Source of the DNA: Bacteroidota bacterium
Lineage (GTDB): Bacteria; Bacteroidota; Ignavibacteria; Palsa-1295
DNA length: 35,240 nt
Direction: 5' to 3'
Assembly: GCA_021825235.1 (NCBI GenBank)
Contig: JAKAIL010000007.1
Coordinates: 1 to 35,240 of the forward strand
This document shows, piece by piece, positions 1-35,240 of the stretch. Every line of letters starts with the position of its first letter. The stretch's first letter is position 1. A program made the position numbers and the translations under genes. The notes under the pieces were generated by a model, which worked only from the letters and a program-made list of their open reading frames with translations, did not search any database and was not told the origin of the DNA.

Positions 1-1814
1 GCAGATTTAATGAATTTGGAAACTGCTTAATGTACTTTATCTCGGTGTGAAAATCGTTTCCGAAATTCGTCGAGGCGTAAGATGACGAGTAATAGCCATT
101 GTGATCCGCGGAAGTGCCGTAGTCGCCCCAGGTAATATAGGAAGGGTAGGCGTATGTCGGGTTCGGGCCAGCCGTTTCGGCATAGGTATTTAATGGAACT
201 TGCTTCTCGGTTACAACACCAGTCGTATTATTTACCTCCTTGACATCGGCTACTGCATCGATCTCATAAACCGGATCAGAATTCTTCAGGCCATCATAGA
301 GATGCTGCGAATTATCTAAGCGGTAGATAAAATCAAGGTATAGGATCTTACCATTCCCGAGAAAATCACCGTTGCCCGACAATTGTCCGCTTGCATTCAA
401 ATTGTAATCGAGAAAAACGCCGGTTCCATTATCGGCGCCCTGCGCTATTTGCCATTCCTTCCCGTTGCTTCCACCGTAGCCACCAGCTTTGGTGGTAAGT
501 TGTCTCCACGGCCCGAGTGGAAAGCCCGGTGGTAACCCGATAGGTGCTTGACCCCTATTCTCACACCAATTGCAAGCCACGTCATTCTGCTCATCCGCAA
601 CCCATATTGTATTTTGGATCGGCTCCGCCGAATTGGCATCCGGCGTTTGATAAAAGGGATTTGGGTTATTGGGATCGTGATAAAAACAGACAAGATCGCC
701 TGGGCCATACGTAATACCCGAGTTGTCGCCCGGATTTGGAACCCAAATGGCGGGTTCCCAATCATTGTTGGCAGGTGCATTGTCACCGCTGTTGGTAGTA
801 AGACAGTAATAAACCCACTTCCGGCCACTTCCATCAGCATAATAAACGTATTGGCCATTCGTATATCCCCCTGCGGGGTTTTGCGTCCACTGGCTTATCG
901 GGGCAAGGAAGTTGTTTGCGGAGCCGTCCCCCCAATCGCTCGCTCCGGCGGCCGGCTCTTGCGAAGCCTGTTCATCGGTGTTACACTGCCAGAGATATCC
1001 GTTATGAATAGCATATTCGCCCTTCCAGCATTTGAGTCCCGTTGACCATACCACCGGGTTCATCCATACAGACCAATGGGCGTCTTCCGGCGGAACTGTT
1101 GTGGAAGCGGAAGACGCCGTGCAGCGCCATAGCACCCCGGCATACGTAACATAATCGGCGAGCCCGGCAGAATTGCTTTTGCTATAACTGTGACCTGAAA
1201 CCCACGGTCTCGGAGTCTGCACCTGCGCCCAATAGGTGGTTTTCCCATCCGACGACTGTGCAGTAAGCGATCTCTGTGTATTGGTGGTGACGCATACCCA
1301 CTGGGCTCCGCTTGGATCCGTGACGAGGTTCCCCGGCTGGTACGTGGCATTTGGATCCCACGGTGGAGCGTACCATGCGTTATTCAAATCCCATGCCGAG
1401 AGGCCTACTTCATTCGATGCGAGATCGATATCCGATTCGAAATAATAGGGATTATAACCGAGACCGAAGGTCCCTGAAGGGAAAAAGTAATCCACGCCGT
1501 TGACCCCATTGGTGGCACGGTCCCCTCCGAAGCCAATGGCAGCCTGTCCGGAACCCAAATTCAGGGGAGCTCCATTGTACCACATGTTCAGGCCAAGCTG
1601 GGGAAGGTAGGTGCTTTCATTCCCACCGATACCAAGCCCATTCAATAGCCCACCGAGGGGGAACACCGAAACCGGCGGTGATGGCGGCTGTGGCGATGGT
1701 GCTTGTGCCTGAACGGGTGCATGTGCTAATGCGAACAGTGCGAGCGCGCAAAATATGCGCCGAAGTCCGGATAGTTCCGTCCGGGGATGAGATGTTGTTT
1801 GCGAGTGTGCCATT
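1..1814 (-). CDS. Secreted multidomain protein with about five CBM5/12 (chitin/cellulose-binding)-like repeats; partial, runs off the left edge
   Basis: Translated by hand from ATG at 1814: MAHSQTTSHPRTELSGLRRIFCALALFALAHAPVQAQAPSPQPPSPP...; frame open to base 1. Repeats such as ATYQPGNLVTDPSGAQWVCVTTNTQ, EYAIHNGYLWQCNTDEQ...DW, GYTNGQYVYYADGSGRKWVYYCLTTN...DW. Not in the ORF track, probably because no stop lies in the window. Confidence 0.85.
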
Positions 1815-1853
1815 TTCGGCCTCTGAATCTTGTGATGAGAACGATGAACAGGA

Positions 1854-3641
1854 TCATCGCACGATGACGAGCTTCGCTCGTGCCTCGTGCCGTGATCCGT
1901 GAATTAAAACTTCATACACTCCTGAGGCGAGATGCGGGAAATACATCCGCTCTTGCTCGGCGCCTCCAAGCATTCGGATGGTTCCCGATTGTACGACCTC
2001 GCCTAAAAGGTTATACACTTCATAATCTGCCATTTCCGCTTCCGGCCACATAATGGTTGCCACGCTCCACAAGCGTGTCGGATTTGGCGAAAGCGTAAAT
2101 GCGATACCATTCCGGGTAGGTATGTCTTTTACCTGCGCCCATTGTGAATCGAGGTGAACCGGAATTTGATCCGTGCCATAATAGAGCCACAATGTGCCTG
2201 GGAAACTGGAAGTGAGATCATCTCTTGACCGTCCTTCCAGGAAATCTTCCAGTGAATCGGAGTTAGCCGTCAGCGTATCTCCTCCGCCGGCGGAAGTGGA
2301 CCGGTTCCAAATGTCGATCTTATTGTCAAGCGCTTTGCCGGTCATATAAAAATTATCCCACCAGGAATCGCCCCAGCCGGCTTCGACTAATATGAGATGA
2401 TTGCCCGTGCCGGTCATATCTCCAGCATCCTCGGGCGGGAATTGGCACCAATCGTAGTCAGGGCTCGATCCGAATCCAAACTTTGGGTGTGTAATCGCGA
2501 ATGCAGCGCTATCGAGCGTAAGTCTGTAACTACCGAAATCCGGATTGCCCCGAAAGATGTAAATAGAAAGTGGTGATGATCCGGAGTCGATGAAGCCGAC
2601 CATAAGCAGATCAACCGAGCTATCGATTCTTCCCCTGGGCAAAGCCCGCATTGGAGTATAGAAGGGCAACACAAAGCCGGAACCATTCCCATTGAAATGC
2701 ACAAACCAATATGGTGGAATAAAAAAAGTGTCGTTGGTAACTTCCTGCTCGAACTTCCCGAGTGAAAATGGTGGATCGTTCCTGTAATAACATAAATTGC
2801 CCCTCGGATCGGCGACAATAAGATCATCCCGGCCTACGCCTCGAAAATCGCCCTGGATGCAATCCCGAGTCGCAGTTGACGTTGGTTTCATCGGGTACCA
2901 CAAGAGAGAAGTATCCTCAGTCACAGTATCCCTGCCAAATAATTTACTGCCCCCGCGGTACAAGAGAAGATAGGCAGTATCATGGGATGCGAACGGGAAT
3001 ACCGTATCCCGCCAATCCGTATAAGCACTAAGCACGATGTCGTCAACCGTATCGTTCATAAGATGTGCCAGGTACGGTTGTATAAGGTTCCTGCCAAATC
3101 CAAAATCGCCTTTAGAATTACCCCGGGGGATATTGGGTAACAAGTCAGTGTACCGGGTTGAGTCATAGTTCCCTTCTCCATCCGACCAATATATTCTCCA
3201 GATTCCCCTGACAAAAAGATCGAGGTGCTTTGTATCTCGAAAGTGGCCGGCGACGAAACCATCATAATAGGAAAGAAAGAAGGGATCAAAATTCTGGATG
3301 TGTTGCTTCAACTTATGGAGATCGAACGTCGGCCCCGTTTCCACTTGCGCCAGCGCTACGGAGGGGGAGAGGTTTCCGATGAACATATTGCCATAACTTC
3401 CATCGGGCTTTGGCCCGAGGTTTATTAGAGCGCTCATTCCCAAAAGCTGCCCCGGCGCACCCATGATTGTATCCATCTCGCTCGGGTCGCCAATTTGCGG
3501 GAAGTAGCAATTCGAGTCCAGCGAGGGGTTTTGGAAGGGTGGGTTGCTTTGGGCATACACCACCACCGGGCCAGAAGCCGCAACCATGGTTGCGAAAACG
3601 GCCCATACGAGCAGCAAAGCAGAAATTCGAAGTACTTTCAT
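1854..3641 (-). CDS. Secreted FG-GAP/VCBS-like repeat protein with C-terminal sorting domain
   Basis: Signal peptide MKVLRISALLLVWAVFATMVAASG (internal ATG at 3641 preferred over 3659); repeated G.F.G...DD/DL motifs (GDFRGVGRDDLIVADPRGNLCYYRN); C-term FTLSPNPTRLWSVATIMWPEAEMADYEVYNLLGEVV...LASGVYEVLI. Confidence 0.85.
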   Translation of the reverse strand: MKVLRISALLLVWAVFATMVAASGPVVVYAQSNPPFQNPSLDSNCYFPQIGDPSEMDTIMGAPGQLLGMSALINLGPKPDGSYGNMFIGNLSPSVALAQVETGPTFDLHKLKQHIQNFDPFFLSYYDGFVAGHFRDTKHLDLFVRGIWRIYWSDGEGNYDSTRYTDLLPNIPRGNSKGDFGFGRNLIQPYLAHLMNDTVDDIVLSAYTDWRDTVFPFASHDTAYLLLYRGGSKLFGRDTVTEDTSLLWYPMKPTSTATRDCIQGDFRGVGRDDLIVADPRGNLCYYRNDPPFSLGKFEQEVTNDTFFIPPYWFVHFNGNGSGFVLPFYTPMRALPRGRIDSSVDLLMVGFIDSGSSPLSIYIFRGNPDFGSYRLTLDSAAFAITHPKFGFGSSPDYDWCQFPPEDAGDMTGTGNHLILVEAGWGDSWWDNFYMTGKALDNKIDIWNRSTSAGGGDTLTANSDSLEDFLEGRSRDDLTSSFPGTLWLYYGTDQIPVHLDSQWAQVKDIPTRNGIAFTLSPNPTRLWSVATIMWPEAEMADYEVYNLLGEVVQSGTIRMLGGAEQERMYFPHLASGVYEVLIHGSRHEARAKLVIVR

Positions 3642-3808
3642 GGTAACAGTAACCCTCAAATGGAAGGAACGTTACACTAACCGGGTACAAATCTACGGCA
3701 AAAATTTTGGGCGTGTGTGAAACAGGACTCTGCCTTCAACCCGCCCTGCACTCTGCCTAAATCATTACTTTTCGAGAACTAAGCGTCGAATTCTACGGAT
3801 GTGATGTC

Positions 3809-5119
3809 ATGTCGCGTCCAATGAAAGCCAGAACCGCAACCGGCATGAACTCCGTGCTGACCCCCGGTGCCTCCGTTGCCGCCGGAGGCGAAGCCACGTT
3901 CACGGTCTCCGAACTCACGAAAGCGATCCGCGGCGTGCTGGAGCCAGCATTCACGAATGTCATCGTCGAAGGCGAAATTTCCAACTTTATTGACCACCGC
4001 TCCGGCCACCGCTATTGGACGCTCAAAGACGCGGAATCCCAAATCTCCTGCGTATTCTGGAAAAGCCGGATGCTTTCGTTCGAGCTTCGGGACGGAATGA
4101 AGGTCATCTGCCGAGGGCGGCTTACGGTCTATCCGCCGCGAGGGAACTATCAGCTCGATGTCTTCCAGGTACGCCCGAGCGGCATTGGCGATCTGGAACT
4201 TGCCTATCAGGAACGATACAATCGGCTGCGTGCCGAAGGCCTTTTCGATGAACGCCGCAAGCGGCCCATTCCCCGGTTCCCGCAGACGATTGGTATCGTT
4301 ACCAGCGAAAATGGCGCGGCCCTGCACGATATTCTCACGACACTGGAACGGCGCTGGCCGCTGGCGCGCGTCCTTTTGAGACCCGCCTCCGTGCAGGGCA
4401 TCGGAGCGGAGCTGGAGATTGCGCAGGCGATAAGGGAATTTAATATGCTTACTCCCCCTCCACCCCCCAACCCCCTCCTCTTGCAGAGGAGGGGGAGTGA
4501 TATACCAGACGTGCTCATCGTGGGCCGTGGCGGCGGTTCCCTCGAAGACCTTTGGTGCTTTAACGAGGAAGCGGTTGCGCGGGCAATCTTCGCATCGAAG
4601 ATACCGGTTATCAGCGCCGTGGGACATGAAGTTGATTTTACGATTGCCGATTTCGTTGCCGATCTTCGCGCGCCGACTCCAACGGCTGCCGCTGAACTCG
4701 CCACACCGCATCAGGGCGAACTACTGGGATTTATTACCGCCGAAGAACTGGGGCTCGCCCGGCTTGTGCGCGCACGGCTGAACGCACTGAATCTTCTCAT
4801 CGAGAAAGCTTCGGATTCTCGCTCGCTCGTTGGCGGCCTCAGAAATGTAATCGCCACGCGCCGCGCGGAATTGAATGCAGAGATTTTGGGCGCATCCCGC
4901 GCGGCTATCCATTCCGTTGAACGGATCCGCCTTAAGTTCGAACGTGATACCGCCAGGCTTGCCGCGATGAACCCCGACCGCGTGCTCGACCGCGGCTACA
5001 CCGCGCTTGAATCTCTGGACGGGAAGATTATCCCACGCCTTTCACAGCTTTTGGAACGCGAAGAAAAAAGCGGCATTCTCATCTTTGCCGATGGAAGGAT
5101 AACCGTTCGTTTCGACTAA
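3809..5119 (+). CDS. xseA: Exodeoxyribonuclease VII large subunit
   Basis: FTVSELTKAIRGVLEP...VEGEISNF..HRSGHRYWTLKD, DVLIVGRGGGSLEDLWCFNEEAVARAI, SAVGHEVDFTIADFVADLRAPTPTAAAELA. Confidence 0.97.
   Translation: MSRPMKARTATGMNSVLTPGASVAAGGEATFTVSELTKAIRGVLEPAFTNVIVEGEISNFIDHRSGHRYWTLKDAESQISCVFWKSRMLSFELRDGMKVICRGRLTVYPPRGNYQLDVFQVRPSGIGDLELAYQERYNRLRAEGLFDERRKRPIPRFPQTIGIVTSENGAALHDILTTLERRWPLARVLLRPASVQGIGAELEIAQAIREFNMLTPPPPPNPLLLQRRGSDIPDVLIVGRGGGSLEDLWCFNEEAVARAIFASKIPVISAVGHEVDFTIADFVADLRAPTPTAAAELATPHQGELLGFITAEELGLARLVRARLNALNLLIEKASDSRSLVGGLRNVIATRRAELNAEILGASRAAIHSVERIRLKFERDTARLAAMNPDRVLDRGYTALESLDGKIIPRLSQLLEREEKSGILIFADGRITVRFD
4451..4498. repeat. 48-bp palindromic element inserted in frame in xseA
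   Basis: Terminal inverted repeat ACTCCCCCTCC (4451-4461) / GGAGGGGGAGT (4488-4498); internal perfect hairpin CCCCCTCCTCT (4471-4481) TGC AGAGGAGGGGG (4485-4495). Encodes TPPPPPNPLLLQRRGS, starting exactly at a codon boundary. Confidence 0.9.
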
Positions 5120-5183
5120 GGGAAGAGGAGCCATTCACCCATAAACGTGACTTTAAAGCTCCGGCTATTGTTGCAGAATATCC

Positions 5184-5474
5184 ATGGCAAAAACTTCCAC
5201 CCGCAAATCTTCCGCAGCCGACGAAGCCCCGTCCTTCGAATCCGAATTCGAACGGCTGACCGTAATCGTCGATAAGCTCGAACAAGGCAATGTCCCGCTG
5301 GCCGAAATGCTGACGCTTTATGAAGAGGCGATGACACTCTCGGCGCGCCTCAAACAGGTCCTCACCGAGGCGGAATTACGCGTCGAAAAGCTGGCGGCGG
5401 TGCATGAGGAGGGGGTAATGGAAATGGGTATCCGGGAAGAGAACAATTTGCCCGATTCCGAGGATTTATTTTAA
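5184..5474 (+). CDS. xseB: Exodeoxyribonuclease VII small subunit
   Basis: FESEFERLTVIVDKLEQGNVPLAEMLTLYEEAMTLSARLKQVLTEAELRVEKL, immediately downstream of xseA. Confidence 0.95.
   Translation: MAKTSTRKSSAADEAPSFESEFERLTVIVDKLEQGNVPLAEMLTLYEEAMTLSARLKQVLTEAELRVEKLAAVHEEGVMEMGIREENNLPDSEDLF
5451..5470. repeat. Direct repeat copy 1 flanking the decayed ATPase
   Basis: CCCGATTCCGAGGATTTATT (3' end of xseB); 18/20 match to 5922-5941, including 14 identical consecutive bases TCCGAGGATTTATT. Confidence 0.75.
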
Positions 5475-5533
5475 GCATGCATTAGATTTCCAAAATATCT
5501 CAAGGCTTTTAGCCCCATTCAATCCGTGGTGGC

Positions 5534-5899
5534 ATGCCACAGATGCATCAGCTAATTCAGGATCTAATAGCACAAGGAAAAAATCCTCGGCATACCCTCT
5601 ATTACTCGATGGATGATCCAGCGCTCTTACTCAATACCGGGAGCGCGACGAGGAAATAGACTTCATTGTACATGCCGGGACGGAACCGCTACCTCCCCGT
5701 TGAAGTCAAATATCGCGAGCAAATCTCCGATCGCGATACTCAGATGCTTCGAAGATTTCAATCGAGGTATTTGAAGTGCGTTCGACCGATATTGGTCATC
5801 ACGAAAAGCTGGGAGGACTTCGGTAATGCCGTGGCTCCAAACGACACACGCGAAGTATTTCGATGGCCCCTTCCCCTTTTTCTCATCATGTTTGGCTGA
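5534..5899 (+). pseudogene. Decayed AAA-family ATPase with DUF4143-like C-terminus
   Basis: Three fragments in different frames: MPQMHQLIQDLIAQGKNPRHTLYYSMDDPALLLNT (5534-), ERDEEIDFIVHAGTE (5641-), RYLPVEVKYREQISDRDTQMLRRFQSRYLKCVRPILVITKSWEDFG (5687-). Together far shorter than an intact family member. Confidence 0.75.
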
Positions 5900-5921
5900 G
5901 GCTATTTGCGTGAACGTTTTC

Positions 5922-5941
5922 CCCCAATCCGAGGATTTATT
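5922..5941. repeat. Direct repeat copy 2 flanking the decayed ATPase
   Basis: CCCCAATCCGAGGATTTATT just upstream of dxs. Confidence 0.75.
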
Positions 5942-5950
5942 CTGATTATC

Positions 5951-7915
5951 ATGACCGCACCGGACATCTCTTACCCCCTCCTGAGCACCATCGACACTCC
6001 AGAAGACCTTCGCAAGCACCCCGTGAGCGATCTTCCTGCGATTTGCGACGACGTCCGCGAATATCTCATCGATACCATCGCGCAGACGGGCGGCCATTTC
6101 GGTGCGGGTCTGGGCGTTGTGGAACTCACGGTCGCGCTCCATTATGCGCTGGATACGCCCAACGACAAGCTCGTGTGGGACGTAGGCCATCAGGCGTATC
6201 CTCATAAGATATTAACGGGCCGGAAAGACCGGCTCAAAACCATCCGCCAAAAGGATGGGCTGGCGCCATTCCTCAAACGCGAGGAGAGCCAGTACGATGT
6301 ATTCGGCGCAGGTCATGCATCGACCTCCATCAGTGCCGCGCTGGGCATTGCTACCGCCCGCGATTACGCCGGCGAGGACTACAAAGTCGTTGCCGTTATT
6401 GGCGATGGTTCCATGACGGGCGGCATTGCCTACGAAGCGCTCAATAATTGCGGTATACTCAAGAAGGACATACTTGTCATCTTGAATGACAACCAAATGT
6501 CCATCGCGCCCAACGTATGGGCCTTGCACGAGCATTTTAATTCGTTTATTACGAATCCAGCGCTCCGCAAATTCAAGGACCAGGTCTGGGAGAAATTGAG
6601 CGGTCACACGCTGCTCCGTTCCGCGGGAGCGAAACTCGTCGATGCCATGAAAGCGGCGATGACGCCGGGCATGATGTTCGAATCGCTCGGCTTCAAGTAT
6701 TTTGGCCCGATTGCAGGCCACAATGTTACGCGGCTCGTCGAAATGCTCCAGTTCCTGAAGCTGCAGAGCGGCCCACTGCTCCTCCACGTGATTACGGAGA
6801 AGGGCAAGGGATATGCGCCAGCCGAGTCGCACGTGCAGCGCTATCATGCAGCCTCCGGCGCGTTCGATAAAGTTACCGGCCTCGCCGTCTCGAAGCCCGT
6901 GCTGGGCCCGCAGCCCCCGGAATACACGAAAGTTTTCGGCAAAGCCATGGCCGAGTTGTGCAAGGTCAATCCCAAGGTTGTTGGCATCACCGCCGCCATG
7001 CCGGATGGGACCGGCCTGAACCTTCTTCAGAAGGAAGTTCCAGACAAGTTCTTCGACGTTGGCATTGCCGAGCAGCACGCGGTAACCTTTGCCGCCGGCA
7101 TGGCCACGGAAGGCATGGTCCCGGTCTGCGCCATCTACTCCACCTTTCTCCAGCGCGCGTTCGACCAAATCATTCACGATGTCGCGCTCCAAAAGTTACC
7201 AGTCATTTTTGCAATGGACCGCGCTGGCATCGTTGGCGCGGACGGCCCAACGCACCACGGCGCGTTCGATCTCTCCTACCTGCGGCTCATCCCGAACATT
7301 ACCATCATGGTCCCAAAGGACGAGCAGGAATTGCGGGATATGCTCTTCACCGCGGTAGAGCATGCCTCCGCGCGCTCCGGGCCGATGGCGATACGCTATC
7401 CGCGTGGGGCAGGAATCGGGGTGCCGTTAGCGGACCACGGCTTTAGCAACGTTCCCATTGGGCACGGGGAAATGCTGCGCGATGGCGAGGAGGCCGTTAT
7501 AATCGGAGTCGGGCCGATGCTGTACGAAGCGATAAAAGCCGCAGAGGATTTGGAACGGAAAGGGATGTCCGTAGCGGTTGCCAATGCGCGGTTTGTCAAG
7601 CCACTCGATGCGGCACTAATAGATGGGCTTGCAGCGCGTTTCAAGCATATCATCACACTCGAGGAGAATGTCGTAGCCGGTGGGTTTGGAAGCGCGGTGT
7701 CGGAGTTCCTCGCGTCGCGGAAAACGGAGGACAAGCTAAAGCCGGATGAGCGATCATCCGTCCTCCACCTGGGCCTGCCGGACCGCTTCATCGAGCATGG
7801 CTCGCCGGCTGGACTTCTGGAAGATTGCGGACTTAGCCGCGAGGGAATCCGGGAACGGGTACAGCAACTCCTTGCAACCCGGCAGCTCGAGCCCGCCACT
7901 CGGGCGGTCCGCTAA
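5951..7915 (+). CDS. dxs: 1-deoxy-D-xylulose-5-phosphate synthase
   Basis: HQAYPHKILTGRKD, GHASTSISAALGIA, AVIGDGSMTGGIAYEALNN, GIAEQHAVTFAAGMA, DRAGIVGADGPTHHGAFDLSYLR. ATG at 5951 preferred over TTG at 5906. Confidence 0.97.
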   Translation: MTAPDISYPLLSTIDTPEDLRKHPVSDLPAICDDVREYLIDTIAQTGGHFGAGLGVVELTVALHYALDTPNDKLVWDVGHQAYPHKILTGRKDRLKTIRQKDGLAPFLKREESQYDVFGAGHASTSISAALGIATARDYAGEDYKVVAVIGDGSMTGGIAYEALNNCGILKKDILVILNDNQMSIAPNVWALHEHFNSFITNPALRKFKDQVWEKLSGHTLLRSAGAKLVDAMKAAMTPGMMFESLGFKYFGPIAGHNVTRLVEMLQFLKLQSGPLLLHVITEKGKGYAPAESHVQRYHAASGAFDKVTGLAVSKPVLGPQPPEYTKVFGKAMAELCKVNPKVVGITAAMPDGTGLNLLQKEVPDKFFDVGIAEQHAVTFAAGMATEGMVPVCAIYSTFLQRAFDQIIHDVALQKLPVIFAMDRAGIVGADGPTHHGAFDLSYLRLIPNITIMVPKDEQELRDMLFTAVEHASARSGPMAIRYPRGAGIGVPLADHGFSNVPIGHGEMLRDGEEAVIIGVGPMLYEAIKAAEDLERKGMSVAVANARFVKPLDAALIDGLAARFKHIITLEENVVAGGFGSAVSEFLASRKTEDKLKPDERSSVLHLGLPDRFIEHGSPAGLLEDCGLSREGIRERVQQLLATRQLEPATRAVR

Positions 7916-7929
7916 GATTCGTTCCGGAT

Positions 7930-8829
7930 TTACTCGCGGACGAGCATTACGGTCTTTGTTTCCTCGCTGGGCCCGCTTTGTGCAGCGATACGAAGCATAA
8001 TAGCCCCACGAACATTCGCCAGCTGCGAGGATAAGTCGAGGGTGCTTTCTCCCATGCTCATTCCTTGTGCCAGACGAAGCACCTCACGCCCGGCAACATC
8101 GTAACCAACGATAGAAAGCGTCGCTGGCTCGGCAAGAGTAACATCGAGTGCGCCATTGGCCACCATAGGATTAGGATAGACCGAAGCATTTAGAATAATC
8201 CGAGCGCCATTCGATGGCCGTGTACTTACTACGGCATTCGAAATGTATTGCGGTTCCATATTATAGAAAATGGTCACTACGAGGTTAGAAGATCCCCAGA
8301 TGCCAGCCTGGGTCGGATTCGGGAACGTAAGGATGCTGTCCTTCTTCATATCGACCAGCGGAGTCGTTGCTTCATAAGGACGAATCCAGATTCCCTTAAT
8401 GATACTCGGAATCTGCGAAGGATCCCAATAGATGCTACCAGGGTAGTTATCGAACGAAACGCCCATCGAGTAATTAATTGCAAACGAAGCAGTAATGGGC
8501 TTATGGCGAATATCCACGGTCGTGCCCGAACCATCGGGACGCGTAAACCAGAAATCGTTACCATTGAACATGCCACCGGGATAATCCGAGACCTCTCCGA
8601 ATGTGGAATCATCATACGCGCTGGCATTATCGCTGGCCATTGGATCGTAACCAATTGCCCGGCCCAGAAGGGTTGCCAGGGAACCATCGGAAAAGGTATC
8701 GGCAAAATGGATATCGAGATGGAATTCCGCATTCGATGGGCTACCGGATTGCGCCTGCAATTTGCTGACTGTCAAAAGCACACTAAGCGGGAGGAGTAGA
8801 AGGAAGGATATGTAAAATGGTCGTCTCAT
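7930..8829 (-). CDS. Secreted protein with C-terminal sorting domain
   Basis: Signal peptide MRRPFYISFLLLLPLSVLLTVSKLQAQ; C-term ASVYPNPMVANGALDVTLAEPATLSIVGYDVAGREVLRL...TVMLVRE. Confidence 0.8.
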   Translation of the reverse strand: MRRPFYISFLLLLPLSVLLTVSKLQAQSGSPSNAEFHLDIHFADTFSDGSLATLLGRAIGYDPMASDNASAYDDSTFGEVSDYPGGMFNGNDFWFTRPDGSGTTVDIRHKPITASFAINYSMGVSFDNYPGSIYWDPSQIPSIIKGIWIRPYEATTPLVDMKKDSILTFPNPTQAGIWGSSNLVVTIFYNMEPQYISNAVVSTRPSNGARIILNASVYPNPMVANGALDVTLAEPATLSIVGYDVAGREVLRLAQGMSMGESTLDLSSQLANVRGAIMLRIAAQSGPSEETKTVMLVRE

Positions 8830-8861
8830 TCAGTCCCTATAGGATTTCATAACCAGAAAGC

Positions 8862-8909
8862 TTAAAGCGGGGGTCCGTATGATTGCTCATACGGCAGCCC
8901 CCGCTTTAA
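8862..8909 (-). terminator. Nested hairpin downstream of the 8950-11943 gene; probable terminator/attenuator
   Basis: Outer arms TTAAAGCGGGGG (8862-8873) / CCCCCGCTTTAA (8898-8909); inner arms CCGTATGA (8875-8882) / TCATACGG (8887-8894). Confidence 0.65.
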
Positions 8910-8949
8910 ATAACATCTCTCGTGCCTGTTTGTTACAGGCTGAGCAGGC

Positions 8950-11943
8950 TTAGTGCTGTAAATTCATCGTCTGGGTTTGGACGAAATTGCCCGCTTTCAG
9001 CGTGTAGTAGTAGGTGCCCGAGGGCAGGTGCGTGCCATCGAACATCGCCTGGTGCGGACCGGCATCGACCGTGCTGTTTACCAGCGTCTGAACCGCCTGG
9101 CCCAGCTCATTATAAACCACCAACGATACCACCGACTGCTGTGGCAGTGAGTAGTTGATCACCGTGGTCGCCGGGAACGGATTCGGGCTGTTGATGCTCA
9201 GCGAATAACCCGGAACGTTCGAACCGATTCCGTCCTGCTTTTCCGCAATGCGGACCTGCGTGATGCTCGAGTTGGAGATCGTCACGATGCCGTTGTTATC
9301 GGCCGTACCGAGCACGTTCCCGTTCATATCAGTGACCTGTACCGAACCATAGAGGTTCGTGAACTTCATCGTCACCGGGAAGGCCTTCGAATGAAGGTCC
9401 ATCACGTAGGAAGCATGATTGTAGCTCATGTTACCGCTGTTGGCGTCGAATCGCGCATCGAAGGAGCGGAAGTTAGCCGGCATTTCGAAGCGGGCTTCCG
9501 GAACCGTAGTCGTCGCCTGGCCGAAGTACAGGTCCTGACCATTGTCACTCGCATCCTGGACGAAGACATGGGTAAGTTCACCCAGGAGTTGCTCGCGAGG
9601 AGTTGTTTTGATGGTACTGGAACCCGGCTGCATAGCCACGCCGCCTGGCGGTGGTGCCGGCGTAGTTAGGTTAACGAATCCGGAGTGGTCCACTTTGATG
9701 AAGTAACCACGGCCGGGTGTAAAGAAGACTGTTTGGTCATAACCGTGCTGCGGCGTGAACTCCCACATCCATGGCGTGACACCATCGGTCGTGAGCAGGT
9801 TCGGTGGCGGTGCGCCTGGATTCGGCGTAAGTGTAAAGGTGGTCAGAGGATCGAGCAGACTACCCGGGCTGCTCGTTCCGCCGATGGTATTCCATCCCTG
9901 CGAAATGGCAACACCGCTATAGCTGTATGACTTGACACCAGCAACCGTTACATCGGTGCCGATGTAGTCGCCGTATCGAACCATGTATCCGCGCCCGAAC
10001 TGGAGCAGATTCGCCGGTGGCTGTTGCCAGCCACTCTGTGAGGTGTACAGGAATGGCGAAGTGACCGCGTGTGGGAAAATGACCGATGCATCCTCATTCG
10101 GAGGAACAACGGGAAGCGAAATGAGCGTCCAGCTATTCAGCTTGAGGAATGTTCCGATATTGGCAAGGGTCGCCGGTGTGTACTCGATAAAGAAGGAGTC
10201 GATCCGGTGATCGGAAATCGTGACGCACTCCATGCCGTTCTGGTCGAGTGTCGCGTTACGCAGATCGATGCCCTGCTCGCTTCCATTGAGGGTAAACTTC
10301 ATTACGATGCGTGCACCTGCGGGGAAATCCGCCGGATCGACGCAGACTTTTTCCGGATAACAATTGACATTGCCCGGATTGAAGATTACCTGATAGATAA
10401 TGGTGGTATCCGTGTTCGAAGAACGAATATCGCGAGTCATGCCAGCAAAATTCGGATCCTGGAATTCCGGATCCGCATTCGTATTGAGCGGCTTGAAGTA
10501 CGCATAGCATTGTCCGATGGACTGCCAGTACGCTACGTCCGCGTTGCTAAGGGTATCTTCGCCATAGAGCACATCGATACCATCCGTCGCACCGGGTCCG
10601 GTGCCGAACGTAATTGTATTCGAGCAGACCGGACTACAGCTATTGGTCAGGTTCAGACGAATGCCCGTTCCGCCCGGATTGGGTTCATTCGGTGAAGCCA
10701 GCTTGACAAAGCGTACTTTCAGTTTGAGCGGTGAATTCGATACTCCATCGCTTTGGAATGTAACGGTTGCATAGTACACTCCCGGCGCGCCGACTTTCGT
10801 CGGGTCCGCGGTTAGATAGAGATTGAGTACCGTACCACCAAAGGCTTTGGTGTAGTCAATCGCATCCCAGCCTAAGAACATGCTCTGCGAGCCGCCGGGC
10901 GAATTAAGGTTCACCGAAAGCCACGGCTGATCGGAGGTAACCGTGATATTATCAATTTCCGTATGACTGACGGCGTCATCGAACTGGAGCAGGCGCGTGA
11001 CCTGTCCGCCGGCGACGGTCGGATCATAGACCATATCCGGCATGAGCGAATCGTTAGCACCGCCCGCGCCGTCCAGCAAGGCAATCAGGTTGAGCGGCCG
11101 GAGTTCGAACGTCGGCTGATCGGTGATATCCACTTCGAGTTGACCGGTGTTGGTACCGCCAAAGGGACCAATACCGCCGCCGAAGTTGCCGTGGGTATAA
11201 TCAAAGCGCGGCATACCGACCGGATTGATAAGCGAATCGCCAACGTGATCGTTAAAGGTTGCGCTATCCAAATGCAAAATGTCGTTGACGTTTTGGCTTG
11301 GAATCGTACGGAAGCGGAGCCACAGCAAGATGCCATTGTGCTCGGAATAGCCGGTGTCGCCGCGCGACGCATAATTGTTGGCAAGCGGCACCTGGCTTGC
11401 ACCCGCAATGCGGATCACATGCTCGAAGGGGTTATTAATGTTGCCGGTGGACTGATCGCTGTACGTCACAAAAAAGGTCCGCGCAAGTCCGGTATCAAGC
11501 CGGGCCGTTACCGGGGCATTGTTGGAACCGTCCACGATGGACGGGCCGGTCATAACGATGGGCGAACCGTGTCCCGTATCGAGCTGCATCACCTGATTGT
11601 GATACCAGACCTGGAAACTGAAGCTCCGGATCGGCTCGAGGTGCTGGCCAAAGTGCTGGCCGTCATTGTTGCCAGGCGGCACAATGCCATTATTGTTGAA
11701 TGACGTATCTACCTCGTTGTAGACCCAAACCGGCACGAGGAAGTATCGCTCGCCATTACCCCCGGGTACGGGTACCCGCTGGATACCATCGTGCGGCGGA
11801 ACGCTGAAGTTCCGAAGGGATAATGTCGGATACATTCGAATCAGAGGATAGCTCTGACTACGGACCGGCGTCGTGAAACTGCCGAGTAGCACCAGGGCGA
11901 CAAGCAACGTTGCCGACGCCCATAAGCCGTATAGCTTGCGCAT
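8950..11943 (-). CDS. Large secreted protein, cohesin-like N-terminal region and FlgD/Por-type C-terminal sorting domain
   Basis: Signal peptide MRKLYGLWASATLLVALVLLGSFTTPVRSQ (ATG 11943); C-term SLSINSPNPFPATTVINYSLPQQSVVSLVVYNELGQAVQTLV...LPSGTYYYTLKAG. Confidence 0.85.
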   Translation of the reverse strand: MRKLYGLWASATLLVALVLLGSFTTPVRSQSYPLIRMYPTLSLRNFSVPPHDGIQRVPVPGGNGERYFLVPVWVYNEVDTSFNNNGIVPPGNNDGQHFGQHLEPIRSFSFQVWYHNQVMQLDTGHGSPIVMTGPSIVDGSNNAPVTARLDTGLARTFFVTYSDQSTGNINNPFEHVIRIAGASQVPLANNYASRGDTGYSEHNGILLWLRFRTIPSQNVNDILHLDSATFNDHVGDSLINPVGMPRFDYTHGNFGGGIGPFGGTNTGQLEVDITDQPTFELRPLNLIALLDGAGGANDSLMPDMVYDPTVAGGQVTRLLQFDDAVSHTEIDNITVTSDQPWLSVNLNSPGGSQSMFLGWDAIDYTKAFGGTVLNLYLTADPTKVGAPGVYYATVTFQSDGVSNSPLKLKVRFVKLASPNEPNPGGTGIRLNLTNSCSPVCSNTITFGTGPGATDGIDVLYGEDTLSNADVAYWQSIGQCYAYFKPLNTNADPEFQDPNFAGMTRDIRSSNTDTTIIYQVIFNPGNVNCYPEKVCVDPADFPAGARIVMKFTLNGSEQGIDLRNATLDQNGMECVTISDHRIDSFFIEYTPATLANIGTFLKLNSWTLISLPVVPPNEDASVIFPHAVTSPFLYTSQSGWQQPPANLLQFGRGYMVRYGDYIGTDVTVAGVKSYSYSGVAISQGWNTIGGTSSPGSLLDPLTTFTLTPNPGAPPPNLLTTDGVTPWMWEFTPQHGYDQTVFFTPGRGYFIKVDHSGFVNLTTPAPPPGGVAMQPGSSTIKTTPREQLLGELTHVFVQDASDNGQDLYFGQATTTVPEARFEMPANFRSFDARFDANSGNMSYNHASYVMDLHSKAFPVTMKFTNLYGSVQVTDMNGNVLGTADNNGIVTISNSSITQVRIAEKQDGIGSNVPGYSLSINSPNPFPATTVINYSLPQQSVVSLVVYNELGQAVQTLVNSTVDAGPHQAMFDGTHLPSGTYYYTLKAGNFVQTQTMNLQH

Positions 11944-12055
11944 GGCCTTATTCTCCTTAATTGTAAAATTGTTAGGGTTCATCATACCTGACAACTAATT
12001 CGTTATTAAAAACTTTGTTACACCCCCGAAGGGGAAATTTTCATTCTCTCTATGG

Positions 12056-13258
12056 CTATCGCTCGATCGCGAGTACCTGCTCTTCTTCCACGGCTCCGCT
12101 CGAACTCCGAACGATCACGTGATAGATTCCGCTCGGTATCGCCGATGGTATTGCCCACGCGACGGACCGTCCCTTCCATTCGTACAGAAGCCTTCCCAGC
12201 ATATCGTAAATACCGATCGTGGAATGACGGGTTGCGTCCTCGATGTGCACTTCCGTGTTCGCCGGATTCGGATCGATATTCACGTGCTGTCCCGGAGCCG
12301 CTGCTTGCGCTACGGCATCGGGCAGCGTCCCTGCCATGCAGATCTCATTTCCCAGGTAGATCGTGTTACCGATCCATCCCATCGAATCTGCCGGCCGGAA
12401 CGATACATCACTAAGCTCGGTGCAGATGGAATCTAATCCCACCAGCGCCACAAAGGATGCCGTGCCCACCGTGTCCCCTCCTGTAATCACCCCGGAAGGT
12501 GCTCGGAGCCAAGCCCGCACTTGCTGGCGGCCAATCGGTACTGCCATGCTCGTTGTCGAATCGTCCAGAATTGCGGGCGAAACGCTCAGCCGCTGAAGGG
12601 AGAGCACCGTGCTATCATACGAAAACGACAATAGCGCCCGTTGCACGTTTGCGCTCGATATATTCGATACGATGATCGGTAAATCGAACCCGACAGAGTC
12701 CGGGCTATATCCCGACGTTACTCCATGCACCGAAACCGGCGGTGTGCTTAGCACGACGTGTCCTGCATTCGACTTTGCGCGAATCCATCCATCCTGGCGA
12801 ATTACGTTATCGACATTTTCGGAGGCATCGAACAAAGGGAATGTTAGGTCCCAATGCAGGAACGCGGTGTCGGCAAGCCGTGGATTGACCCGGAATCGAA
12901 TGCGAAGGAGCACAGGATTCGTCGTGTCAATTTCCGATTGGCCCAGCGCCGTAATGCCTAAGTGGCTGGGCGTTGTATCGAAGAGCATCGCCGATGCCGT
13001 CCCGTCCAGATCGTATCCGATCGGAAGGATTTCCGACGAGTCATAGCGAAAGCGCAATTGAACATAGTCAATGTTGTGAGGATGCGTCGAAGTGAATGTA
13101 TAATACACATTCACAGTAACCGTATCACTCGCTCCAACCGTCACGGTATCGAACCATGCACGGAAGACGTTTTGCGCATCTGCCCGCTCCACCAGGAGTC
13201 CGCTTAGCACGGAACCAACGAGAAGCACCGTTGAAAGTAGCCTCATCGTCTTAGCCAT
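12056..13258 (-). CDS. Secreted protein with two cohesin-like domains and sorting domain
   Basis: Signal peptide MAKTMRLLSTVLLVGSVLSGLLVERADAQ; VQLRFRYDSSEILPIGYDLDGT... and ALLSFSYDSTVLSLQRLSVSPAIL... cohesin-like strands; C-term IDPNPANTEVHIEDATRHSTIGIYDMLGRLLYEW...IPSGIYHVIV. Confidence 0.8.
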   Translation of the reverse strand: MAKTMRLLSTVLLVGSVLSGLLVERADAQNVFRAWFDTVTVGASDTVTVNVYYTFTSTHPHNIDYVQLRFRYDSSEILPIGYDLDGTASAMLFDTTPSHLGITALGQSEIDTTNPVLLRIRFRVNPRLADTAFLHWDLTFPLFDASENVDNVIRQDGWIRAKSNAGHVVLSTPPVSVHGVTSGYSPDSVGFDLPIIVSNISSANVQRALLSFSYDSTVLSLQRLSVSPAILDDSTTSMAVPIGRQQVRAWLRAPSGVITGGDTVGTASFVALVGLDSICTELSDVSFRPADSMGWIGNTIYLGNEICMAGTLPDAVAQAAAPGQHVNIDPNPANTEVHIEDATRHSTIGIYDMLGRLLYEWKGRSVAWAIPSAIPSGIYHVIVRSSSGAVEEEQVLAIER

Positions 13259-13313
13259 AGATTTTCAAAGAACGCGGTTCGTTGGGCCGCGCAGTACGCG
13301 GCCCGTTCGAAAC

Positions 13314-15278
13314 TTAGCGAATGACCTGCATCTTCTCCGTCTTGGTGAAGTCCGGGGTCACAAGCTGATAGTAGTAAAGTCCACTGGAAACTTCATTTCC
13401 GTTTGCATCGCGGCCATCCCAGGTAACGGTGTTCTCACCGGCCGTGCGGCCTTCGCCGGAAACCAGCGTGCGCACTTCGTGACCGAGCATATCGTAGATG
13501 CGGAGCGTCACGACTTCCGGCGTAGCCAGCATGAAGGGAATCGTCGTCTCGCCAGAGGCAGAGACCACGAACGGATTCGGCACATTCTGATCGAGCGAAC
13601 TCGCGACGGTTGCGCTTTCCGCGCCAAGCTTGAGTGCTACGTGCGATGCCGGCACGCCCTCATCGTTGACTTTTACATTGGTCATATCGAAGCTGGCGCT
13701 GGTATTGGCGGGATTCAGGAACTCGAGATAGGCAAGCGTCTGCCCATCGGTGAAGGTGCCGCTTGTTGCAAGGGCAATGCGACCCAGTTTCACGTTCGAG
13801 GCGACGAGCGTTCCACTCGGAGCGCGCGTTCCCACAAATTCGAGCCCGCTTGCCGCGAGGCCCTTTAAGTTCATTGCCACCGAGAGCGGCCCATTGACCT
13901 CGCCGTGTACCACGATCGGCACCAGCAGGGTAGAACCGTCCGTCTGGATATTCGAAACGTCCGCGCTGATACCGGACACATCGGTGGTATGAATGTCCGC
14001 CGCTTTATAGCCGGGAACCGGTAACGGCATCGGCCACGGAAGCTCCGCAAGTTTGCCGGCCAGATACATCATGATGTACGCGGCATCGTACGGAGTGGTA
14101 AAGTAGAAATACGTACCGAAGTTAGGATCGAGCTGGTTTGGATGGAACACGCCCTGCGCATCATGATAGCCGCGACCATCATGGTTGGCATCGCCGTGGA
14201 ATGCCGCGCGTCCTTCAATGGAATCGAGCGGTATGTCGTTGGAACTCGCCTCGAGGATCAGCATAGCATCCTGGAGCGAAACGAACAAGCTCTGGTTCTG
14301 GCGGACCTGCATGTTCGGGCTGTTCGATTGCAGCAGCATCACATCGCCATCACCCCACTGATTGAGCAAAGCGATACCATTCGGCACGAGCTGGATCGCG
14401 CGGCCCGGTAAGCACAGGTCAGGATTGATCGCCGGATTCTGGCTGGAACCAGCCGTCGGCGGCCAGCAGGAAGTGCGGGTTACCGTATTGTAGCGGACGG
14501 AATCGAGATTGTCCGACGTGTACAGTGCATTGATGTGCGTGAATCCAGCGGAGTCGTTCGCGCCGACCACCGCACCGACCGTTTGTACGGTCCCGTTGGT
14601 ACCGATTGGCCCATACTGGAACTCGAACGTGGCACGATCGTCCGGAGCAGCCATATCGTAGGCTTTCGGATTTTCGCGAATGATGAACTGGAAAGACGCG
14701 ATCGAATTCGGGTTTGTCTTATCGTTGATGTTCAGATTCGTCCATTCGACCGTGAAGGTATGGATAAACTTGAACGGCAGGGAGTTCGGATCGACCGTGG
14801 CTGCAGGCACGGATGTCGTCTTATACGAAATTCTCGACGGTGTGTAGCCCGGTTCGGTGGTACGATAATAATGGTCGCCCCAGTATGGTGCCAAGCAATT
14901 GTTTGGCAGGACCGAGCTGAACATGTTGTTATTATTGGCCGGCGTGACCGGGATGGGTTGCGTTCCAAGCGTTACCCAGCCATTGACGTTCACGTTGACC
15001 GTGCTATACTCGTTGCCGTTATAGCTGAAATTAAAACCGGTCGGGATGCTGTCAGCCGTGCCGTCATCCGGATCGGGCTGTCCCGAGAAGTTAAGAAATG
15101 ACGTGACCGGGATAAGCGTGGCACCGGCTAACGGGTTGTAAAACTCGTTGACCACCTGGACCGTGTAATTGCCCCAAACCGGCTGTACGCCTAATTGGGC
15201 GCTTGCCCGTTGCGCCAGGCCAAAGACTCCGAAAGCGAGCGCGGCCAGCGCGAGGAAAAACCGTTGATAAAGTTTCAT
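13314..15278 (-). CDS. Secreted protein with dockerin-like segment, cohesin-like domain and FlgD Ig-like C-terminus
   Basis: Signal peptide MKLYQRFFLALAALAFGVFGLAQRASAQ; GDANHDG...YDAAYIMMYLAGKL (dockerin-like, about 14045-14197); VPIVVHGEVNGPLSVAMNLKGLAASGLEFVGTRAPSG... (cohesin-like); TLRIYDMLGHEVRTLVSGEGRTAGENTVTWDGRDANGNEVSSGLYYYQL. Confidence 0.82.
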   Translation of the reverse strand: MKLYQRFFLALAALAFGVFGLAQRASAQLGVQPVWGNYTVQVVNEFYNPLAGATLIPVTSFLNFSGQPDPDDGTADSIPTGFNFSYNGNEYSTVNVNVNGWVTLGTQPIPVTPANNNNMFSSVLPNNCLAPYWGDHYYRTTEPGYTPSRISYKTTSVPAATVDPNSLPFKFIHTFTVEWTNLNINDKTNPNSIASFQFIIRENPKAYDMAAPDDRATFEFQYGPIGTNGTVQTVGAVVGANDSAGFTHINALYTSDNLDSVRYNTVTRTSCWPPTAGSSQNPAINPDLCLPGRAIQLVPNGIALLNQWGDGDVMLLQSNSPNMQVRQNQSLFVSLQDAMLILEASSNDIPLDSIEGRAAFHGDANHDGRGYHDAQGVFHPNQLDPNFGTYFYFTTPYDAAYIMMYLAGKLAELPWPMPLPVPGYKAADIHTTDVSGISADVSNIQTDGSTLLVPIVVHGEVNGPLSVAMNLKGLAASGLEFVGTRAPSGTLVASNVKLGRIALATSGTFTDGQTLAYLEFLNPANTSASFDMTNVKVNDEGVPASHVALKLGAESATVASSLDQNVPNPFVVSASGETTIPFMLATPEVVTLRIYDMLGHEVRTLVSGEGRTAGENTVTWDGRDANGNEVSSGLYYYQLVTPDFTKTEKMQVIR

Positions 15279-15342
15279 GGGTCTGATACTCCTGAAAAGT
15301 TGTCCTATAAACACTTTTGAATGATTGCTCTCCACTGAGCAG

Positions 15343-15393
15343 CTTTCGGCGGCTCCGGAAGACTTCTTAAATAATCTCCGAAGCCGCCAAAAG
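15343..15393 (-). terminator. Hairpin downstream of the 15401-21544 gene; probable terminator
   Basis: 17-nt arms 15343-15359 (CTTTCGGCGGCTCCGGA) and 15377-15393 (TCCGAAGCCGCCAAAAG), two non-Watson-Crick positions, 8 bp past the stop codon. Confidence 0.6.
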
Positions 15394-15400
15394 TTACACC

Positions 15401-18400
15401 TTAATGTGCGTTTCTAACGAGCGACATATTCACGGTCGCGTTGAACGTGCCGGCCGACATGTGCGCGATATATGCGCCATCCGGTACGGCCGCACCCGAT
15501 TCATCCATTCCATCCCACGTTACAGGATAGGAACCTGGATCGAGCTGCTCGTTGACGAGCGTGCGCACCAGCGTGCCCTTGGCATCGTATATATCGATGC
15601 GTACATTCGAGCGGTGCGCGACGGAGAAGTTCAGCGTCGTGGTACCTGCGAATGGGTTCGGGTAGTTCGGTTCGAGCGCGAAGACCGGCTGTGCCGAACC
15701 CGTTCCGACACCGGAGCTGGCCGGCACGAAGACGATGAGTGCATTCGTCAGGCCCTGGTCGCGAATCTGCAGGCACAGCGAGTCCGAACTGATGCGCGTC
15801 AGCGTGTACAGGCTATTATCGATATTGGCTGCGCCAGTGGCCATGTCAATATTGAATTCCTGCGTATTGACCGGATTTCTCAGGTAGAAATGTCCGGTCT
15901 TATACGTACCCGACAGGCTGCTCGTATCCATGCACGAGGAGTTCCAGCAAATATTGACCGGATAGAGGCTTCCCGCGCCGCCCGCTTCGTTACCCGGCTG
16001 GAACTGGACCTGCCAGGTGAGCAAGGCATTCGGATTTGCATTGCTGCGGACGTCCACCGTGGAACCTTCGAGCTGGCCGCCAATCGGCAGAATCCAGCGT
16101 GCATCGAAGGCGCTCTTCGGCGGAGCCGGAGCAGTTTCGAATTCGCAATACACGATGTCCAGCGAATCGGTACCGAACTGGCCTGCACCGAAGCAGAGAC
16201 GCTTGATGTCCTGCAATGGATGGAGTTCCGTCACGGCATTGGATACCCAAATCGAGCATTCGAAGGCCGGCTGAGCACCCAGGTGTACCGGGTAGGTCAG
16301 CGTGTCGGTAGCGCCGGAGGCATCGGTAACCTTCAGGCGTACATACTCTGGCTGGATCGTCGTGCTATTGAACCAGTCTTGCGATTCGTTGTACTCGCCG
16401 CAGACGTTCAGTTTCATCGTGTCGGTTGCCAGGCGCCCGTTGATGGTCGTGCTGTCGTTCAAGGCGAACTTCACCGTTACACGCGGATCGAGCGACGATA
16501 CCGTCAGCGTATCCGCACCGCACGGACCCCTGAGGAGATCGCGGTCATAGACGAAGGCGCTGTCGCACCATGCTGTACCGTTCGTCACGCACATCTCGCC
16601 CGGACCCTTCACGAAGAAGGGCGGATGGTTCACGGAATCGACCGGCAATCCGAATTTCTTCCATGTTGCCACGCAACCCGTGATTACCTGACCAGGCACA
16701 TACGATCCATCGGTTACGAGTACTTCCACCGAATCTTCGCCGCAAATCGTCTGCAAGCGCGGAGCATCGGTATCACCCGGGGTTCCGGTAAGCACACCCG
16801 AATACGGATCGATCGAGAGCCATTTCGGTGTGGTACCAATAAGCGTGTCTGGCGTGCCGATTTCCGGCGAACCATCTGGCTTTTCGCCAACCTGGTGCGG
16901 CACATCGTGATAGACAAGCGCCGTGTCGCCTAAGTAGATCAGGTGATAGGTAAAGTACTGAGTCGGGTTCGGATCCTGAACGATGATGCGCTCGATAGAA
17001 TCCGGGTTCTGGAAGTTCAGGCTATAATCCTGGCCTTCGCGTGCCGTGTCCAACAGGGTGTTGGTGATGGTCGGCACGAAGAGAATCGGCACCTCCCAAC
17101 GATTGAGTGTCTTGCCTGTATGGCCATCGTTTGCTTCGACACCGACGATGGTATCGAGATTCAACTCGCCATTGACCTGCGGATTCGGCAGGAGATATGG
17201 TCCCTGGCCATTCTGGCCGGTGGAAACCGCCGTAAGCGAATCCAAGCGGACGTGGATGATACCACGCGTCTTGAAGTTCGGATCGGTGCTATCGATCGGC
17301 ACATAGATTCCGCCGCGCGGCTCGACCATCCAGGAGGGCTGGGTCGCGAAATCATAGCTGGTACGTCCATAGCGGAAGTCCCATGCGGGATGCATAGACT
17401 TATCGAGCGATGTTGCCGGTGGCAGCATCTCAGCAGCCGCGGCGGAATCCTCGAGCTCGTCGTCGGTCTGCAGATCGACATCATAGCGGAGTGAATCCGC
17501 AAGGATGGCGCTATTGCACGCCACGCTGAACGGCTGGAAGACCGGCAGGCTATCCATGACCACGATACGGAAGTGATAGGTGGCCGTGGACGAGTGGACA
17601 CAAAGCGTGTCCGGGTTCGCCATAGTCGTATCCGGCGTCCTTGCGCAGTTCATGCTCGGTGGGAATACCCACATGCTGAGTGCAAGGCTGTCCGGTCCGA
17701 GTGCTCCAGGGAATCCCTGAAGCAATCCGGACTCCGAAGTGAAGTTCGGCGGGAAGTTGGTAAGCGTTGCCGTTACACCTTCGCCGCCCGGCACCACGTC
17801 CGGATTGTGCGGAGTGCCACTGAGCAGCACATAGCCATTGGACCCCGTAATATTCTGGTTATAAATCACGGTCTGCTTCAACCAGTGATTCAGGCGGACA
17901 TGCGCACGGACGGAATCGGCCGCGGCAGCCGTGTACGTATTACCGGGTTGTCCGGGAACCGGCGAACCTACGGCAGGAATGACATCGCCCTTGAAGAGGT
18001 CCGGTGTTACCGATATCGCAAGCTGCGTATAGTTACCCGGATTGAAGAGGAATCGCGGATCGTAGAACTGATTCACATCGTAGCCCGCCACGCGGAAGAG
18101 TGTGTGCGCGGCATCGCTCGCATCATAATTCACGTCCTCATGCACAAACCGAACGTTCGGGTTATAGGAATCGGAGGCAAGCTGCGGCACATCGGCCACA
18201 AAAGCCGGCGGCAGCACATCGCCGATGGTGAACTGGAGGCCATGCGCAATCGCGTAGGCCGGTCCATATTTCCAAAGCTCGGTGCGGCTGATGACAAGGA
18301 TATTGTCACCCGGGCGGACCGGAAGTGTATGATACCGCTCGCCGGCATACCACTTCGAAATAGCGGGGATGCCTTCATGGCAGATGCTATCGCCCGGCGT

Positions 18401-21400
18401 AGAGCCGTTGAAGTCTGCAAGGCTGAGCGAATACTCGCGGCCATGGAGGGCGGCGCTGTCTTCGAGCATCGAAGCGCGCTGGACTTCCGCAAAGGTCATC
18501 GTGGACGGACGGAGCAGCGAGTATGTGTAGAGCGCTTGCTCACGCAGGGTTGGATGACGTTCGGTAATTGAAGAATCCGGCACGAAGTCGAGGCGTCCCT
18601 GATAAATCTGCTGAGCGTCACTGGTACCTTCAGCCGCTTTGGTCTCCTTCAGATTGACGCGGACGAATTCGTTCGTGGTCGTATTGAAGACCATGAATAC
18701 CGTATAGTTCCGCGCGTAATCGTCGCGGTTGGAATCTGCAATCGGAACATCGGCCTGCAGGAAGAGCGGATAGCCAATGGGATGCGGTCCCTGGAAGTCT
18801 GCCTGATACAGATCGATCTTGTTGACATAGGTCGGGTCCATATCGAAAATGTTCCGTGTGTACCGGTGCATCGAGGTAATCTGGTCCGGCAAACCGAGCG
18901 CAAACGCTTCGGCCGGGGCCAGACGATTGTTCGAATAATCGGCCACCTTCATATCGGTACCATGATCGAAGAGATCGTAGATACGGCCTTCCATCAGGAG
19001 CGTATCGGGAACCGTGCCAATGGTTACCGGCTGATAGGCAATTGGCGGATTGCTGTTCGGCTCGTAGATATTCGCGAAGCAACTCTTGTAGTAATCAACG
19101 AAGAAAGTTTGCTGCTGGGCACCAGTTGGCGGGTTGATCTCGGTGATCACCATGGGTCCCGTCTCGCCCCAGAAGTTTCCACGGAGCGTATCGGCACCGC
19201 TGACGCCCACGATGGTCGAGACCGGCAGGCGCAGGGTGTAACGGGCTACGTTATCGTAGATTGCATCGCCGCGCGAGTTCGACTCGTACGAGGGAAGCGG
19301 ACCTTCGAAGTCTGCCCATACGGTTGCACCCGCATTTGGATCGCCGGGATTGGAAACACCGGTCGAATCCAGATCGACGTTCGCCGAAGAGGGCGAAGTT
19401 GCAAGGTTATTGGCAATCAGACTTAGGTTCGACATAAACTTAAAGTCGTACCGGTCGCACCAGATAGCCGAACCGGAGTATGCCGTATCGCTCTCGAAGC
19501 GGACCTGACTTAAGAAGGTCGAATCGTGCGGAGTAATAATGTTCGCCGGATCGCTGGTAATCTGGACATAGAGTCCGCCGCCACGGCCATGAGCCGTTCC
19601 GGGGGTTGCAGGATTGTAGTTGTACAATAATGCGGAGTCCGGACCAAGTTCGGCGCGGTTGCCAATGAATCGTGTAAGTTCACGCTGATCGAACGGATAG
19701 ATACTGGCGCCTGCAAAGGTATCGCGCGGCGTGGTTACGTCATGCGCGTTATACTCGTTGTCTGCAAAATAGCGGTTGATCGGCACCTGATTACCGGCCG
19801 CAACGCCATCTTCGATATCGACGGCACCACCATTACCACCAACGACGAAGTTGTGGTTGTATTCGGTTGCGAACGTAGAATCGCGCAAGCCGACGAATTC
19901 CGCACCTCCACCGATGACGCCCATACCATAGAGCGTACCGCGGTTTACACCGCCGGTGGGGTTCAGGCGCGGATCGAATGGATTAACGCTATTATCTATA
20001 TGCCAGGAGCGGCGCTCGACTAAATCCGGTGTACCGCCGGAGAATGCATCGAGGAAAATACTGCCGCCGCCAATACCGGCAACGTTATTCGAAAACTCTA
20101 CGCGAAGTTCGACCGCGTACGGCCCACCTGGCCACGGGAAGTCCGCTGGCGCGAGATAGCCTTTGATATACACTTTATTCGGCGAGTAGATCGCGCCACC
20201 TTCCATGTAAGCGATGTTACCATCGAACCAGATCTTGCCGGAATCACGAATGGGGCCGACAAAGTGTTCGGCATCCACATTCAGCCGGGCAGCGGGAACG
20301 CCATAGGCATTCACCGGCGGCATATCCATGTGGATGGCGCCACCGATACCGGCAACGTTACCACGGAATGTGGCGGTCTTAAGAATGGCAAGACCGGGAA
20401 GACGGTCGGTAACGGACCCGTTCGAAGTCTGGCTCGGATTGCCGGAGTAGGCATTGACGGCGATCGCGCCACCCCAGGTATTGGCATCGTAATACTCGAC
20501 AGCAGAATCCGTATTGAACGTACCCTGCATCAGCACGAGCGCCGAGTTCGAACCGACATAAATCGCACCGCCTTCGGCATAGGAAAGATGTACCGTCGAG
20601 CCACCCACGATAGCTGTATTATCGAACGTATTATCGGCCGAGCAACGCTCGAAGAGTTCTACGTCCTGAGCGGCGGCAAAGTTTACGGGATTTGACGGTG
20701 TGCCAGTCGTAAAGGCATTGTCGCCGAGATACGCGGTCACGAAATCGGAGGCGTTGTAGCTCGCGCTATTCGAAGCCATGTAGATGGCGCCGCCCAAGGC
20801 ATAGTTGCTCACCGGCGCCGTCGTCTCGTAATTCTCTACGCGCGTATCGCGGATCGTGAGCAAACACACCTGGCGATTCTGAAGCGCCAAGCGTCCATCG
20901 TCCGGAACCGGGAATCCGGCTGGCGACTGAAGGAATGCAAATGCGCCGCCGGCGAAAGAAGCCTGACAGCTATCGACGATAGCATCGTAGATGAAGGTGT
21001 TATGTGAGAATGTCGCGATACAGGCACCAACGCCGTTGACCGCGGCATTCATCTGCGTGTTGAACACAGCATCCGTCGGATCGAGGAAGGGATTGTACAG
21101 CAGCGTTACATCGACTGTATTGCGCTTCCGGAAATCAACGAAGCGGACGTTGGCAAAATAGGCCGAGTCCGAATTCGGAAGTACAATGATATGGCCCCAT
21201 TCATGGGAGTTGGCATCCACGGGCATACCTCGGAAGAGAATCCGGCGGTTGAGCCCCGTGTATCCATTGGCGATGAGTTTGCCGCCAGCGGAGTCGATAA
21301 TGCGGCTGTTCGGAAGGAACCACACTTCGGCACCTTCGTCGATCTTCAGTTCAGCACCCGACGCGATGTCGAAGTTGCCCGAAATCTGATAGATCGTATC

Positions 21401-21544
21401 CAGCGCGCTGTTATTCGGCACGCGCGGATGCAGCTCTCTCGTGGACGAGAGGTAGCCGGAGATAGTGACTAAGTGCTGCGCCTGCGCCTGGCTTGCAAAG
21501 CCCAGGGCAAGGAGCACGATAAACGCAGTCAAGTAACGGTACAT
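15401..21544 (-). CDS. Giant secreted beta-helix/Pmp-like repeat protein with putative-Ig (He_PIG-like) segment and FlgD-like C-terminus
   Basis: Signal peptide MYRYLTAFIVLLALGFASQAQAQ (ATG 21544); repeated GGAIY/GGAIH/GGAVD/GGGLY motifs; PKWLSIDPYSGVLTGTPGD; C-term NVRIDIYDAKGTLVRTLVNEQLDPGSYPVTWDGMDESGAAVPDGAYIAHM. Confidence 0.88.
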   Translation of the reverse strand: MYRYLTAFIVLLALGFASQAQAQHLVTISGYLSSTRELHPRVPNNSALDTIYQISGNFDIASGAELKIDEGAEVWFLPNSRIIDSAGGKLIANGYTGLNRRILFRGMPVDANSHEWGHIIVLPNSDSAYFANVRFVDFRKRNTVDVTLLYNPFLDPTDAVFNTQMNAAVNGVGACIATFSHNTFIYDAIVDSCQASFAGGAFAFLQSPAGFPVPDDGRLALQNRQVCLLTIRDTRVENYETTAPVSNYALGGAIYMASNSASYNASDFVTAYLGDNAFTTGTPSNPVNFAAAQDVELFERCSADNTFDNTAIVGGSTVHLSYAEGGAIYVGSNSALVLMQGTFNTDSAVEYYDANTWGGAIAVNAYSGNPSQTSNGSVTDRLPGLAILKTATFRGNVAGIGGAIHMDMPPVNAYGVPAARLNVDAEHFVGPIRDSGKIWFDGNIAYMEGGAIYSPNKVYIKGYLAPADFPWPGGPYAVELRVEFSNNVAGIGGGSIFLDAFSGGTPDLVERRSWHIDNSVNPFDPRLNPTGGVNRGTLYGMGVIGGGAEFVGLRDSTFATEYNHNFVVGGNGGAVDIEDGVAAGNQVPINRYFADNEYNAHDVTTPRDTFAGASIYPFDQRELTRFIGNRAELGPDSALLYNYNPATPGTAHGRGGGLYVQITSDPANIITPHDSTFLSQVRFESDTAYSGSAIWCDRYDFKFMSNLSLIANNLATSPSSANVDLDSTGVSNPGDPNAGATVWADFEGPLPSYESNSRGDAIYDNVARYTLRLPVSTIVGVSGADTLRGNFWGETGPMVITEINPPTGAQQQTFFVDYYKSCFANIYEPNSNPPIAYQPVTIGTVPDTLLMEGRIYDLFDHGTDMKVADYSNNRLAPAEAFALGLPDQITSMHRYTRNIFDMDPTYVNKIDLYQADFQGPHPIGYPLFLQADVPIADSNRDDYARNYTVFMVFNTTTNEFVRVNLKETKAAEGTSDAQQIYQGRLDFVPDSSITERHPTLREQALYTYSLLRPSTMTFAEVQRASMLEDSAALHGREYSLSLADFNGSTPGDSICHEGIPAISKWYAGERYHTLPVRPGDNILVISRTELWKYGPAYAIAHGLQFTIGDVLPPAFVADVPQLASDSYNPNVRFVHEDVNYDASDAAHTLFRVAGYDVNQFYDPRFLFNPGNYTQLAISVTPDLFKGDVIPAVGSPVPGQPGNTYTAAAADSVRAHVRLNHWLKQTVIYNQNITGSNGYVLLSGTPHNPDVVPGGEGVTATLTNFPPNFTSESGLLQGFPGALGPDSLALSMWVFPPSMNCARTPDTTMANPDTLCVHSSTATYHFRIVVMDSLPVFQPFSVACNSAILADSLRYDVDLQTDDELEDSAAAAEMLPPATSLDKSMHPAWDFRYGRTSYDFATQPSWMVEPRGGIYVPIDSTDPNFKTRGIIHVRLDSLTAVSTGQNGQGPYLLPNPQVNGELNLDTIVGVEANDGHTGKTLNRWEVPILFVPTITNTLLDTAREGQDYSLNFQNPDSIERIIVQDPNPTQYFTYHLIYLGDTALVYHDVPHQVGEKPDGSPEIGTPDTLIGTTPKWLSIDPYSGVLTGTPGDTDAPRLQTICGEDSVEVLVTDGSYVPGQVITGCVATWKKFGLPVDSVNHPPFFVKGPGEMCVTNGTAWCDSAFVYDRDLLRGPCGADTLTVSSLDPRVTVKFALNDSTTINGRLATDTMKLNVCGEYNESQDWFNSTTIQPEYVRLKVTDASGATDTLTYPVHLGAQPAFECSIWVSNAVTELHPLQDIKRLCFGAGQFGTDSLDIVYCEFETAPAPPKSAFDARWILPIGGQLEGSTVDVRSNANPNALLTWQVQFQPGNEAGGAGSLYPVNICWNSSCMDTSSLSGTYKTGHFYLRNPVNTQEFNIDMATGAANIDNSLYTLTRISSDSLCLQIRDQGLTNALIVFVPASSGVGTGSAQPVFALEPNYPNPFAGTTTLNFSVAHRSNVRIDIYDAKGTLVRTLVNEQLDPGSYPVTWDGMDESGAAVPDGAYIAHMSAGTFNATVNMSLVRNAH

Positions 21545-21790
21545 ATTACCTCCATTAGTGAGGAACAAAGACCGCATTCGGTTAACGCGGGCCGAGCGCG
21601 TGCTCGATCCGCCGGCAGCCGGACGGTCCGTAAACAAAAAATTAGTATCCTGGTCGAGTCGCATTTGTCCAGTTAATCTTTAGAACCTCGATGGTTTCGA
21701 ATCACATGGCCCGGAAGGTCTCGGCGCTTTTTTCGGCGCTCCGAATTCCCGGGCGTTTCTTAATACACTCTGTTGTTTTTCAAAGCCGCC

Positions 21791-22522
21791 TCATAGCTCC
21801 ACGTTCATTTTCAGCAGTTCGCGCTTGGCGGCGTCATCGAACTGCGTGTTCGGATAATCTCCGATGATTTCGCGATACAGGCTGACAGCCTTGTCGCGCT
21901 TGTTCGCCCCTTCATTGTCCCGCGCGGCAGATAAGAAGTAATCCGCTGCCAGCGGATTCGTCGTATCGCGGCGCGCAGCAGATTCAAATAACTCCGCTGC
22001 TTCCGTTTTGTTACCTCTATGCTCAAGAATAGCTGCGCGCCCTGCTTCAATCGATGCCTCAATGAGCGGATAATCGCTCGAAGCATTATTAAAAGCGCGG
22101 CTGGCACTATCGTATTTGCCTAAGGCATAGTAACAATTACCTAAAAAGAGATCGGCTTCTCGGCCCGGAGCCGTCGAGCCATATTGCTCAACAATATAGC
22201 GAAGACCGTAAATCGGCTCTCCGCTGATATGCTGGGTCCGGCTGCCATCGATGGCATGACGATAGTCGTTCTGAAAATAATAATTAAGCACGCGGGTGAG
22301 ATACGTTGCGGCGCGATCGCTATTGGCTTTGCGCTCACCGCTCCACCAGATGAGTCCCACAATGATCGCTACGATAACCACGGCACCGGCCGCGACCATG
22401 CGTGGATTATTCAAAATCCAATCACGCGACGTTTCATAGCGCAACAGCAGCGTCTCGGTCGTCGAGAGCCGCTCCGTGCCTGGCCGTTGTACTTCTTTAA
22501 GTTCTCGTTGCGAACGGATCAT
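21791..22522 (-). CDS. Membrane-anchored TPR protein (YfgM-like)
   Basis: One TM helix MVAAGAVVIVAIIVGLIWW, then TPR-like repeats (EADLFLGNCYYALGKYDSASRAFNNASSDYP). Confidence 0.75.
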   Translation of the reverse strand: MIRSQRELKEVQRPGTERLSTTETLLLRYETSRDWILNNPRMVAAGAVVIVAIIVGLIWWSGERKANSDRAATYLTRVLNYYFQNDYRHAIDGSRTQHISGEPIYGLRYIVEQYGSTAPGREADLFLGNCYYALGKYDSASRAFNNASSDYPLIEASIEAGRAAILEHRGNKTEAAELFESAARRDTTNPLAADYFLSAARDNEGANKRDKAVSLYREIIGDYPNTQFDDAAKRELLKMNVEL

Positions 22523-22625
22523 CCGCGTTCGTGTGCAAAACTAATTTCGTTACCAGCGCTTGCTGGCCGGCTTACGCCGATGGTGCCTCCTACAGCGTTC
22601 TCGTCCGTGGTGGCGTGATATGTAG

Positions 22626-22699
22626 CGCGCCCGGAAGGACTTGAACCCTCAGCCTTTGGAACCGGAATCCAACGTTCTATCCAGTTGAACTACGGGCGC
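22626..22699 (-). tRNA. tRNA-Arg (anticodon CCG)
   Basis: Minus strand: GCGCCCG TA GTTC AACTGGATA GAAC G TTGGA TTCCGGT TCCAA AGGCT GAGGG TTCAAGT CCTTC CGGGCGC G; all four stems pair; CCA not encoded. Confidence 0.93.
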
Positions 22700-23149
22700 C
22701 AGCTCCGCTATTCGCTCCGGCCCCGTGGAGCCGGCACAAATACATTTCTACAAATATACGAACCTTTATCGCCCGCTCCGATAAATTTTGTGGAAAAAAT
22801 TCTATCGGAAAGAGCGCAAATGTCCCTGCCCGCGGCTTGCGGTTAAGAAGCTCCGAAATAACTTCGGAATTTCCGTTTTGTTACACCTTGCTGAATCTTT
22901 TTTCAAAAATTTTTTCGTCGCTTACCTCAAAAACCATTCCCGAAATGCCAAAAGATGGCTCTGCCGTTCAGATTTCGCGGTTTTTCCGCCCCATGACGCC
23001 GGTGAATTTTTTTTTCTTTGTTCTCGACGCCATGGGGCGGAGCGAACGAAGTATTCACATAACCGCCAGTCTCCTTTAGAGACTTGCCCCTATGACAGCT
23101 ATGATTCCCCTTCGTTCGACATCCGCATGCCCACTCTTTATAAATAATT

Positions 23150-23177
23150 ATGAACTATGAAAAATGAAGTATGAAAG
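23150..23177. repeat. Heptanucleotide tandem array ATGAANN x4
   Basis: ATGAACT ATGAAAA ATGAAGT ATGAAAG. Confidence 0.8.
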
Positions 23178-23259
23178 TTGCCTCGGGTGCCTTGGCTAAA
23201 CTATGACTCCCCTGAATGGCTGCCGTAGCTGGTTGCTTCCATACCTCATTTTTCGTAGC

Positions 23260-23670
23260 TCACGATCCATTTTTGCCCCATTCTACCACGTGTAATCGTA
23301 CCCGGCCCAGGCCGGCGCGCACAATGCCGATGGCCTGCGCGGCGGCTTCCGTGAGGTCAATTATTCGTTCCTGCTTAACCGGTCCGCGGTCATTGATTCG
23401 TACCTCGACCGAGGCATTAGTTGCCAGGTTTGTCACCTGGACAACCGTGCCGAATGGGTAGGTTCGGTGGGCGGCAGTAAATTTTGAATTGTCAAAGATC
23501 TCTCCGTCGGCCGTTCGGCGGCCGTTAAACGCATTCGAGTAGAAAGATGCTATGCCGATCTCCGTGCCCGCCGTCGTTGTGGGGCGCGGAGCGCAGCCGC
23601 CAAGCCATATTACGACAGCGGCAACCATTGCCACCAAAGCCGATTTCCCGGCCATGCGAGGTCTCAGCAT
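23260..23670 (-). CDS. rlpA: RlpA-like double-psi beta-barrel lipoprotein
   Basis: Lipobox VIWLGGC; GIASFYSNAFNGRRTADGEIFDNSKFTAAHRTYPFGTVVQVTNLATNASVEVRINDRGPVKQERIIDLTEAAAQAIG. ATG at 23670; the track start (TTG 23727) coincides with a -35-like box. Confidence 0.88.
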   Translation of the reverse strand: MLRPRMAGKSALVAMVAAVVIWLGGCAPRPTTTAGTEIGIASFYSNAFNGRRTADGEIFDNSKFTAAHRTYPFGTVVQVTNLATNASVEVRINDRGPVKQERIIDLTEAAAQAIGIVRAGLGRVRLHVVEWGKNGS

Positions 23671-23696
23671 CTTAAAGTACTCTCTACTTCTTAGTG

Positions 23697-23727
23697 CAAA
23701 TATACAATAAAAAACAAGGCTTGTCAA
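23697..23727 (-). promoter_or_regulatory. Predicted promoter of the rlpA-like gene
   Basis: Minus strand TTGACA (23727-23722), 17 nt, TATATT (23704-23699), extending to TATATTTG, which also fits the Bacteroidota TTG/TAnnTTTG pattern. Confidence 0.7.
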
Positions 23728-24090
23728 GTATTTACTTAAAGTATTTTCTTAAGTAGGGCTATTTTCCCATAAATCCACAAATTTTCGCAAAAAATTAATT
23801 TCCGCTCATTTTGCAGAGACACCGAGAGGTGGGGATTATTGCAATGTTCCCGATTTCAGAACAGCCTCTTCGAAAGCCGCTACGACTCATTGTCTTTTCG
23901 CAACGCGTTTCTTTCACATCGTAATGTGGACAACTTTTTGAAGCTTTTTCTGTCAATTGTACGCCAGTTCAGCAGTTTTGCTCTTCCCAGCCATTTTTTA
24001 TCCACAACGCAAATATTGGTTCCCGGCTGGCTGTCCCGCGGAAACTCACACTATCCCATCCCGGACACAGGCCCGTGGACTCAGAAGTCC

Positions 24091-27000
24091 TTACCGTTCG
24101 ATCGCCACGCTCCGGCTTTCGGCATACCCGCCGGAACTGATGCGCAGGAAGTAAATGCCGCTGGGTAGCCCGCTGACGTTGAGGGCGGTTTCGAAGTGGA
24201 TAGTGGATAGTGGAGAGTGGTGAACGAGGACGCAGTTCCCAAGCGCATCGAATAATTGGAACTCCAAATCGGACTTGGGATCTCGGAGTTCGGATCCCGG
24301 ATTTCCGGACCCCGGTTCCCGGATGCCGGTCCCCGTTACCGCCAGAACGGTCGAAGCCGGATTGGGAACCACGCCTGTAATGCTAAACGGCGGCTCATGC
24401 TCCATCGCTTGCTGGATGGTGAGATCGCCGCACCGGTAGAGATACTGGAACCCCGAGCCGTTGCTGTCCACGCTGGCGATGCAGTCCAGTGGCAGATTGA
24501 GTGGGCCATTGAAGGTGATGTCCGAGAGCGAGAGCGGCGTCGCGGAGGAATCCGTGAGATAGACCTGGAACGTAAGTGTGCCAATAGTGTCCGGTGAGTG
24601 CGCCGCGGTGGGCGCACTCCACGCGAACGTATCGCTCCGCGAAGGCGTCCGCGTGGTGGTCGCCGACCCCGGCGACCAGATCAGGCCCGAAGCGTTCCGG
24701 AGTTCCAGCAAATCGTCATTATGCGTGAGCACGAATCGCAGCCCTTTAAGTTCACTGGCTGCCGCGCCCGTATCGCCGGTGAGGATAACGTAAAAGGTTA
24801 CCGTCTGCGCAGCGTGGGCCGCGTAGGTCGGCGCTTCCAGCCCGACCGTCAGCTTCAGGGGCGGAATAATGGTCGCCACCAAGGGAATGGTTTTAGTCCT
24901 TGCGCCGTCGTTCGCGTCACTGAAGAAGGTTACACTATCTGCGGTGACGCCACTGCCGGCAGCATACTGTACCACCACCGGAATGGTATCGCCCGGCGGC
25001 AGCAGGGGCGGCAAGGCCCCGACCGACGAAAGGGCTGGGCTCGAAAAGACCATGCTATCGAGCATGAGCGTGTCACAGCCGGGATTCGCGAGCCAAAGCG
25101 TGGTGTCGCGGTATTCGCAGGCGAAGAGCGAACCGAAATTGCGGGTCGTGGTGTCGGCGGAGAGCGCGGTTGGGCCGCCGAGACCGAAGCCGGAAAGAGT
25201 TACCGCGGTATCGTGGCCGGGATCGTTCACGATATTGCGCTCATGGCAAGTAAGCGTAGCCGCGTGCGGGCCTTTGAGCCGTGGCGCAAATGAAATGGAA
25301 ACGATTGCCGAATCTCCCGACACAAGCAGCGAATCGGGAACCGAAACGAGCGAGAAGGCCGTGTCCCCGCTTACATGCAGGTCCGTTAAGACGAGCGTAT
25401 CGCAGCCCAGGTTGCGGAGCGTGTCCGTTACCAGCGTATCGCCCGAGCAGAAGGAAAGGCTGCCCATTTGTAGGGACGTGCTGCGCAGGGCCAACACGCC
25501 CATGCCTTGCACCGCGTGGCCTGTTAGCAAAATCACCGTGTCTTCAATCAAGCCCATTGAGGTAACGCGCAGCTTCACGGTTCCAGTAAAGGTTCCGGAA
25601 TCTGGCGGAGCGAAAATGTATTTGAAACCAACTGAATCACCCGACCGGATGACCACGGGAAGCGAAACCTTTGGTCCATCAAAACTGGCGCCAATGAGGA
25701 AAAGGCTCGTAATCGTATCCGGAGTGCAGTTCCAATTTTTAAAGTAAGCGAGATCCGTATCAGCAACCGAATTGGCGCACATCCTGAGCATACCGAAATC
25801 CAGGGAATCCGGAATGGAAAGCTTTGGCTGGGAAGGAATGGCCGTCAGAATAATCGTAAACGTTGTATCGAACTGCGTTGTAGTTCCCTCGTAATATCCC
25901 GTAAGTTCCACTGTTGCAGTGTCATAAAAGCTCGTATCGTGCGGGTCAAACTCGAAAGGGAGCCAATGGCGGTCGAATTGCAGCGTATCGGGAAGAGGCG
26001 ATTGGAACTGTAATCGATTCGAAGAAATATTTGAAATCGCCACATTCCTGATGATGAGCGACTGGCAGGAATCGATAGCAATATGGGCCGTATCATCGAC
26101 AAGTCCGCAGCTCCCGATGAGCGGAGCGGAACTTATCGAGAGTGACGCACTGGGGTTTGTGACGATAATCGTTCGCACCTCCTCCCAACTCGAGCAATGC
26201 CATGAGTTCTGGAACCTTACGGTGACGGTATCAGCTGCTGGAGAACGCCCTGGGAGGACCTCGAACCATGCCGTGTCCCGCTGATTCGCACCGAGGAGGA
26301 AGTTTGAGGCGCCCGCAGAACGCAACGGATAGAGACTATCCGTGTTCACGACAGTGTAAATACTATCCACGCACCCTTCGAGCGGAATAGGAACGCGAAC
26401 GCCCGAGCAATTCGAAGCAACGCGTATTGTGTCCGCAAGCGACATCGGAAACCCGGTGGAATCCAAGGGGTCGGTTACATCGTGCAACGCCCCATCGCCG
26501 CCAGTTGTCGTGAGATAAAGTGTAAGTTCGCTGTCACCTGAAATACCTCCATACGTTGGAACAACTACATACTGCCCCAGAGGGCCAAAAACCGCGATAT
26601 GGCCCACGCCTCCGGCAAGCGACCCAGGCATATTAGCGGAAGTCCACGTTTCTCCATCGTTTGTGGACCGTAGGCGGCGGGTATAAATAACCCCCGCTGC
26701 TCCGTCGAGAAACTCGTTCGCATATCCCAGTGAGTCAATTGTGTCGCGTTCCCATGACGTTCCGGAATCGAATGAGCAATAGACAAGGGCCTGTAAATCC
26801 TCAGCTCCGAACGCGAAGATTTTCGCACATGTGTCGCCATAGCAGCCATAGCGTTCAAAAATGTTTATGCCCGTGTTATGCCATGTTATTCCTCCGTCGT
26901 TTGAAATTTGGACAGAGCCAGGTGAGTTGTATTTAGAAGGGGAAGCGCCCGCAGGGACTGTCGTAAACAAGCAATGGAACTTATCTATACGCGCGAAGGT

Positions 27001-27561
27001 CGCATAATAGTTTGGCGTCTGGGATGTGTATGGGATAGTTCGGATCACTCCATTCGGATCATCATAGACATCCCACGCGTCGCCAAGGCCAAGCCCGGAA
27101 AAATTCCAGCTCTTGCCGGAATCGCTCGAGATGAGAAGGTCCGGCCCGAAGCAAGCGGCGCACAATTTTCCGTGAATAAGCCGTATCGCATTGATTTGCT
27201 TCACGGTTCGTGGCAGCGCGATCTGTCTCCACGAGCGGGTGTTCGAAGTGTAGAAAATATATTCCCTGCGGCCTGAGTCATTACCAGTGGGAGGCGGCGC
27301 AATAATGGATCCCGAATCGATATTTACCGCAACAATTCCGTGGAGGGTATCGAAGAAGAACATACAATCATATCGCCCACTGGTGTCGCGGTATGAAGGC
27401 GCCTGCGCTGATATTTTAGCCCTTCCAATAGGAAGAGTGGCAATCGGTTCCCAATACTTCAAAGTATCATCTTGGATTTGGGCTCTTAAAGGCCGCGTTC
27501 CAGAACCCGCTTGAAAAAGCAGGATCGAAACTACCGTTAGCAAAGAGGAACGGATCTCCAT
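24091..27561 (-). CDS. Large secreted protein: BNR/sialidase-like N-term, ASH/HYDIN-like repeats, cohesin-like domain, C-terminal sorting domain
   Basis: Signal peptide MEIRSSLLTVVSILLFQAGSGTRPLRAQ; ISSDSGKSWNFSGLG, ISNDGGITWHNTG (BNR); repeated (N)FGS(L)...D(T)..L.N.GCDTL...(ASH); C-term ITGVVPNPASTVLAVTG...QLFDALGNCVLV...LPSGIYFLRI. Confidence 0.85.
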   Translation of the reverse strand: MEIRSSLLTVVSILLFQAGSGTRPLRAQIQDDTLKYWEPIATLPIGRAKISAQAPSYRDTSGRYDCMFFFDTLHGIVAVNIDSGSIIAPPPTGNDSGRREYIFYTSNTRSWRQIALPRTVKQINAIRLIHGKLCAACFGPDLLISSDSGKSWNFSGLGLGDAWDVYDDPNGVIRTIPYTSQTPNYYATFARIDKFHCLFTTVPAGASPSKYNSPGSVQISNDGGITWHNTGINIFERYGCYGDTCAKIFAFGAEDLQALVYCSFDSGTSWERDTIDSLGYANEFLDGAAGVIYTRRLRSTNDGETWTSANMPGSLAGGVGHIAVFGPLGQYVVVPTYGGISGDSELTLYLTTTGGDGALHDVTDPLDSTGFPMSLADTIRVASNCSGVRVPIPLEGCVDSIYTVVNTDSLYPLRSAGASNFLLGANQRDTAWFEVLPGRSPAADTVTVRFQNSWHCSSWEEVRTIIVTNPSASLSISSAPLIGSCGLVDDTAHIAIDSCQSLIIRNVAISNISSNRLQFQSPLPDTLQFDRHWLPFEFDPHDTSFYDTATVELTGYYEGTTTQFDTTFTIILTAIPSQPKLSIPDSLDFGMLRMCANSVADTDLAYFKNWNCTPDTITSLFLIGASFDGPKVSLPVVIRSGDSVGFKYIFAPPDSGTFTGTVKLRVTSMGLIEDTVILLTGHAVQGMGVLALRSTSLQMGSLSFCSGDTLVTDTLRNLGCDTLVLTDLHVSGDTAFSLVSVPDSLLVSGDSAIVSISFAPRLKGPHAATLTCHERNIVNDPGHDTAVTLSGFGLGGPTALSADTTTRNFGSLFACEYRDTTLWLANPGCDTLMLDSMVFSSPALSSVGALPPLLPPGDTIPVVVQYAAGSGVTADSVTFFSDANDGARTKTIPLVATIIPPLKLTVGLEAPTYAAHAAQTVTFYVILTGDTGAAASELKGLRFVLTHNDDLLELRNASGLIWSPGSATTTRTPSRSDTFAWSAPTAAHSPDTIGTLTFQVYLTDSSATPLSLSDITFNGPLNLPLDCIASVDSNGSGFQYLYRCGDLTIQQAMEHEPPFSITGVVPNPASTVLAVTGTGIREPGSGNPGSELRDPKSDLEFQLFDALGNCVLVHHSPLSTIHFETALNVSGLPSGIYFLRISSGGYAESRSVAIER
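24196..24223. repeat. Heptanucleotide tandem array GTGGATA-type x4 inside CDS
   Basis: GTGGATA GTGGATA GTGGAGA GTGGTGA (+ strand). Confidence 0.85.
24268..24324. repeat. Degenerate heptamer array (NTCCGRN on minus strand) inside CDS
   Basis: Minus strand ATCCGGG AACCGGG GTCCGGA AATCCGGG ATCCGAA CTCCGAG ATCCCAA GTCCGAT, one 8-mer in the middle. Confidence 0.65.
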
Positions 27562-27578
27562 CTCCCCTGGTAAAAATG

Positions 27579-27612
27579 GAAGGCTGGAGGCCTTCGAGAG
27601 CTTCCAGCCTTC
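27579..27612 (-). terminator. Intrinsic terminator-like hairpin
   Basis: GAAGGCTGGA (27579-27588) / TCCAGCCTTC (27603-27612); minus-strand transcript continues CATTTTTA. Confidence 0.65.
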
Positions 27613-27621
27613 TTAAGATAG

Positions 27622-27717
27622 TTACTTGACCACTAACATCGTCTTGCTTGCTATAACCACGCCTTTCGGGAACTCAATAGTATAATAATAAGTGCCCGAA
27701 GACGAATGTAAACCCGT
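27622..27717 (-). pseudogene. Orphan C-terminal sorting-domain tail (decayed secreted-protein gene)
   Basis: Minus strand: stop, then TGLHSSSGTYYYTIEFPKGVVIASKTMLVVK, stop; matches the terminal motif of the neighbouring sorting domains (LPSGTYYYTLKAG...). Confidence 0.7.
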
Positions 27718-27769
27718 TTAAGCAGAGAGATTCCGCCTATATAACACAACTCCCCGCCAAAAGTTACAC

Positions 27770-27799
27770 CTACAAAAACTCGGTCATCTGCCGGCGCTT
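27770..27799. repeat. Exact 30-bp copy of the manC 3' end (C1)
   Basis: CTACAAAAACTCGGTCATCTGCCGGCGCTT, identical to 29141-29170; minus strand reads KRRQMTEFL stop. Confidence 0.95.
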
Positions 27800-27821
27800 C
27801 AGGGGGCTTGCTGAGCGTCTC

Positions 27822-28121
27822 TTAGAGGCGCTTGTCCCAAAATCCTGGCCTACGTTTGTGGTGGCGAATGGCGATAACACTTATCTCCGTTTCGCTATCA
27901 ATGGTATAGAGAACAGAAAATGGGAACCGCTTAGGAAGCGGCCAGGAACGAACATTCTCGTAATCGGCAGGATATCGATAGGGATCCTGTGAAATCAACT
28001 CATAAACACGATTAACTTCTGCTTTAAATTGTCGTGCGGCGCGTGGAGCCTCTTGCGAAAGGTAATAGTCGATGGACTGGGTAAAATCACGCCCGGCATC
28101 GGAGCGGGTATGGATGGTCAT
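27822..28121 (-). CDS. RelE/ParE-family toxin
   Basis: DAGRDFTQSIDYYLSQEAPRAARQFKAEVNRVYELISQDPYRYPADYENVRSWPLPKRFPFSVLYTIDSETEISVIAIRHHKRRPGFWDKR; 4-bp overlap with the upstream antitoxin. Confidence 0.85.
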   Translation of the reverse strand: MTIHTRSDAGRDFTQSIDYYLSQEAPRAARQFKAEVNRVYELISQDPYRYPADYENVRSWPLPKRFPFSVLYTIDSETEISVIAIRHHKRRPGFWDKRL

Positions 28122-28366
28122 CGATGTTTACGTTCCCAATCGGAAATCCTCTTTTCTGCGCGGGCCATCATCTCTTCTCGAGTACTGTAGGTTCCTTCAC
28201 CGCGGCGGTGTGCTTCCATACGACGGCGAATTTCCTCGTCCCACGCCTGATCCAGCTCGGTCTGGCTTTCGGCCAGATGCACCTCGATTTCATCGGCCAA
28301 CTTGCGTTGACTCTCTAAGTCCAACTCCAGCACTTCTGCGCGAATTCGTTCGTACGACCGGTCCAT
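28118..28366 (-). CDS. Addiction-module antitoxin (TIGR02574-like)
   Basis: MDRSYERIRAEVLELDLESQRKLADEIEVHL...; small acidic ORF directly before a ParE-like toxin. Confidence 0.75.
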   Translation of the reverse strand: MDRSYERIRAEVLELDLESQRKLADEIEVHLAESQTELDQAWDEEIRRRMEAHRRGEGTYSTREEMMARAEKRISDWERKHR

Positions 28367-28406
28367 GAAAGGACAAACGATGCGCGAAGCCTTTTGTTCC
28401 GAAGAC

Positions 28407-28455
28407 CATCTGCCGGCGCTTCAGGGTAGTCCACAACGTGGCGGACAGTTCTGAG
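28407..28455. repeat. Degenerate copy of the manC 3' end (C2)
   Basis: CATCTGCCGGCGCTTCAGGGTAGTCCACAACGTGGCGGACAGTTCTGAGC versus manC CATCTGCCGGCGCTTGAGGTAGTCCACGACATCGCGGACGTTCTGGGC; minus strand VRHVVDY versus ManC VRDVVDY. Confidence 0.85.
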
Positions 28456-28514
28456 CTTAATCTCACGTTAAGAGATGCTGACAGATACCAGCAGATGTTG
28501 TTGAAGTTCTTAGG

Positions 28515-28811
28515 TCATTCGAACTGCCTCAAGTATCCTGCATCGCGCGCTTTATGCTTGATGGATGCAACGGTAATATCGTCGGCCTTCAGCCGGTAAA
28601 TCACAAAGAACGGGAACTTCATCAGCGGCCAGGCGCGTAAGCCTCGATGTTTGGGCGGGTATCGTTCGGGATCGTTCCGGATTTCCGTGTAGATTCGACT
28701 TACCTTGTCCGCGAATCGGTTTGCCGCGCGTGGTGCCAACTGATCGTCGAGATACCATCGGAGGGCGCGTAAGAAATCGTGCTGCGCTGGCGAGAGGATA
28801 TTGAACGTCAC
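28515..28811 (-). CDS. RelE/ParE-family toxin
   Basis: LSPAQHDFLRALRWYLDDQLAPRAANRFADKVSRIYTEIRNDPERYPPKHRGLRAWPLMKFPFFVIYRLKADDITVASIKHKARDAGYLRQ; 4-bp overlap with the antitoxin. Confidence 0.85.
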   Translation of the reverse strand: MTFNILSPAQHDFLRALRWYLDDQLAPRAANRFADKVSRIYTEIRNDPERYPPKHRGLRAWPLMKFPFFVIYRLKADDITVASIKHKARDAGYLRQFE

Positions 28812-29050
28812 GAGCGATGCTTGGTTGCATCCGCAATTATCTTCCGTGCTTGCGCGATAGATTCCTCGGGGCTGATTGCGGTGAGTTCGCCTCGGTCATA
28901 CGCTTGCAAACGCCGGTGGGCTTCTTCGAAATCGGATTCGCTGGGCTCGAACGGCCCCAGGCGTCCCTCGACTTCATCGATTAACTCCCGCTGGCGTTCG
29001 GGGTCGAGTTCCAAGACTTCCGCCCGAATCGCTTCAAAGGATCTGTCCAT
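28808..29050 (-). CDS. Addiction-module antitoxin, paralog of 28118-28366
   Basis: MDRSFEAIRAEVLELDPERQRELIDEVEGRLG...; same opening as the other antitoxin (MDRS[YF]E.IRAEVLELD.E.QR.L.DE.E..L). Confidence 0.78.
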   Translation of the reverse strand: MDRSFEAIRAEVLELDPERQRELIDEVEGRLGPFEPSESDFEEAHRRLQAYDRGELTAISPEESIAQARKIIADATKHRS

Positions 29051-29140
29051 GGAAAATGAACCTGTGAAAGATTGTGTAAAGTGCCCGCCTGCCTTATGCT
29101 AAGAAATTGCCTCCGGGCCAACAACTGTATTTTTGAAAAT

Positions 29141-30259
29141 CTACAAAAACTCGGTCATCTGCCGGCGCTTGAGGTAGTCCACGACATCGCGGACGTTCTG
29201 GGCCTGATCGCGCTTGGTGATGAGGATGGCATCGCCGGTATCGACCACGATGGCGTCCGTCATGCCGTAGGTCACAACGAGCTGGTCCGTGCGGGAGATG
29301 ACGAGGCAGCCGCGCGAGTTCCGCGCAAGCACATGGCTGCCAATGAGGACGTTATTCTCCAGGTCCTTTTCGCTTAAGCGATACACTTCGTCCCAACTGC
29401 CGACATCGCTCCATCCAAGCGCGCCCGCGCGCAGGACATACACGTTCTGCGCCTGCTCCATCACACCATAATCAATCGAAACGCCACGGATGGTGCCATA
29501 GGCTTCCCGGAGCCTGGCCGGGAACTCCGCGCTATTGCGCGGTGGCACAATTTCGAGTTCCCGCATTATCTCCGGCGTGTACTCATGGAGCGCGGCTTCA
29601 ATCGCGTCCACGCGCCAGGCGAACATGCCGGAGTTCCAGAGGAAATCTCCGCTTTCGACGAAGCGGCGCGCGGTATCCACGTCGGGTTTTTCGGCAAACC
29701 GCTGGACGCGGAAAATATCGCGCAGCTCGAATTCGGAAAAATGGGGTAGCTCGTTATGCGAAGGCAGGTGCTCGTCGTCGAGCTGGATATAGCCAAAGCC
29801 GGTCTCCGCGCGCGTGGGATGAATACCGATGGTAACTAATGCGCGGGTATCGTAGGCCAGCCGTGCCGCAAGCTTCATGAGTCGGGCGAATTCGGATTCG
29901 TTCCGGATGATATGGTCCGCCGGCAGCACGACCATCACCGTATCGTCCGAAGCCCATTCGCGCAAAATGCGGGCGCCAAGCGCAATGCAGGTCGCCGTGT
30001 TGCGGCCAAAGGGTTCCGTAATGATATTCTGCCTGGGCAGGTCCGGAATTTGGCGCTCCAGTTCCTCGCGCTGCGCTTCGCCGGTGACGATGAGCGTATC
30101 GCCCAAATCGGAGAAAAGGAGCGTGCGCCGGAGCGTCGCCTGAATGAGCGTGACGCCCGGTGTAATGACATCGAGCAATTGCTTGGGGCGCCGCGCGCGG
30201 CTCTCCGGCCAAAACCGAGTGCCCACACCGCCCGCCATAATGAGTACGCTAATTTTCAA
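29141..30259 (-). CDS. manC: Mannose-1-phosphate guanylyltransferase
   Basis: MKISVLIMAGGVGTRFWPESRARRPKQLL (TTG start), RNTATCIALGARIL, VVLPADHII, ETGFGYIQ, EKPDVDTA, FLWNSGMFAW, YGVMEQA, WSDVGSWDEVY. Confidence 0.93.
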   Translation of the reverse strand: MKISVLIMAGGVGTRFWPESRARRPKQLLDVITPGVTLIQATLRRTLLFSDLGDTLIVTGEAQREELERQIPDLPRQNIITEPFGRNTATCIALGARILREWASDDTVMVVLPADHIIRNESEFARLMKLAARLAYDTRALVTIGIHPTRAETGFGYIQLDDEHLPSHNELPHFSEFELRDIFRVQRFAEKPDVDTARRFVESGDFLWNSGMFAWRVDAIEAALHEYTPEIMRELEIVPPRNSAEFPARLREAYGTIRGVSIDYGVMEQAQNVYVLRAGALGWSDVGSWDEVYRLSEKDLENNVLIGSHVLARNSRGCLVISRTDQLVVTYGMTDAIVVDTGDAILITKRDQAQNVRDVVDYLKRRQMTEFL

Positions 30260-30263
30260 GCCT

Positions 30264-30600
30264 GAACCTGGATTACGAACCTGGATTACGCTGATTTTGC
30301 TGATTGCACTGAGTACAAAAATACGGTAATACGATTCATTGTTACATTGATTGCATGGATTTTAACGGTGACTACTCGGATTGGATGGGATTCCCAAGAT
30401 TACCATGCGTATAGAGTGATTTCATTTCTTTGAGGGAATTGTCTTGTCTGGCTGATTGCTGAATAGAAGAAGCCAAGAAGTCGCAACGTGGAATGCACTC
30501 CCAATCTTCGCAAAATTTAGAGATTGCCGTTTAACTTGGTAATCCTGTAAATCCATCTAATCTGCGTAATCGTGGTTCAATCAGCGTAATCCAGGTTCAG
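30264..30600. repeat. Inverted, 9-bp-phased GATT/AATC repeat region between divergent genes
   Basis: GAACCTGGATTACGCTGATT (30277-30296) inverted exactly at 30579-30598; tandem GAACCTGGATTAC at 30264-30276 and 30277-30289; AATC at 30541, 30550, 30559, 30568, 30579, 30588; GATT at 30284, 30293, 30302. Confidence 0.85.
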
Positions 30601-30605
30601 CGCCA

Positions 30606-31745
30606 GTGAGAATAGAATACTCCAAATGGGTTCCGAATAAAAGCAAGACGGCCGAGGACCGCCTTCGGGAGCTTATTCAGCTTTTCGATCAGCTCCTGCT
30701 CCAGCTTTCGGGCGATGTGAACGAAGCGCTCGAATGGATGCGCTATTTAGACGAGCAATATCATATCTTCGGTCCGGATATGACGCTCGATATGTTCGTG
30801 GACAAACTGAAAGAGATGGGACTGATCGAGGAAGACGAGAACGCCTTACTCAAGCCCACGAACAAAGCGATCCAAAACATCCGGCGGGATGCGCTGCTCG
30901 AAATGTTCCGGTCGCTCCGGAAATCGCCCACGGGCGCACACGATACCCCGCACACCGGGCAGGGCATCGAGCGGACGCAGAATACCCGGAACTATAACTT
31001 TGGCGACCAGGCAACGAATATTGATTTCACACAAACGTTTCTAAATGCGCAGAAACGCGCGCTGCGGGAAGAACGCGTGGTGGGCGCCGACCCCGGTGCC
31101 GCAGACATTCAGGAAAGTGATATTGAGATCTATGAGACGGAACACCTTACGAGCTGCGCGACCGTCCTCATGATCGATATTTCGCACTCGATGATTCTTT
31201 ATGGCGAAGATCGTATCACACCCGCGAAAAAGGTGGCGCTCGCACTTTCGGAACTCATTAAGACCAAATTCCCGAAAGACCAACTTTATGTGGTCACCTT
31301 CGGCGACGATGCCAAACTTATCACGGTAAGCGAACTGCCCTTTCTCGAAGTTGGCCCGTATCACACGAATACGCGCGCTGGCTTACGGCTGGCGCGGCAA
31401 TTACTCAAACGTTCCGGGAACGTTAATAAGCAGGTCTTCATGGTAACGGACGGCAAGCCCAGCGCCATGTTCGAAGGCAATGGCGTACTCTATAAGAATT
31501 CGTTTGGTTTGGATCCCAAAATCGTCAATAAAACGCTGGACGAAGCCCTTGCCTGCCGCCGCGAGAAGATTACTATCTCCACCTTCATGGTCGCTCGCGA
31601 TCCCTATCTCATCAATTTTGTGGAAGAATTGACGAAAGCCAACAAAGGCCGCGCGTATTATTCGGGCCTCAACGATCTCGGCCAGTTCGTCTTCGTGGAC
31701 TACGTTCGCAACCGGCGCAAGAAATTCCCGGGCAGTCGGGATTAA
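30606..31745 (+). CDS. VWA domain-containing protein
   Basis: MIDISHSMILYGEDRITPAKKVALALSELIKTKFPKDQLYVVTFGD, TNTRAGLRLARQLLKRSGNVNKQVFMVTDGKPSA (MIDAS-type DxSxS); GTG start. Confidence 0.85.
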   Translation: MRIEYSKWVPNKSKTAEDRLRELIQLFDQLLLQLSGDVNEALEWMRYLDEQYHIFGPDMTLDMFVDKLKEMGLIEEDENALLKPTNKAIQNIRRDALLEMFRSLRKSPTGAHDTPHTGQGIERTQNTRNYNFGDQATNIDFTQTFLNAQKRALREERVVGADPGAADIQESDIEIYETEHLTSCATVLMIDISHSMILYGEDRITPAKKVALALSELIKTKFPKDQLYVVTFGDDAKLITVSELPFLEVGPYHTNTRAGLRLARQLLKRSGNVNKQVFMVTDGKPSAMFEGNGVLYKNSFGLDPKIVNKTLDEALACRREKITISTFMVARDPYLINFVEELTKANKGRAYYSGLNDLGQFVFVDYVRNRRKKFPGSRD

Positions 31746-32416
31746 TTATGCGTCAAATTGAAAAGGTATTTCAGCCCAATTTCGGCGGTGGCCAGCGGGC
31801 CGTTGTTATCCGTGTGGTTCGTGGAGGTTCCACTATACGGCAGAGGACCATTGGCATCGGAGACAATGGAAGAAAAAGCATAGGAGCCGTCAACAGTGAA
31901 ATCAAGTTCGCCCAGATCACTCTGAATGATGGGGATCGTTCCCCCGAGGCGCAACTCAAAAAGAGTAGTCATCGCGCTGGCTCCAAGTGCCGGTGCCTTT
32001 GCGGTTCCACCCCCGTTCGCACTGAACGAAACGGGAATGCCAATGCCCACCCCAATTAGGAATCCGCTAAAGCGAAATTCCGGACGGATATTGAAATAGC
32101 CAAAAGTATAATCGACTTTGTTCGAATCGGACCTTAGATCGTGAAAATTAATTCCCCTGGCATCATAGGCTAACCCGAGATCGAATGCGATATTCTGATT
32201 AAGTGGATAATCCGCAATGGCACCGGCGCTGAATGCGAAAGCGTATGCCGTTTTCGATCCCTCAGCGACCGTACCGGCATTAGCGGCCGCTCCGGCGCTG
32301 AAAATCGGCCCGAGCCGAATATCCTTCCAAGGTTCGGGCACCGCAGCCGTATCGGAGGTTTGCGCGTGAGCAATCGAAGCACTCAGAAGCAGGAAAAAAA
32401 CAGTGGCGTATTTCAT
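31742..32416 (-). CDS. Outer-membrane beta-barrel protein
   Basis: Signal peptide MKYATVFFLLLSASIAHAQ; alternating strands ending GLKYLFNLTHN. Confidence 0.75.
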   Translation of the reverse strand: MKYATVFFLLLSASIAHAQTSDTAAVPEPWKDIRLGPIFSAGAAANAGTVAEGSKTAYAFAFSAGAIADYPLNQNIAFDLGLAYDARGINFHDLRSDSNKVDYTFGYFNIRPEFRFSGFLIGVGIGIPVSFSANGGGTAKAPALGASAMTTLFELRLGGTIPIIQSDLGELDFTVDGSYAFSSIVSDANGPLPYSGTSTNHTDNNGPLATAEIGLKYLFNLTHN

Positions 32417-32455
32417 AGTTGTAAAAGACTAAAGTTTTACAAATATACAATAAAA

Positions 32456-33241
32456 TTAGTGGAGCAGGTCGAATTGGTAGGCTAACCCCGCCTGGAGCGA
32501 AATGAGCGGTCCCTGTCCGGGAGCGTACGGCCCGGAAAAATAGGCGGGATGCGTTGGGGTAGCCGTCGTATCGAAGGCGGGCGCCGCCGTCGCAAACGAT
32601 TTAGCCAGCGGGTAGCTCGCGGAAACAATGAGGTGCAACGCGGCATCGTCTCCTTGCAGAATGGGAACCGAAAGCGTGCCGCGAAGCTCGGTTGGCGCAG
32701 TAAGATCGCTGGTCTGCACTTCTAAGTTCGCGCTGTAGGGCTGCAGGGGCTGGTCCGGGTGTTGGTAGGCGGCAACATTTGCTGTCGCGCTGCCGCTCAT
32801 CGGGATGTCGAAGGCAAGCCCAATCAAGAGCCAGAAAATCCGAAGGGCCGGTTGAAATTCTACATATCCTAAACTGATATCGACGTTATTGCTATCGCCC
32901 GCGCTGGCAAGATAGAGATCGCGCGCATCGTAGAGCGCCGTAAAATCGAGGCCGATCCAGGTATTGACCGAAAGGTCAATCGTTCCGCCGATCATGTACG
33001 AAAACCGCGGGGTATTGCTCCACGGCTTGCCGACCGTCTCGCCGGGAAGATCGACATTCTGGCGCGTAATACCGGCGGTGAAATAAGGCCCGGCGGTTAC
33101 GTCGTTAAAGATCAGAACTTTCGAGGTGTCCTTTTTCGGCGGCGGAAAAAAATACGGCTTATGAATTTGCGCCTGTGCCAGGAATGGCGTAAGCATCGCG
33201 CACAGGAGCGCGAGTCCGGCTATGGAAAAAAAGCGTTGCAC
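32456..33241 (-). CDS. Outer-membrane beta-barrel protein, paralog of 31742-32416
   Basis: GTG start at 33241 gives signal peptide MQRFFSIAGLALLCAMLTPFLAQAQ; IGLDFTALYDARDLY...SNNVDISLGYVEFQPALRI parallels IAFDLGLAYDARGIN...SNKVDYTFGYFNIRPEFRF. Confidence 0.72.
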   Translation of the reverse strand: MQRFFSIAGLALLCAMLTPFLAQAQIHKPYFFPPPKKDTSKVLIFNDVTAGPYFTAGITRQNVDLPGETVGKPWSNTPRFSYMIGGTIDLSVNTWIGLDFTALYDARDLYLASAGDSNNVDISLGYVEFQPALRIFWLLIGLAFDIPMSGSATANVAAYQHPDQPLQPYSANLEVQTSDLTAPTELRGTLSVPILQGDDAALHLIVSASYPLAKSFATAAPAFDTTATPTHPAYFSGPYAPGQGPLISLQAGLAYQFDLLH

Positions 33242-33242
33242 G

Positions 33243-34229
33243 TCAGGGTAGATATTCGATATGAAGTGTTCCGGTCGCTTCGTCGAATCGAAGGGTTCCG
33301 GCTTCGCCAGATACAACACTACCTTCGAGCGATAAATTTGAAACCTGGTGATTGTTCACCCGAAAATTTACGGTGACGAATTCGCCGCTTTGCGTGAGTA
33401 AGCGGATCGGCGTCTTTGGAATCAGTCCCGTCAGCCGGGCCATGATCGCCGAGGACATACAGCCGGTCCCGCAGGCCAATGTTTCTCCCTCGACGCCCCG
33501 CTCGAAGGTACGGATGCGGAGATATTTTTCCTCACCATCTTCCCGCACTTCGATAAAATTGGCGTTCGCTCCCAGGGGGGCAAATTCCGGATGCCACCGG
33601 AGCAGCGCGCCATAATGGGCGATGTTGAAGTCCTCGATCGTTAGAACGTCCGGCGATGCCAGCTCCCGAAAAAGCACTACAATATGTTGGGAACCCAAAT
33701 CCACATAACTCGCGTGTATGTGCTGCTCTTTTTCCAACGGGATCTCAAAATTCAAGCGGATGTCCACCGGATCCTGGAAATAGACGCGGATATCTCCATT
33801 GGGTAATAATTGGGCGCGGTTGGTCGCGCCAAGTACCTCGAACGTGGTTTCATTCCCTTCGACCAACTCGAACTCGCGCGCGGCTTCCACGGCACAACGC
33901 GCGCCGTTGCCGCAAAGCATGCCGGTGGTGCCATCGGGATTATAGAAGTCCATGCGGAAAGATGCGGAGCCGACATTGTGCGCAACCGGGGACGGCTTCG
34001 CAACAGCAGGCGCGGACGCCTGCTCCACGCGGTCATGGTCCTGCTCGGCGCGGCGGCGAGGTTGGTTGATGAGAATCACTCCATCGGCGCCAATGCCGGT
34101 TTTATAATCGCAGGCGGCGCGAACGAAGGTACGCATTTCTTCACGCGAGAGCGAGAGCGGGTCCTCCCAGGTGTTCATCACCACAAAGGTATTCCCGGCC
34201 GCAGTGAACCGCTGAAACGCGTGCATCAT
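33243..34229 (-). CDS. dapF: Diaminopimelate epimerase
   Basis: FTAAGNTFVVM, GIGADGVILI, FYNPDGTTGMLCGNGARC, EGETLACGTGCMSSAI. Confidence 0.93.
   Translation of the reverse strand: MMHAFQRFTAAGNTFVVMNTWEDPLSLSREEMRTFVRAACDYKTGIGADGVILINQPRRRAEQDHDRVEQASAPAVAKPSPVAHNVGSASFRMDFYNPDGTTGMLCGNGARCAVEAAREFELVEGNETTFEVLGATNRAQLLPNGDIRVYFQDPVDIRLNFEIPLEKEQHIHASYVDLGSQHIVVLFRELASPDVLTIEDFNIAHYGALLRWHPEFAPLGANANFIEVREDGEEKYLRIRTFERGVEGETLACGTGCMSSAIMARLTGLIPKTPIRLLTQSGEFVTVNFRVNNHQVSNLSLEGSVVSGEAGTLRFDEATGTLHIEYLP
34005..34024. repeat. Hairpin inside the dapF insertion
   Basis: AGCAGGCG CGGA CGCCTGCT, perfect 8-bp arms. Confidence 0.7.
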
Positions 34230-34380
34230 GCTACGGTGAACACCGGATTACCAAAGAATGCGCCTTGCTCCGCAGCGTGCCCGGCTGCCCAAAAAATGAA
34301 GGAATTGCACCGGCCCCGGCGCGTGTTATTTTGATGAGCTTGTATTCATTAGTTCTCTTCACAAAGTAACCCATAATTGT

Positions 34381-34875
34381 ATGAAGTCTTTACTCCTTTC
34401 GAGCGTTGCAGTTTTTGCGGCATTCCTGTTTTTCAACGCATTGGCATTCGCGCAGTCGAATGAACCACCGTCCGGGCAATTCGGGCTGGGTCTTTTTACT
34501 GGCTCTGCGGTTGGCGGTATTTCGGGAACCTATGCGGTCAGCCGGAATATGCAGGTGGGAACCGCATTCACGCTTGGCATTACCAGTGTGGGCGGGGGCA
34601 GCGCGACCACATTCGGTCTGGCACCGTTCTTCCGTTATTTGTTCGATGCCCCCATAAGTCCTTATGTACAGGGCGGGTTTTCCATCGCGTCCACGCCCGA
34701 ACTCAATACGACGTTCAGCCTCGCATTCGGAGGCGGCCTTGCGTATTATTTCAATCGCACATTTGGCGTTGAAATGAGCCTCGATGTGCTCGATATTGCT
34801 TTTACCAATCCCTCGGCAGTCACGTTCGGGTGGGAATACACCAGTGCAGGTGTTGTTTGGTTCTTCGGTTCCTGA
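34381..34875 (+). CDS. Small outer-membrane beta-barrel protein
   Basis: Signal peptide MKSLLLSSVAVFAAFLFFNALAFAQ; FGLAPFFRYLFDAPISPYVQGGFSIAS...LAFGGGLAYYFNRTFGVE. Confidence 0.78.
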   Translation: MKSLLLSSVAVFAAFLFFNALAFAQSNEPPSGQFGLGLFTGSAVGGISGTYAVSRNMQVGTAFTLGITSVGGGSATTFGLAPFFRYLFDAPISPYVQGGFSIASTPELNTTFSLAFGGGLAYYFNRTFGVEMSLDVLDIAFTNPSAVTFGWEYTSAGVVWFFGS

Positions 34876-34881
34876 AGAGCA

Positions 34882-35240
34882 TTAGAGCGTGGGGCGCACC
34901 ATCAGCAGCACACCAAGCACAACGATAATCGCGCCCACTATTTGCCGAAACAGGATCTCCGGAATCCTTCTCAGAACCAGCTTGCCGCCGTAGGTTCCGA
35001 GGAGTACGCTGGCCACACCAACTACTACATACGGCCAGTGTTCGACTATCTTGGGCCATTCTGTTGCGAGATAGACGGACATCCGCGCGGCATCCACGAC
35101 TAAACCGATTGCCGTGCCGGTTGCTACGAATGCTTCTTTGTCCAGCCCGAACCCGAAGAGCGCGGCGACACGAATCCCGCCCTGATTACCCACCAACCCG
35201 CCGAATAGCCCCAAAGCTAAACCTGCGATCCATAGATCGG
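34882..35240 (-). CDS. TauE/SafE-family permease; partial, runs off the right edge
   Basis: Frame extends past the track start: DLWIAGLALGLFGGLVGNQGGIRVAAL...; C-term VGVASVLLGTYGGKLVLRRIPEILFRQIVGAIIVVLGVLLMV. Confidence 0.8.
   Translation of the reverse strand, partial: DLWIAGLALGLFGGLVGNQGGIRVAALFGFGLDKEAFVATGTAIGLVVDAARMSVYLATEWPKIVEHWPYVVVGVASVLLGTYGGKLVLRRIPEILFRQIVGAIIVVLGVLLMVRPTL

Follow-up and report, generated by a model that had tools for sequence, protein, structure and literature searches.

How small chromosomal toxin-antitoxin (TA) modules reach unrelated sites in the absence of a carrier has long been asked. The horizontal mobility of such modules is documented, and TA 'islands' have been described, in which pairs from different classes cluster in a manner not accounted for by tandem duplication (Makarova et al. 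2009, PMC2701414). Restriction-modification (RM) genes are reported to insert with long target duplications in the 100-bp range (Nobusato et al. 2000 and Furuta et al. 2010, as reviewed in PMC3874152 and PMC4978471). In Microcystis aeruginosa MaOC1, a ParE/ParD-like TA pair has a direct repeat of 152 bp on each side (PMC7935541). A full-text search of openly accessible journal articles returned no description of the physical trace of a TA module's move and none of a lineage-wide pattern of TA target duplication.

The DNA analysed here, referred to as the window, is a stretch of 35,240 nucleotides from the genome of an uncultured soil Kapabacteria-type bacterium. It carries an intact manC gene for mannose-1-phosphate guanylyltransferase (29141-30259; Pfam NTP_transferase, 1e-42, and ManC_GMP_beta-helix; NCBIfam TIGR01479) on the minus strand, as are the modules and manC tail copies described below. 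Two ParE/PF09720 modules follow on the strand of manC. Insert 1 (28463-29140, 678 bp), between the manC stop codon and the next copy of the manC tail, consists of TA module 1 with margins of 90 bp (5') and 52 bp (3'). It encodes a PF09720-like antitoxin of 80 aa (28808-29050), which alone falls below the Pfam threshold but is 51% identical to the antitoxin of module 2, and a predicted ParE-family toxin of 98 aa (28515-28811; PF05016, E 1e-7). Insert 2 (27805-28406, 602 bp) holds TA module 2 with margins of 40 bp (5') and approximately 18 bp (3'), comprising an antitoxin of 82 aa (28118-28366) that is the one PF09720 member recognized by Pfam (E 1e-7) and a predicted ParE-family toxin of 99 aa (27822-28121; PF05016 ParE_toxin, E 3e-10). 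Toxin and antitoxin genes overlap by 4 bp in both modules (28118-28121 and 28808-28811). By family, small neighboring antitoxin and gene overlap, both are predicted to be type II TA modules, and the two TA modules noted in the first-pass annotation of this sequence are borne out. Between the array and a type IX secretion (T9SS) gene at 24091-27561, the interval 27600-27720 contains a remnant resembling the end of a T9SS C-terminal sorting domain. A PIN-domain toxin gene also stands behind manC in one relative (G004:C35:29304-29561, L046), with no detectable tail copy.

In the direction of transcription the order is manC, module 1, tail copy 2, module 2, tail copy 3. As first reported, the last 30 bp of manC (29141-29170) recur exactly at 27770-27799, within tail copy 3 (27770-27804), with 33 of 34 positions matching over 27770-27803, and the degenerate copy noted between the modules is real (copy 2; 28407-28462, 56 bp, 84% identity). 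These are not two independent tails; they are the halves of one 71-nt tail copy. Copy 2, the 5' part, matches manC upstream of and through CAGATG, while copy 3, the 3' part, matches from CCCTGAAG to the stop codon, and the two overlap by exactly 20 bp. The shared block, CCCTGAAGCGCCGGCAGATG, is the longest exact block common to both copies (28407-28426 and 27785-27804) and carries a substitution and an inserted C, both absent from manC. Joined at this block, copies 2 and 3 give 71 nt of manC tail with TAG at the end, 87% identical to the parental 3' end (29141-29209, likewise ending in TAG) in a 71-column alignment. Since the joined copies form one complete tail, a single distal tail copy appears to have come first and to have been split later by module 2. 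The simplest history would be a nested insertion, in which module 1 entered at the manC stop codon with a target duplication of approximately 70 bp, the parental 3' end being its target segment, and module 2 then entered the distal, dead tail with an exact 20-bp duplication, of which 28407-28426 would be the proximal and 27785-27804 the distal copy. A 21-bp core of the tail, searched with up to three mismatches, had no further copy in the 3.8-Mb genome, and the reversed-pattern control returned 0. In 11 relatives manC has a single tail and no such modules, so that only one of 12 genomes has the tail copy.

The manC array is one case of a genus-wide pattern. Seven genomes of the window's Kapabacteria genus, all metagenome-assembled (MAGs) or draft assemblies, were examined; the genus mates are labeled Bacteroidetes, Ignavibacteriae or Candidatus Kapaibacterium, with isolate names that refer to Centralia, palsa and Chersky. 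The census took in PF09720 and VapC/PIN loci away from contig ends. Direct repeats bracket 35 of the 67 TA loci (16/30 for PF09720 and 19/37 for PIN) in five of the seven genomes; listed repeat pairs measure 27-199 bp, with a median of approximately 75, and the duplications including manC range from 20 to about 200 bp. The first-pass annotation had suggested a search for other TA modules flanked by copies of a neighboring gene end, and took TA modules lacking tail copies across the clade as evidence against tail-targeted insertion. Bracketing is seen at these 35 loci and is lacking at the other 32, suggesting that the duplication is frequent but not universal, or that it decays. By comparison, 3 of 400 random positions were bracketed, one of the three being the manC finding itself, as were 12 of 400 positions in the window and blind contigs from the same genome. 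The background was measured on 1.07 Mb of contigs taken blind. Behind the 3' ends of long ORFs the count was 11 of 600, of which at least one (BrnT/CopG, L343) is itself a TA locus. This chance fraction lies above zero, as direct repeats can also arise from T9SS tails and from paralogues in tandem. Fisher's exact test gave approximately 1e-30 for TA loci against both random and long-ORF sites; loci within a genome are partly dependent, arrays having repeats in common, and the enrichment is far larger than this dependence could explain. Outside the genus and within the same class, bracketing was rarer (4 of 23 PF09720 loci). Other TA loci of the window's genome are also bracketed, often in arrays at a spacing of roughly 630-860 bp, including one of four tails whose three cassettes all differ and lie in both orientations (C330), three tails with further pairs (C198) and three tails each on C89 and C232. 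Insertion with a long target duplication is best read as the chief visible route by which this genus acquires TA modules.

The repeats copy the edges of whichever host gene stands at the locus. Identifiable 3' ends are those of T9SS-sorted surface proteins, mutS, map (methionine aminopeptidase), rnhB (RNase HII), gcvPB, ruvX, a PfkB kinase and manC; host gene names other than manC are our own reading of the sequences. At trmD it is the 5' end that is duplicated, around a DUF5615/DUF433 module (G001:C1 22632-22711, L131), indicating that duplication is not restricted to 3' ends; no clean empty site was found for trmD, whose upstream region is not conserved between species. Tail copies occur only where a cassette stands (manC in 1 of 12 genomes, map in 1 of 7, mutS in 2 of 6 and gcvPB in 2 of 7). 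At map, mutS, gcvPB and rnhB sites without a cassette, the host tail is single and the next gene differs between species; downstream synteny proved too fluid in these between-species comparisons for an exact empty junction. The end of gcvPB was hit separately in two species, by VapBC in the window's genome (G000, L306) and by a different small gene in G004 (L320; repeat of 48 bp, 87.5%), and with different cargo and its own duplication in each it is a possible hot spot. In C89 and C198 the tail repeats (L150, L151, L152) derive from the 3' end of a DUF2283-like gene, itself a member of a separate TA-like pair, which reads as modules inserted behind other modules. The distance between the end of the proximal repeat and the stop codon has a median of 5 nt and does not exceed 11 nt at 15 of 18 loci, and this tightness also holds in repeat pairs of more than 90% identity. 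Part of it can be attributed to selection, since insertion further upstream breaks the gene and insertion in front cuts off its promoter, and part to faster decay of non-coding sequence.

The same VapBC pair was found at three sites in three species, between three unrelated repeats, and its DNA homology spans the module and stops near the repeats, which points to the TA module as the unit that moves. Inserts are 324-1070 bp long, mostly 520-830 bp. Among 63 inserts no common ends, end motif or notable base preference was detected, terminal inverted repeats were at chance level (2 of 63 against 1.6% expected), and no recombinase or integrase genes, including integron integrase, were found within inserts. 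Ku (PF02735) was detected in none of the seven genomes (0/7), at odds with Ku-dependent end joining. Apart from TA genes and small unknowns, the inserts contain nothing else, with one exception, a peptidase S51 gene between 70-bp repeats of 81% identity (L144:2324-3244), which is a non-addiction cargo. When stricter limits were applied to the blind 1.07 Mb, some twelve bracketed segments were left. Four were TA by Pfam (BrnT/CopG, DUF4258/DUF2283, DUF5615/DUF433 and PF09720), and the others comprised the peptidase S51 gene, one T9SS gene pair and segments without recognized content. TA modules are greatly over-represented among bracketed segments and not exclusive to them; the peptidase and the segments of no recognized content suggest that addiction is not a strict requirement. 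An apparent hit at L343 2737-3870 was dropped, as it looked like two neighboring T9SS genes. Bracketed proteins without a Pfam match at L366:1721-2639 (174 aa) and L137:12458-13427 (a pair of 205 aa and 68 aa) are candidate new toxins or TA pairs.

For the observed arrangement, its enrichment at TA loci, the host-specific repeats and the occurrence of one TA pair at different sites between different repeats, the explanation we hold to be reasonably probable is that TA modules are gained as compact units of approximately 500-800 bp that enter beside a resident gene, in most cases at its stop codon, with 20-200 bp of target duplicated. As the target would be duplicated on insertion, the host gene would remain intact, and beyond the module would lie a dead copy of the gene's edge. 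No sequence-specific enzyme would be involved. A foreign fragment may be captured at a staggered break that is filled in on both sides, or a replication fork may switch template to TA DNA and return 20-200 nt behind its exit point. Later modules would land in dead tails and build up tail-TA-tail-TA-tail arrays. Precise deletion is favored by direct repeats as long and as close as these, and cells that lose a TA module are penalized. Addiction may consequently act as a filter, such that modules whose loss kills the cell would tend to stay. The clustering at stop codons counts against this explanation, as it seems tighter than a random process plus selection would predict. So do the lower frequency of bracketing outside the genus, the recurrence at several loci of cassettes with one tail type in the T9SS and DUF2283 arrays and, as regards addiction, the non-TA cargo.

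Homologous recombination could instead spread ready-made tail-plus-TA units, with circles or fragments crossing over in a resident tail to yield tail-TA-tail and arrays growing and permuting in the same manner. T9SS-tail cassettes in C330 and C74 have modules and tails in common, DUF2283-tail units recur in C198 and C89, and the DUF433/DUF5615 and VapBC modules are adjacent in L161 and L171 in opposite order, which suggests circular permutation within arrays. A prior event placing TA beside each tail would nevertheless be required, the repeats at mutS, map, rnhB and manC have no evident second source, and the second manC insertion has only 20 bp in common. This alternative is judged unlikely; tail-homology recombination probably adds to insertion inside arrays such as these.

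Similarly unlikely is a dedicated, undetected recombinase that acts in trans, places TA cassettes at stop codons and duplicates a long stretch of target. Insertion no more than a few nucleotides from the stop codon (15 of 18 cases), the narrow insert size and the restriction to one lineage are what it would predict, whereas the lack of shared insert ends, the chance-level terminal inverted repeats, the variable duplication length and the module inserted mid-tail at manC are not. The trans-mobilised, non-autonomous TA cassettes of the first-pass annotation may still apply. Put forward tentatively, as less likely than not, is that the genus has an unrecognized mobility route by which single TA modules are placed in either orientation exactly behind stop codons while a long stretch of target is duplicated. 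TA modules would then be independent mobile elements, and the activity would be a trans-acting enzyme or fork switching focused on gene ends.

Site-specific integration into the manC 3' end in the style of a tyrosine integrase, which regenerates the coding end, accounts for the restored end at the junction and is close to the leading idea of the first-pass annotation. Its observation that the inserts at manC lack an integrase was correct, and gain by insertion with the gene end preserved stands, the end being kept by duplication. Integrase-like targeting of manC or of gene 3' ends is not supported, and is very improbable: inserts are below 1.1 kb, there is no attL/attR logic, the duplicated stretch is 20 to about 200 bp long, differs with each host gene and can be a 5' end, as at trmD, and the diversity of unrelated targets contradicts it. 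Tail targeting is accordingly replaced by genome-wide TA insertion with target duplication. Recent tandem duplication of a tail-plus-TA unit followed by divergence, also suggested earlier, would fit the presence of ParE/PF09720 in both manC modules. It carries equally little weight, since the toxins are 42% and the antitoxins 51% identical against 84-97% for the tail copies, so that neither module is a recent duplicate of the other, and since TA families differ within arrays elsewhere (ParE, VapC, MazF-like, DUF4258). An artefact of mixed-strain metagenome assembly, conceivable for MAGs and drafts, is scarcely credible given that copies differ by 3-20%, that five independent assemblies show the pattern, and that G001 and G002 have mutS-TA-tail in common at the orthologous site, an arrangement that therefore predates their split.

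Selfish TA pairs appear to move independently of any known mobile element, and the trace of their insertion is visible here dozens of times, open to dating, mapping and testing. Should the addiction filter hold, it would explain why RM genes and TA modules have an insertion signature in common, since close direct repeats favor precise loss and the genes that remain would be those whose loss is punished.

Compared with known systems, the pattern lacks the hallmarks of DNA transposons or insertion sequences, with terminal inverted repeats at chance level and duplications of 20-200 bp in place of a fixed short length. Integrative elements at gene 3' ends likewise restore the gene end after insertion, but they bring an integrase and a constant att core, whereas the inserts here have no integrase and about 1 kb of cargo or less, and the many unrelated host targets have no fixed core in common. 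Integron cassettes also form arrays of small TA modules with repeats of approximately 60-130 bp between them; unlike attC sites, which are common to cassettes whatever the neighboring gene, the repeats here come from the coding end of the host gene at each site, differ between loci and accompany modules in both orientations. In MaOC1, as here, the pair stands behind a gene, the first repeat beginning 14 bp after the stop codon and the second lying behind the toxin; that case differs in being a single locus in another phylum, with repeats outside the gene that were not read as a target duplication (PMC7935541). RM insertion with long target duplication is alike in its addiction-type genes, absence of a known mobile element and long variable duplications. 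Here, too, the unit is flanked by repeats (35/67) and the cargo is of the addiction type without transposase or integrase, the peptidase S51 gene excepted. Unlike in the RM cases described, the inserted genes are TA modules, which occur by the dozens per genus, in nested arrays and at the stop codons of housekeeping genes. The text on TA islands makes no mention of direct repeats (PMC2701414), and the repeats described here supply a history for such clusters.
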